From Adhaeribacter radiodurans (GTDB lineage Bacteria > Bacteroidota > Bacteroidia > Cytophagales > Hymenobacteraceae), in NCBI RefSeq assembly GCF_014075995.1, contig NZ_CP055153.1, positions 4,030,001-4,094,000 on the forward strand: a stretch of 64,000 nt of DNA, written 5' to 3'. Below are positions 1-64,000 of the stretch, piece by piece. The translations under genes were made by a program, and so were the position numbers. Within the stretch, counting starts at the first letter, position 1, and every line of letters starts with the position of its first letter. Below the pieces are notes generated by a model. It was given only the letters and a program-made list of their open reading frames with translations. It was not told where the DNA came from and searched no databases.

Positions 1-3000
1 ATCAATCGAGAAAAGGTTGGAAGCATTGGCATATACCCGCAGGTTAGTGATACCCACTTTATTAATAAGTTTCTGCGGAACGGTGTACCCTAACTCCAAA
101 TTACGCAAGCGGATATAACGAACGTTGGTTACCCAATAATCGCTGCGGCGGAAGTTGGCATGGCCAGCGTTATCTTTGCGAATGGCCGGATAAGTACCAG
201 GTATCCACGGGCTATCGTTATTAAATGGATCGGCCCGGTGCCAGCGATCCTCGAACATATAAGCCGGCGAAGTACCGTTGTTCTGGAAAGGATACCGCAA
301 CTCCCAGTCGCGCAGGAAAGATTGCATGCTGGCTCCCGAAAAATCCACGAACAAACTAAATCCTTTGTAGGCAAAACTGGTGTTAATACCGTAGCTAAAA
401 TAAGGATTCGCGCCTTCGGCAAAACCAATGGGTCTTTGGTCTAAGTCGTTTATTACTTTATCGCCGTTTACATCTTTAAAAATTAAATCGCCGGGAAGTT
501 GCGTGCGGTTACCCTGGCCATCATTATCAACGGTGTAATTATCAATTTCTTCCTGCGATTGGAATTGTCCGGCTACCTGATAACCCCAGTTAATATTCGC
601 CCAGCGATCGGTAAAAGTATTCCGGTATTCGTTCCAGGAATTACCAAAACGTGGTTTATACTGTTCCAGGTCTCTTCTTCTGGAAACGGTACCATTTACG
701 CCTAAGGTATAACTCAGCTCCCCGGCTTTACCTCTGTACGTAACGGCTCCTTCCAGTCCACGATGGGCATCGGAGTTTAGGTTGGCTAAAGGTAGGGTGT
801 ATCCTACTTCGCTGGGTAGCAATACATCGTACTGCGAGGCTGGTAAACCACTGCGCTTCCGCTCAAATATGTCAAACTGACCCGAAACTTTATTATCTAA
901 AACTGAAAAGTCCAACCCCACGTTGGCCGAGGTATTTTCTACCCATGATAGCGTAGTTATAGGTAAACCTCTTGGTTGCAGGCCTGTAACCAGATTGCCG
1001 TTAAAAACTGCGTTGCCGCTGGCCCAATTATAACCCGGCAAATAACTAAATGGCTGTACTACCCACAAATTTTCAGATGGATTACTCGGATTTTGATAGC
1101 GGTCGCTACCGGTTTTACCGTAAGAAGCCCGTAATTTCAAATCGTTTAGGAAAGAAACTTTGTCTTTTAAGAAATTTTCTTCTGAAAGCTTCCAGCCAAC
1201 GGATACCCCGGGAAATAAGCCCCAACGGCTATCTTTTCTAAAAACAAAAGACCCATCGTAGCGGCCCAGTACTTCCAGTAGATATTTTTCTTTAAAATTA
1301 TAGTTTAAACGGGCAATATATCCGGCCCGGGCTTCTACATTCCACTCATCCAATAAGAAATCCTGGTTGGCAAAATACTGAATGGGGATGTAATTATTGG
1401 GTGGCACCGTATGTACGATCATGTATTTATTATCTACATCCGAGCGCTCATAAGCAGCAACCGCCGACACGCCATGGTTCCCAAATTGCTTGTTCCAGTT
1501 TAACTGAAGCTGGGCAAACCGATCGATTACATTGCGTTTACGCCGTTCGCGCCACGGATTTTGATTACCCCCGCCTGGCACCTTATTATAAGTATCGGTA
1601 GCTTCATCGTAGGTGTAGGCATCGTAGGTGTATTCAAACCCATCAAAATCAAAATTGGTAAAATTGTAAGAATACGTTGCTTTGGCAGTTAAGCCAAAAT
1701 TGAAATCGTACTGGGCATACACGTTCCCCTTGATACCGCGCCAAATTTCATCAATTGGGCCGGTAATGTCTTCGTCGTAAGTAGCCGGATTTACGTTTAC
1801 GTTGTGCGTTTGATTAATGTACTTGGGGTTGTCGTTGGCATAAGGCCTTTCGGTGGGCCACATAGTAAAAATACTCAGGAAAGGATTAAAATAATCGTCT
1901 AGGCCTGGCACTCCGGCCTGGTGGCGTTTCTCAATACGTCCGCTTAACTGGGTACCTACCCGTAAGCCTTTGGCAATACCCGCATCTAAGTTAGCCTGGA
2001 TGTTTGTCCGTTCGAACCGGAAATCTTTGATCAAAGCTTCCTGGTTCAGGTGCGTAACCGATAAATAATAATTCATGGATTCGGAGCCACCGGAAGCACT
2101 GCCATTCAAAAAATACTGCGGCACGTTGGGGCGCATAATAAAATCGTAGTAATCAGTGCTTTGATAGCCTTTTTCCGTTCCTATGCGCCATTTTTCCAGT
2201 TCGTCCGGAGTAATGTTAGACGTTTCGCCCCGGTTCTGCGCCGATTCGATTAATGCCCGTTGGTGCTGGTAGGCATTAGCTGGTTTAGGAAAACGGGTAA
2301 AATTCTGTAAGCCGTAATAGCCGGATAAGTTGATTTTAGTTTTTTCGCCGGCCTTGCCTTTTTTAGTAGTTACTAAAATTACGCCATTAGCAGCGCGCAA
2401 ACCGTAAATAGCCGCCGACGCATCTTTTAGAATAGAAATATTCTCGATATCGTTAATACCCAGGTTATTAAACTGACCCGCATCTGCCGGCACTCCATCG
2501 ATTACGTACAAGGGATCGCCTAAATTCCGGATTTGAATATTGGTGGTACCACCTGGACGGGCATCGGTTTGTCGCGAAGTAATACCTTGTACTTTACCAA
2601 CCAAAGCACCGGAAGTAGTAACGGCTGGTGTACGGGTAATATCATTCGCTTGTATTTGACTGACTGCCCCCGTTACTGTTCCCCGCGACTGCGTACCATA
2701 ACCTACTACTACAACTTCTTCCAGCGCTTTAGTATCTGGAGCCAGAGCCACATTAATTGAATTCCGGTTATTAATGGGTACTTCCTGGGTAAGATAACCC
2801 ACAAAGGAGACCACTAAGGTTCCACTACCATTCGGCACATTCAACGAAAAATTACCTTCTGGATCGGTAGCAGTACCATTGGAAGTACCTTTTACTAACA
2901 CGGTAACACCGGGTAAGCTTTCATTGTTTTCACCGGTAACTTTACCTGTAACTGTTAATTGCTGCGCCAAACCTGGTTTACTGGTTAACCCTAGTATTGC

Positions 3001-3096
3001 CAATAATAAACTTACATAAAGTAAGTTTTTCTGAAGAAACCTCAAGCGGAGCCAGATTCCGGGAGGAGGTAGAACTCTCTGTATTAGGTGTTTCAT
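1..3096 (-). CDS. SusC/RagA-family TonB-linked outer membrane receptor (partial, C-terminus off the left edge)
   Basis: Outer-membrane active-transport protein for oligomeric nutrients, energised by TonB and normally paired with a SusD lipoprotein. I translated the reverse strand from the ATG at 3096-3094; the frame stays open for 1032 codons to base 1. Residues 1-45 are a long signal sequence ending GLAQ. Next come a carboxypeptidase-regulatory-like domain (about 47-125, GKVTGENNESLPGVTVLVKG), the TonB-proximal EEVVVVGYGTQSRG segment, and a plug domain with YVIDGVP and ILKDASAAIYGLRAANGV, all SusC/RagA hallmarks. The rest is beta-barrel sequence, and only the last strands appear to be missing. 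A susD gene would lie beyond the left edge. The substrate cannot be told from the sequence; the divergent AraC-type gene is a candidate regulator. Family call very sure, specificity unknown. Confidence 0.95.
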   Translation of the reverse strand, partial: MKHLIQRVLPPPGIWLRLRFLQKNLLYVSLLLAILGLTSKPGLAQQLTVTGKVTGENNESLPGVTVLVKGTSNGTATDPEGNFSLNVPNGSGTLVVSFVGYLTQEVPINNRNSINVALAPDTKALEEVVVVGYGTQSRGTVTGAVSQIQANDITRTPAVTTSGALVGKVQGITSRQTDARPGGTTNIQIRNLGDPLYVIDGVPADAGQFNNLGINDIENISILKDASAAIYGLRAANGVILVTTKKGKAGEKTKINLSGYYGLQNFTRFPKPANAYQHQRALIESAQNRGETSNITPDELEKWRIGTEKGYQSTDYYDFIMRPNVPQYFLNGSASGGSESMNYYLSVTHLNQEALIKDFRFERTNIQANLDAGIAKGLRVGTQLSGRIEKRHQAGVPGLDDYFNPFLSIFTMWPTERPYANDNPKYINQTHNVNVNPATYDEDITGPIDEIWRGIKGNVYAQYDFNFGLTAKATYSYNFTNFDFDGFEYTYDAYTYDEATDTYNKVPGGGNQNPWRERRKRNVIDRFAQLQLNWNKQFGNHGVSAVAAYERSDVDNKYMIVHTVPPNNYIPIQYFANQDFLLDEWNVEARAGYIARLNYNFKEKYLLEVLGRYDGSFVFRKDSRWGLFPGVSVGWKLSEENFLKDKVSFLNDLKLRASYGKTGSDRYQNPSNPSENLWVVQPFSYLPGYNWASGNAVFNGNLVTGLQPRGLPITTLSWVENTSANVGLDFSVLDNKVSGQFDIFERKRSGLPASQYDVLLPSEVGYTLPLANLNSDAHRGLEGAVTYRGKAGELSYTLGVNGTVSRRRDLEQYKPRFGNSWNEYRNTFTDRWANINWGYQVAGQFQSQEEIDNYTVDNDGQGNRTQLPGDLIFKDVNGDKVINDLDQRPIGFAEGANPYFSYGINTSFAYKGFSLFVDFSGASMQSFLRDWELRYPFQNNGTSPAYMFEDRWHRADPFNNDSPWIPGTYPAIRKDNAGHANFRRSDYWVTNVRYIRLRNLELGYTVPQKLINKVGITNLRVYANASNLFSID

Positions 3097-3777
3097 AATT
3101 AAAAAAGTTAAAGGTGAAAGATTTATAAAAAGTGTTTTAGTGTTTAATTGCGAGTTTCAGTCTATTAAGTGTTAGGCAAACATTTATTGAATCTAAATAA
3201 GTGTATTTAATACATTTACAACAGTAAACATACTTTGTGTACCCCTTTTACCGGAGGTTTTTATTTCTTATTTTATTAATTGGTCAGGTGCTTTTAATTA
3301 AGTCTAACTTAATTAAGCAATGCAGTAGAATGGAATACAAGGAATTCTGCTCACTTGAAAAGCAGAATTCACGAACAACCTAAAGTATACCCAATCTTAG
3401 CCTTTGTAAATGCAACTCCACCGCTTTGTAAAAGCGATGGAGATTGCCCATCATCAATATTTTTTTAGCAATACTAAAACTTATTTTTTTTAATGAAGAT
3501 TAAAAATTCTGCGTTATTTGCCCTCTTCCCTCCATAAACGAATCAAATAAACCACCAAGATTCTCCAGTATCCTCGTTCCAGGTAAACTTTAATATAATC
3601 TTACAATCCCGTTTTATAAAATTATAAGGCCTTAATAATCCGTTTAAGTAAGTTTTAGACGGTTTTACAATGTTCCTTAATTATTTTTTAATAATCTTTC
3701 TGTTTTTTACCATTTAATGACTGTATTTTAGCAGAAAGCAATTCATTAAAACTCAAATTAGATATATAAGTATTATC
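3097..3777. other. Divergent intergenic region between susC-type and araC-type genes
   Basis: A 681-base A/T-rich spacer separating two genes that point away from each other, so it should hold both promoters and any regulator site. I see no open frame of note and no clean copy of the Bacteroidota TAnnTTTG box that I would commit to. A TTAAGTCTAACTTAA-like imperfect palindrome sits near 3298-3314 and could be an operator, but this is only suggestive. Confidence 0.4.
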
Positions 3778-4650
3778 ATGAAAACCGCTGTTCGTAAATC
3801 TGAAATTCTGGAGTCTAAAGCTTTCGTAATAAATTACTTAAACGATCCTTTTTTCGATACCAATTGGCATTTTCATTCAGAGTATCAATTGTTTGTTGTT
3901 TTGGAAGGAAGAGGCACCCGTTTTATCGGAGATAACATTTCTCATTTTCAGGAAGGCGATGTGGTATTTATTGGTCCTGATATGCCCCACCTCTGGCGAA
4001 ATGATGATGTTTTCTTTAATAAAAACAGCCAATTAAGGGTGCAAGGAATTGTTATTTATTTTCCTAACAACTTGTTTGGCGACTGCCTACTCAATAAAGA
4101 AGAAATGTTGGGAATTAAGCAATTATTTGATAGGTCAAAGCGAGGAGTAGAATTTTACGGGCAAACGGAGAAAAAAATAGTTGCCATGATGAAAGATTTA
4201 CTGTACTTACCTGGAGTAGAAGGCATTATTCAGTTGTTAACTATTTTAAAAGTTTTATCTGACTCTACGGAGTTTCGATATATTTCCAGTTTGGGTTATA
4301 CCAATACGGCTAAAGAAGGCGATAAAGATCGCATGAACGAAGTATACACCTTTATAATGCAAAACTACCGAAAGAATATTTCGCTGGAGGAAGTAGCTGA
4401 AATTGCCAATATGTCTCCCACTTCTTTCAGTCGTTTTTTTAAGGTTAAAGCAAATAAATCCTTTTCTTCTTTTATAATAGAATTAAGAATTGGGTACGCC
4501 TGTAAATTATTGCTGGAAGACAATAACACCATTGCTCAAATTTGTTACGAAAGCGGCTATAACACCCTATCTAACTTCAATAAACAATTTAAAGAAATTA
4601 CTCACAAAACGCCTTACGAGTACAAGAAAGAATATCTGAAAGCTATATGA
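3778..4650 (+). CDS. AraC-family transcriptional regulator with N-terminal cupin domain
   Basis: DNA-binding regulator of 290 residues. The N-terminal third is a cupin-type sensor (about 20-110: WHFHSEYQLFVVLEGRGTRFIG, then GDVVFIGPDMPHLW). The C-terminal 100 residues carry the two AraC helix-turn-helix motifs (NISLEEVAEIANMSPTSFSRFFK and TIAQICYESGYNTLSNFNKQFK), ending PYEYKKEY as usual. Length is normal for the family. It is divergent from the SusC-type receptor, so control of that nutrient-uptake locus by a sugar ligand is likely, though this is inference. A 14-bp stem lies just after the stop. Confidence 0.93.
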   Translation: MKTAVRKSEILESKAFVINYLNDPFFDTNWHFHSEYQLFVVLEGRGTRFIGDNISHFQEGDVVFIGPDMPHLWRNDDVFFNKNSQLRVQGIVIYFPNNLFGDCLLNKEEMLGIKQLFDRSKRGVEFYGQTEKKIVAMMKDLLYLPGVEGIIQLLTILKVLSDSTEFRYISSLGYTNTAKEGDKDRMNEVYTFIMQNYRKNISLEEVAEIANMSPTSFSRFFKVKANKSFSSFIIELRIGYACKLLLEDNNTIAQICYESGYNTLSNFNKQFKEITHKTPYEYKKEYLKAI

Positions 4651-4652
4651 GA

Positions 4653-4700
4653 AAACAGACAAAAGTATAAAGCTATTAGATGTTAGACTTTTGTCTGTTT
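4653..4700 (+). terminator. Stem-loop after the AraC-type gene
   Basis: Perfect 14-bp arms (4653-4666 and 4687-4700) around a 20-base loop, starting 2 bases after the stop codon. It lacks a strong T run beyond the stem. The loop and right arm recur almost exactly at 52400-52432, so it may be a dispersed repeat acting as a transcript end. Confidence 0.55.
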
Positions 4701-5025
4701 AAGAAATGGAATACTAATAGCCTATTATAACCTTAGCAGCCTACACAGTAAATTAATTTATTAAGTTACTATGCTACTTGACTGAATGAGTATTATGGGT
4801 GCGTTATCATAAAATTCCAAAAGAATTTAAGGATAAAAATTTTACTTATACATGCTCAAGTAAAAAGTAAATTTTCTATGAACAAATATCAAACGGTTTT
4901 ATTGAATTAGGCGTAATGTAGGAGGATAGAAAAATTTACTAAATTCAGGTTTCAAATAAGATAATTTAAAATTCACAGTTTTTTAGATTTATTTATTCGT
5001 TTAAGTTTATAAAATAAGTAAAACT

Positions 5026-5136
5026 ATGGAATGGTACGAATGGCTTGCCTATATCGCTATTGCTGCGGGCATTTACTATTATGTTATGAAAAACATACGT
5101 AATAACGGAAGTTCCCGTCCCAGAAGGCGAAGATAG
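5026..5136 (+). CDS. 36-residue single-pass membrane micro-protein
   Basis: A short reading frame, ATG at 5026 and TAG at 5134-5136, encoding a peptide starting MEWYEWLAYIAIAAGIYYY. One hydrophobic helix (about residues 5-21) is followed by a strongly basic tail (KNIRNNG..., ending PRRRR), giving a predicted inner-membrane topology with the tail in the cytoplasm. It stands alone in an 818-base gap, upstream of two envelope/stress-type genes. I do not recognise a family. The amphipathic design and clean stop argue for a real gene, but no strong ribosome binding site is visible. Confidence 0.55.
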   Translation: MEWYEWLAYIAIAAGIYYYVMKNIRNNGSSRPRRRR

Positions 5137-5468
5137 TTGCCAGTTTAGCATTTAGTTATTCTGGATTCAGGAGAATTGTGCTTTATAATACATCTGCTCT
5201 CCAATATTCAAGCACACTCTAATTCTTACGAGGTTAAAGTCGTTATTTTACTTTAATCCAAATTTTTCATAATTCCTATCCTAATAATTTCCTACTTATT
5301 AAAGGAAAGCAGAAAACCGCTGTACGCTAGCTAGTAGTACTTTTCGAATGTTCTACTACCCGACCTAGAATAAAAATTTAACTTATTAAAAGGTTAACCG
5401 TACATTGATCTATAATAAATTATAATTAAGCACCTTAAACACCAAAAAACTATTAAAAAACTTCAATT

Positions 5469-6104
5469 ATGGCTGAGTTGAATGTACAACCAAAAAGTAA
5501 ACGTCCTGGGTGGCTTTGGCTATTATTAATCCTGCTGGCCCTGGCTTTATTATTTTTCTTATTTCGGAGCTGCAACCGCGACCAGAACACAACACCTGCC
5601 GACACCGATGCCGCTGCCGCTGATTCTACAGCTATGACCGGGGACACCACCAGTGTATTTGATTGGAATACCGTTGATTTTGGCGCTCCGGCCGCTACTT
5701 ACGACGAAATTACGGATGCCGATATTACCGTACGGGGCAATGATGATTATGCAATTTACTCCCTTGACGAAACCATTTTGTTTGACACTGATAAAAACAC
5801 TATTAAGCCATCGGCTGCTGAGAAACTAAAACAAGTTTCTGCCTCAATGGGCAAACGCTTTGCTAATGGTGAAGTACGGATTTATGGACATACCGACGCC
5901 AAAGGTGGGGCCGGTTACAATATGCAATTAGCGGAACAAAGAGCAGAAGCAGTTAAAAATTGGCTGACGCAAAATGGTAATCTTACCGGAGACCGCATAT
6001 CCTTGCATCCGGTGGGTGAGGCGCAACCGGTAGCTTCTAACGCTACAGCCGAGGGTCGCCAGCAAAACCGCCGGGTAGAAATTGTAGTCCGCCGTGGTGC
6101 TTAA
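5469..6104 (+). CDS. Membrane-anchored OmpA-family protein
   Basis: 211 residues. Residues 1-13 are cytoplasmic and positively charged, 14-33 form a leucine-rich transmembrane helix (WLWLLLILLALALLFFLF), and an acidic Ala/Asp/Thr linker follows (about 40-80). The C-terminal half is an OmpA-like peptidoglycan-binding domain: FDTDKNTIKPSA, the YGHTDAKGGAGYNMQLAEQRAEAV core, and RRVEIVV at the end. It lacks a lipobox, so it is anchored by the helix, probably in the inner membrane and tethering to the wall. It is followed after 92 bases by the PRC-barrel gene; together they look like an envelope-stress pair. Start chosen because it precedes the helix directly. Confidence 0.9.
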   Translation: MAELNVQPKSKRPGWLWLLLILLALALLFFLFRSCNRDQNTTPADTDAAAADSTAMTGDTTSVFDWNTVDFGAPAATYDEITDADITVRGNDDYAIYSLDETILFDTDKNTIKPSAAEKLKQVSASMGKRFANGEVRIYGHTDAKGGAGYNMQLAEQRAEAVKNWLTQNGNLTGDRISLHPVGEAQPVASNATAEGRQQNRRVEIVVRRGA

Positions 6105-6196
6105 GGGCACAAAGACAAAATTTAAATTAGGGTAAACCCGATTTATGTTTTTCCAGTATTAATTAAGTTACTGATTTACTTAAACATTTTACAATC

Positions 6197-7099
6197 ATGG
6201 CATTAAACGAAAATTCAGATAAAGATTACCGCTTGCAGGAGCTAGGCGGCAGCGATTATGAAATTGCCGAAGGACAACCGGATATCCGCGGGTGGACCGT
6301 AAAAGACCGGCAAGGAAATACCATTGGCGAAGTAGAAGAATTAATTTTTGATCCACAATCGCTTAAAGTGCGCTACATTGTACTCGATATAGAAGATAGT
6401 TTGCTGGATACGGAAGAAGATGACGTACTTATCCCGATTGGCGTGGCGGAATTACATAATTCAGATGATGATGTAATTTTGCCTAATCTGGATGCTTCGC
6501 AGTTAAGATCGTTACCTAGATACGACAAAAGCTTACTCAACCGCGATTACGAAAACACGGTGCGCAATGCATTTGCCGGTTTGGGAACAGGAGCCGCTGT
6601 TGCCGGTTCATACGGCGATGATTATTATAATCATGATTTCTACAACGAAGATAACCTGTACCGGAACCGTCAGGCCACTCCCCCAACTACAGCTCCCGAA
6701 GGCACCACCGCTATTCCGATAATTGAAGAAGAGCTGCAAGTAGGTAAACAGGTGGTTGAAACCGGTGGAGCCCGTTTACGCAGCCGGATAATTGAAAAAC
6801 CAGTTGAAGAAAATATTCATTTGCGGGAAGAGCACGTGCATATTGAACGTACTCCCGTAAATCGGCCGGCCACCGAAGCAGATTTAACTAATTTCCAGGA
6901 AGGTGAAATCGAAATTACCGAACATGCCGAAGTTCCAATAATAACGAAAGAAGCACGGGTAGTAGAAGAAATTTCGCTGGAGAAAGAAGTGGAAGAACGG
7001 GAAGAAACCATCCGGGATACTATTCGTCGAACTGATGTAGAGATCGAAAACTTAGATTCAGACGTTGATCCGGATAATCGTCGTCCGACAAATCTTTAA
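6197..7099 (+). CDS. PRC-barrel and DUF2382 domain protein
   Basis: 300-residue, very acidic soluble protein. Residues about 25-110 form a PRC-barrel (DIRGWTVKDRQGNTIGEVEELIFD..., VRYIVLDIE, DVLIPIGV). A tyrosine/asparagine-rich linker follows (about 135-165). The C-terminal 130 residues match the DUF2382/YsnF type (IPIIEEELQVGKQVVETGGARL, then VEENIHLREEHVHIER, then EVPIITKEARVVEEISLEKE). Proteins of this build are usually linked to general or osmotic stress; the biochemical role is unknown. No signal peptide. Downstream lies an exceptional two-way terminator. Confidence 0.9.
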   Translation: MALNENSDKDYRLQELGGSDYEIAEGQPDIRGWTVKDRQGNTIGEVEELIFDPQSLKVRYIVLDIEDSLLDTEEDDVLIPIGVAELHNSDDDVILPNLDASQLRSLPRYDKSLLNRDYENTVRNAFAGLGTGAAVAGSYGDDYYNHDFYNEDNLYRNRQATPPTTAPEGTTAIPIIEEELQVGKQVVETGGARLRSRIIEKPVEENIHLREEHVHIERTPVNRPATEADLTNFQEGEIEITEHAEVPIITKEARVVEEISLEKEVEEREETIRDTIRRTDVEIENLDSDVDPDNRRPTNL

Positions 7100-7112
7100 T
7101 AAATTAATTAAA

Positions 7113-7176
7113 TTAAATAAGCACAATAAAAAACGGCCACCTTTAAAGGTGGCCGTTTTTTATTGTGCTTATTTAA
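7113..7176. terminator. Bidirectional terminator with 32-bp perfect arms
   Basis: A flawless inverted repeat centred between 7144 and 7145, 32 bases per arm with no unpaired loop beyond the central TTTAAA. It contains GGCCACC/GGTGGCC flanked by A6 and T6 runs, so it works as an intrinsic terminator in both directions. It lies between the convergent genes ending at 7099 and 7219. Confidence 0.93.
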
Positions 7177-7218
7177 AAGTTTATGCTTTTGTGATTATAC
7201 ACACAGTTATTTAGACTG

Positions 7219-10035
7219 CTAGTTGTTGTATATAACTTTTAGATTTTGTACTCCGGCATTAGTAATTAACCGAACAATGTAAATACCGGCTTTCATGTTG
7301 TTGGTAGCCATCCAATCTACCAGCACCTTCTCACCAGCCTTAGCTTTTCCAGCTTTTAAGCTGTTCATTAATGTACCATTTACATCGTATACTTGTAATT
7401 GGTAATCGGTAGCCACCCCAGAAGTAAATGTTATGGTAGTTTGATTCTGGAATGGATTTGGATAGTTGCTTAACTGTACTTTCGGAGCAGAAGCATTTAC
7501 GGATTGGGTTACAGCAGCAGTAGCTGCGGGTATGGTAATTTTTTGAACCGTTCCGTAAGAAGTACCAATCAGGTTAGTAGCGTATGCACGTACATAATAG
7601 GTAAGACCAGCTTTTAATTTAAGGGTGCTTGAAAAAACACCTTCACCCAAACCCAGCAATAATTTAGCGCTGTTAATAGTAGGAGCAGTTGAAGTAGTAC
7701 TATAAACAATACCACGGGCTAATACAGGGCTTCCTCCACTTTTTGTTACATTACCTCCAACGTTCATGGTATTAGCATTAAGCAGTGCAATAGCGTTGGT
7801 AGCAACTATTGGAGCCGTGATAGGTGATACGTAGTTAACAGTTAAAGTAGTTGCCGCTGCATTCTTGTTTCCGGCTGCATCTGTTACTAATCCGGCAGCC
7901 ATGTTAACCGAAATGGTTGCTGACATAGATGGTAGCAGAACTGGTGCCACTACGTTTAAAGTATAAGCTTTGCCGCTGCCGGAAAAAGTACCTTTTAAGC
8001 CATTTGTTACCGTAATAGAGTTAGCCGTAAAACCAGTCACATTTTCGGAGAAGGTAATTTTAACCGGAATAGTAGCTAAACTGGTAGTGCTTGTTACTGT
8101 AGCAGCCAATACAGCAGTAGGGGCCGTTTGATCTAAAGTAATGTTATCTGACACAGTAGCAGACATATTACCGGCTGCATCGCGCACTTGTAATTTTACC
8201 CATTTACTGCCACTGCCATTAGATAAAGCCCAGGCTTTAATGGCATTTACAGGTTCCCAGTTAGACCAGATAGAATTGTCATTATCATCGTAGAAGCGCA
8301 TTTCTGCAGCATCCGGGGCCACGATATTAATGGTTGCATTGTTGATGTTGGTTAAACCAGCATTATTGTTAATGAGTACAGAAGCTACCGGAATGGTTTT
8401 ATCAATGAAAAAGCTAACACTGATAGAATTACCGGCAACATCGGTTACTAATAAGGTATAATTTCCTTCGGCGCTGATAGCAGTATTACTTACATACGGA
8501 AGGTTGTTTAAAGTTGCGGTTCCGCCACTGTAGGTAATGGATTTATCGGTACGGTAAGCAACTCCTTCGGTTACGCCGCTAAATACAGGAGCAGTAAAAT
8601 CTAAATTAAGAGATAATGAAACGCTAGGCGCACTGGTATTTCCTAAAGCATCGCTGGCAGTAGCCGTAATAAGGCGGTGACCAGCATCTAAAGCCTCAGT
8701 AAAGGTAAAAGTCCAGCGGCCGGTGCTATCTGCCTGGCAAGTTCCAACATTTTTACCGTCTACATAAATAGTAACTAAGGAGGTCGGATTGGCCATACCG
8801 GTAATAGTTGGCATGCTTACATTTGTAATACCATCGGTAGAGCTGATGCCATTATCGCTGTTTGGTAAAATAGCCAATTCTGTTGGAGCTTTGGTAGTTA
8901 AAACTAATTTTGGAACATCTAATTTTAGAACAGTAGCTGGCCGGGCTCTAACACCATCGGCAAAGGCTACGTATAACAAGCCACTATCAGCAATTGCCAA
9001 AGAAACATCGGTTAACGAACCAGAAGTTAAATTAGAAGTACCAATTTCTTCCCATTCACGTCCATTTAAACGTTTTACTTTCGTTAAACCGGGGTTACCA
9101 ATACCAGTAGAGCTTTCGCGGTAAGCTACGTAAGGAACATTATTTTTATCTACTCCTATGGCAGCAAAATAAACCCATGAATCTGAAAAGGTAGTAGTAC
9201 CTACTTCTTCCCAAGTAGTGCCGTTAAATTGCTTCATTTTCATTTTGCCTAGTTTATCTAAAGCATTTCCCCGAAACTCCCGGTAAGCCACATAAGGAGT
9301 GCCATTACCTGCCAGTACAATAGAAAGATCGCAGGCGGTACCTGTACCCACTCCATTCGCACCTACTGATGCCCAGGCACTACCATTCCAACGCTGTACG
9401 GTAACTTGTCCGCCTTGTGCTGGATCAGCAAAAGCAACGTAAGGTACATTTTGGGCATTCAGAGTTAAGGCAATTTTTTCGGTAGGGTTTAGAGCAAAGC
9501 CATTGGCACCAATAGTTTGCCAGTTAGTGCCATTCAGTTGTTTTATCCAACCCCGGCCATTATCGGTATATGATAAATAAGGAACACCCGTAGTAGAAAT
9601 AACTAATTGAATAGATTGCGGATAACCGGCCGATACGCTGCCAGTACCTACATTTACCCAATTAGTACCATTAAACTTTTTAACGCTTAGTTGGCCATTG
9701 CTGGCCATATCGGTAAAAGCCAGGTAGGGTACATTATTTTTATCTAAAGCTAAGGCCAATTCTCCGGCATAATCAACCGAAATGCCGCCGGTACCTACTT
9801 GCACCCACCGCGTACCGTCGAATTTTTTAACAACTGCCCGGCCAGCTAACGCGCTTTCGGAATACGCCACGAATGGAGTACCGGTTTTAGTAAGAGCAAA
9901 ACTTAAATTAGTCCCTCTCCCAGTAGAGATTTCAGTTGAATTTACATCCAGCCAACTTTGAGCCTTACCAGTAAGATTAGCAAAGATGGAGAAAAGGACA
10001 ATAAAGGAGAGTGAAAGAGTAGAAGTTTTTATCAT
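7219..10035 (-). CDS. Secreted T9SS-exported protein: seven-repeat beta-propeller plus Ig-like domains
   Basis: 938 residues. A Sec signal peptide (1-25, ending GKAQ) precedes seven repeats of about 50 residues (about 26-385), each with a W..vG unit and NNVPYVAF-type strand; seven units suggest a seven-bladed propeller. Then come several Ig-like/Big modules (about 390-745), one of them a MRFYDDNDNS...W..WEPV...SKWVKLQVRD module that also occurs three times in the lipoprotein at 33977. A fibronectin-like module (about 745-840) follows. The last 80 residues are a type A T9SS sorting domain (SNYPNPFQNQTTITF ... GIYIVRLITNAG). Predicted to be on the cell surface or released; ligand unknown, no catalytic motif seen. 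Confidence 0.9.
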   Translation of the reverse strand: MIKTSTLSLSFIVLFSIFANLTGKAQSWLDVNSTEISTGRGTNLSFALTKTGTPFVAYSESALAGRAVVKKFDGTRWVQVGTGGISVDYAGELALALDKNNVPYLAFTDMASNGQLSVKKFNGTNWVNVGTGSVSAGYPQSIQLVISTTGVPYLSYTDNGRGWIKQLNGTNWQTIGANGFALNPTEKIALTLNAQNVPYVAFADPAQGGQVTVQRWNGSAWASVGANGVGTGTACDLSIVLAGNGTPYVAYREFRGNALDKLGKMKMKQFNGTTWEEVGTTTFSDSWVYFAAIGVDKNNVPYVAYRESSTGIGNPGLTKVKRLNGREWEEIGTSNLTSGSLTDVSLAIADSGLLYVAFADGVRARPATVLKLDVPKLVLTTKAPTELAILPNSDNGISSTDGITNVSMPTITGMANPTSLVTIYVDGKNVGTCQADSTGRWTFTFTEALDAGHRLITATASDALGNTSAPSVSLSLNLDFTAPVFSGVTEGVAYRTDKSITYSGGTATLNNLPYVSNTAISAEGNYTLLVTDVAGNSISVSFFIDKTIPVASVLINNNAGLTNINNATINIVAPDAAEMRFYDDNDNSIWSNWEPVNAIKAWALSNGSGSKWVKLQVRDAAGNMSATVSDNITLDQTAPTAVLAATVTSTTSLATIPVKITFSENVTGFTANSITVTNGLKGTFSGSGKAYTLNVVAPVLLPSMSATISVNMAAGLVTDAAGNKNAAATTLTVNYVSPITAPIVATNAIALLNANTMNVGGNVTKSGGSPVLARGIVYSTTSTAPTINSAKLLLGLGEGVFSSTLKLKAGLTYYVRAYATNLIGTSYGTVQKITIPAATAAVTQSVNASAPKVQLSNYPNPFQNQTTITFTSGVATDYQLQVYDVNGTLMNSLKAGKAKAGEKVLVDWMATNNMKAGIYIVRLITNAGVQNLKVIYNN

Positions 10036-10907
10036 AAAACAAACATTAAATTAACAACCAACAATTATAACCAGATTTCTATTTTGTACTTATTTGCTGT
10101 TACAAAAATAAAGAAGGATTTTGAGGTGCAAAAAAACTATACAACATAAAGTTGCAAATACTTTTATATTGGTTTTTTATGATATATTTATATTAGAAAT
10201 GTACAAATTATATCAACTTACAGATATCATTCCATTTTCAATAAACCTCATTTTAAACTCTAAAACAGCTAAATACAAGAATTAATCGATTTGTAGTCAC
10301 ATGGCCATTAATTAAAAATTTAAATTTTTAATTAATGGCCCAAACTAATCTACAGCTGGTTGTATTTTTATTTTTTATATATTTATAAAACAGAAGCAAA
10401 ATAAATAATTGCACTTTTTAATTATTTCACATATTATATTTATGGAATATACTAATACACTAATTGGATTTTACCACATAACCCGCTATTTTATAATAAG
10501 CTATTGTGGAGTATTGGAAAAAATTTTTAAATAGATTAACCCGAAGGCAGAAAAGTATACGCTGAACGTAGAGAAAGCCGTATTTTATTACAAGTACTCG
10601 ATGGCTTTAATAAATTTAGGCCGACAAGTTTATCAATCTTTATGGTAGAAACCTGTTGCAACCATTTAAGTAGTTAATTATTCAGCACTAATCTTTTTAG
10701 GTAAAAAAGGATTTAACAACTACTTTTTAAATTAAGGTTGGTTTAGGCTAAAGGTGAATTCGGTTAGGGATGTCCGGAGAGTAGAAGTTGGCCGGTTATT
10801 TACCTAAAAAACCTGCTACTTTCACATATAAAGCCCGGATTAGAACTCTGCTAATCAATTTATTAAATATAAAATAGCAAGTTAACGTCTGGCTATAAAC
10901 CACCGAG
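10036..10907. other. 872-base A/T-rich spacer
   Basis: Separates two divergent genes. It holds one perfect 38-base palindrome (10303-10340, listed separately). Otherwise I see no credible open frame or RNA gene. The promoter of the propeller gene must lie in the first 100-200 bases. Confidence 0.5.
10303..10340. repeat. Perfect 38-base palindrome without a loop
   Basis: Two 19-base arms (GGCCATTAATTAAAAATTT and its exact complement) meet with no spacer. It is almost all A/T apart from the GGCC ends and lies about 270 bases upstream of one divergent gene and 640 of the other. It could be a cruciform-prone site, an old terminator or a dispersed element. Confidence 0.7.
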
Positions 10908-10982
10908 ATGATAAGTAAGTTTTTGGGTCAAGTTATTCAAGAACTAACAAGGGAGTATCACCATAAATCACTACTACAAAAC

Positions 10983-12548
10983 ATGAGAAATATTCTGGTT
11001 TTCTTTCTAAGCTTATTTTTTGGCAATGCTTCGGCTCAAGCAATTAAAACCAATATTGGTCAAAATTCAAAAACTGCTCCTAGCACCATTACCCTTACGA
11101 AAGAAGCTTTGCAAGATAAAATTAAAGGTGGCTGGGCGGGGCAAACTATTGGCATTACTTACGGCGGACCTATGGAATTTCGCTACAACGGTACTCTTAT
11201 TCAGGAATATCAACCAATTGCATGGTACGATGGCTATTTAAAGAAAACCATGACCGAAAATCCGAGATTGTACGATGATATTTACATGGATCTTACTTTT
11301 GTAGATGTATTCGAGAAAGAAGGTATAGACGCCCCGGTAAGTTCGTTTGCAAAAGCCTACGCTAACGCCGGCTATGCCCTGTGGCACGCTAACCAGGCGG
11401 GCCGGTACAATATTTTGCACGGCATTCAGGCTCCTGAATCCGGACATTGGTTGCATAACCCGCACGCCGATTGCATCGACTACCAGATAGAAGCTGATTT
11501 TGCCGGTTTAATGTCGCCGGGAATGGCTAATACGGCTTACAAAATCAGCGACAAAATCGGACTTATAATGAATTACGGCGATGGTTGGTATGGTGGCGTA
11601 TACTTAGGTGCCTTGTATACTCTGGCTTTTACTTCTAACGACATGAATTACATAGTAAAAGAAGGATTAAAAACAATTCCGGCTAAAAGTAACTATTACC
11701 AATGTATTAGAGATGTTATTCGTTGGCACCAGCAATACCCGAACGATTGGAAGCAAACCTGGTTTGAAGTTCAGAAAAAATGGTCGTCGGATATTGGTTG
11801 CCCCGAAGGAGTGTACCGATCGTTTAACATAGATGCCACCGTAAATTCGGCCTACGTGGTAATTGGTTAGCTTTATGGCAAGGGCAATTTTAGTAAAACT
11901 GTAGAAATTACTACGCGTTGTGGCCAGGATGCCGATTGTAATCCTTCTTCCGCGGCCGTTATTTTAGGCACCATGTTAGGGTACAATAAAATTCCGGCTT
12001 ACTGGAAACAAGGTTTAAAATAAGCAGAGCCTTTAGATTTTAAGTATACTACTATGTCGTTGAACGATGTGTACGAAATAGGCTTTAAGCATGCTTTAGA
12101 ACAAATTACGCGCAACGGGGGTAAAATAAATGGTAATAACGTTACCATTGCCGTACAAAAAACCCAGCCAGTAAAATTAGAACAAAGTTTTGTGGGGCAT
12201 TTTCCGCCGGGTAATCGCACCAGCATTAACAAGGACCTGAAAGATGAATATACTTTTAACTTTGAAGGAAATGGATTTGTGGTAACCGGCGAAACCGCAA
12301 AATGGGATTCAAAATCGGATTAGGTATTTAAAACCGAAGTTTACTTAGATAACCAATTGGTCGAAATCGTAGAACTACCTACCAGCTTTACAGGCCGCCG
12401 TTACGAACTGTTCTGGAAATACCAATTACCCGTAGGCAAACATACCGTTAAATTAAAATTATTAAATCCGACAACCGAACATACCTGCCGGCTATGGGAT
12501 GTAATATCGTACTCCGACAAACCTACAGCAACCGTAGCTGGCGAATAA
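10983..12548 (+). pseudogene. ADP-ribosylglycohydrolase-family secreted protein, broken by three in-frame stops
   Basis: The ATG at 10983 begins a signal peptide (MRNILVFFLSLFFGNASAQ); an upstream in-frame ATG at 10908 gives an unlikely leader. The frame then encodes an ADP-ribosylglycohydrolase fold (KIKGGWAGQTIGITYGGPMEF, then YDDIYMDLTFVDVFE, and after the first stop TRCGQDADCNPSSAAVILG, the family's metal-site type motif). One frame runs to 12548 but is interrupted by TAG at 11868-11870, TAA at 12021-12023 and TAG at 12321-12323, with no indel. The C-terminal part (about 12054-12545) is a beta-rich module (GHTV-like PVGKHTVKLKLLNPT). Homologues carry sense codons at these points. The first stop removes the second half of the metal site, so a functional product is unlikely without readthrough. 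Confidence 0.85.
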
Positions 12549-13263
12549 TTAGTAAAATTCACTTTACCATTCTTATAAAGAACTTATTCCTAAATGCTTT
12601 AGAAATAAGTTCTTTTTTATTTTTACTATTTTCCGGACAAAACCATTAAACCACTGCAGCCTTAATTTTCTTTGCTGGTAAAATCTTCTTTGCTACCCTA
12701 CCTATTACTTATATTTTATTCCGCTCCAATCCATCTAGTCCAATAATAATAACCAAATGCAACATGTTGCTGCCTCTATTAGTATGCTTAGCCAATTAAA
12801 CTATATAAAAGATAATTTTTTATGAACGATAGAAGAAATATAAAACTCTTATGTTACCGCATTCTTATTTATCAGCGCTAATTAACCGGCATTTAAATAC
12901 TTTAAGCTACCGGGTATTTTTAATTTAACACCTTTCATTTAGAAGAAAATAAATTTACTTTGCAGGAACAGTGTAGTTTTTTACTAAAACAAAGAATTTT
13001 TGATACTATTTAGGTATAAAATCAAATAATAATCAGATACATATAAGTTGGTACACCCATTTAATTATTCTGATTTGCTCTTTATTCTACCGGTATCTTA
13101 GATTCATGTTCCGTGCAAAATTTTACTTTTTTATGAAATAACTGGGCTGATTGCTACCAACAACCACCACAGACACTTTGTGCCACGGATTAAATTCTGT
13201 TAATGAATAGGATTTTCCTGGAGTAATACCTGATTTTTAAGAATACAAAATACCTTAAGTTTA
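12549..13263. other. 715-base spacer
   Basis: After the terminator at 12578-12614 the remaining roughly 650 bases are A/T-rich with frequent stops in all frames. No gene or RNA structure that I can support; it should include the promoter of the protease gene. Confidence 0.5.
12578..12614 (+). terminator. Intrinsic terminator
   Basis: 17-base arms with one mismatch around a TGC loop (12595-12597), followed by a T run. It follows the broken ADP-ribosylglycohydrolase gene by 29 bases. Confidence 0.85.
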
Positions 13264-16080
13264 ATGACACTCATGATTCACCTTTACCCCAAACCACTAT
13301 CTACTTTAAGATGGCTGGGTCTTGTATTATTTCTTATATGTTTTGTAATAGTATCCACCAAGGCACAGTCCCTACGATCGTCTTTTAAGATGGCTCCGGG
13401 GCAAGCTTTACAAAAAATAGGACCAGAATTAGCTACTTTACTAAATCAAGCCACTACAAATAATAAAGGTACCGGTGCCACCGCTATATCTCGTTTTCCA
13501 GTTAATAAAAGTTTATTGCAGATAAAGAACAACCAGGTTGTTATACAGGCATTGGCCGAAAGTAATACCGAACAATTACTAACTGATTTAAAAAAACTTG
13601 GCTTAACCCATCCCGCATCTTACGGCCGCATGGTTTCGGGGCTGATACCCATTGCCGCTCTTGATAAAGTAGCAAAATTAAAAAGCATGCGCTCGGCTCG
13701 TCCGGCTTATAAACCAGCTACTAGAATAGGCAAGGCAACCACTCAAGGCGATAGAGCCGTATACGCCGATTCGGCCCGTAAGCAGCAGGTAGTAACCGGC
13801 AAAGGTTCTAAAGTTGGCCTGATATCGGATAGTTATAATTCAATAGGAGAAGCCGATAAAGGTATTAAATCCGGAGACTTGCCTGGTAAAAATAACCCGA
13901 ACGGTTTTACTACTTCCGTGCAGGTACTTCTGGATGAAGCTCCCGGCTGGGGAACCGACGAAGGACGGGCTATGGCAGAAGTGGTGCACGATGTGGCACC
14001 CGGCGCTGAACTCGCTTTTTACTCCGCTGATTTTGGCCAGGCCAGTTTTGCTCAGGGAATTATAGATTTACAGCAAGTTGGTTGTAACGTTATCGTAGAC
14101 GATATTCTTTACTTCGACGAACCCATGTTTCAGGATGGAATTGTTGCCCAGGCGATAGATGAGGTGAAGAAAAACGGAACCAGTTACTTTACCGCGGCCG
14201 GTAACCAGGGGCGCGATTCGTATCAGGCCGCTTATAAACCAGGAGGCGTAGCTTATTTTGGCAGCAAATCATTCCTTGGTCCTCAAAAAGCCCGTAATGC
14301 GCATAACTTTGCCCCGGCCGGCAAGAAAAAAGATGTTACCCAGCGCATTTTTATTCCGGTTGGAGCCAGCTTTATCATTTCTTTCCAGTACAGCGAACCT
14401 TTCTATTCCGTAGGAAATGGCAGCAGCAAGGGAGCGCAATCTGATTTAGATATTTACCTGCTCACCGAAGATACCACCGATGTAGTAAGTTCAGGTACGT
14501 ACGCCAACATAAACAACGACCCCGTTGAGGTATTTTCTTTTTTTAATGATGGCTCTTATGACAGTAATTACTTTAACATTCTCATTGATAAATTTGAAGG
14601 TGCATCGCCGAGCATTATAAAATACGTTCTTTTTAGAGCTCCTACCGACGAAATAAGCATAAAAGAATACAATACCAATAGCAGTACTATTTACGGACAC
14701 AACAATGCAGCGGGAGCCATTACCACCGGAGCCGTATTTTTTCTGGATACCCCGGCTTACGGTATTGAAGATCCGGTAGCGGAAAGTTTTTCCTCGGCCG
14801 GTGGCACCCCCTTGGTTTACGACGAGAATGGTAAACCCCGCTCCCGGATCGTGCGGCGAAAGCCCGAAATTATGGCACCCGACGGAGGCAGTAATACGTT
14901 CTTTGGCGAGGCTTATTTAGATGAATTTTACTTTTTTGGCACCTCGGCGGCTGCCCCCCATGCGGCCGCGGTAGCAGCGCTCATGCAGGAAGCCAACGGC
15001 AATAATTTAAGTCCCGATAAAGTAAAAACCACCTTGGAACAAACGGCGCAAAATATGAACGATCCTGGTTTTGATTTTGAAACAGGTTACGGTTTAATAA
15101 ATGCCCAGAAAGCCTTAGAGCGGGTATCTACACCCAGAGTTCGGGAGTTTAATTTAGTAGATGCCGACTCGCGTAAAACGATTAAACGCTTGCAGGAAGG
15201 CGACATTATTAATCTTACCCGCTTGCCAACCCGCAATGTATTTATTTATGTCCGTACCGGTCCTACTCACGTGGGCAGTGTATTGTTTGATGTAAACGGA
15301 GATAAGAAAACAGAAAGCAAAGCCCCTTACAACTACCCGGGGTCAACCGATGATTATTTTAAAATAACCGAAGGTAATTACACCATTACCGCCGTTCCGT
15401 ATACCCAAGCCAATGGCAAAGGAACAGCAGGCGTTCCGCTTACCCTTAACTTCCGGGTTGTAGAAGAAAAAATAATTCGGTTCGAGCTTTTTGATATAAA
15501 CAACGGCAGCGTGGTTCAGGAGCTGAAAGAAGGCGATGAATTAAATTTAGCAACTTTACCGACTCACTTAAACATTCGGGCAGTTACTAATCCGGTTCGG
15601 GTAGGCAGCGTGCAGTTTACCTTAAATAATAAAACTACCATCGAAAATTTAAATACTTACGATCTGGCTGGTAGTTCAGGGAAAAGCATTGATTTTAAAC
15701 CGGGAACTTATACTTTATCAGCATCCATTTACCCCTACGAAATGGCCCGGGGTATGGTAGGTGGTTCTAAAACAATTACTTTTAAGGTAACAGATAGAGC
15801 TACCAAAAATGATAATTCAAAAGAGCAGCTAACGGTGTATCCAAATCCTTTTCCGCAAAAAACCAAACTGCAATTTAGCGTACCCGAAACCGGAAATACT
15901 ACTCTTACAATTTATGATTTAAACGGCAGACCTGTAGTAATTTTACACAACGGCGAAGCCATTGCCGGCAAGCAATACGAGTACGTACTAGATGGCAGTT
16001 CGCTGCCGGGGGGCTGGTACATTAGCCGTTTGGTAACCAGCAAAAACACATACCATCAAAAACTTAGGCTCACCAAGTAA
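13264..16080 (+). CDS. T9SS-exported subtilisin/sedolisin-like serine protease
   Basis: 938 residues. Signal peptide to about residue 35 (STKAQS), then a propeptide-like region to about 160. Peptidase core about 180-625: acidic residue D189 in KVGLISDSYN, then DEGRAMAEVVHD (E233, E239, H242) where ordinary subtilisins have HGTHVAG, an AAGNQG oxyanion-type loop, and the nucleophile S561 in GTSAAAPHAAAVAAL. That pattern fits the S53-like branch of S8/S53 peptidases, with Glu possibly replacing His. Two repeated beta-sandwich modules follow (about 630-745 and 745-845, each starting with FNLVDADS / FELFDINN and an LQEGD-type loop). A T9SS sorting domain ends the protein (VYPNPFPQKTKLQF ... GGWYISRLVT). 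Acts outside the cell. Substrate unknown. Confidence 0.92.
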   Translation: MTLMIHLYPKPLSTLRWLGLVLFLICFVIVSTKAQSLRSSFKMAPGQALQKIGPELATLLNQATTNNKGTGATAISRFPVNKSLLQIKNNQVVIQALAESNTEQLLTDLKKLGLTHPASYGRMVSGLIPIAALDKVAKLKSMRSARPAYKPATRIGKATTQGDRAVYADSARKQQVVTGKGSKVGLISDSYNSIGEADKGIKSGDLPGKNNPNGFTTSVQVLLDEAPGWGTDEGRAMAEVVHDVAPGAELAFYSADFGQASFAQGIIDLQQVGCNVIVDDILYFDEPMFQDGIVAQAIDEVKKNGTSYFTAAGNQGRDSYQAAYKPGGVAYFGSKSFLGPQKARNAHNFAPAGKKKDVTQRIFIPVGASFIISFQYSEPFYSVGNGSSKGAQSDLDIYLLTEDTTDVVSSGTYANINNDPVEVFSFFNDGSYDSNYFNILIDKFEGASPSIIKYVLFRAPTDEISIKEYNTNSSTIYGHNNAAGAITTGAVFFLDTPAYGIEDPVAESFSSAGGTPLVYDENGKPRSRIVRRKPEIMAPDGGSNTFFGEAYLDEFYFFGTSAAAPHAAAVAALMQEANGNNLSPDKVKTTLEQTAQNMNDPGFDFETGYGLINAQKALERVSTPRVREFNLVDADSRKTIKRLQEGDIINLTRLPTRNVFIYVRTGPTHVGSVLFDVNGDKKTESKAPYNYPGSTDDYFKITEGNYTITAVPYTQANGKGTAGVPLTLNFRVVEEKIIRFELFDINNGSVVQELKEGDELNLATLPTHLNIRAVTNPVRVGSVQFTLNNKTTIENLNTYDLAGSSGKSIDFKPGTYTLSASIYPYEMARGMVGGSKTITFKVTDRATKNDNSKEQLTVYPNPFPQKTKLQFSVPETGNTTLTIYDLNGRPVVILHNGEAIAGKQYEYVLDGSSLPGGWYISRLVTSKNTYHQKLRLTK

Positions 16081-16100
16081 AACTTAATTCCCGTATAATT

Positions 16101-16144
16101 CCCTGCGTTAACTAAATTAGTAAAACTAATTAGCTAACGCAGGG
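16101..16144. terminator. Bidirectional terminator
   Basis: CCCTGCGTTA...TAACGCAGGG stem with a small bulge, followed by TTTTATTTT on the plus strand. It lies between the convergent genes ending at 16080 and 16154. Confidence 0.88.
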
Positions 16145-16153
16145 AGTTTTATT

Positions 16154-16588
16154 TTAAGAAGGTTCAATCGTTAATAAGGCCGCATTTACACTCGTAAAAA
16201 TTACTATTTCTACCTGCTGGTATTCTTTTAAAAATTGCTGAGCTTTTTCGATGATAGAATAGCCTACCACTAACCGCGTAGACTCTTCTGGTAAGATACC
16301 AATTATTTTCCGGTAAGGTACCATTTCCCGATCCGGGAGGGATGCTACTGCCCTTGGAAATTCCTTAGCTAACCAGAGCTGGTCACTCATGGCCACATAA
16401 TCCATCTGCTGCGAATTAATCATGATGTGCTTAAGGTGGTGTTCTCTTGCAACCTCTACTGTTCGTAAAATTGTTTCTCTTAGCTCTCCATTAGCGATAT
16501 GCTTTTTTAAGATTAAGTAAATCAAAGATAATGCGGCATTCATCTCCAGCGAATGCGAATCTGTATCCGCTAATTTCAAGCTTTCCAT
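16154..16588 (-). CDS. Uncharacterised small cytosolic protein, SpoIIAA/STAS-like in pattern
   Basis: 144 residues, no signal peptide or membrane helix. The alternating amphipathic helices and strands (EVAREHHLKHIMINSQQMDY, DQLWLAKEFPRAV, YRKIIGILPEESTRLVVGYSIIEKAQQFL, VEIVIFTSVNAAL) look like the alpha/beta fold of SpoIIAA/STAS-type proteins that are numerous in Cytophagales. This is my pattern judgement, not a firm family call. It stands alone, convergent with the protease gene. Role unknown. Confidence 0.75.
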   Translation of the reverse strand: MESLKLADTDSHSLEMNAALSLIYLILKKHIANGELRETILRTVEVAREHHLKHIMINSQQMDYVAMSDQLWLAKEFPRAVASLPDREMVPYRKIIGILPEESTRLVVGYSIIEKAQQFLKEYQQVEIVIFTSVNAALLTIEPS

Positions 16589-16911
16589 ATTGTAGCACTA
16601 ATAGTTTTTGTATTTACCCGGAAATGATAACCAAGGAATAAAGCATTCCGGAATACCTTAAAGCTTTCAACCTTTTAATTGATGAATTATGCAGGCTTAA
16701 AAATTTATTTTAAATCCAGAGAGCTTTACCAGTAAGAAATAGTAAAATTCCTGAAGTCAAAATAAACTATACGCAATAACAGAGATTAAAAATGCAGCAG
16801 TTTATCTAAATTATTCCCAGGATGAAGAGCATGTTTCCATTCCCAGCATTTTACTATTACATTTACTTTTTTGCCGAATACTGGTAAGTCCTTAAATAAA
16901 ATTACGCATAG
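16589..16911. other. 323-base spacer
   Basis: A/T-rich, with stops in all frames. It should contain the minus-strand promoter of the small protein gene ending at 16154. I see no other feature in it. Confidence 0.4.
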
Positions 16912-18321
16912 CTACTGACTATCGGCAAAGTTATCTCCGGGATGAAAAGTAGAAGCAGGTAATCCGGCTTTATTAAACAAATTGGGTTCCGCGATATTAT
17001 CCCAGGCAAACCGGACCGCCACCGGATCTTTCACTTCGGGAGCCTGTACAATTATGGTTTTACCTGAAATACGGGCCGAGGCTTTCACAAATTTCTGATC
17101 GGATCCGGCAATTTCAAAATCGGTTAGTTCTTTGCCATTTTTCACTACCAACCCAGATTCCGCATGATCAAAAGAAACCCGGATTTTATTGCCTTCTACT
17201 TTCATGCTCCTATAAAGCGGTCCGGAATAAACAATATCTTTTTTACCGTAAGTTTTAGCTAAAGCCAGGTTAGCGAGCCTTAAACCAACATCAATTTTGT
17301 TGCGCGGGTGAATATCTTCTTTGTTACCAATGTCGCTGATAACTATCATTCCCGTGTTAGGTGTGGTTAACGTTCGCCGCTGGGCTTCGCGTAACATAGC
17401 TCCTTCGTGCGGACGGCCATATTTGTAAGGCGCCAGTTGCACATAATAAAACGGAAAATCATTGCTCCATTCTTGTCGCCAGTTCTGGATTAAAGCGGGT
17501 AACAATTGGGCATAATTACCAGGGTCGCTCACGTTGGCTTCGCCCTGGTACCACAACGCACCGGCCAGCCGAAAAGGTATCAATGGGGCAATCATGGCAT
17601 TATACGCTTTACCAGGTCTTACCGGTCCCCAGGGCACCTCTTTCAGCTTAGCAGCCGCATCAACTAAATTTTCACTTTTTGCAATAGCTTGCGGGTTTAC
17701 CCATACTTCGGCGGGAGTGCCGCCCCAACTACTATTTATTAAACCTACCGGCATGCTTAAGTTCTGATGAATTTGCCGACCGAAAAAGTAACCTACGGCG
17801 CTAAAATATGGCATAGTTTGGGGTGTGCATACTACCCACTGGCCATCTACATCTAACTGGGCACCGTCTGCCGACTTACGAGGTACCGTAAAAAACCGGA
17901 TAGACGGAAAATTAGCTTTTGGTATTTCGGCGGCGCCATTATCAATGCCTGCATTCGTGGTCCATTCCATGTTCGATTGTCCGGAGCAAAGCCACACTTC
18001 ACCTATCAAAACATCTTCCAGGTTAATGGCATTATGCCCTTTTACCATAATCGTAAATGGGCCGCCCGCTGCCGGGGTTTTAAGTTTTACCTGCCATTGG
18101 GCCAGGTTACTGGCTTTTGTTTTAACTGCTTCCTGGTTCCAGCTACTTGTTACCGTAATCTCCTCACTCGGATTACCCCAGCCCCACATGGTAATTTCGG
18201 CATTTTGCTGCAATACCATATGGCTGCCAAATATTTTAGGCAGCGAAACCGCCTTTACTGTTTGATTTGAAAGAAGAAATAAAAGGCAGATAGCCCAAAA
18301 CTGTAGCGCGTTTCTTAACAT
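16912..18321 (-). CDS. Sialate O-acetylesterase (SGNH hydrolase), secreted
   Basis: 469 residues. Signal peptide 1-24 (TVKAVS). The conserved start LPKIFGSHMVLQQNAEITMWGWGNP is characteristic. The catalytic serine is S116 in CSGQSNMEW, and the Asp-x-x-His block is DIHPRNKIDVG near residue 345. NSSWGGTPAEVW and ALWYQGEAN are the other SGNH blocks. The enzyme removes O-acetyl groups from sialic acids; many Bacteroidota members act on acetylated xylan or other glycans instead, which would suit the xylan genes elsewhere in the window. Exported to the periplasm; no sorting domain. Monocistronic. Confidence 0.93.
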   Translation of the reverse strand: MLRNALQFWAICLLFLLSNQTVKAVSLPKIFGSHMVLQQNAEITMWGWGNPSEEITVTSSWNQEAVKTKASNLAQWQVKLKTPAAGGPFTIMVKGHNAINLEDVLIGEVWLCSGQSNMEWTTNAGIDNGAAEIPKANFPSIRFFTVPRKSADGAQLDVDGQWVVCTPQTMPYFSAVGYFFGRQIHQNLSMPVGLINSSWGGTPAEVWVNPQAIAKSENLVDAAAKLKEVPWGPVRPGKAYNAMIAPLIPFRLAGALWYQGEANVSDPGNYAQLLPALIQNWRQEWSNDFPFYYVQLAPYKYGRPHEGAMLREAQRRTLTTPNTGMIVISDIGNKEDIHPRNKIDVGLRLANLALAKTYGKKDIVYSGPLYRSMKVEGNKIRVSFDHAESGLVVKNGKELTDFEIAGSDQKFVKASARISGKTIIVQAPEVKDPVAVRFAWDNIAEPNLFNKAGLPASTFHPGDNFADSQ

Positions 18322-18710
18322 GAATCGTATTCGAAGTTTAAATGTTTAATACCGTTAAATATAAGGTTGAAATTTATTAATAAAGATTTTGTTTACAGAT
18401 TTTTGTGGAAATCAGGAATGGTTACCATATTTATTTTACTGATAATTCTTCCGCCTGCGGCACCTTTCCTAAAAGCAGCGAAGAAGATGCGGAAATTATC
18501 CTCTCCATTTTAACATTGTTATACTTTGCCGCTGGATGTAAGAAAATTTAAAGGCTCTGATAATAAGTCAACCACACCCAACCCCTCCTTATTTAAGGCG
18601 GAGAGCTTTTTTGCAAGTACCATTTATCAAATATTAATTTCCAAACACTGTTCGTGGTGGCTATGCCGCCCCTACCCCAACGAAGGGTAATTTGTACGTT
18701 CTCCACCTAT

Positions 18711-18851
18711 CGCGAGCGTCCCCGCTCGTGATGCCTATCGTCCGGCATCTGGCCAGTTGACATTTGTTGCTGATAGCCTTTTAATTCAAGTGTATCGGTT
18801 TGCCCGGCCAGAGGCCTACCACATGATTAGACACAAGCGGGGACGCTCGCG
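18711..18851. repeat. Inverted-repeat element, 20-bp ends
   Basis: 18711-18730 (CGCGAGCGTCCCCGCTCGTG) matches the reverse complement of 18832-18851 at 19 of 20 bases. Much more G/C-rich than its surroundings, with smaller internal stems. It looks like a non-coding palindromic unit (MITE or REP type). Confidence 0.7.
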
Positions 18852-18990
18852 GAAGCATTATAAAAATTAAATTTTTTAATTTTTTAAAATTTTGCCCATC
18901 TACTATGCAACAAACAACAGTAGCCCGGAGCAAAGAATGACGCTAAACTGTTCGAGCGTTCAGCGAGTTTTTAGCGTCTTGCGTTTTTTT

Positions 18991-19020
18991 GGTTCTTTTT
19001 GTGTCAAGACAAAAAGAACC
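18991..19020. repeat. 12-bp perfect stem-loop
   Basis: GGTTCTTTTTGT and its complement around a GTCAAG loop, preceded by T7. It could terminate transcription from either side, but no gene ends nearby, so it is better seen as part of the repeat block. Confidence 0.6.
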
Positions 19021-19027
19021 AGAAGCG

Positions 19028-19278
19028 AGCAATGAAACAACTTCACTTATAAACCAAAGCATCAACCGCAGCTATGCGAACGAGAATTTTTAAGTTTATC
19101 TACCATGTTATAATTTGAAAGACACGGAAGTAAATCCGCGCCATAGTTGTGAAGACGAAAAGAACAAATACCTAAGCAATGAAACAACATCACTAAGAAA
19201 CGAAAGCAATAGCCGCAGCGATGCAAACAAGAACCAGTTAGTAGAATATTAGGAGTATCAGCCGCAGCTATGCAAATA
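19028..19278. repeat. Degenerate direct repeats, period about 147 bases
   Basis: AGCAATGAAACAAC followed by an AAAGCA...CCGCAGC.ATGC unit occurs at 19028-19086 and 19175-19233. A third partial copy (CAGCCGCAGCTATGCAAA) lies at 19261-19278. Confidence 0.65.
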
Positions 19279-19446
19279 AATTTCAAAACTTTCTTAGCGT
19301 CAAAAAACACCATTTCTAAACCTCTCTACTTTAACCTATCTTATAATTAAAAAAACTAAAAAATTCCGCAACTTACCTGTAATTTACCGGTCACAATCAA
19401 TACAAAACAGCCTATTACAATCTTAATTTTTAAAATTCTAGTTTCT

Positions 19447-21675
19447 ATGAACAATAATACCCGAAGTAGTTATTTTTCCGGCTTATTCTTAAAAGTAAGC
19501 CGTTTATTGGTTTTAATATTGCTCACGAATATGGCAGCTTTTGCTCAAAAAGCTACGGTTATTCCCATTGAAACGCAGCACTTTGGTATGGCGCTGCAGG
19601 TAGGTACCGACAAGCGGGTAGGTATTATTCACTTCGGCACCAAATTAAATAATAGCAGCGAATACCAGTATTCCCCTGCCATGTACCACCGCGGCGACGA
19701 TTATTCCGGCATTTTAAACTCGGCGTACACGCCCAGCGGCTCGCGCAACCTGGTAGAGCCGGCCTTAGAAGTTAGGCACGCCGATGGCAATACTTCGTTG
19801 GATTTACAGTACGTGCGCCACAACGTGCAGAAGACCGATAATAACGTTTCTACTACCAGCGTGGTACTCCGCGATCCCGTTTATGGTCTGGAAGTTACTT
19901 TACATTACAAAGTATACGCCGCCGAAGACGTGGTGGAGCAATGGTCGGTGATAAAAAACAACGAAAAAGGGAATGTAACCCTTAACAAATACGCCTCGGC
20001 TAATTTGTACGTATCGGCTAATAATTACTGGCTGAAACATTACCACGGCGACTGGGCCAAAGAAATGCAAACCGAAGAAGTTCGCCTGACATCGGGCATT
20101 AAAGTACTCGACACCAAACTGGGTACGCGCGCCAATTTGTACCAACCGCCTACTTTTATGGTATCTCTGGACCGGCCCGCCACCGAAGACGAAGGCCGCG
20201 TACTGTACGGTTCCGTAGAATGGACGGGTAATTTTAGAGTTGATTTGGAAGTGGACCCCTTAAATAATTTGCGTTTAATTGCCGGGATTAACCCGCACGC
20301 TTCGGAATATACTTTAAGCAAAGGCCAGGAATTTACTACTCCCCTATTTTTATACACTTACTCCGATAAAGGGAAAGGCGCTGCCAGCCGCAGCCTGCAC
20401 CGCTGGGCCCGCAAATACCGCATTATGCAGGGCAATGGTTCCCGTCTTACTTTATTGAACAACTGGGAAGCTACTTTCTTTGATTTTGACGAGCCTAAAC
20501 TGGCCGAACTAATTAAAGATACGAAAAAGCTAGGCGTAGATATGTTCTTGTTAGACGATGGCTGGTTCGCGAACAAATACCCCCGCAACGCCGATAACGC
20601 CGGCTTGGGCGATTGGCAGGAAAACGTAAAAAAATTACCGCACGGCATTGGGTATTTAGTAAAAGAAGCTCAGAACAATCAGGTAAAATTTGGTATTTGG
20701 GTAGAACCCGAAATGGTAAACCCCAAAAGTGAGCTCTACGAAAAACACCCGGAATGGGTAATTCGGGAACCCAAACGACCTGAGCATTTGTACCGCAACC
20801 AATTGGTACTCGATTTAAGTAATCCCAAAGTGCAGGATTTTGTGTTTGGTGTTTTAGATAACATTATGACCAAAAACCCAAACGTGGCTTTCTTTAAATG
20901 GGATTGCAACGCGGTTATTTACAACGCGCATTCCGAATATTTAAAAGATAAGCAATCGCATTTGTACGTAGATTACGTGCGGGGCCTGTACAAAGTGCTC
21001 GAACGTTTCCGGGCCAAATACCCGGATTTGCCCATGATGCTGTGTTCCGGGGGCGGGGGCCGCGTAGATTACGCTGCCTTAAAATACTTTACCGAGTTTT
21101 GGGTAAGCGATAACACCGACCCACTGGAACGTATTTTTATGCAGTACGAATATTCTTACTTTTTCCCGGCCATTGCCCACGACAACCACGTTACCGACTG
21201 GGGCAAACAACCCATTAAATTCCGGACCGACGTGGCCATGATAGGAAAACTAGGTTTTGATATTGTAGTAAGCAAACTGGAACCAAACGATTTAAAATTC
21301 TGCCAGGATGCGGTAAGCACCTATAAATCGTTGAGCGACGTAATCTGGCACGGCGATTTGTACCGCTTAGCCAGCCCCCGCGAAAACGATTTTGCCTCGG
21401 TTATGTACGTAAACGAAGGGCAAAACCGGGCGGTTATGTTTAATTACCTGGTGTCTAATCGCTACGATGCCGGTACTCTATCGCCTGTTAAAATGGGCGG
21501 CTTAGACCCTAACAAAAAGTATCAGGTAAAAGAAATTAATTTGTATCCCGGCACCCAATCGTCAATTTCTGGCAACACCTCCTACTCCGGCAATTACCTC
21601 ATGACGGTCGGCTTCAACCCCAACGTAAATGCCCGCCGTACCAGCGTTATTCTGGAAGTAACCGAAGCCCGTTAG
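19447..21675 (+). CDS. Alpha-galactosidase, GH36, secreted
   Basis: 742 residues. Signal peptide 1-34 (MAAFAQ). An N-terminal beta-supersandwich is followed by the (beta/alpha)8 barrel from about residue 335 (LTLLNNWEATFFDFDE, MFLLDDGWF, KFGIWVEPEMVNP). The nucleophile is D486 in FFKWDCN and the acid/base D555 in WVSDNTDP; CSGGGGRVD lies between them. Length and all blocks match GH36. It cleaves terminal alpha-1,6-galactose from raffinose-type sugars or galactomannan/xylan side chains. Periplasmic. Preceded by the repeat block; followed by a 14-bp stem at 21743-21773. Confidence 0.95.
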   Translation: MNNNTRSSYFSGLFLKVSRLLVLILLTNMAAFAQKATVIPIETQHFGMALQVGTDKRVGIIHFGTKLNNSSEYQYSPAMYHRGDDYSGILNSAYTPSGSRNLVEPALEVRHADGNTSLDLQYVRHNVQKTDNNVSTTSVVLRDPVYGLEVTLHYKVYAAEDVVEQWSVIKNNEKGNVTLNKYASANLYVSANNYWLKHYHGDWAKEMQTEEVRLTSGIKVLDTKLGTRANLYQPPTFMVSLDRPATEDEGRVLYGSVEWTGNFRVDLEVDPLNNLRLIAGINPHASEYTLSKGQEFTTPLFLYTYSDKGKGAASRSLHRWARKYRIMQGNGSRLTLLNNWEATFFDFDEPKLAELIKDTKKLGVDMFLLDDGWFANKYPRNADNAGLGDWQENVKKLPHGIGYLVKEAQNNQVKFGIWVEPEMVNPKSELYEKHPEWVIREPKRPEHLYRNQLVLDLSNPKVQDFVFGVLDNIMTKNPNVAFFKWDCNAVIYNAHSEYLKDKQSHLYVDYVRGLYKVLERFRAKYPDLPMMLCSGGGGRVDYAALKYFTEFWVSDNTDPLERIFMQYEYSYFFPAIAHDNHVTDWGKQPIKFRTDVAMIGKLGFDIVVSKLEPNDLKFCQDAVSTYKSLSDVIWHGDLYRLASPRENDFASVMYVNEGQNRAVMFNYLVSNRYDAGTLSPVKMGGLDPNKKYQVKEINLYPGTQSSISGNTSYSGNYLMTVGFNPNVNARRTSVILEVTEAR

Positions 21676-21742
21676 ATGTTGGCTTGTTCCGGTTATCGGT
21701 TGTTTTTGGCAGGATATATGGAATAAGGAAGTAAAATACAAT

Positions 21743-21773
21743 GCAGATAAACGGAGTAACTCCGTTTATCTGC
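21743..21773 (+). terminator. 14-bp perfect hairpin after the GH36 gene
   Basis: GCAGATAAACGGAG, loop TAA, then the exact complement. No T run follows, so Rho-independent function is uncertain. It ends 2 bases before the GTTAGCT that I read as the left edge of a gene cassette. Confidence 0.65.
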
Positions 21774-21775
21774 TA

Positions 21776-21785
21776 GTTAGCTATG
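21776..21785 (+). other. Cassette left boundary (GTTAGCTATG)
   Basis: GTTAGCT fits the integron recombination core GTTRRRY except at one position. GTTAGCTATG is the exact reverse complement of CATAGCTAAC at 22737-22746, on the far side of the lipoprotein gene. In integron cassettes the left end and the attC left core are complementary in just this way, because both belong to the same circular form. Confidence 0.5.
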
Positions 21786-21790
21786 ATTTT

Positions 21791-22741
21791 ATGAATAAAG
21801 TTTACTTCACCATAACCCTATTAACTTTTTTGGCAGCTATCGCTTCTTGCCAAGACAGGAAGAATATTGTTGTGACTGGAAAAGTTATTGATGAAAAAAC
21901 AGGAGAACCCATTACCAACGCTGAAGTTGTTGTGCTAGGTTGGTATATGAACAATATAGATGATGCTTCCTTTGCTAAACAGAATTTAACGACAGATAAA
22001 AACGGAAACTTTAAAGCCCGTTTTGTGAAGGGGCATCAGATTGACGTAGCTTCAAAAGCCAAAGGCTACCAACCGACTAGAAGTTACAATGAATTAAATA
22101 AGAACGAGATTGTAGTTAATCTAAAGTTGGCAAGGCAACGGGATAACCCTACTCTGAAGTCTTTGCTCACGACAGATAATATTTCAGCAGAGCCTGGGAA
22201 AGAACCAACTTTTTTGAGAGTTCGGATTTACGGTGACAAAGACGGCAAAGAACTGGATTTTAAAAAAGCAGAGACTTTTGGATATGATTTCAAATCTCAA
22301 ACTACCCATTCCGACACCACACAATCTGATATTTGGTTCAGAATTATTAAAAAGGAAGAACAGCCAACAACAATAGTAGCAGCACCAAATGGAGGAATTA
22401 TCCCAATCCTCAATAAGGACGTTAACACTTCCTTGTTGTATGAAAAAACTATAGCACCTACATCGGGATATTTTTCACCTTACCGATTAAAAGGAGATGA
22501 AGCCGGATTCTTCGTGCTTTGTAGGGATGGCAAGTCCTACGGCAAAATCATTTTAGAGCAATCTGAAGTTGACCTCAGTTCCCCAGATGGCAAGGGTAGC
22601 TTCTACAAAGAGTTCGGCAATAATTTCAGTAGCATTTATCAGACAAACGGGACTAACGATTTATCATACAGCGTATCTGATATTGACCTTGAAGATTTTT
22701 TAGTGACTTTAGGTACAGATAGAGCAAAGAAAAAACCATAG
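21791..22741 (+). CDS. Cassette-borne lipoprotein with carboxypeptidase-regulatory-like domain
   Basis: 316 residues. Lipoprotein signal with lipobox IASC at about residue 20. Residues about 27-115 are a transthyretin-like/CarboxypepD_reg module (VVTGKVIDEKTGEPITNAEVVVLG...TTDKNGNFKARF). The remaining 200 residues are unrecognised, with LRVRIYGDKDGKELDF and IWFRIIKKEE strands. Its codons look more A/T-rich than those of the GH36 gene before it. The ATG is only 9 bases after the cassette left edge, and the stop overlaps the attC-like site. That tight packing, plus the lack of a visible promoter, suits an integron cassette gene. Surface or periplasmic role unknown. Confidence 0.85.
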   Translation: MNKVYFTITLLTFLAAIASCQDRKNIVVTGKVIDEKTGEPITNAEVVVLGWYMNNIDDASFAKQNLTTDKNGNFKARFVKGHQIDVASKAKGYQPTRSYNELNKNEIVVNLKLARQRDNPTLKSLLTTDNISAEPGKEPTFLRVRIYGDKDGKELDFKKAETFGYDFKSQTTHSDTTQSDIWFRIIKKEEQPTTIVAAPNGGIIPILNKDVNTSLLYEKTIAPTSGYFSPYRLKGDEAGFFVLCRDGKSYGKIILEQSEVDLSSPDGKGSFYKEFGNNFSSIYQTNGTNDLSYSVSDIDLEDFLVTLGTDRAKKKP

Positions 22742-22803
22742 CTAACAATGTATAAACGTCACCCTTCGGCCGACGGCCTAGCGCGTCGTTTACACTAGTC
22801 CGT
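22740..22803 (+). other. attC-like recombination site (left part, split by IS1182)
   Basis: From the stop codon: AGCTAAC (left core), then TATAAACG ... CGTTTACA forming an inner stem around a G/C-rich tip (GGCCGACGGCC), then AGTCCGT. The right core continues beyond the IS1182 element as TTAGTGG from 24470. Rejoined, the site is about 70 bases, a normal attC length. The imperfect stem and orientation fit attC; a plain terminator cannot be excluded. Confidence 0.5.
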
Positions 22804-24465
22804 CAGACTGTCTAATAACATAATATAATTTGTAACCTCCAGTAGGCTAAGTAACTAAACAATAAAGTACTAGCTCACTTACCTGATGAAGTTTATACAA
22901 AGTAGCCCACGCAGTCAAGTTCCTTTTTCCGGTGCCAGCCTGGAGGAGGCCATTTCAGCGGAGAATGAGGTGCGTTACATCGATGCCTTTGTAGACGCAC
23001 TCCCGCTCCAGAAACTAGGCTTCCGCCTGGCGTTTACCGAGAATGGCCGCCCGGCTTACCATCCAGCCATCTTACTTAAGCTCTTTATCTATGGCTATCT
23101 CAATCGCATCCGCTCCTCCCGGTGCCTGGAGAAGGAATGCCACCGCAATATTGAAGTGATGTGGCTGCTGGGCCAACTCACCCCGGACCACAACACGATT
23201 GCCAACTTCCGCAAGAATTACCCCAAAGCCATCACCCAGGTCTTTCGGACCACCGTTCAAATGGCCCGTCACTTTCAACTGATCGGGGGACAACTGCTGG
23301 CTGGTGACAGCACGAAGCTGCGGGCTCAGAACTCCAAGAAAAATAACTATAACCAAAGCAAGATTGCGCGTCACCTGGCCTACATTGAAAACAAGCTGGC
23401 TGGCTTCACCCAAGCCCTTGCCCTAGTAGATAATGCCGCGGAAAGAGAGCAGATCACCCAGGCGATGACCAAGCACTTGCAGCGGCAACAGTATTACCGC
23501 CAGTTGGCTCAGCAGCTAAAGAACTCGGGAGAGGAACAGGTGTCCACCTCAGATCCAGAAAGCCGGCAGATGATCATCCGAAATACTATTACCGAAGTAG
23601 CTTACAACGTACAGACTACCGTAGACGCCAAGCACTGCCTGCCTATTGACTACCAAGTGACGAACCACAACGACAGTAAGGCGATGGGTAATATGCTGCG
23701 CCGGGCCAAGAGTATCGTTGGTCATAGTTCCTTCTCCGCTCTCTTTGACAAGGGGTACCATACGGGCTCAGAACTGGAAATCGCCCAACGGCTGGGTATC
23801 CGCACACTGGTAGCCATTCCAGCACCGGCTGCTAGTGCCCCGGACGCCAACTACAACCTAGAGCACTTTGCCTATGACCCTGCCAGAAATGTGTATGTCT
23901 GCCCGCAGCAACAGGTGCTTACCACCAACGGTAGCATCTACACTAAAAATCGGGGTTATTCCAACCAGACTAGCTTTTGGCAGTACCGCACCAGGTCCTG
24001 TAAAAGTTGTCTCGCCCGTATTCGCTGCACCACGGCTAAAAACGGCAAACTTATCGAACGCAACGTCTACTCCCCCGTTTTTGAAAAGAATCGAGCGAAC
24101 ATTACCGCCAACCCGGAGCTTTACAAGCGGCGACAGGCCATTGTCGAGCATCCTTTCGGCACCCTGAAAAGGCAGTGGGGCTACAGCTACGTACTCTCCA
24201 AGAAGGGCATAGCCCGTGCTTCGGCTGATGTGGGACTCATGCTGGTGGCCTACAACCTACGCCGGCTGCTCCACATACTGGGGATGCAGGCCGTTATGGC
24301 TTATATCCAAGCACGAGCTGCCTTACTAATCGGCTCCCGTACTAAAGTTAGCGTACAGTTGCAGCGATACATGGAAAATATAACAATAAGTCTAAACTGC
24401 TACTTTATATATCTTAAGAATACTATCTTTATGAAACTATCTAGCCGAGGTTATTAGACAAACTG
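22804..24465 (+). mobile_element. IS1182-family insertion sequence
   Basis: 1662 bases. The ends are CAGACTGTCTAATAAC on the left and, as reverse complement, CAGTTTGTCTAATAAC on the right: 16-bp terminal inverted repeats with two mismatches. Flanked by CCGT at 22800-22803 and again at 24466-24469, read as a 4-bp target duplication. It carries one intact transposase gene whose stop codon lies inside the right repeat. Looks recent and possibly active. Confidence 0.88.
22886..24457 (+). CDS. IS1182-family DDE transposase
   Basis: 523 residues. The N-terminal domain carries PAILLKLFIYGYLNRIRSSR and LGQLTPDHNTIANFR, typical for IS1182/DUF772. The acidic triad is visible as GDSTKLRAQNSKKNNY (about residue 139), FDKGYHTGSE (about 290) and EHPFGTLKRQWGY (about 420). 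A cysteine cluster (SCKSCLARIRC) lies near 375. Full length with no interruption. The C-terminal 40 residues run into the element's end. It catalyses cut-and-paste or copy transposition of its own element. Confidence 0.95.
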   Translation: MKFIQSSPRSQVPFSGASLEEAISAENEVRYIDAFVDALPLQKLGFRLAFTENGRPAYHPAILLKLFIYGYLNRIRSSRCLEKECHRNIEVMWLLGQLTPDHNTIANFRKNYPKAITQVFRTTVQMARHFQLIGGQLLAGDSTKLRAQNSKKNNYNQSKIARHLAYIENKLAGFTQALALVDNAAEREQITQAMTKHLQRQQYYRQLAQQLKNSGEEQVSTSDPESRQMIIRNTITEVAYNVQTTVDAKHCLPIDYQVTNHNDSKAMGNMLRRAKSIVGHSSFSALFDKGYHTGSELEIAQRLGIRTLVAIPAPAASAPDANYNLEHFAYDPARNVYVCPQQQVLTTNGSIYTKNRGYSNQTSFWQYRTRSCKSCLARIRCTTAKNGKLIERNVYSPVFEKNRANITANPELYKRRQAIVEHPFGTLKRQWGYSYVLSKKGIARASADVGLMLVAYNLRRLLHILGMQAVMAYIQARAALLIGSRTKVSVQLQRYMENITISLNCYFIYLKNTIFMKLSSRGY

Positions 24466-24489
24466 CCGTTAGTGGCAATCAATAAAAAA

Positions 24490-24515
24490 ATGAAAAGGAT
24501 ATTAGTTACAGGTTC
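24490..24515 (+). pseudogene. NAD-dependent epimerase/SDR start, cut by the IS3 element
   Basis: ATG at 24490 opens MKRILVTGS, and joining across the IS3 element and one copy of its GTTC duplication (continuing at 25798) gives MKRILVTGSSGKLGE. That is the Rossmann NAD(P)-binding start of epimerase/extended-SDR proteins. After GKLGE the similarity ends and a stop follows at 25844-25846, so the rest of the gene is lost. The ATG lies 22 bases after the attC right core, as expected for a second cassette gene. Confidence 0.7.
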
Positions 24516-24578
24516 TGTAAGTGCCCCATTTTTCGGACAGTGTAGATGAGACTATTCTCATTGTTTTTACTACCACTA

Positions 24579-25463
24579 TTATGAAGTAGGAATGTGGTAA
24601 ACTGGCTGCGCTGAAGGAGTGTGCTGGGGCGAGTTTTCCATATTCCCACTTCTGCTTTTCAGCAACCACTCGTTTGGGGTCAGATTTCCTAAAGCTTCAT
24701 GCGGCCTACGGGTATTATATTCTTCTAGCCAATTTTCTGTCAGTTGCCGGACTTCCGCCAGTTCAAAAAACAGATAAGCATCTAATATTTCCCGGCGATA
24801 ACTGCCGTTAAAGCGTTCGATAAAGCCATTCTGCATGGGTTTACCCGGCTGAATATAATGGATGTTAATTTCTTTTTCTTTACACCAGTTCGTAAAATCA
24901 ACACTAGTAAACTCCGGGCCATTATCTACCCGGATGGCCGTTGGCTTACCGCGCCAGTCAATCAGCTGCTCCAGAGTGCGAATCACTCTTTTGGCGGTAA
25001 TTGAAGTTGCTATTTCAATGACCAGTGCTTCCCGGTTACAATCATCTAGCACATTCAAGGTCCGAAACTTATTACCTGATGCTAAGCTATCACTCATAAA
25101 ATCCATGCTCCAGCTACTGTTAATCTCTACCGGCTGCAGCAATGGTTGCTTTACTCGGGTTGGTAGCCTACGTTTTCCTTTTCTCTTTTTGTTGAACTTT
25201 AACAGTTTATAGATCCGGTATACCCGTTTGTGATTCCACGGCTGACCGGCTCTTTTCAGATAAGCTAACAGCTTCCGAAAACCATAAGCTGGATGAGCAG
25301 CAGCTAACTCCTGCAAGGCGGTAATCACTTCGGAATCATCTTTACAGCTCTTGTAATAAAATTGAGAACGGGTCAGACCAGTTAAGTGGCAGGCCCTGAC
25401 AACGGGTAAGTCGTAGTCCGAGATGATTTCTGCAGTCAACTGCTTTTGCTGCCAGAGCCCCAA
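24579..25463 (-). CDS. IS3-family transposase OrfB
   Basis: 294 residues shown from its first ATG; in practice expressed mainly as an OrfAB fusion. It has the HTH_21-like segment (VVRACHLTGLTRSQFYYK, AAHPAYGFRKLLAYLKRAG) and the integrase catalytic core with DDE: WSMDFMSDSL, IRVDNGPEFTS and GFIERFNGSYRREILDAY. Complete, with the usual C-terminal RRPHEALGNLTPNEW. Catalyses strand transfer of the element. Confidence 0.94.
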   Translation of the reverse strand: MGLWQQKQLTAEIISDYDLPVVRACHLTGLTRSQFYYKSCKDDSEVITALQELAAAHPAYGFRKLLAYLKRAGQPWNHKRVYRIYKLLKFNKKRKGKRRLPTRVKQPLLQPVEINSSWSMDFMSDSLASGNKFRTLNVLDDCNREALVIEIATSITAKRVIRTLEQLIDWRGKPTAIRVDNGPEFTSVDFTNWCKEKEINIHYIQPGKPMQNGFIERFNGSYRREILDAYLFFELAEVRQLTENWLEEYNTRRPHEALGNLTPNEWLLKSRSGNMENSPQHTPSAQPVYHIPTS

Positions 25464-25726
25464 CCTTTTTTTGTGATGACCTCCTTCAGGATAGAGTGAT
25501 CCAAGCTTAAATCAGCATACATTTTCTTTAATCGGGCATTCTCCTCTTCTAACTCTTTGAGCCGCTTTACATCCGAAGCTTCCATGCCGCCGTATTGGCT
25601 CTTCCACCGGTAAAAGGTAGCCCGGCTAACTTCTAATTCCCGGCAAATGTCTTCTGTCTTCCGACCCGACTCATTTTCCTGTAGCGATTTGATAATCTGA
25701 CTTTCGGTAATCCTTGTCTTTTTCAT
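25436..25726 (-). CDS. IS3-family OrfA (helix-turn-helix)
   Basis: 96 residues: a helix-turn-helix (ESQIIKSLQENESGRKTEDICRELEVSRATFYRWKSQYGG), then a leucine-zipper-like coiled coil (VKRLKELEEENARLKKMYADLSLDHSILKEVI). The KKMYADLSLDHSILKEVI type is that of the IS407 group. It overlaps orfB by 28 bases. Binds the element's ends and multimerises the transposase. Confidence 0.93.
   Translation of the reverse strand: MKKTRITESQIIKSLQENESGRKTEDICRELEVSRATFYRWKSQYGGMEASDVKRLKELEEENARLKKMYADLSLDHSILKEVITKKGWGSGSKSS
25466..25472 (-). other. Programmed -1 frameshift site (A7)
   Basis: On the minus strand orfA reads ATC ACA AAA AAA GGT. Slipping back by one on the A7 tract gives ACA AAA AAA AGG TTG GGG CTC, which enters the orfB frame. 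This is the standard way IS3 elements make OrfAB. Confidence 0.8.
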
Positions 25727-26008
25727 TTGTCCAGTTTTAAGGTATCCATTTTCTGTCTCCTTTCAAACTGTCCGATTTTTAGGGATACTTACAGTTCTTC
25801 AGGGAAGTTGGGGGAAAGAAATTGTTCGGCTCCTAAGAATCAATAGTACATAAAAAATGAAAATCTTGTACTTTAATCGATTTTTTCCATAATATCCTAG
25901 ATATAAGAAAACTTACAATGAGTATTACTGGTAAGTTACTACCTATAAAATCATTCTATCATTTAAAATAATATTCTGCTAAATATCTATCACCACATCT
26001 TTACTATA

Positions 26009-26419
26009 ATGAAAATCCTGAACTTTTATATTGTGCTTGCTTTTGCAATAATCTTTAGTAGTTGTAACGATGATGCTGCTGAGGTGATGCCATCCAAAGC
26101 TAAGGAGAATGCACAATCCATTAAAAAATTATTGAGTGATAATCAGAGCACTCTTAAATTTGCTAAAATCTATGAATATAACCCAGCAACAGGAGATTGG
26201 AGGTTAGCTGCAGATAGTCAATTATGGGTAGAGAAGGAAACTTTTTTCTATGTAGAGGGCAATTATTTCTTTCTAAATGGTGCATCATCTAAGACCTATC
26301 CAATAAATAATACCCCTACCCATCAAATGAGCGGCTACTATTATTTTAATTTAGAGTACCTGGTTGCTTTTGAAATGAGTGGCGATAAGGAGTTTATCTT
26401 TTTGTATTTTAAACATTAA
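26009..26419 (+). CDS. Small lipoprotein of unknown function
   Basis: 136 residues. Lipoprotein signal peptide with lipobox FSSC at about residues 16-19, then an Asp/Asn-rich start. The mature part is predicted beta-rich with many aromatic residues (FAKIYEYNPATGDWRLAADSQLWV, FFYVEGNYFFLNG, MSGYYYFNLEYLVAFEM). I do not recognise a family. It sits just before an attC-like site, so it may be another cassette gene, although no matching left boundary is visible upstream. Confidence 0.75.
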   Translation: MKILNFYIVLAFAIIFSSCNDDAAEVMPSKAKENAQSIKKLLSDNQSTLKFAKIYEYNPATGDWRLAADSQLWVEKETFFYVEGNYFFLNGASSKTYPINNTPTHQMSGYYYFNLEYLVAFEMSGDKEFIFLYFKH

Positions 26420-26426
26420 AAATAGA

Positions 26427-26493
26427 GGCTAATAACTGTGGCTACCCACACCTTTACGGTAGCTGCCCCACTCCATAGCCCAGTCCGTTCGCC
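26427..26493 (+). other. Second attC-like palindrome
   Basis: 67 bases running from GGCTAATAAC to GTTCGCC, with GGCTA ... TAGCC pairing across a GGTAGC-containing tip. It ends in AGTCCGTT, identical to the eight bases leading into the right core of the first site. It starts 7 bases after the lipoprotein stop. The cores are poorer matches than in the first site. Confidence 0.35.
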
Positions 26494-26511
26494 ATCTTAA
26501 TTCATCCACTT

Positions 26512-26527
26512 TTTACCAAATGGTAAA
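26512..26527. promoter_or_regulatory. Fnr-spaced palindrome upstream of a Crp/Fnr-type gene
   Basis: TTTACC-AAAT-GGTAAA, perfect half-sites with a 4-base centre, 33 bases before the start of the Crp/Fnr-type pseudogene. A near copy stands at 27135-27150 before the adjacent SDR gene. Probable operator, possibly for autoregulation. Confidence 0.6.
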
Positions 26528-26560
26528 CGCATCAAAATTTAGCTTGCCTATCTTTTGGCT

Positions 26561-27127
26561 ATGAAAGAATTGATGGAATATATATTACAGTTTGGCAACT
26601 TAAATCAACAACAAATTAATCTGGTCGAGAAAAAGGCGACTGAAATACAACTTCAAAAGGGTACGTATTTTTCGTAAGCAGGCAAAATCCCCACCCAAGT
26701 CGGTTTCATTGTGGAAGGTGTTATGCGTGGTTGCTATTACAACAACAAAGGCGAAGAAATAACCCGATGCTTTATTAGTGAGAATAGTATAGTAGTGGAT
26801 TATGTAAATTTTGAGGCCAATACATCCTCCACAGAATATTTACAAGCCAGTACTGACTGTAAGCTTATTGTGTTTTCCAAACCAAATTGGGAAGAACTCT
26901 CGCATACCATTGTGGGCTGGGATAATATCAAAAATAAAATGGTGCAAATATGTATGTTCCAAAAATCTAGAAAAGGCCCGGTAATATCGCAAGATGCCAC
27001 TACCCGTTATTTGGATTTTATAGAAAACTTCCCAACGCTTTCTAACCGCATTCCATTGGCCTACATTGCTTCCTACCTGGGAGTTACGCAACAATCGATG
27101 AGTAGAATAAGAAAGAATATCCGTTAA
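26561..27127 (+). pseudogene. Crp/Fnr-family regulator with a premature stop
   Basis: From ATG 26561 the frame reads MKELMEYILQFGNLNQQQINL ... KGTYFS, then TAA at 26675-26677, then AGKIPTQVGFIVEGVMRGCYY to 27127. With the stop bridged it is a normal 188-residue Crp/Fnr-type protein: a cyclic-nucleotide-binding-like beta-roll (about 25-120) and a C-terminal helix-turn-helix (RIPLAYIASYLGVTQQSMSRIRKNI). The stop replaces the residue usually Glu in KG..FxEAG (GAA to TAA would do it). A shorter product from the ATG at 26711 would lack part of the beta-roll, so the gene is probably dead. Confidence 0.85.
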
Positions 27128-27134
27128 ACCGCTT

Positions 27135-27150
27135 TTTACCAAATGATAAA
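27135..27150. promoter_or_regulatory. Fnr-spaced palindrome upstream of the SDR gene
   Basis: TTTACC-AAAT-GATAAA, one mismatch from the site at 26512-26527, lying 55 bases before the SDR start. This suggests the neighbouring Crp/Fnr protein once controlled the SDR gene. Confidence 0.55.
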
Positions 27151-27204
27151 TGATTTCATTTTTTAACGCAGCAATTTTGCTATGTAAAAGTTAAAATTAA
27201 AAAA

Positions 27205-27942
27205 ATGAAATCAGCATTAATTACCGGAGCCAACAAAGGCATTGGCCTGGAAACAGCAAAACAACTTTCCAAACAAGGACTGTTCGTCTATTTAGGCAGT
27301 CGGGATATAAAAAAAGGAGAAGTAATTGTCCAAGAATTAAAAGATAATGGCTTCTTAAACGTAAAGGCAATTGAAATAGACGTTACCAAGCCGGACACAA
27401 TTGCATCTGCCAAGATTATTATTCAAAAAGAACAAGGGCATTTAGATGTACTTATAAACAATGCCGGTATTAGTGGAGTTTTGCCGCAAAATGCGCTTGA
27501 AACAACCCCAGATCATTATAAAGAGGTTTTTGAAGTTAATTTATACAGCGTTATAAACGTAACCCAAACTTTTATTCCTTTATTAAAAAAATCGCCGGAA
27601 CCGAGAATTGTAAATGTAAGTACCAGTGTGGGCTCCCTTTCCCTTCAAAGCAATTCGAACTGGCCGGCTTACGACTATGCCAAATATGCGGTATATGCTT
27701 CTTCCAAATCGGCCATGAATATGTACACAATTCATTTAGCTTAAGAATTACGGGATACGCCTTTTAAAATAAATGCGGTTTGTCCGGGTTATACCAAAAG
27801 AGATTTCACCAATTATATGGGCGGGGAAGTGGAAGAAGCCGGAAAACGCATTATAAAATACGCTTTAATCGACCAAAACGGACCAAACGGAAAATTTTTC
27901 AGTGAAGAAACAAATCCGGATACGGGTGAAATACCCTGGTAA
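27205..27942 (+). pseudogene. Short-chain dehydrogenase/reductase with a premature stop
   Basis: NAD(P)-dependent classical SDR. MKSALITGANKGIGLETAKQL gives the TGxxxGxG cofactor loop, NNAG lies near residue 91, and the catalytic Tyr-x-x-x-Lys region is YAVYASSKSAMN near residue 168. TAA at 27742-27744 follows TIHLA; the same frame resumes ELRDTPFKINAVCPGYTKRDF and ends normally at 27942, about 245 residues in all. Catalytic residues precede the stop, but the lost PG-motif segment and C-terminal helix are needed for folding. One base change, no indel. Confidence 0.87.
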
Positions 27943-27989
27943 TAGAAGTAGAAAAATTATAAAGCAAACAACTTGTTATTATGTTATAG

Positions 27990-28014
27990 GGGCTGAAGTT
28001 TAGTACTTCGGCCC
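27990..28014 (+). terminator. Intrinsic terminator
   Basis: GGGCTGAAGT / ACTTCGGCCC stem with one G-T pair and a short loop, followed by TTTCTTATT. It lies 47 bases after the SDR reading frame. Confidence 0.82.
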
Positions 28015-28341
28015 TTTCTTATTAAATTAGCTGTTGTGTAAAATTTAGCATTTATGTAATAATTGGCTTAACCACCCAAAGCCTTAAACCGCTAACTTTT
28101 AGTATTATGGCTAATTGCAATACTTTTTAGAACATAAACTCTATTAAGTAACCAGACAAATTTTAATTTCATATACCTGCTATCGGAATTTATGCAATAA
28201 ACTACGAATAATAAATTAGTTAATTCATAAAATTCTAACATCTATTATCTCGATACTAGTGCCACTATACTTATAAGTAACCGGACAGAATTAAGACAAT
28301 TATTTATAGCAAGTTGCTGATCATTAAAAATTTACTAAACG

Positions 28342-28360
28342 AACAACGAACAACTACTTA
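28342..28360 (+). promoter_or_regulatory. 19-base word shared by two leaders
   Basis: AACAACGAACAACTACTTA ends 27 bases before the GH31 start. The identical 19 bases lie at 52863-52881, ending 26 bases before the start at 52908. Could be a leader/translation element or a short dispersed repeat. Confidence 0.4.
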
Positions 28361-28387
28361 CTATACCAAGACAAACAAATTATAAAC

Positions 28388-29962
28388 ATGAAGCTGATCA
28401 CACTCCTCCTTGGTTTATTTATAACAGTATCGGCGTATTCTCAGGAGAAAACCGAAATTAAATTTTTAGAGGGCGAGAGTTGGTGGGTTGGTATTATTGA
28501 CCAGGGGCATTTAATGCCGCTCACCAACAGTTTTAGTTTTGATATGGTTAAAGCGAACAACACGTATAATCAACTTCAGCCATTGTTTATTTCCAGTAGC
28601 GGGCGGTATATTTTTCCGGAAGAACCCGTAAAATTTACAATTAAATCGAACAGCCTGGAAATAGAGGGAGCTAGTAACCTTAAAGTCCAGACTGCCGGCA
28701 AATCCCTGCAAACTGCTTACCGGGAGGCAGCCGCCAAATACTTTTCCTTCCACGGCAAATACCCTTATCCGGATTTATTCCAGAAACCGCAGTACAATAC
28801 GTGGATTGAATTAACCTATAATCAAAACCAAAAAGACGTACTAAAATACGCGCAATCCATGCTCCGAAACGGCATGCCACCCGGAGTAATAATGATTGAC
28901 GATACTTGGCAGCATGATTACGGCGTTTGGGAGTTCGATGCCAATAAGTTTCCTAACCCCAAAGCCATGTTGGATACCCTGCACAGCCAAGGGTTTAAAG
29001 TTATGGTTTGGATATGTCCCTTCGTGAGCCCCGATAGCCGGGAATACCGAGAACTAGCCAAAGATGGAGGATTATTATTAAATAAAGAAGATTCCAAACC
29101 CAAGATGGTAGAATGGTGGAATGGCGTTAGCGCCGTTTTGGATTTAAGCCATCCAAACGGAGTTAAATGGTTTAAAGCCAAACTGGATTATCTGCAAAAC
29201 CAATATGGCGTAGACGGTTTTAAATTTGATGCCGGAGATATCCGTTTTTATGAAAACGGGAAATCGTACGGCAATATTTCGCCGCATCAACAGTGTTTGT
29301 TATTTAACCAACTGGCGGTACAATATCCATTAAATGAGTTTCGGGCGGCTTGGAAAGTTGGCGGGGAACCGTTGGCGCAACGCTTAGCCGACAAAGCCCA
29401 CAATTGGGAAGATTTACAAAAATTAATTCCCCAAATTACCCTGCAAGGCATTATGGGATATCCTTTTGCCTGCCCCGATATGATTGGCGGCGGGGAGTTT
29501 GGTTCGTTCCTTAATCTCGCACAAATTGATCAGGACTTGATTGTACGCTCCGCGCAATGCCACGCCTTTATGCCCATGATGCAGTTTTCGGTAAACCCCT
29601 TTCGTATTCTGGATGAAAAGCACATTAAGGCGGTTAAAGAGGCTGTTGCGTTGCGCAAAAATTTTGTACCCACCATTATGGCTTTAGTGAAAAATGCTGC
29701 CCAAACCGGGGAGCCCGTTGTACGAATGATGGAGTACGAATTTCCGCACCAGGGCTTCGAAAAGATCAAAGATCAGTTTATGTTGGGAGATAGTTATTTA
29801 ATTGCTCCCGTACTGATAAAGAATGCCACTACGCGTAAAATTGTGCTGCCCAAGGGAAAATGGAAAGACTCCAACGGTAAAATATGGCAAGGCAACAAAA
29901 CCATAGAATACCCAACTAAACTCGAAACCCTCCCTTATTTTACTCGACTTGATAAGCATTAG
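28388..29962 (+). CDS. GH31 glycoside hydrolase, secreted
   Basis: 524 residues. Signal peptide 1-19 (VSAYSQ). A short N-terminal beta domain precedes the barrel (PQYNTWIELTYNQNQ, GVIMIDDTWQHDYGVWEFD, FKVMVWICPFVSPDS). The nucleophile is D281 in VDGFKFDAGD. IMGYPFACPDMIGGGEFGS and QCHAFMPMMQFSVNPFR follow, then the C-terminal beta domain (YLIAPVL..., RKIVLPKGKWKD). Shorter than many GH31 enzymes but complete in blocks. The subfamily is uncertain; alpha-glucosidase, alpha-xylosidase and sulfoquinovosidase-like are all possible. Exported. Single gene. Confidence 0.92.
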   Translation: MKLITLLLGLFITVSAYSQEKTEIKFLEGESWWVGIIDQGHLMPLTNSFSFDMVKANNTYNQLQPLFISSSGRYIFPEEPVKFTIKSNSLEIEGASNLKVQTAGKSLQTAYREAAAKYFSFHGKYPYPDLFQKPQYNTWIELTYNQNQKDVLKYAQSMLRNGMPPGVIMIDDTWQHDYGVWEFDANKFPNPKAMLDTLHSQGFKVMVWICPFVSPDSREYRELAKDGGLLLNKEDSKPKMVEWWNGVSAVLDLSHPNGVKWFKAKLDYLQNQYGVDGFKFDAGDIRFYENGKSYGNISPHQQCLLFNQLAVQYPLNEFRAAWKVGGEPLAQRLADKAHNWEDLQKLIPQITLQGIMGYPFACPDMIGGGEFGSFLNLAQIDQDLIVRSAQCHAFMPMMQFSVNPFRILDEKHIKAVKEAVALRKNFVPTIMALVKNAAQTGEPVVRMMEYEFPHQGFEKIKDQFMLGDSYLIAPVLIKNATTRKIVLPKGKWKDSNGKIWQGNKTIEYPTKLETLPYFTRLDKH

Positions 29963-30116
29963 AAAATATTAATTGCATGGCATTTTTTAGTAAATGTGGC
30001 AGACAAAATAGAATATTCAGCCTGATGTCCATTTAAAGTCACAATAAATTTTAAGTAAATTTCTGTCCTGAAATTTTTTACTTTTAAAAATATTACTCCT
30101 TGTTCAATATAGAATT

Positions 30117-30653
30117 TTGAAAGACGAATCGAAAAAGATAGTTGCAGATTTTACCTTTACCATAGATATTTGGCTAGCCGAGTTAGAGCAATATACTCTT
30201 GATCAATTGCTTATAAAACCTTCTCCGGAAAACTGGTCAATGGGGCAGGTTTACGTGCATTTATTAGATGCTACCGCTTTTTTTATGGAACAAGTTAAAG
30301 CCTGTCTGATTACGAATAGCCATGCAGCCGAAGAAGCAGCACCCGTGGCAAAACTTATGTTTCAAAATAATAGTTTTCCGGACGCAGTTTTGGAAGGGCC
30401 ATCTTCCAATGCGCATACTCCGCAACCCGCTAGCAAGGAACAACTAACCCGAGATTTAATTGCTTTAAAATCCGAAATAACGCAACTTGGAATTTTACTC
30501 CAGAGCAGTGAGATTACAGGTAAAACTAAACACCCAGGGTTAAAATATTTTAATGCGCAGGAATGGTTACAATTTGCTGAAATCCATTTTCGCCATCATC
30601 TAAGACAAAAGCAAAGAATAGATGACTTTTTGAACAGAACGGCTGCATTCTAA
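30117..30653 (+). CDS. DinB-superfamily protein
   Basis: 178 residues from a TTG start at 30117; no ATG fits better. Four-helix-bundle pattern with candidate metal-binding histidines in GQVYVHLLDATAFF (about residue 48) and EIHFRHHLRQKQRIDDFL (about 160-164), the usual DinB_2 spacing. PSPENWSMGQV is a typical opening. Such proteins are putative metal-dependent thiol-S-transferases or hydrolases; the substrate here is unknown. Cytosolic. Confidence 0.88.
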   Translation: MKDESKKIVADFTFTIDIWLAELEQYTLDQLLIKPSPENWSMGQVYVHLLDATAFFMEQVKACLITNSHAAEEAAPVAKLMFQNNSFPDAVLEGPSSNAHTPQPASKEQLTRDLIALKSEITQLGILLQSSEITGKTKHPGLKYFNAQEWLQFAEIHFRHHLRQKQRIDDFLNRTAAF

Positions 30654-30760
30654 TTTACTAAATAACGTGAGTTTTATGTAAGCACTAATTTTAACTACCT
30701 AAACAACCTATAGCCGTGTTCGCAAGCAAAATTCTATTTTCAGTTCTTGCTGTCCATTTC

Positions 30761-30814
30761 AGTCATCCTGAAAGGATCTAACCAGTAGGTAGCCGATTTC
30801 TTTCAGAATGACGT
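30761..30814. repeat. Short palindromic dispersed repeat (GTCATCCTGAAAG ends)
   Basis: AGTCATCCTGAAAGGATCTAA at 30761-30781 and CTTTCAGAATGACGT at 30800-30814 form imperfect inverted ends. The same end sequence bounds the 136-base element at 52565-52700. Confidence 0.65.
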
Positions 30815-30922
30815 GCTTAGAGAAGGTTAGCGCTCTATTCTTTTTTAGCTCGAATTCACGTTAAATATTGTTTTTAGCGAACTTTGGGCTCAATGTTATT
30901 TTTAAAAATTTATTAGCAATTT

Positions 30923-30930
30923 TAGATTTG
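30923..30930 (+). promoter_or_regulatory. Possible -7 box (TAGATTTG)
   Basis: Matches the Bacteroidota TAnnTTTG element, 48 bases before the GTG start at 30978. I do not see a good -33 TTG at the right distance, so this is weak. Confidence 0.25.
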
Positions 30931-30977
30931 TACTTATTATTCATTAGACCTCTTTCACCTTAACCATTCAGTTTCCC

Positions 30978-31445
30978 GTGGCAGACAATATAATCGATCT
31001 AACAGCAACAATTAAAATTTCTAAAAGCCCCGCAAAGGTATTTGCCTACTTATCTAATTATACCAACGATAGCTTATGGCGTAAAGAAATTAACTGGGTA
31101 AAGTTAAATACCGGAACAATTGCAAAAGAAACCGTAATAACCGAAGAATCTTTTTTATCGCGCCGGGTGCCAAATTATGTTTCAACCTTACAGTGCACAG
31201 ATATTCAAAACAACCGGCTAATTACCAGTGAAACAATCCCCGGCAACCCGTTCTGGGCCAAAAACACCCGGATGGTAGAACCATTACCCAGTAATTTTAC
31301 GAAAGTAACGTACCAGCTTCAGTTCGACCGAAATATTGTAAAGCATGGCCTAGGCTTTAACTTGCCTAAATTTCTGGTTAATTTTTACACCCGTTCTACC
31401 ATGAAAAAGTACCTGGCGGTATTGAAGAAAAATTTAGAAAAGTAA
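30978..31445 (+). CDS. SRPBCC-family (polyketide cyclase/START-like) protein
   Basis: 155 residues from a GTG start. Opens with the usual ATIKISKSPAKVFAYLSNYTNDSLWR and ends with a long C-terminal helix (STMKKYLAVLKKNLEK), the helix-grip fold of SRPBCC proteins. These bind hydrophobic ligands; no specific ligand can be named. Cytosolic, single gene. Confidence 0.85.
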   Translation: MADNIIDLTATIKISKSPAKVFAYLSNYTNDSLWRKEINWVKLNTGTIAKETVITEESFLSRRVPNYVSTLQCTDIQNNRLITSETIPGNPFWAKNTRMVEPLPSNFTKVTYQLQFDRNIVKHGLGFNLPKFLVNFYTRSTMKKYLAVLKKNLEK

Positions 31446-31593
31446 AAGTTCATTTCTTGTATCCAAGTTTCTATCGGCTACTATTCCTTTATAAAATCAA
31501 AAAAAGTAAACAGGACCGGTTTGGGTACTTTATACTTATTACGTTAGCAGTAAAGTCTTAAGCAATAGAACAACAATAAGTAAAAATATTTTT

Positions 31594-31649
31594 GTCCTTC
31601 AGGAGGAACCTATTCCGCTATGTAGCCAATTAGGTTCCTCCTGAAGGAC
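31594..31649. terminator. 19-bp perfect hairpin between convergent genes
   Basis: GTCCTTCAGGAGGAACCTA and its exact complement at 31631-31649 around an 18-base loop, between the genes ending at 31445 and 31707. Long G/C-containing stem without strong T runs; it may be a REP-type unit that also ends transcripts. Confidence 0.65.
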
Positions 31650-31706
31650 GGGAAAAATCATCATTCCATAAACCAATATTATCGAAGACTTATTTCTTTT
31701 AACAAT

Positions 31707-32615
31707 TTACAATACATAAAAACTTTCTGCTTTAATTTTTTCTGGCACTTTATGGTCGTTTATCATTTGTTTTAGGTTTCGTTCAATGGTGCGGGCAATA
31801 GTGGTTACCGGGGTATCGGTGGGTTTATTTTCAAAAGGGTCCTGCAAGTGAATGGCCATTTTCTCAATTAAAAAGAAAGATGCCGCAATAATAACCACCA
31901 TCGGAATCTCTAAAATCCCAAAAGTATCCAGCAAAGAAAAGGGCAGTAAAAGAATAAATATAAACAGCGAAAAATGGATGTATAAACCATAAGTTACCGG
32001 GAATATGGTGTTTTTAATTCGTTCGCACTTACCCATAGAGTCGCACAAGCGCGTGAGCGTATCGTCGAGTTCTACTTGCTGGTATTTATTTACCTGACCT
32101 TCCTGCAACAATCTTTTCAGGTCGCGACCATGTAATTGCAGCAGGGCATTTGGTACGTTATCGTGTTTGCTCACAAATTCTAATTCTTCCGGCTCCAGGT
32201 ATTTATTTAACCGGTTTGTGGGCGATTGATTGCGCAACGACTGACCCAGGCTATAGCACCAGGCAATTTGCCGGTTAATAAACCGGTCCTGAAAATTTTT
32301 AACGCTTACCGAAACGTACGGATCGGCCATAAAATAAAGCAGTTGCCGCACCAAAGTCCGGGAGTCGTTTACAATGGCGCCCCAAACAATGCGGGCTTCC
32401 CACCAACGGTCGTAAGCCTGATTTGACTTAAATGCTAAAAGTAAGGAGAGCACCGTACCTAATACCATGGGTACGCTCAGCGGAATAGACATACTTATAC
32501 CATGCAAGTACTTATCCCAGATACCAATTAATGTGGCGTAGATTACCACAAATGTTACCTCGTACTTTACTTTTCCGAAAACGTACGAGATAGGAATATT
32601 TTTTTTGAGTAACAT
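31707..32615 (-). CDS. Bestrophin-family anion channel-like membrane protein
   Basis: 302 residues. Matches the bacterial bestrophin/YneE family: IPISYVFGKVKYEVTFVVIYATLIGIW, then SIPLSVPMVLGTVLSLLLAFKSNQAYDRWWEARIVWGAIVNDSRTL, a cytoplasmic helical stretch, and a hydrophobic pair near 215-255 (YGLYIHFSLFIFILLLPFSLLD, IPMVVIIAASFFLIEKMAIHLQDPFENKPTDTP). Family members form pentameric chloride or cation channels in the inner membrane. It follows the universal stress gene on the same strand after 57 bases, so they are probably co-transcribed. Confidence 0.92.
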   Translation of the reverse strand: MLLKKNIPISYVFGKVKYEVTFVVIYATLIGIWDKYLHGISMSIPLSVPMVLGTVLSLLLAFKSNQAYDRWWEARIVWGAIVNDSRTLVRQLLYFMADPYVSVSVKNFQDRFINRQIAWCYSLGQSLRNQSPTNRLNKYLEPEELEFVSKHDNVPNALLQLHGRDLKRLLQEGQVNKYQQVELDDTLTRLCDSMGKCERIKNTIFPVTYGLYIHFSLFIFILLLPFSLLDTFGILEIPMVVIIAASFFLIEKMAIHLQDPFENKPTDTPVTTIARTIERNLKQMINDHKVPEKIKAESFYVL

Positions 32616-32672
32616 AGTTTTATAGATATAAAGGCAATTACCGTGTATAGCCTTTGATTGGGTAGATAAAGG

Positions 32673-33500
32673 TTAGGCAATAGTTAAGAAGGGCACCCTG
32701 GTTTGTTTGGCCACGTCGCTCGAAATTCTTTTTTTATGAAAAAAATTGCTAAATAATTTCTTTTTGCGGCCGGCTACCAGCAGATCTACTTTAAACTCGT
32801 CCACAAAAGTGTAAACTCCGCCTCTAAAATCGTTTTCCTGAATTAAATGAACCGAGCAGTTTTTCTCTTTAAGTTCTTTGTTTAAGTATACCTTTTTGAG
32901 TACATATTCTAGCTTTAAGATGTCGGTACCCGGTTTAAAAATTACCAGGAATGTTACGTAATAATCTTTACCCGAAGTTAGATTAAGAAGTAATTCATCC
33001 ACCAGCAAGGTATAAGTATCATCTGTATCCAGAACGTAAGCTATTTTTCGGAAACGGCTGGCTTCGGTATCGTCAGGAATGTACAGCACCGGGCAGGAAA
33101 CTGCTGTTACCAGGCTACTAAACAACTCTACCCCGTTGGGCACCGAAGATTTAGAATCTTTTACCGGGCACAAAATAAGGTCGATGTTATTATCCTGTAC
33201 AAAATCTCTAATCTTTACAGTGCTATCGCCGTAAAGAGGTACAACGTCCAATTTACTAATTTCTACGGCGTAAGATTTTCGGATGCGGTCTAGTGCTTTT
33301 TGGAAAGGAGTATGAATATTTGCCAGTTTATCTTCTTCCCGCGGTAGCATTATAAGATCCGTTATAGAATCTGGTAGAGGAATAAGTTGCAGTAAAATAA
33401 TCTGGCACGTTTGGCCTTGCATAACTTCAAGGCCATATTTAATCAGGTTTAATGATTGGGTGGTTAGATCCGTCGGGATTACTATTTTTTTTACAGACAT
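32673..33500 (-). CDS. Universal stress protein, two UspA-like domains
   Basis: 275 residues from the ATG at 33500 (MSVKKIVIPTDLTTQS); an in-frame ATG at 33551 only adds an unlikely leader. Domain 1 (about 1-145) opens KKIVIPTDLT and ends in VSCPVLYIPDD; domain 2 (about 150-275) opens FRKIAYVLDTDDTYTLLVDE and ends VDLLVAGRKKK...TRVPFLTIA. The ATP-loop glycines are not well preserved, so nucleotide binding is uncertain. Cytosolic stress-linked role, paired with the bestrophin-like gene. Confidence 0.9.
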   Translation of the reverse strand: MSVKKIVIPTDLTTQSLNLIKYGLEVMQGQTCQIILLQLIPLPDSITDLIMLPREEDKLANIHTPFQKALDRIRKSYAVEISKLDVVPLYGDSTVKIRDFVQDNNIDLILCPVKDSKSSVPNGVELFSSLVTAVSCPVLYIPDDTEASRFRKIAYVLDTDDTYTLLVDELLLNLTSGKDYYVTFLVIFKPGTDILKLEYVLKKVYLNKELKEKNCSVHLIQENDFRGGVYTFVDEFKVDLLVAGRKKKLFSNFFHKKRISSDVAKQTRVPFLTIA

Positions 33501-33976
33501 AAATTTTAAGTTTAATGAAACAGTGCAAGTAGTTTTGATGCAAATGTTCAAACCTAAAATTAAGCCCCAATTAAAGACACATTAAAATGTTGTTAAACTG
33601 ATTTAGTAAATATTAACCTAATTTTTAATGCCATTTTAAGGAATACTTACTAATATTCATTAAACACCCTTTAAATAAACAGTCTATTACCTTAAATCCC
33701 TTTTACTTTATACTTTTTATTAGTATTCCGTAATATTTAAAACAAACCAGATTTTGAAATTAAAATAAAATTAAAAACCAGTTGTTTTATAAGCCTGTCA
33801 AATTAAAATTTCATTAAAGGATAAATTAAATACATTCATTTTAAAACAGCTAAATTTAATTTTATACCATAAAGAACAGTATTCCTATATTATTAAACTT
33901 GCATACAATAAAAAAGGCTCTGGTATTTTCAACCAGAGCCTTTTTTATAAAGAGTGTATATTTGAGTACTTTAAGT
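33501..33976. other. 476-base spacer
   Basis: Very A/T-rich. Carries the promoter side of the stress-protein gene and, at 33908-33948, the terminator of the polysaccharide-lyase gene. Nothing else is supported. Confidence 0.5.
33908..33948 (-). terminator. Intrinsic terminator (two-way capable)
   Basis: 17-bp perfect arms (A6GGCTCTGGT and complement) around a 7-base loop, with A and T runs on both sides. It lies 29 bases past the stop of the gene ending at 33977. Confidence 0.92.
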
Positions 33977-36082
33977 CTATTTTAAAATTATACCATCTGA
34001 AACGGAGGTCGACATTTTACCAGCGGCATTTTTAGTTTGAGCTTTCACCCATTTAGAACCAGCTCCGCTTGATAATGTCCAGGCTCTGGTAGTTTTTACT
34101 GCCTCCCAAGCGGTCCAGTTGCTGTTGGCATTGTCGTAGAAGCGGATGTGGGTGGAGTTTGTAGCGGTAACATTTAGCGTAACCTTAGTAGAAGTGGTAC
34201 TAGCCGCATTGTTATTTATTACCATTTTTACCGTTGGAGTAGCATTAGGGTCGCTTACAATAGGGTTTTCTAAGTTAATACCATCCATTACGGTAGTAGA
34301 CATTATGCCTGAGGCATTTTTAACTTGTACTTTCACCCATTTAGAACCAGCCCCGCTCGATAATGTCCAGGCTTTGGTAGCAGCTATCGACTCCCAAGCT
34401 GTCCAAGTGCTATTGGCGTTGTCGTAAAAGCGCATCTGAGTGGCATTAAGGGCAGTAATATTTAAGGTAACATTAGTAGTAGTTGTAGTAGCAGCATTAT
34501 TATTAATTACCATGGCTACACTTGGGTTGGCATTTAAATCGGCAATATTTGGATTTTGCAGGATAATACCATCTGATACTACTTCGGACATTACTCCAAC
34601 AGTATTTAACACTTGTACTTTTACCCATTTAGAACCGGCTCCGCTCGATAAAGTCCAAGGTTTGATTTCAGTTACTGGTTCCCAATCGGTCCAGTTGCTG
34701 TTGGCGTTATCGTAGAAACGCATGTGAGTAGCATTTACTGCTGAAATATTAAGTCTGGCTTGGGTAGAAGAAGTAGAAGCGGAGTCACTGTTAATTACCA
34801 GTTTTACGCTTGGGGCACCTGATCCGTAAGCATTAGAGTTTACTACTTTAAAGCTTACACTAGCCGTTGCAACAGCATTTCCGGTGGCATTAGCTCCACT
34901 GAAAGAAGTGGCTTTTAAAGTATAGTCGCCAGAGGCAGGTAACCAGTTGTTAAAGTTTCCACCGGCATCTCCGAATAAAGAATAAGGGGCACCTGACTGA
35001 ATCATTTCCTGGTTTTCGGTACCTGATAAATTAAACTTTACACTGCCTACCGCCGAGGCAGATGTTGCCTCAATATTTAAGTCGTAAGTTGGTAAAGTAG
35101 CTAAGTCAAAAGTAGAACCTTCGGTAAGTTTTTGTAAAGGTTGGTCGGTATTGGCGTTAATCAAGGTTAAAGTTAAAGGTTCGTTACTTGTTGGTTTGTC
35201 TACAGTGGTAGAGTCAGTGGGAGGAGTAGTTGGAGGAGTTACCGCTCCAGAAGGAACAACATCTTTATAAGTAGCTTTTTCGTTACCAGCCCGTACTTCG
35301 TCGATGTAAATTACGCGTTTAGTAACTTTATACCATCTTCTTTTATAGATACCAGTTTTAAAATAAGGGTAATTTTTATCATTATAGCAGTTAGGGCCTT
35401 TATAATCTACTACTTTCACGCCGTTTTTCCATACTTCTAACACTCCGTCTGATTGGTGAGAAAAGTTAAAATGGTAAACCATATCTAACCACTTATCTTT
35501 TTCTAAAGGACCTAAGTCGAAAACTTTTTTACCGCTTATTGTTGTATTAGTATTGATAGATTTAGTAGCCCAATAGATTACAAAGTTTAAACGACCTTTA
35601 CTTACTACTAAAGACAAGGGGGGTAGACGTGCCGCCTCACCTGCATCTTCTACGGCATGCCACTGCGAGATAATATCCCAACCTTCAGGGTTATAATCGT
35701 TTTCCCAGGCGTTGCTTGGCAAATATAAGCTGTTACCGTACCAGCGATTACTGTTTGTTTCGTAAGGCAACAAAATTTCAGAACGAATCTGGCTGTCGCT
35801 GCTTCTCATTTCGAATTTAGCTGCTTTAGAACCGCTGCGAACAAAATCGCTGTTAATAGCAAATCCGAAAGAAGTATAAATTTGTTTGTTAAAATAAGAA
35901 CTTAAAGTAGGCTCAAATTTAGCTTCCGCTAATAAATTGTTTCTGCCTTCGGAGCTAAAAGCATTGCTTGCAGCAGTTTTTTCGGCGTACGAATAAGATT
36001 GCATTTCTTCTAATTCGTCTTTCTGACAAGAAGTAGTTACAATTGTTAAGAAAGAAAGGGCGATTAGTAAAAATTTTTTCAT
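33977..36082 (-). CDS. Polysaccharide lyase-family lipoprotein with three repeated beta modules
   Basis: 701 residues from the ATG at 36082, chosen because it gives a lipoprotein signal (MKKFLLIALSFLTIVTTSCQ). Residues about 55-275 match the heparin-lyase-I-like polysaccharide lyase fold (FVRSGSKAAKFEMRSSDSQIRSEI, WYGNSLYLP, DIISQWHAV, WLDMVYHFNFSHQSDGVLEVWKNG). A Pro/Thr linker and an Ig-like module (about 310-420) follow. Then come three near-identical 90-residue repeats (MRFYDNANSNWTDWEP ... SSGAGSKWVKVQV), also seen once in the propeller protein at 7219. Predicted outer-membrane, surface-facing; cleaves uronic-acid polysaccharide by elimination. Substrate uncertain. Confidence 0.88.
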   Translation of the reverse strand: MKKFLLIALSFLTIVTTSCQKDELEEMQSYSYAEKTAASNAFSSEGRNNLLAEAKFEPTLSSYFNKQIYTSFGFAINSDFVRSGSKAAKFEMRSSDSQIRSEILLPYETNSNRWYGNSLYLPSNAWENDYNPEGWDIISQWHAVEDAGEAARLPPLSLVVSKGRLNFVIYWATKSINTNTTISGKKVFDLGPLEKDKWLDMVYHFNFSHQSDGVLEVWKNGVKVVDYKGPNCYNDKNYPYFKTGIYKRRWYKVTKRVIYIDEVRAGNEKATYKDVVPSGAVTPPTTPPTDSTTVDKPTSNEPLTLTLINANTDQPLQKLTEGSTFDLATLPTYDLNIEATSASAVGSVKFNLSGTENQEMIQSGAPYSLFGDAGGNFNNWLPASGDYTLKATSFSGANATGNAVATASVSFKVVNSNAYGSGAPSVKLVINSDSASTSSTQARLNISAVNATHMRFYDNANSNWTDWEPVTEIKPWTLSSGAGSKWVKVQVLNTVGVMSEVVSDGIILQNPNIADLNANPSVAMVINNNAATTTTTNVTLNITALNATQMRFYDNANSTWTAWESIAATKAWTLSSGAGSKWVKVQVKNASGIMSTTVMDGINLENPIVSDPNATPTVKMVINNNAASTTSTKVTLNVTATNSTHIRFYDNANSNWTAWEAVKTTRAWTLSSGAGSKWVKAQTKNAAGKMSTSVSDGIILK

Positions 36083-37184
36083 AAAATAATTTTGATTACA
36101 ATAAGGCATACCTGTAGCAGGATAGTACCGGAACTATTTAAAAAATTTAGATTTTACTTATAAAAGATAGAACAAATTTATAAACTATAATTTTTTATTG
36201 ATCTTTGTTCTAATGTTATTTTTAAAAAATGTAACAAATTCGATATTTATCTTTGCTGCTATTCTTAATTTCTGATACAAATTTAAGGGACGAATTTTTA
36301 ACCACAAAATAGCAACTCGAAATATTTATGCTATTTATAGGTATTTCTTTGAAATGTTATATTTATTGAATTAAATCCGGGTAAAATGGCTAAAATTTTG
36401 TCATTATAAAGCCCCTAAATAAATTTTTACTATTTTAACAAAACTAATAAAAGCATTAATTTACCAGAACATTTACGCTTATCTTAAATAGTATTTATAT
36501 TGAATTTATTGGATTTACAGTCTCTAAAGGGCGTTAATTGCAGCAGAAATTTACAGTTTTATGGCAATTCAAATAAGTAAAGCCATGCTATAAGTTGAGA
36601 GTAAGAATTTTATACAATAAAAAGTACCATGTTTTCCAAAGAAGCTGTTTAGTATTTGTAATAAGGTCGAAATACGTCGTCATTGGTAGTATCCTCATCA
36701 CCAATGCTGGATATCTTACCACAATTCTTCTGGTAATATCTATTTAAAGCGCTGTAACTAATAAAATTTAAAAGTCTAAACAGCTTCAAAGTAAAGAGAC
36801 AAATTAAATTTAAGGTGATAAGTTGGGAAAAGCTTCCCTCCTAAGTTTAGGAAAGATAGAAATGGTTGTTTTCCTATTAAAGCTGCCAGTGAAAATGAAT
36901 ATTTATTGTTGTCCAGGTACATATTTAAATACTCCTGATTAAGTTTTCTATTTAAAGAATAACTTTTAGGACTAACCCTTAAACATTAGAGCTGTTCCGC
37001 CTCTTTAAAAAAGTAAAAATTCTGGCTGAGGAGGTGTCCTCACAAACTTATAGGGGCTGGCAACGAACTAATGGATTGCCGAAATTCCTAATAATAAATA
37101 AACTTCTAAAAGGCGAAACAGTTTCGATTTTTTAAAAAATAAGAAATAGTAAGTAGTATTGTTTTTTACTACTTACCTGAGCCA
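36083..37184. other. 1.1-kb A/T-rich spacer without genes
   Basis: Both strands have dense stops. I see no conserved motif, hairpin or short frame worth calling. The first 100-200 bases should hold the promoter of the lyase gene. Confidence 0.5.
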
Positions 37185-38213
37185 TTATTTCAAATTACTC
37201 TTAAAGAAACTTACCGCTAAACTGGCGGTTTTTGCGTGTACCTGCCCCCTGTTTACCGAATCATCGTCCTTAAAATAAGTAGCATCCGATTTTTTAACTT
37301 CTTCAATGGCATCGTTGAGCATTACATAATGCCCTGCTTTACCCGGAAATTCAAAATAGCCTGCTCCCGATAGGAGTTGGTGGTAATGGCGGGCATTGGT
37401 TTTTACCGGCGCTATGCTGTCGCTTTGCGCACCAATCAGGTACACGGGCTGCTTTACCAGTTTTACCTGTTGTTTGCCGGTGAACCCGGCTCCTAATGCG
37501 GGCGAAATAGCGAAAAAAGCTTTTATGCGCTTGTCTTGCAAGGATGGCACGCGTTTACTGGCGGTTATCAGCGAACTATCATCAAAATAGCGCGCTATGC
37601 CGGGAAGTTCGGGTATTTCTGCTTCTTTGTGCCCAACAGTTTTATAAAAAGTAATGAGCGTGTGGTAGTTTAGCTCCGCTCCTGCCAGACACAGAACAGT
37701 ATAACCGCCTATAGAAAAACCAGCCGCTCCAATTTTTTGCGGGTTAATAATTTTACAAAATTCAATATTCTGCAGCAAGGCGGTTAAAGCAAAACTAATA
37801 TCTTGTGGCCGTTCCCATGGTTTTAAGAACTCTAATGGAATTTTGTTGTAAAAGGTATTTCCCCAATGATCTACGGCCGCTACAATAAACCCGCTTTGCG
37901 CCAGTGCCTGGGCCAGCCACTCTAAGGTAAGCCGCCCCCCACCGGTACCGTGCGAAAGTAGAATTAAGGGATATTTACCCGTAGGCAAGCGGCCATTCCG
38001 GACGGTATACTGCCGAATAAATGGAGAAAATACTTTATCGCTTTTTTGTACGCTATCTGTGGTAGGATACCAAACCTCGGTAACTAGTGGACGATTGCGG
38101 GTTGGATCGTTTAAGGGCAAGGTTCGCTGGCCTATATAAGTAACCCTATTACTTTGCGCAAAAGTGACACCGTGAAAAAACAACAAGAAAGCGAGAATTA
38201 GTAATTTGTTCAT
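37185..38213 (-). CDS. Secreted alpha/beta hydrolase (PAF-acetylhydrolase/dienelactone-hydrolase type)
   Basis: 342 residues. Signal peptide 1-20 (VTFAQS). LTEVWYPT-type opening, PLILLSHGTGGGRL oxyanion region, nucleophile serine in GAAGFSIGGYTVL (about residue 170), an Asp candidate in QSDSIAPV and a His in KAGHYVML. This set is typical of predicted dienelactone hydrolases related to platelet-activating-factor acetylhydrolase. Substrate unknown. An Fnr-spaced palindrome lies 50 bases upstream, next to an intact Crp/Fnr gene on the same strand. Confidence 0.88.
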   Translation of the reverse strand: MNKLLILAFLLFFHGVTFAQSNRVTYIGQRTLPLNDPTRNRPLVTEVWYPTTDSVQKSDKVFSPFIRQYTVRNGRLPTGKYPLILLSHGTGGGRLTLEWLAQALAQSGFIVAAVDHWGNTFYNKIPLEFLKPWERPQDISFALTALLQNIEFCKIINPQKIGAAGFSIGGYTVLCLAGAELNYHTLITFYKTVGHKEAEIPELPGIARYFDDSSLITASKRVPSLQDKRIKAFFAISPALGAGFTGKQQVKLVKQPVYLIGAQSDSIAPVKTNARHYHQLLSGAGYFEFPGKAGHYVMLNDAIEEVKKSDATYFKDDDSVNRGQVHAKTASLAVSFFKSNLK

Positions 38214-38262
38214 AGTTGACGTTTTAAACTACCAAATCAAGAAAATTCTGACCTCCTAAAAA

Positions 38263-38276
38263 TTGACAAATGTCAA
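38263..38276. promoter_or_regulatory. Fnr-box-like palindrome (TTGAC-AAAT-GTCAA)
   Basis: Perfect 5-base half-sites around the same AAAT centre as the sites at 26512 and 27135. It lies between a Crp/Fnr-type gene and the hydrolase gene, so it is a good candidate operator for the hydrolase. Confidence 0.55.
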
Positions 38277-38281
38277 AAAAT

Positions 38282-38851
38282 TTACTTTTTTGTTTTTAAG
38301 CGGCTCAATGTTTCCTGCGAAATTCCCAGGTAATCGGCTACAATTTTAGAGGGCAGCCGTTTTATTATTTCCGGGTGATTTTGCATTAATATATCGTAGC
38401 GGGCTTTGGCATTTAAAGTAATAAAACTTTCTATCCGTTGAATGGAAGCAATATAGTTGCGTTCTAAACTGACGCGGTACATGGTTTCCCAACCGGGCAC
38501 TTCGCGCAGCAAAATTTGCTGGTCCGGGTAACTAAGCAAAAGCAACTCCGACGGTTCTAAACTCTCCACGGTAGCCACCGACGGCTGATTTAAAATAAAA
38601 CTGGGAAAGGCCGTACCCATCTGGCCTTCAAACAACAAAAAACGCGTGGACTCGCTTCCATCCTCGCCGGTTAAAAACACCCGCAAACAACCCTTCACTA
38701 CCAAATACAAATGTTTGGCTATACTACCTTTGGGTACCAGAATTTCGTGGCGCTGAGTAAATTTTAGTTGGAAACAACTGTTCACTAATTGTTCCTGTTC
38801 CGGGGTAATTATAATCTTTCCGTCCAGGTATTTCCTTAAAGCTGGATGCAT
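38282..38851 (-). CDS. Crp/Fnr-family transcriptional regulator
   Basis: 189 residues, complete. An N-terminal cyclic-nucleotide-binding-like beta-roll (KFTQRHEILVPKGSIAKHLYLVVKGCLRVFLTGEDGSE) is followed by the dimer helix and a C-terminal helix-turn-helix (LPSKIVADYLGISQETLSRLK). No Fe-S cysteine cluster as in true Fnr, so the signal is unknown. The hydrolase gene follows 68 bases downstream on the same strand, with a palindrome between them; it is the likely target. Same family as the broken gene at 26561. Confidence 0.92.
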   Translation of the reverse strand: MHPALRKYLDGKIIITPEQEQLVNSCFQLKFTQRHEILVPKGSIAKHLYLVVKGCLRVFLTGEDGSESTRFLLFEGQMGTAFPSFILNQPSVATVESLEPSELLLLSYPDQQILLREVPGWETMYRVSLERNYIASIQRIESFITLNAKARYDILMQNHPEIIKRLPSKIVADYLGISQETLSRLKTKK

Positions 38852-39054
38852 AAGGTAAAGTAGTATTTAGCCAGGCTAAATTCAAACTTTTAATTCTAAA
38901 ACCGAAACTATGATAGCGACTTAAAAACAGGAATTAGGAAATTACTTAAGAATGCGCATATTCTTGGATATTAGCAACAGGATCCATCCTTTTTATATCA
39001 TAGAAAAAACAAAGTTTTCAATTTCCGGAATGGTTTTACCAAGCTACCGAATAG

Positions 39055-39087
39055 AAAAGGCCTTAAACAACTCGTTTAAGGCCTTTT
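39055..39087 (-). terminator. Terminator of the tRNA gene
   Basis: 14-bp perfect arms (AAAAGGCCTTAAAC and complement), 5-base loop, with a T4 tail on the minus strand. It begins 7 bases after the tRNA 3' end. Confidence 0.9.
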
Positions 39088-39093
39088 GTTAAG

Positions 39094-39167
39094 TCGGAGT
39101 GGCGGGATTTGAACCCACGACCTCCAGCACCCCATGCTGGCGCGATACCAGGCTACGCTACACCCCG
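39094..39167 (-). tRNA. tRNA-Pro (anticodon GGG)
   Basis: 74 bases. The acceptor CGGGGTG pairs with CACTCCG; D-arm AGCGTAGCCTGGT; anticodon stem CCAGC/GCTGG with loop ATGGGGT, giving GGG, which reads CCC/CCU. T-arm GTGGGTTCAAATCCCGC. Discriminator A, and CCA is not encoded, as is common in Bacteroidota. Single gene with its own terminator. Confidence 0.96.
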
Positions 39168-39269
39168 ATGGCTGATTGATTTATGACTGGTCAGCAAATC
39201 AACAAATATTTTCCGAAAAGATAAAATGCCGGAGCCGGCTTTTTTCTAAAAAATTTACTTAATTCTGTA

Positions 39270-41057
39270 CTAGTCCTGTTCTTCGGTTTGTAACTGCCGT
39301 TCGTATAGCGCTTTGTACAAGCCTTCCTCGTCTTCCATAAGTTGCTGGTGCGTACCGTGCTGCACTACTTCGCCGTCGTCGAGTACCAGAATCTGGTCGG
39401 CTAGCTTCACCGACGATACCCGGTGCGAAATAATAATGGAGGTTCGATTGTGCATGATGCGTTGCAAATTATTTAAAATTGCGTTTTCGGTTTTAGTATC
39501 TACGGCACTCAACGAATCATCTAAAATAAGAATAGCGGGTTCCCGCACCAATGCGCGCGCCATGGAAACCCGTTGCTTTTGCCCTCCCGATAAGGTAATG
39601 CCGCGTTCGCCCAACTTAGTCTCAAACTTTTCCGGAAAACGCATTATATTTTCGTAAACATCGGCATCTTTAGCAGCTTGCACCATTTGTTCTTCGGTTA
39701 TTTTAGCGGAGCCAAAGCCAATATTATTCCGAATACTGTCCGAAAAAAGAAAAACATCTTGCGGCACGTACCCAATTTGGCTGCGCAGCGTAGCAATTTC
39801 ATAATCCCGAATATCTATCCCGTCAATTTCAATGCGGCCGCTGCTGGTATCGTACAAGCGGCACAACAAGGCCGCTACCGTACTCTTACCCGAACCCGTA
39901 TTTCCTAAAATAGCCAGCGTTTCGCCGTGCTTAATCCGGAACGATAAATCTTTTAACGCGTGAATACCGGTATCCGGGTAGGTAAAGTTTACGTTTTCAA
40001 ACCAAATATCACCCGTAATTTTTTCCTTAACATTCTTCCGCGAAATAATATCGGTTTTCGTTTCCAGAAACTCGTTAATGCGGTTTTGGGAGGCGGCGGC
40101 ACGTTGCACCAGACTGGTGGTCCAACCCAGCGACGTTACCGGCCAGGTGAGCATGTTTACGTAAATTAAAAACTCAGCAATGTTACCAGCGGTAATGCTG
40201 CCGTTCATCACTTCTTTACCGCCTACGTATACCGTAATAATAGTACTTAAGCCAATTAAAAATAAAATCAGCGGAAAAAACAAGGAGTTCACAAAGTTCA
40301 ACTCTAATGATTTATCTTTGTACAAATCGCTGGCACCTGTAAAATTCTTATGTGAATCGTCTTCGCGCACAAACGATTTTAAAACCCGGATACCGGAAAA
40401 CGCTTCCTGCACAAAGGTGGTAATCCCCGATAAGCTTTTCTGAATTTCGTCGGACTTCCGTTCGATAATCGTATTTACGTAATAAATACTCACCGATAAA
40501 ATAGGCAAAGGCAGCAAGGTGTAAAAGGTAAGTTTGGCGTTAATGGTAAACATATACGGCACCACCAATAAAAACAGCGCTACCAGGTTAATGCCGTACA
40601 TAATGGCTGGCCCCAGGTACATACGCACCCGACTCACATCTTCGGAAATGCGCGCCATTAAATCGCCGGTGTTGTTGCGGCGATAAAAGCTAAGCGGTAA
40701 AGTTTGGTAATGCGCGTAAATCTCGTTCTTCATGTCGTTCTCAATTAAGCGCGACATTACAATAATGGTTTGGCGCATGTAAAAAGTAAATACCCCTTTG
40801 AGTAAAGCCAGCAGAATAATAAGGCCACCGTACAACGTAACATTCCAGGCAAACACTTTATAAATTTCGGCTTGTTTACCCGTGCCTTCAAACAAGTGAT
40901 ATTGATTAATGCCTTCTACAATTAAATTAAAGGCATAGCGCACAATCTGGGCCGGTATAATGCCGAAAATATTAGAGATGATGATAAACAGCGTTCCCAG
41001 CAACAGGTGCCATTTATATTTAAACAGGTATTTATTTAAGTATTTAAGTGATTTCAC
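39270..41057 (-). CDS. ABC transporter, fused permease and ATPase (MsbA/multidrug type)
   Basis: About 595 residues from the GTG at 41057 (reading MKSLKYLNKYLFKYKWH). An ATG at 41093 is in frame but lies inside an A/T repeat and adds an odd leader. Six transmembrane helices (about 18-300, beginning WHLLLGTLFIIISNIFGIIPAQIV) are followed by the ATPase: Walker A GNTGSGKST, Q-loop YVPQDVFLF, signature LSGGQKQR, Walker B AILILDDSLSAVD, H-loop ISHR. Works as a homodimer or heterodimer exporting lipids or drugs across the inner membrane; substrate not deducible. Confidence 0.94.
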   Translation of the reverse strand: MKSLKYLNKYLFKYKWHLLLGTLFIIISNIFGIIPAQIVRYAFNLIVEGINQYHLFEGTGKQAEIYKVFAWNVTLYGGLIILLALLKGVFTFYMRQTIIVMSRLIENDMKNEIYAHYQTLPLSFYRRNNTGDLMARISEDVSRVRMYLGPAIMYGINLVALFLLVVPYMFTINAKLTFYTLLPLPILSVSIYYVNTIIERKSDEIQKSLSGITTFVQEAFSGIRVLKSFVREDDSHKNFTGASDLYKDKSLELNFVNSLFFPLILFLIGLSTIITVYVGGKEVMNGSITAGNIAEFLIYVNMLTWPVTSLGWTTSLVQRAAASQNRINEFLETKTDIISRKNVKEKITGDIWFENVNFTYPDTGIHALKDLSFRIKHGETLAILGNTGSGKSTVAALLCRLYDTSSGRIEIDGIDIRDYEIATLRSQIGYVPQDVFLFSDSIRNNIGFGSAKITEEQMVQAAKDADVYENIMRFPEKFETKLGERGITLSGGQKQRVSMARALVREPAILILDDSLSAVDTKTENAILNNLQRIMHNRTSIIISHRVSSVKLADQILVLDDGEVVQHGTHQQLMEDEEGLYKALYERQLQTEEQD

Positions 41058-41080
41058 AAATAAATTTAGTTTAAAACATT

Positions 41081-41180
41081 TACCATTTACCAATTACCAT
41101 TTATCATTTACCAATTCTACACAGTAAAAATATTATGATTTGGTAAATGGTAAATGGTAATTGGTAAATGATAACTGGTA
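41081..41180. repeat. Inverted low-complexity repeat of TGGTAAATGGTAATTGG units
   Basis: The left arm (about 41081-41116) is the complement of the right arm (about 41139-41180) over roughly 35 bases with few mismatches, and both are built from TGGTAAATGGTAA words. It sits just upstream of the ABC transporter start. Confidence 0.7.
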
Positions 41181-41724
41181 ACTGTAAAAAAAGCTTTAAT
41201 TTCGCGCCTCCCTTCGGAAACTTACCGTACTAACGAAGATTACAAAGATAAGGTAAGCCGTTGGCATTTCCGTACGCGATTTACCTGTGCAAAGTCTAAC
41301 TTTTCCGGTAAATTAAACAGAATGTACCGGGGCAGCTATTTTCCGGACCTATTAACTGAATGAGGAACAAAACAATTAAATAAACAGAACAAAATTCAAA
41401 GTCTGGATGTTTGACAAACCGGACTACTAAATAAAGATGAGCCAAACTTAATTTCAGAACCTGCTACTAAAAGTAAAAACCAGGGTAGCAGTAACATAAG
41501 AATGAACAACAATATTCCAGCAAGGTAGCACGCACTTACTTCTAATTTTAAAAGAAGTAGGAACTGCCTCTCCCCCCCTGTTTTTTAGGGTAGAGGGTTT
41601 AACGGGGCTACCGGCCAAGAGTCAAAACCAAAGCAGGGAAGGCTCTAAAGTAAGTCGATAGAATTCTCGACTACAAAAAATAAAATTTACTAAATAATTA
41701 CTTACCGTTCTTTAACATACTAGA
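41181..41724. other. Spacer before nusB
   Basis: About 540 bases with no gene. There are short stem-like stretches (ACTTCTTTTAAAATTAGAAGT type near 41537-41562) but nothing diagnostic. It should contain divergent promoters for the ABC gene and nusB. Confidence 0.45.
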
Positions 41725-42897
41725 ATGCTTAACCGCAGAACATTACGAATCAAGGCGATGCAAGCCATTTACGCCTACATGCAAGCCGAAGGTTCCGATT
41801 ATCTTTTGGCTCTCGACGAAATCGAGAAAGATTTTGCGCCCGACTTAAACTCGATGGTAGTACAGGACCGGAAAAAATTAGAAGGTCAGAAAAAAATTGC
41901 TACCCTCTTATTTAAAGAGTGGTACGAAACCCGCCAGTTCGACACCGAAGAAACCGACAAAGACATTATTGATGCGGTAAACAGCGCTATCCGGTTTTAC
42001 CAAACTCAACTCAAAAAAGACTTTAAAGTGTATGGTAGCCAGATGGTACAAGCCGTTGAAAAAATATACGACCACTATCTGAGTATCTTGCAAATAACAG
42101 ATGTGTTGGTACGCTTAATCGAAAACGAAGAAGAGAAAAAAGCCACCCGCTTTACCGAGAAAAAAGAACCCAACTACAAACTATTCCTGCACAACCAGGT
42201 AGTTCTAAAACTACTGGCCAACAAATCGTATCAGCAACGCCTTATCCGGCGTAACATTAACTGGGGCTCTGATACTGATCAGATTCGGCAATGGTACAAA
42301 AACGTATTAAAGCCCAACGAAACGTTTTTAGCTTATTTAACAAATTCCGAACACACCTACGAAGAAGATCACGAGCTGGTAAAGTTTATCTACAAGGACT
42401 TAATTTTTAAAGACGAAACCTTGCAGAAATATTTTGAAGAGCAGGACATGAACTGGGCCGAGAACAAACCAATTGTGAAAAGCCTGGTAAATAAAACCAT
42501 TAAATCCTTAGAAGAAACCGCTTCCGACGATTTGCCTCTGCTGGATTTATCACCGAATTGGGAAGACGACAAGGTATTTTTTGAGGATTTATATAACCAA
42601 ACCATTCAGGAAGATGCCACCTACGAAGCATTTATTACCGGACAAATAAAAAACTGGGACGTAGAACGAGTAGCACTGCTGGATAAAATTATTTTGAAAA
42701 TGGCTCTTTGCGAAATGCATATTTTTAGAAGCATTCCCGTAAAAGTAACTATTAACGAATATATAGAAATATCAAAAATATACAGCACGCCTAAGAGCAA
42801 ACAGTTTATTAACGGCGTACTGGATAAAATTGCCCAGGAACTCACAGATAAAGGAAATATCCGGAAATCGGGCCGAGGCTTGATTGACAATAAATAA
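41725..42897 (+). CDS. nusB: NusB-type transcription antitermination factor, long Bacteroidota form
   Basis: 390 residues, against about 140 in Proteobacteria; the long form with an N-terminal extension is usual in this phylum. It opens MLNRRTLRIKAMQAIYAYMQ, the NusB first helix, has a long charged middle part, and ends with the NusB C-terminal bundle (WDVERVALLDKIILKMALCEMHIFRSIPVKVTINEYIEISKIYSTPKSKQFINGVLDKI). Binds boxA RNA with NusE (S10) to promote rRNA antitermination. First gene of a housekeeping block. Confidence 0.94.
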   Translation: MLNRRTLRIKAMQAIYAYMQAEGSDYLLALDEIEKDFAPDLNSMVVQDRKKLEGQKKIATLLFKEWYETRQFDTEETDKDIIDAVNSAIRFYQTQLKKDFKVYGSQMVQAVEKIYDHYLSILQITDVLVRLIENEEEKKATRFTEKKEPNYKLFLHNQVVLKLLANKSYQQRLIRRNINWGSDTDQIRQWYKNVLKPNETFLAYLTNSEHTYEEDHELVKFIYKDLIFKDETLQKYFEEQDMNWAENKPIVKSLVNKTIKSLEETASDDLPLLDLSPNWEDDKVFFEDLYNQTIQEDATYEAFITGQIKNWDVERVALLDKIILKMALCEMHIFRSIPVKVTINEYIEISKIYSTPKSKQFINGVLDKIAQELTDKGNIRKSGRGLIDNK

Positions 42898-42982
42898 GCC
42901 CACAAACCAGTTAGTCTTTTAAAGTTTCGATTTTTAAACGTAAATTGAGGCTTCAAAAGGCTAATCAGAACCTATACTAACT

Positions 42983-43294
42983 ATGAGCAAGAAAGTAACC
43001 ACAACGCTTTTGGCATTTTTATCCGGGGTAGCAACCGGCGCTGCTTTTGGCGTTTTGTATGCACCGGATAAAGGCCGCGAAACCCGCGATCGTTTAAGCT
43101 ATCAGCTAGATAAATACCGCGATATGCTAAAGGATTTAACTGACACCTTGCGTGAAGGCCGGGAAACGCCCCAATCGGCTGCCCGTTCCGAAGGTCAGCG
43201 CGTAATAAAAGACGCCAAAGACAAAGCCGAAAAATTACTGGGTGACGTAGACCTGCTCATTAACCAGATTAACAGCCGCAAGGAAGTTATATAA
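42983..43294 (+). CDS. YtxH-domain protein
   Basis: 103 residues. A glycine/alanine-rich hydrophobic N-terminus (TTLLAFLSGVATGAAFGVLYAPDKGRETRDRL) is the YtxH signature, followed by a charged, probably coiled-coil tail (KYRDMLKDLTDTLREG, KAEKLLGDVDLLINQI). Small membrane-associated, stress-type protein of unknown biochemical role. It follows nusB after 85 bases. Confidence 0.9.
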   Translation: MSKKVTTTLLAFLSGVATGAAFGVLYAPDKGRETRDRLSYQLDKYRDMLKDLTDTLREGRETPQSAARSEGQRVIKDAKDKAEKLLGDVDLLINQINSRKEVI

Positions 43295-43299
43295 ATTTT

Positions 43300-43383
43300 G
43301 TTACTAGTTGCTGGTTATTAGTTGTTCGTTCCGAATGAATCTTAAATTATGAACTAATAACCAGCAACCAGCAACTAACAACC
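43300..43383. repeat. Inverted repeat of GTTGCTGGTTATTAGTTG words
   Basis: Left arm 43300-43331 and right arm about 43351-43383 are imperfect complements, made of CTGGTTATTAGTTGTTCGTT-like words. It fills the gap between the YtxH and dehydrogenase genes. Shares the GTTGTTCGTT word with the leaders at 28342 and 52863 in opposite orientation. Confidence 0.65.
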
Positions 43384-43393
43384 ATCCAAAACT

Positions 43394-44395
43394 ATGACAC
43401 AAATTACTTTAATTCCTGGTGACGGCATTGGTCCGGAAATTACCGAGGCGGTAAAAACCATTTTTGCTGCTGCCAACGTGCCGGTTACCTGGGAAGAAGA
43501 AAATGCGGGCCAAACTACTTACACCCTTAACGGGCAATTAATACCGGTTTCGTTAATTGCTTCTTTAAATAAAAACCGCATTGCGCTGAAGGGTCCAATT
43601 ACTACGCCCGTAGGTACTGGTTTTAAAAGCATTAATGTTACCTTGCGGCAGATGTTCGATTTATACCAGAACGTGCGCCCTGCTAAAAGTACTGTTGGCA
43701 TTGAAACTCCTTTTAAGCACGTTGACCTGGTATTGTTCCGCGAAAATACCGAAGGCTTGTACTCGGGTCTGGAGTTTTACGACGAGCGCCACGGCATTGC
43801 CGATGCTATTGCCCGCGTAACCAAAGAAGGTTGCGATAAAATATGCCGGGCAGCTTTTGAGTACGCGCGTAAGCACAATCGTAAAAAAGTAACGGTAGTG
43901 CACAAAGCCAATATTTTAAAATTAGCGGGTAGTTTATTTATCAACGCGGCCAAAACCATTGCCCCGGAGTATCCCGAAATTACTTTAGATGATAAAATTA
44001 TCGACAACATGTGTATGCAACTGGTAAACAAGCCGGAGCAGTTTGATGTAATGGTTACCACTAACCTGTTTGGAGATATTTTATCTGATTTATGCGCGGG
44101 TCTTGTGGGCGGTTTAGGTGTGGTTGCCGGGGCAAATATCGGGAAAGATATGGCTATTTTTGAGGCAGTACACGGCTCGGCTCCGGATATTGCCGGCAAA
44201 GGTATTGCCAATCCTACGGCTCTTTTACGTTCAGCTGTTATGATGCTGCACCACATTGGCGAACACGAACATGCAGACCGGATTGAGGCCGCTATGGACG
44301 AAACTTTCCAGAACCGCGAGGAATGCACCGGCGACCTGGGTGGTAAAGCCAGCACCATGGAATTTGCCCAAAACGTAATTTCGCGTTTAAAATAA
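43394..44395 (+). CDS. NAD-type isocitrate (isocitrate/isopropylmalate family) dehydrogenase
   Basis: 333 residues, the normal short form. Opening TLIPGDGIGPEITEAVK, substrate loop NVTLRQMFDLYQNVRPAKS, the RENTEGLYSG motif, catalytic region VVHKANILKLA, metal-binding Asp in TTNLFGDILSDLCAGLVGGLG, and the cofactor loop AVHGSAPDIAGKGIANP. These fit the NAD-dependent isocitrate dehydrogenases close to mitochondrial IDH3 rather than LeuB. Oxidative decarboxylation of isocitrate in the TCA cycle. Cytosolic. Confidence 0.92.
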   Translation: MTQITLIPGDGIGPEITEAVKTIFAAANVPVTWEEENAGQTTYTLNGQLIPVSLIASLNKNRIALKGPITTPVGTGFKSINVTLRQMFDLYQNVRPAKSTVGIETPFKHVDLVLFRENTEGLYSGLEFYDERHGIADAIARVTKEGCDKICRAAFEYARKHNRKKVTVVHKANILKLAGSLFINAAKTIAPEYPEITLDDKIIDNMCMQLVNKPEQFDVMVTTNLFGDILSDLCAGLVGGLGVVAGANIGKDMAIFEAVHGSAPDIAGKGIANPTALLRSAVMMLHHIGEHEHADRIEAAMDETFQNREECTGDLGGKASTMEFAQNVISRLK

Positions 44396-44675
44396 ACAGA
44401 CTTTGCCCAACTAACTGCTTTACTAAAGTAACTTATGGGCAGATTTACCAGACGGTACTGGATAGTAGAAATATTGTTTAGAGTGGGTAATAACCAACAA
44501 TACTTTATACATTTCTTACCAGAAGAAATTAAATAGAAGAACGTAATCGGGTTAAAAAATTTACTTTCTTCAAACAGTATATTAAATTCGCTCCTAATTC
44601 TGAAATAGAATTTTCAGAAGCAACTGTTTCTTATATTTAGCTTAAATTGTTTCACCTACAGTGTATTTTATAAAA

Positions 44676-45203
44676 ATGAAAGTAACTAAACTTTATGCTG
44701 GCTTATTGGCAGTAGCTTTACTGACCGCCGGCTGCGATAACCTACAAAACAAAACCGAGGGAGAAAATTCCACGGCTTCTGCGGAAACTTCTACTCCTAC
44801 CGAGGCAACGGTAGCAAATCCGAACCTGACGAATGAAACGGTAATTTCAAACGCGGATGCCCCCGTGATGACTTTCGCGGAAATGGAACATGATTTTGGT
44901 GACATTAAACCGGGCACCGTGGTAAAACACACTTTTACATTTAAAAATACCGGCAAAACGCCATTAGTTATTTCTAATGCCTCGTCTACCTGCGGTTGTA
45001 CCGTACCCGAATGGCCTAAGGAACCGGTAGCTCCTGGAGCCGACGGTAAAATAGATGTGCAGTTCGATAGCCACGGTAAATCGGGTCAGGTATCTAAAAC
45101 AATTACCATTCAGGCCAATACTCAACCGGCAATGAACCAGATTTCTATTAAAACCAATGTTTTACCCGATCTGGCGGCCAATGGTCCCTTAAGAACCCAA
45201 TAA
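44676..45203 (+). CDS. DUF1573 lipoprotein
   Basis: 175 residues from the ATG at 44676, chosen so that the lipobox LTAGC falls at about residues 16-20; an ATG at 44661 adds five residues. After a Thr/Glu-rich linker, the DUF1573 Ig-like domain runs from about residue 65 (MTFAEMEHDFGDIKPGTVVKHTFTFKNTGKTPLVI, SSTCGCTVPEWPKEPVAPG). Outer-envelope or periplasmic; function unknown. First gene of the tight set ending in coaE. Confidence 0.9.
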   Translation: MKVTKLYAGLLAVALLTAGCDNLQNKTEGENSTASAETSTPTEATVANPNLTNETVISNADAPVMTFAEMEHDFGDIKPGTVVKHTFTFKNTGKTPLVISNASSTCGCTVPEWPKEPVAPGADGKIDVQFDSHGKSGQVSKTITIQANTQPAMNQISIKTNVLPDLAANGPLRTQ

Positions 45204-45213
45204 TCACAGGAGC

Positions 45214-45522
45214 ATGTTGCATATATTATTACAGATTAATACCCCCAGCAATATTTCCAATATAATTTTTATTGGAGCCATTGTGCTCGTATTTTATTTT
45301 TTCATGATCCGGCCGCAGCAGAAAAAAGTAAGCGACGCTAAAAAATTCCGGGAGGCGCTTACTAAAGGAATGAACGTGGTAACTATCGGAGGCTTGCACG
45401 GGAAGCTCGTGGAAATTAATGATACCACCGTTTGGGTTGAAGTAGATAAAGGGCTACGACTTAAATTTGATAAATCTGCCATTGCGGTAGAATCTACCAC
45501 GAAAGCGAACGAAAAAGCTTAA
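45214..45522 (+). CDS. yajC: Preprotein translocase accessory subunit YajC
   Basis: 102 residues: one N-terminal transmembrane helix (IIFIGAIVLVFYFFMIRPQQKKVSDAKKF) followed by the YajC core (LTKGMNVVTIGGLHGKLVEIND). Partner of SecDF in the inner membrane. It starts 10 bases after the DUF1573 gene and ends 1 base before the next start. Confidence 0.95.
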   Translation: MLHILLQINTPSNISNIIFIGAIVLVFYFFMIRPQQKKVSDAKKFREALTKGMNVVTIGGLHGKLVEINDTTVWVEVDKGLRLKFDKSAIAVESTTKANEKA

Positions 45523-45523
45523 A

Positions 45524-46519
45524 TTGCCATTAACACGAGCCAAAAATATCGTCTTATGGTTCTTAAAACCATTTAACGGCCGGGAACAATACTGGCGGGT
45601 AGTGCTGCTATGCTTTATGGCAGCCTCTACCTTTTGGCTTTTGAACGCGTTAAATAAAAATTATACGAACATCCGGATAACCTACCCTGTCCGGTTTGAA
45701 TATGACCAACGGGAGTACATTCCGTTGCGGCCTTTGCCCGAAGAAATTGTGTTGAACGTAAGCGGTAAAGGCTGGAAATTACTGCGCAAATACCTGATGT
45801 TGGATGTACAACCGGCTGATATTCCCATGGAAGGCATCATCCGGCAAAAATCCATTTCGGCCAACTTATTTCGTTCTAACGTAGCAAATGCTTTAGACGG
45901 ATTGCAACTTAATTTTATTGTAACGGATAGTCTTCGCTTTAAATTTGATAAACAGGTAAAGCGAAAGATTCCTTTAGCGATTGATACCCTGCATTTGCCC
46001 ATTAATCAAAATTATACGCTGGTAAAACCTATTACTATTACGCCCAGCGAAGTTGAATTTGAAGGTCCGGTATCTGTTTTAGATTCTTTACCAAATCCTT
46101 TTATACTTTCTGTACCTAAAACTCCCATTAAAGGTCCGTTTAAAAGTTACGTACCTCTGGATTATCCGTATAAAGCTTTGGTAAAAAGCGATATTGTAGA
46201 AGCCGAAATTGCTTTTGACGTAAAACCATTGGCCTGGCAAAATCTAATAATGATACCTACCTTGCAAAACAAGCCCAGTGATTCCGTTAGATTACAACCT
46301 GCCACCGTTACTATAAAGTACAGTTTTCTTCCGGAACAAGGTGTTCAGATTGATCCTACTCAATTTTCTTTAGTGGCCAATTGCGCGCAGTTAAATCCCA
46401 AAGATTCTATGGTTACGGTAGAACTAACGGGTAAACCGGCCAACGTGCACCGAATAGTGTTGCAGCCTAACAAAATAAAAGTTATTCCGGTGGTAAAACT
46501 TACCCGCGCTACTAAATAA
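45524..46519 (+). CDS. YbbR-like domain protein
   Basis: 331 residues from a TTG start one base after the yajC stop. One transmembrane helix (VVLLCFMAASTFWLLNAL, about 26-43), then YbbR-type beta repeats outside the membrane (RITYPVRFEYDQREY...PLPEEIVLNVSGKGWKLL, TITPSEVEFEGPVSVLDSL, and a third near 270-325). In Firmicutes YbbR (CdaR) regulates the diadenylate cyclase CdaA; in Bacteroidota its role is unproven. Translational coupling with yajC and coaE is likely. Confidence 0.9.
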   Translation: MPLTRAKNIVLWFLKPFNGREQYWRVVLLCFMAASTFWLLNALNKNYTNIRITYPVRFEYDQREYIPLRPLPEEIVLNVSGKGWKLLRKYLMLDVQPADIPMEGIIRQKSISANLFRSNVANALDGLQLNFIVTDSLRFKFDKQVKRKIPLAIDTLHLPINQNYTLVKPITITPSEVEFEGPVSVLDSLPNPFILSVPKTPIKGPFKSYVPLDYPYKALVKSDIVEAEIAFDVKPLAWQNLIMIPTLQNKPSDSVRLQPATVTIKYSFLPEQGVQIDPTQFSLVANCAQLNPKDSMVTVELTGKPANVHRIVLQPNKIKVIPVVKLTRATK

Positions 46520-46520
46520 A

Positions 46521-47141
46521 ATGTTAAAAGTGGGCATAACCGGCGGTATTGGGTCGGGCAAAAGTATAATTTGCCGTTTGTTTGAGTTACTAGGAATTCC
46601 GGTTTATGACTCCGATTACCGGGCAAAATGGGTAATGCAACACCACTTAGGCTTGCGCCAGGAATTAATTGATGCTTTTGGTTTGCAGGTTTTTGATGCT
46701 ACTACAGAGCAATTAAATCGAAAATATTTAGCCCAACTGGTATTTAATAATCCGGAGAAATTAACTTTACTCAACAGCCTGGTTCACCCACGGGTAAAAC
46801 AGGATTTTACTGATTGGGCTGCTGCGCAAACCAATGCACCCTACCTTATTAAAGAAGCAGCGCTGATGTACGAAACGGAAGCGCACAAACAAGTAGACCA
46901 AATGATATTAGTGTTGGCTCCGGCGGCGCTTCGTTTGGCCCGCACGCAAAAACGCGATACGCACCGTACTATTGCCGACGTAGAAGCCATTATGCAAAAA
47001 CAACTCGATGATTCCGAAAAATCAAAACGGGCGGATTTTGTAGTTTATAATGACGAGCAACAATTGGTTATTCCGCAGGTTTTAGCAATTCACCAACAAT
47101 TACTAAGCTTGGCAGCAGAAGTTAAAGCCAGCACATTTTAG
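46521..47141 (+). CDS. coaE: Dephospho-CoA kinase
   Basis: 206 residues. P-loop GITGGIGSGKS at residues 4-14, then FELLGIPVYDSDYRAK, LVHPRVKQDF and ALMYETEAHKQVDQMILVLAP, the CoaE blocks, with the lid arginines in RLARTQKRD. Last step of coenzyme A synthesis: ATP-dependent phosphorylation of the 3'-OH of dephospho-CoA. It starts 1 base after the ybbR-type stop and closes the operon. Confidence 0.96.
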   Translation: MLKVGITGGIGSGKSIICRLFELLGIPVYDSDYRAKWVMQHHLGLRQELIDAFGLQVFDATTEQLNRKYLAQLVFNNPEKLTLLNSLVHPRVKQDFTDWAAAQTNAPYLIKEAALMYETEAHKQVDQMILVLAPAALRLARTQKRDTHRTIADVEAIMQKQLDDSEKSKRADFVVYNDEQQLVIPQVLAIHQQLLSLAAEVKASTF

Positions 47142-47200
47142 CATTGTCTTTATAAAATATACCCACAGCTTCAACATTTTTTACTAAAACTATTGTAGTT

Positions 47201-47261
47201 ATGGGTAGAGTTCGCGCAAGCGGTCTCTACCCATTTATGGACAGCCAATCTCCGATTGGCG
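47201..47261. repeat. Two short hairpins after coaE
   Basis: ATGGGTAGAG / CTCTACCCAT (47201-47210 and 47225-47234) and GCCAATC-TCC-GATTGGC (47245-47261). They lie between convergent genes and may end transcription, but no T runs follow. Confidence 0.5.
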
Positions 47262-47368
47262 TAAAGCTAAATTCTAATAATCGCCGAATAGAGATTGACA
47301 ATCCAAAAAGTACTTAAAGCGCTTTGCTAACTCTAAGTACAACTTCTTATCATTGCAAAATTTTAAGA

Positions 47369-48538
47369 TTATTCCCAACCTTGGGCACGGCAAATACCTA
47401 ACTCTAAGCCTCTTATTTCCGCTAAACCGCGTAACCGCCCAATAGCCGAATAACCCGGATTAGTAACTTTTGCCAGATCGTCGAGCATTTGGTGGCCATG
47501 ATCGGGGCGGAAAGGAATAGGATTGGCTACTTGCTGTTGAATAGTAAGAATTTCTTTTACCACCGCATACATATCTACATCGCCGCCTAAATGATCGGCC
47601 TCAAAAAAATTGCCGTGTTCGTCTTTAGTCACATTCCGCAAATGCACAAAATGAATCCGTTTACCAATTTGCTTTGCCATATCAGGCAAATTGTTTTTTA
47701 AGTTTGCTCCTAAGGAACCGGTACAAAAACATATTCCATTACTCGGACTCGGTACAGATTCCAGAATGTAATTTAAATCATCCAGGGTACTTACCACGCG
47801 GGGTAAACCTAATATAGGATAGGGCGGATCGTCGGGGTGAATGGCTAGTTTTATGCCTACTTCTTCGGCTACCGGGGAAATTTCCTGCAGAAAATATTTT
47901 AAATTTTCGCGTAAAACATTCCGGTCAATATCTTTATAACGGGCCAGGTTGTCTTGCATTTGTTCCAGCGTTTGCTTTTGTTCGCCCGGAATGCCAAACA
48001 TTATAATGTACACTAGTTGCTCCAGTTTTTCCTTGGTATATTCCTGAAACCGCTTTTCCGCTTCTCTAACTACATATTCCGGGTAATCCTGCTCGGCATT
48101 AGGCCGCTGCAACAAGTGAATATCAAAAATGGCCAGGTCGAACCAATTAAAATATAAAGCTTTGGAGCCATCGGGCATTACCAGGTTCAGGTCGGTGCGG
48201 GTCCAGTCGTTTACGGGCATAAAATTGTAGGTCACAATCTTAATGCCGCAGGCTGCTATATTTCGTATCGATTCTTTGTATAAATCAATGTAGTGCTGGT
48301 AATCGCCGGAGCGGGTTTTAATACTTTCGTGTACGGTTACACTTTCTACAACATCCCAGGATAAACCAAAGGCTTCTATTTCCTGCTGGCGTTTTTTTAT
48401 TTCTTCTACGGGCCAAACGGCGCCGTGCGGCACGTGGTGCAAAGCCGTAACAATTCCTTCGGCGCCCGTTTGGCGAATATCTTGCAGCGTTACCGGATCG
48501 GCTGGGCCGAACCAACGCCAGGTTTGTCTCATTTTCAT
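47369..48538 (-). CDS. uxuA: Mannonate dehydratase
   Basis: About 389 residues from ATG 48538 (MKMRQTWRWFGPADPVTLQDIRQTGAEGIVTALHHVP); an ATG at 48586 adds an unusual leader. Characteristic blocks: WPVEEIKKRQQEIEAFGLSWDVVESV, KIVTYNFMPVNDWTRTDL, GIKLAIHPDDPPYPILGLPRVVST, NGICFCTGSLGA, HFVHLRNV and FRPDHGHQMLDD. Dehydrates D-mannonate to 2-keto-3-deoxygluconate, the step that brings glucuronate from xylan side chains into central metabolism. Divergent from the GH67 gene, so shared control is likely. Confidence 0.95.
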   Translation of the reverse strand: MKMRQTWRWFGPADPVTLQDIRQTGAEGIVTALHHVPHGAVWPVEEIKKRQQEIEAFGLSWDVVESVTVHESIKTRSGDYQHYIDLYKESIRNIAACGIKIVTYNFMPVNDWTRTDLNLVMPDGSKALYFNWFDLAIFDIHLLQRPNAEQDYPEYVVREAEKRFQEYTKEKLEQLVYIIMFGIPGEQKQTLEQMQDNLARYKDIDRNVLRENLKYFLQEISPVAEEVGIKLAIHPDDPPYPILGLPRVVSTLDDLNYILESVPSPSNGICFCTGSLGANLKNNLPDMAKQIGKRIHFVHLRNVTKDEHGNFFEADHLGGDVDMYAVVKEILTIQQQVANPIPFRPDHGHQMLDDLAKVTNPGYSAIGRLRGLAEIRGLELGICRAQGWE

Positions 48539-48902
48539 AGCGTAGCGAGTAAAGTTTAACTCCCGAAAGTAGCGGAAAGCAATCATTTACCCAAATTAAG
48601 ATTGGCGTTAAACTGGTTAATTTAATTACTAAATTATTTCAGAAATTCATTCCTGAAGATTTCATCTCCGCCAACCTTTTATGCCTTAATTACTTTTTTA
48701 TAAGATTCTGTGGTCTGAATGAAAAAACAGTAAATTCCTGGTAAGTAATTTTCATTTTTCTGTTAGACTCAACAGCAACAAATCAAAGAAAGCTGTAATT
48801 TTAAATTTGCTTTAGTATTACCTGCCTTGTTTTAGTTAAACTTTAGCCATTATAGATATTTATTTGCTGTCTTTTCCAATTTATGCTTAAGGCAGCTGAC
48901 GA
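48539..48902. promoter_or_regulatory. Divergent promoter region of the glucuronoxylan genes
   Basis: 364 bases between uxuA and the GH67 gene. It should contain both promoters and any xylan-responsive operator. I cannot point to a specific site. Confidence 0.4.
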
Positions 48903-51080
48903 ATGAAGATGAAGCGTATGAAATTTAAAAATTTACCTGCATTCCTGGTTTTCCTGTTCACCGTTTGCTCTAGCTTTCCTGCTCGCGCCGACGATGGATA
49001 CCGGCTTTGGCAACGCTACGATTTACTAAAAAACCCGCAAAAGCGGCAGCAGTATCAGGAAAATATAACTAGTTTAGTTACGGCAGGCAACTCCCCTACT
49101 CTAACCGTTGCCCGCCAGGAATTAGAATTAGCATTATCTGGTTTAACAGGTAAGCCATTCCGAACTTCCACCACTGTAGGCACCGGAGCTTTAATAATTG
49201 GTACCCCGCAGAACTCGCCTATTATTAAAAATTTAAATTTAGCAGCCAAACTAAACCCGCTGGGCCCAGATGGATTTTTGATTTTATCTACTACCGTTAA
49301 TGGAAAAAAGGTTACGGTTATTACGGCCAATTCCGATATCGGCGTTTTATACGGTTCGTTTCAGTTTTTAAAATTACTGCAAACGCAGCAGGATATTAGT
49401 AAATTATCTATCAGCAGCGCGCCCAAAATTAAAAACCGGATTTTAAATCACTGGGATAACCTGGACCGCACCGTTGAACGAGGTTACGCGGGTTTTTCTA
49501 TCTGGGACTGGCATAAACTGCCCGACTACATCGACCAACGCTACCTGGATTATGCCCGGGCAAATGCCTCTATTGGGATTAACGGCACTGTGTTGACGAA
49601 TGTAAATGCCAACGCTTTAATTTTAACCAAAGATTATTTAGTAAAAGTAAAAGCCCTGGCCGATGCTTTTCGCCCCTACGGATTAAAAGTTTACTTAACA
49701 GCTCGGTTTAGTGCTCCCATTGAAATTGGCGGTTTAAAAACGGCCGATCCGCTGGATGCGGAAGTAAAAACCTGGTGGAAAAATAAAGCGGCTGAAATTT
49801 ACTCGTACGTACCCGATTTTGGCGGTTTTCTGGTAAAAGCTAATTCAGAAGGGCAGCCCGGCCCGCAGAACTACGGTCGTAACCACGCCGATGGTGCCAA
49901 TATGTTAGCCGATGCCGTAGCCGATAAAGGCGGAATTGTAATGTGGCGTGCCTTTGTGTATGATAATAAAGTACCCGACGACCGGGCCAAACAAGCCTTT
50001 ACCGAATTTAAACCACTGGACGGAAGCTTTCGGAAGAATGTATTGGTGCAGGTAAAAAATGGCCCGATTGATTTTCAACCCCGCGAGCCGTTTCATCCTT
50101 TATTTGGTGCTATGCCTAAAACGCCTTTAATGATGGAATTTCAGATTACCCAGGAATACTTAGGCCAGGCCACCAACCTGGTTTACCAGGCACCGCTTTA
50201 CAAAGAAACGTTAGAGGCTGACACCTACGTACAGGGCACCGGCTCTACAGTAGCGAAAGTAATAGACGGTAGTTTGCACCAGTATCAACTTACTGGCATT
50301 GCCGGTGTAGCTAATATTGGCAACGACCGCAACTGGACCGGACATTTATTCGGTCAAGCCAATTGGTATTGCTTTGGGCGTTTAGCCTGGGATCATACTT
50401 TATCTTCGGATAAAATGGCCGATGAATGGTTGCGCATGACGTTCACGAACGAAGAAGCTTTTATTAAACCAGTAAAAGCCATGATGCTGCAGTCGCGGGA
50501 AACTTTAGTAAATTACATGACGCCTTTGGGTTTACACCACATTATGGGCTACGACCACCACTATGGTCCCGGTCCCTGGATAAAAGATAAAAAACGCGCC
50601 GATTGGACATCGGTGTATTACCATAAAGCCTCACCCGAGGGAATTGGTTTTGATCGGACTTCAACGGGAAGCAACGCGCTTTCGCAATATGCCCCGGCTT
50701 TTCAGCAAAAATTTGGCAATCCACAAACCTGCCCCGAAGAATTTCTCCTCTGGTTTCATCACCTAAAATGGGATTATAAAGTTAAATCGGGTCGTAGCTT
50801 GTGGGATGAATTATGCCACCGCTACTACAATGGTGCTGCTGAAGTAGGTAAAATGCGGCAAACCTGGCAAAGTACTCAGGCTTATGTAGATGCCGAAAGA
50901 TTTAACCACGTAAAAATGTTACTGAACATTCAGGAAAAAGAAGCTCGCTGGTGGCGCGATGCGTGCGTACTTTACTTTCAAACGTTCTCTGGTAAGCCTA
51001 TTCCAGCAGGTTTAGAAAAACCGACGCAAACCCTGGATTATTACCTAAAACAAGATCCCAAATTTGTTCCGGGTATTTAA
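48903..51080 (+). CDS. aguA: Alpha-glucuronidase, GH67, secreted
   Basis: 725 residues. Signal peptide to about residue 30 (PARADDG). An N-terminal alpha/beta domain (ALIIGTPQNSPIIKNL, DGFLILSTTVNGKKVTVITANSDIGVLYGSFQFLKLLQ) leads into the barrel (RILNHWDNLDRTVERGYAGFSIWDW, GFLVKANSEGQPGPQNYGRNHADGANMLA, GNDRNWTGHLFGQANWYCFGRLAWDH, GLHHIMGYDHHYGPGPWI). These are classical GH67 blocks. Removes 4-O-methyl-glucuronic acid from the non-reducing end of xylo-oligosaccharides. Works between the GH10 xylanase next to it and uxuA. Confidence 0.96.
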   Translation: MKMKRMKFKNLPAFLVFLFTVCSSFPARADDGYRLWQRYDLLKNPQKRQQYQENITSLVTAGNSPTLTVARQELELALSGLTGKPFRTSTTVGTGALIIGTPQNSPIIKNLNLAAKLNPLGPDGFLILSTTVNGKKVTVITANSDIGVLYGSFQFLKLLQTQQDISKLSISSAPKIKNRILNHWDNLDRTVERGYAGFSIWDWHKLPDYIDQRYLDYARANASIGINGTVLTNVNANALILTKDYLVKVKALADAFRPYGLKVYLTARFSAPIEIGGLKTADPLDAEVKTWWKNKAAEIYSYVPDFGGFLVKANSEGQPGPQNYGRNHADGANMLADAVADKGGIVMWRAFVYDNKVPDDRAKQAFTEFKPLDGSFRKNVLVQVKNGPIDFQPREPFHPLFGAMPKTPLMMEFQITQEYLGQATNLVYQAPLYKETLEADTYVQGTGSTVAKVIDGSLHQYQLTGIAGVANIGNDRNWTGHLFGQANWYCFGRLAWDHTLSSDKMADEWLRMTFTNEEAFIKPVKAMMLQSRETLVNYMTPLGLHHIMGYDHHYGPGPWIKDKKRADWTSVYYHKASPEGIGFDRTSTGSNALSQYAPAFQQKFGNPQTCPEEFLLWFHHLKWDYKVKSGRSLWDELCHRYYNGAAEVGKMRQTWQSTQAYVDAERFNHVKMLLNIQEKEARWWRDACVLYFQTFSGKPIPAGLEKPTQTLDYYLKQDPKFVPGI

Positions 51081-51264
51081 TTTTCAGGTTTGAATTTTGA
51101 CAATTTACATTGCTAAACCTTAGAATAAAACGTTTAAGGTCTGTATGTCAAATGTTACTTTTTTCCGAAGAGACTTCTTCTTTCCATTAAAATCTGTTTA
51201 GAATCTTACTTATTACAACTAATAAAACTTAAAGCATACATAATTTTCTCATTTTACATTACTC

Positions 51265-52389
51265 ATGAAAAACAATAAAATTTGGATTACCACTTGTTTA
51301 GCGGCTTTTAGTTTGGGGATGATGCAAAAATCGGAACCTACTTTAAAAGAAGCTTTTAAAAAGGATTTTTACGTAGGGGCGGCCGTGAACAACCCACAAG
51401 TTTCTGGCAAGGATTCCAAAGCTCAGGAATTAATAAAAAAACAATTTAACACCATTAGTCCGGAGAATGCACTTAAATGGGGGCCGGTACATCCTAAATT
51501 TGATGAATACAATTTTAAGCCCGCCGACGATTACGTAGCTTTTGGCCAGCAGAACAAGATGTTTATTGTGGGCCACACCTTGGTTTGGCACCAGCAAACG
51601 CCCGACTGGGTTTTTGAAGACGCAGCCGGTAAACCGGTTACCCGCGAAGTGCTTTTAAAACAGATGGAAAATCATATTTCAACGGTAGTAGGTCGCTACA
51701 AAGGTAAAATTAACGGTTGGGATGTAGTAAACGAAGCTATTGCCGACGAAGGTGGTAAGATGCGGCCAACCAAGTGGCTTTCCATTATCGGGGAAGATTT
51801 TGCTCAAAAAGCTTTTGAATACGCCCATAAAGCTGACCCACAAGCGGAATTATATTACAACGATTATAGCTTATACCGCCCCGATAAACGCGAAGGCACA
51901 ATTCGTTTAGTAAAAAGTTTGCAAGCCAAAGGCATAAAAGTAAAAGCAATTGGTATGCAGGGACATTATGGTTTAACGGTACCCACCATTGAGCAAGTAG
52001 AAGAAAGTATTGTCGCTTTTTCGAAGTTAGGGGTAGAAGTTAATTTTACCGAATTAGACATTGATGTGCTCCCTAACCCGAGTCGCCGGCAAGGTGCGGA
52101 TATTGCGGAAACCTTTACCACTGATCAGAAATTTAACGTGTACACCAACGGGCTCCCAGACTCTGTACAGCAAAAATTAACCAAACGCTACGCTGATTTA
52201 TTTACTTTATTTAGGAAACACCGCGATAAAATTGGCCGGATTACTTTCTGGGGCGTAACCGATTCCAATTCCTGGCTCAACAATTGGCCAATTAGAGGGC
52301 GTACCAGTTATCCGCTGCTTTTCGACCGCCAGTATCAGCCTAAACCGGCTTATCACGCTATTCTAAAAACTACCGCTCAGAAAAATTAA
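51265..52389 (+). CDS. Endo-1,4-beta-xylanase, GH10
   Basis: 374 residues. The N-terminus (about 1-22) is a weak signal peptide without a clear cleavage site. Barrel blocks: FYVGAAVNNPQ, FNTISPENALKWGPVHP, VGHTLVWHQQTPDWVF. Acid/base E157 in WDVVNEAI, nucleophile E263 in FTELDIDVLP, and ITFWGVTDSNSWLN. Single-domain GH10. Cuts the xylan backbone and tolerates glucuronate branches, leaving products for the GH67 enzyme upstream (184-base gap, same strand). Confidence 0.96.
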   Translation: MKNNKIWITTCLAAFSLGMMQKSEPTLKEAFKKDFYVGAAVNNPQVSGKDSKAQELIKKQFNTISPENALKWGPVHPKFDEYNFKPADDYVAFGQQNKMFIVGHTLVWHQQTPDWVFEDAAGKPVTREVLLKQMENHISTVVGRYKGKINGWDVVNEAIADEGGKMRPTKWLSIIGEDFAQKAFEYAHKADPQAELYYNDYSLYRPDKREGTIRLVKSLQAKGIKVKAIGMQGHYGLTVPTIEQVEESIVAFSKLGVEVNFTELDIDVLPNPSRRQGADIAETFTTDQKFNVYTNGLPDSVQQKLTKRYADLFTLFRKHRDKIGRITFWGVTDSNSWLNNWPIRGRTSYPLLFDRQYQPKPAYHAILKTTAQKN

Positions 52390-52399
52390 GTAAAAAGAC

Positions 52400-52432
52400 A
52401 CAAGTATCAAGCTAGTAGATGTTAGACTTTTT
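52400..52432 (+). repeat. Copy of a 3'-end repeat also seen after the AraC-type gene
   Basis: AAGCTAGTAGATGTTAGACT and surrounding bases match 4661-4692 with about three differences in 32. Both copies follow a stop codon by 10-15 bases on the same strand. This copy has lost most of the opposite stem arm. Confidence 0.6.
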
Positions 52433-52564
52433 TAAATTAACTAATTTAATATCAGACACTTATTACTGCAATTTGTAAATCCAGAATAGTAAATTAGTTT
52501 TGGTCAGTTCCTTAATTTAATCAAAAAAAATTAAAACTTCAGTTTCATATATTTTCAACTTTTT

Positions 52565-52700
52565 ACGTCATCCTGAAAATATCTAACAATAATTAGTAAA
52601 TACGGGAGCCTGATTCATACAGAAATATCAGTTAAGCAACAGGTAATTACCAAACTTACTCCTTTACTTTTCTTCTGATTAGATCCTTTCAGGATGACGT
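52565..52700. repeat. MITE-like element with 22-bp inverted ends
   Basis: ACGTCATCCTGAAAATATCT... at 52565-52586 is the complement of 52679-52700 with two mismatches. The 136-base unit has no coding capacity. A shorter relative lies at 30761-30814. The target duplication is unclear (T runs on both sides). Confidence 0.75.
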
Positions 52701-52862
52701 TTTAAAATAAAAAAATCTCCATAATTACTTTTATAAAACCGGTAAAATAACCCTGTCGGAAGATTTAAATAACTGCATTAAAGTAGAACCATTAGAATTC
52801 CAGTTGAGTAGGTTAAGTGCTTTGATGTAATTAACGTATAGCTTACAAGGCCCTATAAGGCA

Positions 52863-52881
52863 AACAACGAACAACTACTTA
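52863..52881 (+). promoter_or_regulatory. Second copy of the 19-base leader word
   Basis: AACAACGAACAACTACTTA, identical to 28342-28360 and at nearly the same distance from the start codon (26 bases between). Confidence 0.4.
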
Positions 52882-52907
52882 TTTTTACTAAAAGCAATTT
52901 CCTAATT

Positions 52908-53987
52908 ATGCCGATTAAAGAACCTGTTGTTGTAACGCAGAAAAAGCTGGTTTACCCTATTTCAAAACGGCTTCGTAAATACCTGAAAACTTACGACCGC
53001 GAAGCCAAGCTACCTGTGCGGTACGAAGATTTACTGCATAACAGCGAATCGTTTCCGTATTACGATAAGTCGGGTAAAGATACTTTGTGGGAAACGGTAT
53101 TGTACGAACAAAGCCGGCAACAGGAACTAAGTCAGGGCTTAACCATGAACTACGCCTTGCTTAAAACCGCCGGCGATATTTCGGTAATGGAGCATTTGCG
53201 GGTATCGCGCATTGATTATTGCACCTTCGGGAACACTAACCCGTTCCGGATTCAAATAAAAAACCAACTCAACGATAATTACGATTATTTTTACGTAAAG
53301 CGCGCCGATGCATCGCGGGTGTACGGCTTAGAATTGGAACATATTTTATCGCCGAGCCGCATTAATTACCGGGTAGACGGCGAAACTATAATTGAGGAAC
53401 ACATTGCGGGTATTCCCGGTGATGTTTTTATTAAAGAACACCTCGACCGGCCCAACACCAACAAAGTACGCATTGCCAAAGAATTTGTAAAATTTAACGA
53501 ACGCTGCTTTATCCGGCTGCTCGGCGACATGCGTTCGTACAACTACGTAATTGATGTAACTCCCGATTTTGAAGACGAGCAATACCGGGTACGTTCCATT
53601 GATTTCGACCAGCAATCGTACGAAGGCCGCCGCCTTAAATACCTGCCCCAGTTTTTTAAAGATAATAACAAAGTGGTAGAATTAGTAATGGAATTGCTTA
53701 GTCCGCAAACCGTGCAGCAATACCAAAGCGAAGAACGCACCTTGTTGTACCAACGCTTAAAACTAGCCCGTTATCGTTTAAAAGACTTAATTGACAGTAT
53801 GCGCACCGACACCTTGTCTACCCCCGACAAAATTGAGCAACTAAAACAGGAATTAGCGCAACACCATCAATCTGAAGATTTTCTAAGGTGTAAAAACATG
53901 GGCGATTTAGTACGATTAAACATTAAAACAATTCTTACCCGCGAGCCGCGCATTGTAGCAAATAAAATAAAACGATCGCGCGGGTAA
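52908..53987 (+). CDS. Uncharacterised protein with protein-kinase-like/APH-like motifs
   Basis: 359 residues, no signal peptide or membrane helix. I do not recognise a named family, but a kinase-fold outline is visible. A lysine strand YFYVKRADASRVYGLELEHIL (about 125-145) is followed by a hinge-like IIEEHIAGIPGDVFI. Then comes LLGDMRSYNYVIDV, with D207 and N212 at the D-x4-N spacing of catalytic loops, and IDFDQQ (D232, D234) at the place of the metal-binding DFG/DxD. The C-terminal 120 residues are helical and charged. The canonical HxD histidine is absent (Gly-Asp instead). It may be an atypical small-molecule or protein kinase, or a pseudokinase. Monocistronic. Confidence 0.8.
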   Translation: MPIKEPVVVTQKKLVYPISKRLRKYLKTYDREAKLPVRYEDLLHNSESFPYYDKSGKDTLWETVLYEQSRQQELSQGLTMNYALLKTAGDISVMEHLRVSRIDYCTFGNTNPFRIQIKNQLNDNYDYFYVKRADASRVYGLELEHILSPSRINYRVDGETIIEEHIAGIPGDVFIKEHLDRPNTNKVRIAKEFVKFNERCFIRLLGDMRSYNYVIDVTPDFEDEQYRVRSIDFDQQSYEGRRLKYLPQFFKDNNKVVELVMELLSPQTVQQYQSEERTLLYQRLKLARYRLKDLIDSMRTDTLSTPDKIEQLKQELAQHHQSEDFLRCKNMGDLVRLNIKTILTREPRIVANKIKRSRG

Positions 53988-54224
53988 ATAAGATATTGCT
54001 GGGGTTTTAACTTCTTTGTTTTAATTAAGATACGTAATAAAATAAGCTACTTCTCTCCTTATACCTTCCTTAAGCAACTTTAATAAATAAAATTTCCGCT
54101 TTTTATAAATCCTGCTTGCTTATAAGCGCAGTATGCGTTTTTTTCTGCTGTTCTAAAGTGCAATCCACGTAATTTATGATTACTTTTTATCTATCAATTA
54201 CTTACAACGGGCTAATACTGTACT

Positions 54225-57200
54225 ATGAAAAAATTGCTTACTCTTTTTGGTTGTAATTCTTCAATTTCTCCCCTTCGTCTGAGTTTCATTTTTGTTTTAT
54301 TTTTTCTCTTAAAGTCCAGTGGGGCAAACGCGCAAAGCAAAGTGACCAAACAATGGGATAAAACTTTTGGCGGCAGCGTGAACGATTATTTTAGTGCTTC
54401 AGCCCCCACCTTGGATGGCGGGTATCTACTGGGAGGCTCTTCTTATTCCACCAAAAGCGGAGATAAAAGCGAAGTAAATAAAGGCGATGTTAATTGCAGC
54501 TTTGGCCCGTGTTATTATACCTCCGAAGATTTTTGGCTGGTAAAAACCGATGCCAACGGCAAGAAAGTATGGGATAAAACTTTAGGTGGAAGAGGAAGTG
54601 ATTACTTGAAAGTAATTATTTCTTTACCCGAGGGTGGTTACCTTTTAGGAGGAAGCTCTTATTCGGCTGCCGGTGAGGATAAAAGTGAAAACAGCCGGGG
54701 CTACAGCGATTATTGGATTGTAAAAATTGACTTGTACGGAAATAAAATCTGGGATAAAACTTTTGGTGGCAATAACGCCGATGACCTGGAAGCCATAATA
54801 GCTACTCCCGATGGTGGTTTTTTACTGGGAGGCACTTCTTTTTCGGGTATGGGCAGCGACAAAAGCGACATTAACCGGGGCGAAAACAGCTCCGATTATT
54901 GGATTGTTAAAATAAACCGAAACGGGGATAAAGAATGGGATAAAACCTTTGGCGGCACCCACATGGATAACCTGGCTTCTATAATTGCGACTCCCAATGG
55001 TGATTATTTACTCGGTGGTTCTTCTAACTCCCTCGTGAGCGGCGATAAAACGGCTGCCAATAATGCGCAAAACCTCAATACCTATAATTTCTGGGTTATT
55101 AAAATGGATAGCCAGGGAAATAAAAAATGGGATTTCACCTATGGCTTTACCAATTTTGATAGCTATTTAACTACTATTCTATTTGAGCCGGTAAGTTCTC
55201 AATTTATTCTGGGAGGTTCTACCATCGGAAATTCAACGGGTCAAACTGATTATGATTATCTGGTAGCCAACATTGATGAAAACGGAGTAGAAAACAATAT
55301 AGTAGCCGTAGGCGGTAAAAAAAACGATTTTCTGAGTACTATTGCTCCTACCCCGGAGGGAAATATTTTAATAGGTGGTACTTCCTTTTCCGGAGCCGGC
55401 AAAGATAAAAGCGAAGAAAACAAAGGCTACGAAGATTATTGGCTGGTTTGCTTAAAGGCTAGTAAAAAGATATGGGATATAACTTTGGGTGGCCGCGATT
55501 CTGATTTACTCGCAGCCATACTCCCTACCCCGGATGGAGGTTACTTGTTATCCGGCACTTCTAACTCTACCATTAGCGGCAATAAAACCGAAAATAGCCA
55601 GGGTAGCCGGGATTATTGGCTGGTAAAGTTAATCGAAGCTTTTCCGCCGGTTACTTCGATAACTGACGTTCGTTTTGGCGGAACCGACCACGACAATTTT
55701 ACTAATTTTATAAAAACCGGCGATAATGGGTACCTTTTAGGTGGTTATTCCAGGTCCGGCCAAAATGGCGACAAAAGCCAACCGAGCCAGGGAGGTTTCG
55801 ATTATTGGGTAGTTAAAACCAATGCCGCCGGCCAGGAAATCTGGAACAAACGTTTTGGCGGCACTGGCAACGATTATCTTAACTGTTTTTTACAAACCCC
55901 CGATGGCGGCTATTTGCTGGGCGGCAGTTCAGAGTCTGGGGTGGGTGGCGATAAAACCGGCGTGAGCAGGGGCGATCGGGATTTTTGGGTGGTAAAAATT
56001 AGCTCTACAGGCGAAAAAGAATGGGACCATACTTATGGCGGTAGTGGTTTCGAAGATTTACGTCAAATACGGCAACTACCTTCCGGAAATTTTGTTTTGG
56101 CCGGTTACAGCATTTCTCCGGCCGGCGATGATAAAAGCGAAAACAGCCGTGGCGGCTATGATTTTTGGATTGTTTTATTAAATTCTAACGGCAATAAAAT
56201 AGCAGATTATCGCTACGGCGGTAATGCCAACGATTACCTGCAAGACGTATTGATTAACCCCGACGGCAGCTTACTATTAGGCGGTACTTCCTTATCCGGG
56301 GAAAGCAGCGACAAAACCCAGCCTAGCCAGGGCAGTTCTGATTACTGGATAGTTAAAATAAATGCCGAGGGGCAAATACTTTGGGATAAAAGTTTCGGCA
56401 GTTCCAGCGAAGATAATCTTTCTACAATAGCGGCAATAGATAATCATTACCTGTTAGCGGGGTCCAGCAACTCGCCGGAAGGTGGCAACAAAAGCCAAAA
56501 TAGCCAGGGCGGCAAAGACTTCTGGATTTTAAAAGTAGATAATACTGGTCAAAAAATATGGGATAAAACCTACGGCGGCAATCAAAACGAAGAACTAAGA
56601 TCGGTAGCTATAGCGGTAGATGGCAGTTTATTGCTCGGTGGCACTTCTTTTTCCAGAGCCAGCGGCGATAAAACGCAGCCTAGCCAGGGCAGCTGCGATT
56701 ATTGGGCTGTAAAAACAAATAACGCGGGCACTTTGCAATGGAACAAACGGTTTGGTGGCACTGGTAGCGACGAGCTACGTACTTTATGGATGGAAAACGA
56801 CGGCAGTTATTTATTGGGTGGCCGCTCAAACTCAGACCAAAGTGGTGATCACACCCAAACCAGCCAGGGTCGCACCGATTTTTGGTTGGTAAAAGTACCG
56901 GCAACTACTACTCCCCGCATCCCAGCCGAAGCATTTACTTTTTTTTCCACTTCGGAAGTTACTTTACCCGCCGAACCTGATTTGAGAACTTACCCTAATC
57001 CTTTTTCGCAACAACTTTCCATTACCTATCAAACCAGCAAATCGCAATTAGTAAATGTCCAAGTCCTTGACAGCCAAGGACGCAGAATAACAACTTTATA
57101 CCGGGCAATAGCACCTGCCGGTCAGCTTTTAAAATGGCAGTGGCAACCTGGGCCCCATTTACCCAATGGTTTGTACCTGTTACGTCTGCAAACTCCCGAA

Positions 57201-57236
57201 AAAATCAGTCAACAAAAAATATTATTTTTACGTTAA
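54225..57236 (+). CDS. Giant secreted repeat protein 1 (7+7 propeller-like repeats, T9SS)
   Basis: 1003 residues. Signal peptide to about residue 37 (SGANAQS). Fourteen units of about 60-65 residues follow, each WDKTFGG..xD.L..I..TPDGGYLLGGSS.S..SGDKSE...G..DYW.VK.D..GNK. A short break (EAFPPVTSITDV, about residue 480) divides them 7 + 7, so two seven-bladed beta-propellers are likely. Units 8-14 prefer RFGG/RYGG and S-Q-G-rich loops. The C-terminal 80 residues are a T9SS sorting domain (TYPNPFSQQLSITY ... NGLYLLRLQTPEK). No enzyme motif. Probably cell-surface, adhesive or glycan-binding; ligand unknown. Confidence 0.9.
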   Translation: MKKLLTLFGCNSSISPLRLSFIFVLFFLLKSSGANAQSKVTKQWDKTFGGSVNDYFSASAPTLDGGYLLGGSSYSTKSGDKSEVNKGDVNCSFGPCYYTSEDFWLVKTDANGKKVWDKTLGGRGSDYLKVIISLPEGGYLLGGSSYSAAGEDKSENSRGYSDYWIVKIDLYGNKIWDKTFGGNNADDLEAIIATPDGGFLLGGTSFSGMGSDKSDINRGENSSDYWIVKINRNGDKEWDKTFGGTHMDNLASIIATPNGDYLLGGSSNSLVSGDKTAANNAQNLNTYNFWVIKMDSQGNKKWDFTYGFTNFDSYLTTILFEPVSSQFILGGSTIGNSTGQTDYDYLVANIDENGVENNIVAVGGKKNDFLSTIAPTPEGNILIGGTSFSGAGKDKSEENKGYEDYWLVCLKASKKIWDITLGGRDSDLLAAILPTPDGGYLLSGTSNSTISGNKTENSQGSRDYWLVKLIEAFPPVTSITDVRFGGTDHDNFTNFIKTGDNGYLLGGYSRSGQNGDKSQPSQGGFDYWVVKTNAAGQEIWNKRFGGTGNDYLNCFLQTPDGGYLLGGSSESGVGGDKTGVSRGDRDFWVVKISSTGEKEWDHTYGGSGFEDLRQIRQLPSGNFVLAGYSISPAGDDKSENSRGGYDFWIVLLNSNGNKIADYRYGGNANDYLQDVLINPDGSLLLGGTSLSGESSDKTQPSQGSSDYWIVKINAEGQILWDKSFGSSSEDNLSTIAAIDNHYLLAGSSNSPEGGNKSQNSQGGKDFWILKVDNTGQKIWDKTYGGNQNEELRSVAIAVDGSLLLGGTSFSRASGDKTQPSQGSCDYWAVKTNNAGTLQWNKRFGGTGSDELRTLWMENDGSYLLGGRSNSDQSGDHTQTSQGRTDFWLVKVPATTTPRIPAEAFTFFSTSEVTLPAEPDLRTYPNPFSQQLSITYQTSKSQLVNVQVLDSQGRRITTLYRAIAPAGQLLKWQWQPGPHLPNGLYLLRLQTPEKISQQKILFLR

Positions 57237-57639
57237 CTAAAATCGTCCAGAATCATAATCGAATAATTATCGGCTGGTAGTAACCTGTTCGGTTACGTTG
57301 CTTTTTCAACAAAATCCTTGTTGGTACAATACTATTTCTTATTAATAAATTCTACACTTAAACTGTTCAAGTTCCTTTAATCATTTAAAAGGAAATACTA
57401 CCTTTTCCGTAAATACTATTTTGTTCCAGAATCCTTCTATTATTCCTGTATTTTCCTTTTCCTAAACAATTATTTAACAAAAATTTAATATTTCAGGTAT
57501 AAAAATACCTAAGTTTAGGGATACCGCCCTATTCTAATTACTGGTACATTTACCTGTTTTAATATAGAGAATCCACTATTAGAATTTAATAGTGAAAGGA
57601 TATTCCTATATACTGGCAATTAAACTTTAATATAATTTT
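57237..57639. other. 403-base spacer between tandem paralogues
   Basis: A/T-rich, stops in all frames, no hairpin of note. It should hold a promoter for the second repeat protein. Confidence 0.45.
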
Positions 57640-60600
57640 ATGAACACACGTTTTACATGGCTCACCCTGCTCCCACAACGGCCAGGCAGGTTATCTTACC
57701 CATTCCGCTTAGCTATTCTTTTAATTACACTTATTTTTTTTTCTTCCATCTCGTTTGCCCAGAATATTCAATGGGATAAAACTTTAGGGGGAAGTGAAGA
57801 CGACCGTTTAAGAGTTGTTCAGCAAACCAGCGATGGTGGCTATATTCTTGGGGGCTTTTCAGAATCAAATAAAAGTGGCGATAAATCCCAAAATAATAAG
57901 GATGCCGCCGGCGGTATTTACCGAGATTACTGGATTGTGAAACTAAAAGCCGACGGCAGTAAAGAATGGGATAAGACCATTGGCGCAAACCGAAATGACT
58001 ATTTAATGGCACTTCAACAGACCAGTGATGGCGGTTATATTCTGGGTGGATATAGTTCTTCTACTAAAAGCGGCGATAAATCCGCTGACGGTAAGGGCGA
58101 ATATGACTACTGGGTAGTAAAATTAAGTGCTAATGGCACGAAAGTTTGGGATAAAACCTATGGCGGCACCGGCGATGATCAACTTTACTCTTTGCAGCAG
58201 ACCAAAGATGGCGGCTACATTTTAGCCGGGAATTCTGCCTCTGGTATTTCGGGCGATAAAACCGAGGCTTCACGGGATCCAAGCGACCAATATCCTAAAA
58301 GCGATTTCTGGGTTTTAAAATTAAAAGCTGATGGTAGTAAAGAATGGGATAAAACGATTGGCGGTTCAGGCGCTGATTTTTTAAAATCTGTAAGGCAAAC
58401 CAGCGATGGTGGATACATCCTGGGTGGTACCTCTGAGTCAGACATCAGCGGCGATAAAAGTCAGGCGAATAAAGGTAAACTATACTCCTCCGACTTTTGG
58501 ATGGTAAAATTAAAAGCTGATGGTTCTAAGGATTGGGATAAAACCATTGGAGGATCCGATAATGATGCTTTGGCTGTACTTCGACAAACCAATGATGGGG
58601 GTTATATTCTGGGAGGTAATTCTTTTTCAAGTAAATCCGGCGACAAATCAGAAGAGCCAAGAGGTGGCTATGAAGATTACTGGGTAGTAAAAACAGATGC
58701 TCAAGGCAACAAGCAGTGGGACAAAACCATTGGTGGAACAGTAACCGATGTTTTAGCAACGTTGGAGCTGACCGATGATGGTGGCTATTTACTCGGCGGA
58801 ACTTCCCGCTCCGGCATCAGTGGTGATAAAACCGAAAAAAACCGGGGCGATCTTGTGGATGAATGGGGCGAATATGTAGATGATTATTGGGTAGTTAAAC
58901 TGAAAGCCGATGGTTCCAAAGCCTGGGATAAAACTTTAGGCAGCGAAAGCTACGATATCTTAAGTTCTTTGCAACAAACCAAAGATGGTGGGTATATTAT
59001 CGCCGGGTCCACTCCAGAAACGGGAGGCAACAAAACCGAGCCGAGCCGGGGCGGGTACGATTACTGGGTAGTAAAACTGGATAACAACGCCAAAAAGAAC
59101 CAGCAGATTACCTTCGCTCCGCTGCCAGACGTAGATTATGCCACGCAAAAAAACGTTACGTTAAAAGCCACCTCCAGTTCCGGCTTACCGGTTTCTTTTA
59201 GTTTACTATCCGGCCCGGCCACCATCCAAAACAACATACTTACGCTTACTGGTCGTCCGGGAACCGTAACGGTACAAGCTTCCCAAGCCGGCAACAATGA
59301 ATATTACCAGGCAGAAGCGGTTACCCGCAGTTTTCAAGTGAGCGTTCCTTTAAATGCTAATTTCTGGGATATGCGCTACGGCGGCTCTGGTACCGACAAC
59401 TTAACCACCGCTATTAAAACTATCGATGGCGGTTATTTGGCTGGTGGATACTCTAGCTCCGTTATTTCCGGGGAAAGAAGCCAGGCAGGTCGGGGTCAGA
59501 ATGATTACTGGATTGTAAAAACTGATAAATACGGCCGTAAACTCTGGGACAAGCGGTACGGTGGATCGGGGAACGATTACCTCAATCGAATCATTCAAAC
59601 CCGGGATGGCGGCTATTTACTCGGCGGTTCTTCACTCTCCGGAGTAAACGGAGATAAAACCCAGGCTAGTCGCGGCGATCGGGATTATTGGGTAGTAAAA
59701 GTAGATGCCCAAGGCAACAAACAATGGGATAAAACTTTTGGTGGCAACGGTTACGATGAGTTACGAAAAATAGTGCAGTTGAGCACGGGCGAATACGTGT
59801 TAGGAGGTTACAGCAACTCACCCGTGAGCGGTGATAAAAGCCAGGATACCCAAGGCCGAAATGATTATTGGCTAGTGAAAATTAGTAGCACCGGCACCAA
59901 GATATGGGATAAGCGTTACGGGGGCACCGGCGAAGAAACTTTAGGCAGTTTTACCGAAACCCGCGACGGCGGCTTTTTACTGGGCGGCGAATCATTTTCC
60001 AGTGCTAACGGAGACAAGTACCAGGCCAGCCGGGGCGGCAGCGACTTCTGGGTAATACGGGTAGATAAAGACGGTAAAAAGCTGTGGGATAAAACCTACG
60101 GTGGCAGTAACCAAGATGCTATTTCATCGGTGAGTCGCAGTAACGGAGAAACATTTATTTTATCCGGAACCAGCTCTTCCTCCATTAGCGGGGAGAGAAG
60201 CCAGGCCAACAAGGGTAAAAATGATTACTGGGTAGTAAAAATAGATGCGCAAGGCAATAAACTATGGGATAAAGCCTTTGGAGGCAACGACAACGATCAA
60301 TTAGAAGCTAGCACTACTTTGGCTGACGGAAGTACTATTCTAGCGGGTAGCTCTTGGTCAGAGGTGAGTGGCGACAAAACCAAGGCTGGTCAGGGATCAA
60401 ATGATTACTGGTTAGTTAAAATAGATGCTTCCGGTGCTAAACAATGGGACAAACGTTATGGGGGCAGCAGCTTCGAAGAAGTTCGGACTGTGTTTCAAAC
60501 GCAAGATGGCGGCTTGTTAATAGGTGGCCGTTCCGCTTCGGGTGAAAGCGGGGATAAAACCCAGCCCAGCCAAGGCGAAACGGATTTCTGGTTAGTAAAA

Positions 60601-60945
60601 GTATCACCGGATAGTTTGTCTACTCTGGCTACTATAGCAGCACGAGTTACTAATTCCGTTTCTTCGTCTATTTTAACAAGCGAAAAAGTAAATTTAACTG
60701 CCTATCCCAATCCTTCCCAGGATAAAGTAACCATCAAATTTACTTTACCTAATACACAAACTGCTTCGGTAAAAGTATACAATAGCCAGGGCAAAGAAAT
60801 TACCACTTTGTTTAACGGCCAAGCACAAGCGAATCAAACCTACCAAGTGCAATGGCAGGGTTCCAGCTACAAGGCAAATTTGTATTTTATTCAATTGCAA
60901 ACACCTACCATACGGCAACAACACAAACTACTCTTAACAAAATAG
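57640..60945 (+). CDS. Giant secreted repeat protein 2 (7+7 repeats with central Ig-like module, T9SS)
   Basis: 1101 residues. Signal peptide to about residue 41 (SISFAQN). Seven WDKTIGG...TSDGGYILGG...SGDKS...DYWVVKL.ADGSK units (about 42-485), then an Ig-like/MBG-type module (QQITFAPLPDVDYATQKNVTL ... ATIQNNILTLTGRPGTVTVQA, about 487-570), then seven more units (about 572-990) with RYGG/TFGG openings. A T9SS sorting domain closes (AYPNPSQDKVTIKF ... ANLYFIQLQTPT). Paralogue of its neighbours; the inserted module is shared with protein 3 but not protein 1. Predicted surface or released; ligand unknown. Confidence 0.92.
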   Translation: MNTRFTWLTLLPQRPGRLSYPFRLAILLITLIFFSSISFAQNIQWDKTLGGSEDDRLRVVQQTSDGGYILGGFSESNKSGDKSQNNKDAAGGIYRDYWIVKLKADGSKEWDKTIGANRNDYLMALQQTSDGGYILGGYSSSTKSGDKSADGKGEYDYWVVKLSANGTKVWDKTYGGTGDDQLYSLQQTKDGGYILAGNSASGISGDKTEASRDPSDQYPKSDFWVLKLKADGSKEWDKTIGGSGADFLKSVRQTSDGGYILGGTSESDISGDKSQANKGKLYSSDFWMVKLKADGSKDWDKTIGGSDNDALAVLRQTNDGGYILGGNSFSSKSGDKSEEPRGGYEDYWVVKTDAQGNKQWDKTIGGTVTDVLATLELTDDGGYLLGGTSRSGISGDKTEKNRGDLVDEWGEYVDDYWVVKLKADGSKAWDKTLGSESYDILSSLQQTKDGGYIIAGSTPETGGNKTEPSRGGYDYWVVKLDNNAKKNQQITFAPLPDVDYATQKNVTLKATSSSGLPVSFSLLSGPATIQNNILTLTGRPGTVTVQASQAGNNEYYQAEAVTRSFQVSVPLNANFWDMRYGGSGTDNLTTAIKTIDGGYLAGGYSSSVISGERSQAGRGQNDYWIVKTDKYGRKLWDKRYGGSGNDYLNRIIQTRDGGYLLGGSSLSGVNGDKTQASRGDRDYWVVKVDAQGNKQWDKTFGGNGYDELRKIVQLSTGEYVLGGYSNSPVSGDKSQDTQGRNDYWLVKISSTGTKIWDKRYGGTGEETLGSFTETRDGGFLLGGESFSSANGDKYQASRGGSDFWVIRVDKDGKKLWDKTYGGSNQDAISSVSRSNGETFILSGTSSSSISGERSQANKGKNDYWVVKIDAQGNKLWDKAFGGNDNDQLEASTTLADGSTILAGSSWSEVSGDKTKAGQGSNDYWLVKIDASGAKQWDKRYGGSSFEEVRTVFQTQDGGLLIGGRSASGESGDKTQPSQGETDFWLVKVSPDSLSTLATIAARVTNSVSSSILTSEKVNLTAYPNPSQDKVTIKFTLPNTQTASVKVYNSQGKEITTLFNGQAQANQTYQVQWQGSSYKANLYFIQLQTPTIRQQHKLLLTK

Positions 60946-60955
60946 TAGATTTATC

Positions 60956-60988
60956 TTTGGCTACCGGAAAAGTTTTCCGGTAGCCAAA
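60956..60988 (+). terminator. Intrinsic terminator after repeat protein 2
   Basis: 16-bp perfect arms (TTTGGCTACCGGAAAA and complement) with a single-base centre, followed by T7. It lies 11 bases after the stop and ends transcription before the third paralogue. Confidence 0.93.
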
Positions 60989-61036
60989 TTTTTTTATTCG
61001 GGTTCCTTTCTCTACCATTCAAATTTTACCAAGCTT

Positions 61037-64000
61037 ATGAAAATACTTTTAAAAAACATCGTTTGGCTTCACAAAAAGCCTGGTAAGTTTACTTTCCAGC
61101 ACTTTTTAAAGTTTTCTTTACTATTAGCCATAGGCTTTCCATTCTTGGCTTCTGCCCAGAATGTTCAGTGGAATAAAACCATAGGAGCCGATTTAAATGA
61201 TTATTTCACAACCGCCACGCAAACCAGTGATGGTGGCTATATTCTGGGAGGCACTTCTGGATCCGGAAAGAATGGCGATAAGTCCCAGCCGAAAAATGGC
61301 CAAAGCGATTTTTGGATTGTTAAGCTAAATGCCGATGGCTCCAAAGCCTGGGATAAAACGATTGGCAGTGCAGCCAACGACCGGTTAGATGCTTTACAGC
61401 AGACTAGTGATGGTGGTTATATTTTATTAGGTTACTCTGTAGGCGGTGCGTCCGGCGATAAAACCGGCACGAAAGAAAACTGGGTGGTAAAACTCAAACC
61501 AGATGGCACTATTGCCTGGGATAAAACTTTTGGGGTACAGAAAGGCGGTAGCTCTCTAACTGAACTGCAACAAACTAGTGATGGAGGCTATATTTTGGGA
61601 GGAAGCGCCTTTGGGTTTGGCGGTGATAAAACTGAAGCTGGCCTTTTTGGCGATTTTTGGCTAGTTAAATTAAACGCCGATGGCTCTAAAGCTTGGGATA
61701 AAACCATTGTCGGAAATAGTAATGATAATTTAACTACCCTTCAGCAAACCAAAGATGGCGGCTTTATAGTAGGTGGCAATTCGGACTCTGGAAAAGGCCG
61801 GGACAAATCGGAAGATCAAAAAAATGATGGAAACTTAAGTGATTTTTGGATGGTAAAACTGAACCCAGACCGGACTATAGCCTGGGATAAAACCATTGGC
61901 GTAGAAGCAGATGATCTCTTAAGCACCATCCGGCAAACCCCGGATGGGAGCTATATTGTAGGCGGTTATGCCGATGCTGGCCTAGGTGAATTTAAATCAG
62001 AAAAAAGCAAAGGTGGTTTTGATTACTGGGTAATTAAATTAAACAACAAAGGTACTCAGGAGTGGAACAAGACCATTGGCGGAAGCAATAGCGATCAATT
62101 ACATGCTTTGCAACCTACCAGCGATGGGGGTTACCTGCTAGGTGGTGGCTCTCGCTCCAACAATAGCGGCGATAAAACGCAAGATAACCAGGGCATTTTT
62201 GATTACTGGGTAGTAAAATTAAACGCTAATGGTTCAAAAGCCTGGGATCTCACTTTAGGAGGGAACGCCGAAGATGCTTTAGAAAATGTTATACAAACAA
62301 AGGATAACGGTTATCTTATAGGTGGTTATTCTAAATCTCCTATCTCCGGAACTAAAACAGAAGCAAGTAAAGGCGGTTATGATTATTGGGTAGTAAAATT
62401 AGATAATGATACCAAAGCTAAACAAACCATTTCTTTTGCCGCTTTGCCGGAAGTAAATTTTGCAACTCAAAAAACACTTAGTCTAAAAGCTACTGCCAGT
62501 TCTGGTTTACCCGTTACCTTTCGGGTTGTTTCCGGTCCGGCTACGGTTAAAGGCAACACGGTAACGTTTAAGGGTGGAAGTGGCACGGTTACCATGGAGG
62601 CCTTACAAACTGGTAACGCCAAGTATTACGCCGCTCCCGCCGTTACTCAAACTTTTGTGGTACAGGTTCCGCCCGTAACCCGGCTTTGGAATAAATCTTT
62701 TGGCGGCATTCGTACCGAATACCAAAGCCAGGGAAATGAATGTGATAAAATTTTTGGTACCTCTTCTCTTACAGCTATGGTTCGCTCTTCAGATGGGGGT
62801 TATTTGCTGGGAGGCACTTCCGATTCTAAAAAAGGGAATGACAAAAGCGACGACCACCTGGGTTCTATTTTAGAGGAACAATGCTTTTCTGATCAGCAAC
62901 CTATAACTGATTATTGGATTGTAAAAACCAATGCCAATGGCGAAAAACTTTGGGATAAAACCTTTGGTGGCAACGACCGGGATGAACTAAAAGCAATTTT
63001 GGCCACCCCCGACGGAGGTTACTTACTAGGAGGTTCTTCTAAATCAAACGGGAATGGTAATAAAACACAAGCCAGCCGAGGATATGAAGATTACTGGATA
63101 GTTAAAATATCTGCAAACGGCAATAAAATCTGGGATAAAACCTTTGGCGGTCACCTAGGCGATGTGCTTACCACTTTAATCGCCACTCCCGATGGAAATT
63201 ATTTACTAGGAGGCACGTCGATCTCCGGCAAATCCGGTGATAAAACCGAAGCAGGTATTGGTGGTCAGGAATTTTGGATTGTAAAAATAGATGGGGATGG
63301 TAACAAGATTTGGGACAAAGCTTATGATAACGAAGGCAACGACCTCAGTACTTTACAGTCAATAGTTCCTTCTTCGGATGGCGGCTTCTTATTAGGAGGC
63401 ACAACTTCAATAGATAAAGGCAATTACTGGGTTGTAAAAATTAATAGTCAGGGACTAAAACTTTGGAATAAATCTTTTGGCGGCGATGCATATGATAATC
63501 TATCGGCTTTGGCGAATACTACAGATGGCGGTTACCTTTTAGGCGGTTATTCCAATTCAGGTAAAAGTGGAGATAAGAGTGAGGCAAGCCGGGGCGGTAA
63601 TGATTTCTGGGTGGTTAAAATAGATGAAGCCGGAAAAAAGGTTTGGGATGAAACTATTGGCGGAAATGGTTCTGACTTGCTCTCTGCTTTAATAAAAACG
63701 CCCGATGGAGGTTTCCTGCTCGGTGGTACTACCAACTCTGGCGTGAGTGGCGAAAAAAGTGAAGAAAAGCGAGGCTTAGGTGATTATTGGGTGATAAAGA
63801 TAGACTTCAACGGTGTAATAAGTTGGGATAGAACCTTGGGGGGTACCAATAACAATGAACAATTAAGTTCACTCTTAGTAACTTCAGATGGCAACTTCCT
63901 AGTGGGAGGCTCTTCTTACTCCGAAAATAATGGCGATAAAAGCCAACCTCTTAAAGGAATAAAGGATTTTTGGGTTATCAAGTTAAAAGAAGAAAAGAAT
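61037..64000 (+). CDS. Giant secreted repeat protein 3 (partial, runs off the right edge)
   Basis: ATG at 61037, 988 codons open to the window end. Signal peptide to about residue 38 (FPFLASAQN). Seven WDKTIG-type units (about 39-455), an Ig-like module (KQTISFAALPEVNFATQKTLSL ..., about 457-545), then a second set starting with an expanded unit (LWNKSFGGIRTEYQSQGNEC, two extra cysteines) and reaching the seventh unit (ISWDRTLGGTNNNEQL) near the edge. If it follows its paralogues, only the last part of unit 14 and the T9SS sorting domain are missing. Same predicted role; ligand unknown. Confidence 0.92.
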   Translation, partial: MKILLKNIVWLHKKPGKFTFQHFLKFSLLLAIGFPFLASAQNVQWNKTIGADLNDYFTTATQTSDGGYILGGTSGSGKNGDKSQPKNGQSDFWIVKLNADGSKAWDKTIGSAANDRLDALQQTSDGGYILLGYSVGGASGDKTGTKENWVVKLKPDGTIAWDKTFGVQKGGSSLTELQQTSDGGYILGGSAFGFGGDKTEAGLFGDFWLVKLNADGSKAWDKTIVGNSNDNLTTLQQTKDGGFIVGGNSDSGKGRDKSEDQKNDGNLSDFWMVKLNPDRTIAWDKTIGVEADDLLSTIRQTPDGSYIVGGYADAGLGEFKSEKSKGGFDYWVIKLNNKGTQEWNKTIGGSNSDQLHALQPTSDGGYLLGGGSRSNNSGDKTQDNQGIFDYWVVKLNANGSKAWDLTLGGNAEDALENVIQTKDNGYLIGGYSKSPISGTKTEASKGGYDYWVVKLDNDTKAKQTISFAALPEVNFATQKTLSLKATASSGLPVTFRVVSGPATVKGNTVTFKGGSGTVTMEALQTGNAKYYAAPAVTQTFVVQVPPVTRLWNKSFGGIRTEYQSQGNECDKIFGTSSLTAMVRSSDGGYLLGGTSDSKKGNDKSDDHLGSILEEQCFSDQQPITDYWIVKTNANGEKLWDKTFGGNDRDELKAILATPDGGYLLGGSSKSNGNGNKTQASRGYEDYWIVKISANGNKIWDKTFGGHLGDVLTTLIATPDGNYLLGGTSISGKSGDKTEAGIGGQEFWIVKIDGDGNKIWDKAYDNEGNDLSTLQSIVPSSDGGFLLGGTTSIDKGNYWVVKINSQGLKLWNKSFGGDAYDNLSALANTTDGGYLLGGYSNSGKSGDKSEASRGGNDFWVVKIDEAGKKVWDETIGGNGSDLLSALIKTPDGGFLLGGTTNSGVSGEKSEEKRGLGDYWVIKIDFNGVISWDRTLGGTNNNEQLSSLLVTSDGNFLVGGSSYSENNGDKSQPLKGIKDFWVIKLKEEKN

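Follow-up and report, generated by a model that had tools for sequence, protein, structure and literature searches.

Integron integrases are described as having acquired, with the I2 helix, the ability to recombine single-stranded DNA, and in IntI this region is regarded as necessary for handling attC sites (PMC7790495, in excerpt). Surveys recognise IntI by its IntI-specific domain (PMC9668308, in excerpt). IntegronFinder 2.0 reported one complete integron in Bacteroidetes proper, in Salinibacter ruber (PMC9024848, in excerpt); Bacteroidota are nonetheless counted among the integron-bearing phyla in reviews (PMC8618304, PMC9668308, both in excerpt). For attG sites, divergence from the classical att sites has been described (Loot et al. 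2024, as excerpted via PMC12901181).

The window analysed here is a stretch of 64,000 nucleotides from Adhaeribacter radiodurans (assembly GCF_014075995.1, contig NZ_CP055153.1, positions 4,030,001 to 4,094,000). It likely contains a short array of integron-type cassettes at a secondary attI-like site, served in trans by a lineage of ∼480-aa tyrosine recombinases. The left part of the locus contains the following features:

19447 to 21675, plus strand: GH36 alpha-galactosidase gene (Pfam Melibiase), the conserved neighbour anchoring the landing site, not a cassette.
21685 to 21778, plus strand: attI-like site in its long form, with the core at 21741-21783 by model R1 and the crossover G at 21776.
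21741 to 21776, plus strand: open frame of 11 codons, MQINGVTPFIC*, lying within the attI-like site and closed by a TAG that ends on the crossover G.
21777 to 22802, plus strand: cassette 1, starting at G|TT and ending with the right core's G, carrying a 316-aa ORF (21791-22741).
22737 to 22803, plus strand: attC-like site of cassette 1, its right core split by an insertion sequence and resuming at 24466-24474.

The first-pass annotation, made from the sequence of the stretch, had proposed a cassette array here, with complementary sequences bounding a gene that it named lipoprotein. These are exact over 10 of 10 nucleotides: GTTAGCTATG lies at 21776-21785, and its complement CATAGCTAAC, found at 22737-22746, shares bases with the stop codon of the 316-aa ORF, in which Pfam identifies a carboxypeptidase-regulatory-like domain. 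The attC-sized palindrome noted after this gene was scored with R2, a covariance model derived from 26 further attC sites of the genus, picked for having a stem and excluding the window site; it reached 50.4 bits (E 4.2e-11, at 22740-22808), and its bottom strand folds with a z of -2.2. In the alignment of these 26 stem-selected sites, all 11 L-stem pairs vary on both sides, with 63 such cells against 20.5 after shuffling. The gene is found in one of eight genus genomes (no match at E≤1e-10 in the other seven), whereas its GH36 neighbour is matched in all eight, with an attI-like site directly after it in four. The first gene of the array is supported, at the level of sequence, as an integron-type mobile gene cassette that begins at G|TT and ends with an attC-like site.

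Further right, the array is interrupted:

22804 to 24465, plus strand: insertion sequence within the first attC-like site, presumably of the IS1182 type; transposase at 22886-24457 (Pfam DUF772/DDE).
24466 to 24515, plus strand: right core of the first attC-like site (GTTAGTG, 24468-24474), along with the first bases of cassette 2, as read from the sequence.
24516 to 25793, minus strand: insertion sequence, presumably of the IS3 type; ORFs at 24579-25463 and 25436-25726, ends read by eye.
26009 to 26419, plus strand: 136-aa ORF, probable last cassette gene.
26440 to 26493, plus strand: degenerate attC-like site, with left core ACC, not AAC.

Both insertion sequences had been recognised before and are real, with a DUF772/DDE transposase in the first and an rve core in the second (Pfam rve, rve_3 and HTH_21 in ORF 24579-25463). 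The first is flanked by direct repeats CCGT (22800-22803 and 24466-24469, ends read by eye), and in both of its genome copies the insertion falls on the identical base of an attC-like site. The start of cassette 2 includes the beginning of a gene named epimerase in the annotation, with its ATG at 24490. The second attC-like site, previously placed at 26427-26493, is retained as a candidate at 26440-26493, but scores weakly with R2 (16.7 bits, E 0.06) and folds no better than its own shuffles (z 0.58); the left end of its cassette was not found. The 136-aa ORF has no Pfam match, and an Rfam scan of the window returned a single tRNA and nothing else.

The left boundary of cassette 1 is, by its sequence, a conserved attI-like site of 43 nt, which lay beyond what the window itself could reveal: 16 similar places are present across the genome. 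The model R1, trained on 10 of these 16 sites including that of the window, gives the latter 64.5 bits. The site contains a 14-bp hairpin (DNA fold z -7.1) and has 13 DNA matches in its own genome, some of which are the hairpin matching itself on the opposite strand. At 13 of the 16 sites, the end of the first gene coincides with an AAC core that follows an exact complement (at least 8 nt) of that gene's first bases, within about 1.5 kb; a matching R'' is absent at the other three. In three relatives, 29 of the 47 attI-like sites that carry GTT have such a complement and 18 have none, while 370 of 3760 random GTT sites in related loci (9.8%) reach it by chance within 3 kb. The palindrome that the annotation proposed to seek beside unrelated genes has four further DNA matches in this genome, next to other genes, in addition to the attC-like ends of these 13 arrays; together with the attC score and the patchy presence of the gene, this bears out the cassette-array interpretation.

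The fold of the attI-like site is clear (z below -1.5) in 43 of 54 genus 43-mers versus 17 of 49 recombinase-linked sites, and a universal hairpin was rejected on account of the latter. Similar hairpins lacking GTT occur at two loci, L056 and L065. An initial site alignment (A1) was uninformative and was dropped. An exact-pattern scan of the contig collection gave no match to the site, in a collection from which records near the source genome may be absent.

At the GH36 site, four species carry a different cassette at the same position. More generally, 37 pairs of sites, not all independent, have 200 bp or more of upstream flank in common (32 of the pairs span two genomes and 5 lie within one), and in none of the 37 is the downstream 1.2 kb shared. 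In a relative, G003, four copies of one cassette are 95-99% alike and differ outside G|TT on both sides. These sequence comparisons indicate that the cassettes are mobile, with G|TT boundaries. Among the attC matches listed in four genomes, 88 of 111 lie within 15 kb downstream of a same-strand attI-like site, including all 14 listed for the source genome; the other 23 are near no attI-like site. In another relative, G004, 9 of the 26 listed follow a model-detected site, and four others lie just behind its interrupted recombinase gene.

This recombinase, a tyrosine recombinase of ∼480 aa, is encoded in relatives, and 66 of 120 family genomes contain a match. The gene is oriented toward the cassettes, and a similar attI-like site lies about 130-155 bp downstream of it. 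TAGTT follows the gene in 30 of 30 loci among the matches listed, and in 49 of 53 at loci L175-L227, 47 of these at 129-155 bp. A cassette with a matching R'' and a stem follows in 43 of the 56 loci having more than 900 bp, versus 14 of 158 control windows; 13 of the 56 lack a cassette with a matching R''. Counted by genome, with kinship not corrected, 46 possess both recombinase and site, 7 the site only, 20 the recombinase only and 47 neither. The linkage to attC-like arrays extends from the Hymenobacteraceae to more distant Bacteroidota.

The catalytic residues R, K, HxxR, H and Y are kept (13-row and printed alignments). However, the two recombinases scanned score 201.4 and 210.6 bits with TIGR02249, below its cut-off of 265, and the additional domain specific to IntI (patch, I2 helix) is absent: VchIntI aligns in two pieces, leaving its residues 208-249 unmatched, and the eight printed recombinase rows have a gap at this region against IntI1 and the Kovacikia IntI. 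XerA and XerD are among the best family scores. A C-terminal SPLD also occurs in both intact IntI rows and is missing from two Xer-like rows. In a tree the recombinases form a cluster that excludes the three IntI rows and two Xer-like rows, a placement that is unsure because of long branches.

No such recombinase was found at E≤1e-40 in the source genome or in the relative G007, despite their 16 and 18 distinct sites, and the arrays may therefore be fixed now, or dependent on a recombinase from outside. The source genome also encodes three tyrosine recombinases of 410-425 aa, left outside this comparison. Apart from the intact gene of G003, the 1.3 kb preceding each of 65 genus sites contained recombinase remnants in two cases only, G007_2666849 and G004_3679519, so that most dispersed sites are not simple relics of recombinase loci.

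I propose that the recombinase, encoded beside a primary attI-like site in related genomes, would work in trans on dispersed secondary copies. The folded attC of single-gene cassettes, probably reacting as a single strand, would be joined to attI-like sites at G|TT, and cassettes would enter, leave and be replaced, always in one fixed orientation. The ∼480-aa protein is the probable catalyst of this reaction.

It is also conceivable, if unlikely, that the array is an ordinary CALIN, scattered by a canonical IntI (lost, or in another cell) as in attG insertion, the upstream element being merely a good target. The attC-like sites have ordinary anatomy, the ∼480-aa recombinase was not found in the source genome, and off-target insertion by an IntI located elsewhere is a proposed route to CALINs (PMC8618304, in excerpt), attG insertion being named in PMC12901181 (in excerpt). 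The source genome and G003 do hold an IntI-family gene, and the source copy passes TIGR02249 (283.9 versus 265). However, its protein deviates at several catalytic positions (K instead of the first R, YSLRHS instead of HTLRHS, LLGL instead of LLGH, and no GKG block), the G003 copy contains a stop, and among the attC matches listed none is within 15 kb of either gene. An integrase HMM search, which at a loose setting had matched 14 of 14 control genomes and at E≤1e-20 matched none, otherwise recovered, at the tighter setting, only the ∼480-aa recombinase in eight genus genomes. The target is moreover one conserved element at orthologous places in several species.

Very improbable is that the recombinase serves as the integrase of an island or phage, with the element as its attL and the arrays as cargo of one integrated element. 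Its scores close to the XerA and XerD families and its gene pointing to the site at nearly fixed spacing would fit, but individual cassettes have an attC and G|TT boundaries of their own, no recombinase is seen upstream of most dispersed sites, and one cassette is found behind two attI-like and two attC sites within one genome. That the element is a REP, MITE or terminator repeat without a recombination role, beside ordinary accessory genes, is hardly credible: it is indeed a repeat with hairpins, of which GTT-less versions exist, but homologous flanks end at the crossover with different genes beyond, cassette ends are complementary, and the attC matches listed sit on one side only.

Returning to cassettes served by the ∼480-aa recombinase, I consider it probable that they represent a separate integron lineage of Bacteroidota, either a sister of IntI or convergent with it, that handles attC without the I2 helix and is missed by surveys requiring the IntI-specific domain. 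Its attI-like site would have multiplied into genome-wide landing pads, stable between species while cassettes are exchanged. A recombinase without I2 helix, linked to attC-like arrays, makes the I2 requirement directly testable, and the gene-capture system to which the site-recombinase linkage points would escape standard integron searches. The dispersed orthologous sites would alter the notion that each integron has one platform, and would provide a natural record of cassette turnover.

With integrons and CALINs this system shares single-gene cassettes, the attC layout R''/L''/L'/R', the G|TT crossover, complementary cassette ends and, in relatives, an attI-like site adjoining a tyrosine recombinase gene. 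It differs in that the recombinase lacks the IntI-specific insertion and falls below the TIGR02249 cut-off, its gene reads toward the cassettes, and the source genome carries the attI-like site at 16 places, many sites forming hairpins. Chromosomal cassette insertion away from the integrase is reminiscent of attG sites (Loot et al. 2024, in excerpt), but the target here is a single conserved site that recurs at orthologous positions in several species.

The short frame recalls ORF-11 of attI1 (PMC8876359, in excerpt), likewise a short open frame across attI ending at the crossover, with 11 codons in the short form found here. Here, however, the TAG of this predicted frame ends on the crossover G without need of cassette bases, and in many recombinase-linked sites the frame has ∼36 codons. 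TAGTT is present in 45 of 65 genus attI-like sites and absent from 20. The frame has no codon-position signature, entropy being highest at position 2, and because that position varies most, conservation of the peptide is not claimed; ending on the crossover base, the frame may help to translate the first cassette gene. Finally, the recombinase resembles XerA, XerC and XerD, among its best family scores, in its compact catalytic domain without the IntI insertion, but is set apart from them by ∼200 N-terminal residues without a Pfam match, the C-terminal SPLD and its linkage to cassette arrays.

The array in the window is one of many that occupy dispersed, inherited attI-like sites, and its family has a candidate integrase of its own outside IntI. 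The genome of the window (G000, 6.94 Mb in two contigs) carries it on contig C2, within 4030001-4094000. The first-pass annotation, made from the sequence alone, had proposed a cassette array without integrase, invaded by two insertion sequences; this proved right, and the cassette boundaries it gave are exact. The parts of the array and its neighbours are as follows.

19447..21675, GH36 gene, left neighbour of the array
22737..22803, first attC, at the end of cassette 1
22804-24465, IS1182-type element
26440..26493, second attC-like site
26561-27127, presumed regulator-like gene

A covariance model of attC-like sites (R2), trained without the first attC, gives that site 50.4 bits (E 4.2e-11), and matches the second site proposed as attC-like only weakly (16.7 bits, E 0.06). 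The palindrome does recur in G000, with four further DNA matches, one of which has the same insertion sequence in the identical position. The two copies of the IS1182-type element in this genome (22804-24465 and L014:9405-11066, in another locus) are 100% identical and each lies at the identical base of an attC-like right core, in the same orientation; it is possible that the element is an attC-targeting insertion sequence. Because no tyrosine recombinase of the ∼480-aa type described below was found in G000, the window array is probably a fixed remnant, a reading that fits its decay: insertion sequences interrupt the first attC and the second cassette, and the last attC is degenerate. Directly after this array and the one at L015 are found two similar genes (26561-27127 and L015:7015-7584), which I take to be regulator-like, each with an oxidoreductase-like gene behind it; the copy in the window seems to be interrupted, and its ORF has no Pfam match. 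Cassette genes include those for SUFU-domain and NADAR-domain proteins (L014:8760-9326 and L015:6273-6821), and no Pfam match was obtained for five of the eight cassette or array proteins scanned.

The element upstream of the window cassette is repeated in G000. For its 43-nt core, a covariance model (R1) built from ten of the genome's own sites identified 16 distinct places at E < 0.012, continuing into GTT (TTT in one). This count leaves out self-matches on the opposite strand, a further hairpin next to one site (L057) and two GTT-less hairpins (L056 and L065). At 13 of the 16, the exact complement (at least 8 nt, including AAC) of the bases following the element precedes the AAC that ends the first gene, within about 1.5 kb; none was found over that distance at L043, L047 and L052. 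Locus L016 holds three consecutive cassettes with matching successive ends, two found by script and the third by eye. One of the 16 sites is on the 136-kb contig C1, with attC matches behind it.

Three attI-like sites are located on small contigs, at G000:C1:112433 (136 kb), G007:C2:110180 (117 kb) and G007:C1:45447 (141 kb), the last without GTT. These contigs are perhaps plasmids, and could move sites and cassettes between cells. An upstream segment of ∼350 bp with a large AT-rich palindrome is common to G000:C1:112433, G000:C2:4471358, G007:C3:4148078, G003:C1:2836638 and others, and in several of them an open frame of 36 codons runs on into the attI-like site; this segment may be the unit that spreads the site.

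I chained 47 cassettes by script in G000 and three other genomes of the genus (G003, G004 and G007), and aligned 26 of the 36 distinct attC-like sites of moderate length that were listed, chosen for having a stem. All 11 pairs of the L-stem vary on both sides, a figure overstated by this selection, and paired cells reach 84% in these stem-selected sites, versus 65% when shuffled. Since G-U pairs are nearly absent (two stem cells in the alignment), the hairpin would fit DNA rather than RNA. From G000 to G007, R2 gives 21, 19, 13, 66, 45, 17, 8 and 31 matches at E ≤ 0.05. Among the matches listed for the four genomes, 88 of 111 have a same-strand R1 site no more than 15 kb upstream (G000 14/14, G003 47/51, G004 9/26, G007 18/20), and the remaining 23 have no R1 site near on either side; of the 17 exceptions listed in G004, four sit just behind its interrupted recombinase.

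Compared across the genus, the landing sites are old and the cassettes young, as judged from sequence. R1 matches in all eight genomes, most weakly in G002, and the GH36 gene is present in all eight. An attI-like element follows it in G000, G003, G004 and G007, and none was seen there in G001, G002 and G005 (the comparison covered all but the G006 stretch). Homology of the four stretches extends through the element, and the gene past the crossover is different in each species; the window's own cassette gene was found in one of eight genomes at E ≤ 1e-10. Among 65 sites of four genomes there are 37 pairs, several belonging to one locus, with 200 bp or more of upstream flank in common (32 pairs span two genomes and five lie within one); for none of them is the 1.2 kb downstream shared at E ≤ 1e-15. 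G003 has four copies of one cassette, 95-99% alike, which stand behind two attI-like and two attC sites. The copies agree between G|TT and the right core and differ beyond these limits on both sides; one has an extra base near the left core. Multiple R1 matches (up to eight, although some may be the two strands of a single hairpin) also occur in several genomes from other genera, so that dispersal seems strongest in this genus but not confined to it.

When the genus was searched with an IntI HMM at a strict threshold (E ≤ 1e-20, at which none of 14 controls matched), an IntI-family gene was identified in G000 and G003. The search also brought out a longer, different recombinase. In G003 and G006, attI-like sites come immediately downstream of its gene; in G004 the gene is interrupted. 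At E ≤ 1e-40 this protein has matches in 66 of 120 family genomes, and none in G000 or G007. Some of the matches are fragments, and those in five of the genomes show only 45-48% identity, across the C-terminal part. G000 has three other tyrosine recombinases, of 410-425 aa. A TAGTT-ending site follows the recombinase stop codon in 30 of 30 loci listed, and in the named loci L175-L227 TAGTT is downstream in 49 of 53, 47 of these at 129-155 bp. With any GTT within 350 bp taken as start, and where the downstream sequence exceeds 900 bp, a cassette with matching R'' and attC-like stem follows the recombinase in 43 of 56 loci; control windows placed within the gene gave 14 of 158. The 43 include 9 of 13 more distant relatives with enough sequence (Roseivirga, Lacihabitans, Bacteroidales bins and others); L234, L237, L240 and L248 gave no such cassette. 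Counted by genome, 46 have both the recombinase (at E ≤ 1e-40) and an R1 site (at E ≤ 0.001), 7 the site only, 20 the recombinase only and 47 neither, counts uncorrected for kinship and with cut-offs that both miss divergent forms.

At the level of sequence, it is established that the cassettes are bounded by G|TT and have attC anatomy, that an attI-like target recurs, that orthologous sites hold different cassettes, and that there is linkage to a recombinase. The recombinase would insert and excise cassettes, acting in cis on the site next to its own gene and in trans on the dispersed copies. The attI-like hairpin is strong (z below −1.5) at 43 of 54 genus sites versus 17 of 49 recombinase-linked sites. 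The site often carries an open frame, 11 codons long in the window, whose TAG stop falls on the crossover base, and at least 30 open codons precede the TAG in 70% of 57 recombinase-linked TAGTT loci versus 18% for random TAG. A translational-coupling role is reported for ORF-11 of attI1 (PMC8876359). A similar role for the small frame is best treated as hypothetical, because its peptide differs between sites, codon position 2 is the most variable, and TAGTT is missing from 20 of the 65 genus sites.

A literature search, mostly among papers outside subscription, returned no publication recognised as reporting such a system. A 2008 survey records intI in the Bacteroidetes/Chlorobi group, with genes chosen by the additional domain or patch (PMC2426708), and IntegronFinder requires an IntI-specific domain (PMC9668308). 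It would therefore pass over this recombinase family as integrase, and list the arrays at best as CALINs.

The IntI-family gene of G000 passes the TIGR02249 model, yet departs at catalytic positions, and is possibly, with that of G003, a relic of a canonical integron. The two copies (G000:C2:4434725-4435633, L006, and G003:C1:1659411-1660304, L141) have the same neighbouring gene; catalytic positions are altered in the first, and a stop is present in the second. The longer recombinase is not IntI by the published definition. With TIGR02249 (cut-off 265) the two proteins scanned reach 201.4 and 210.6 bits, and with an archaeal XerA model (cut-off 220) 208 and 213.9 bits. In a tree with long branches and only three IntI and two Xer reference rows, which gives no rooted conclusion, the family is separate from both. 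Its catalytic residues are conserved, and the alignment of VchIntI to it breaks into two pieces around residues 208-249. A long insertion occupies this region in IntI1 and in a cyanobacterial IntI, and is absent from the eight recombinase rows printed. The C-terminal SPLD of the recombinase is common to the two intact IntI rows, and absent from the two Xer-like rows.
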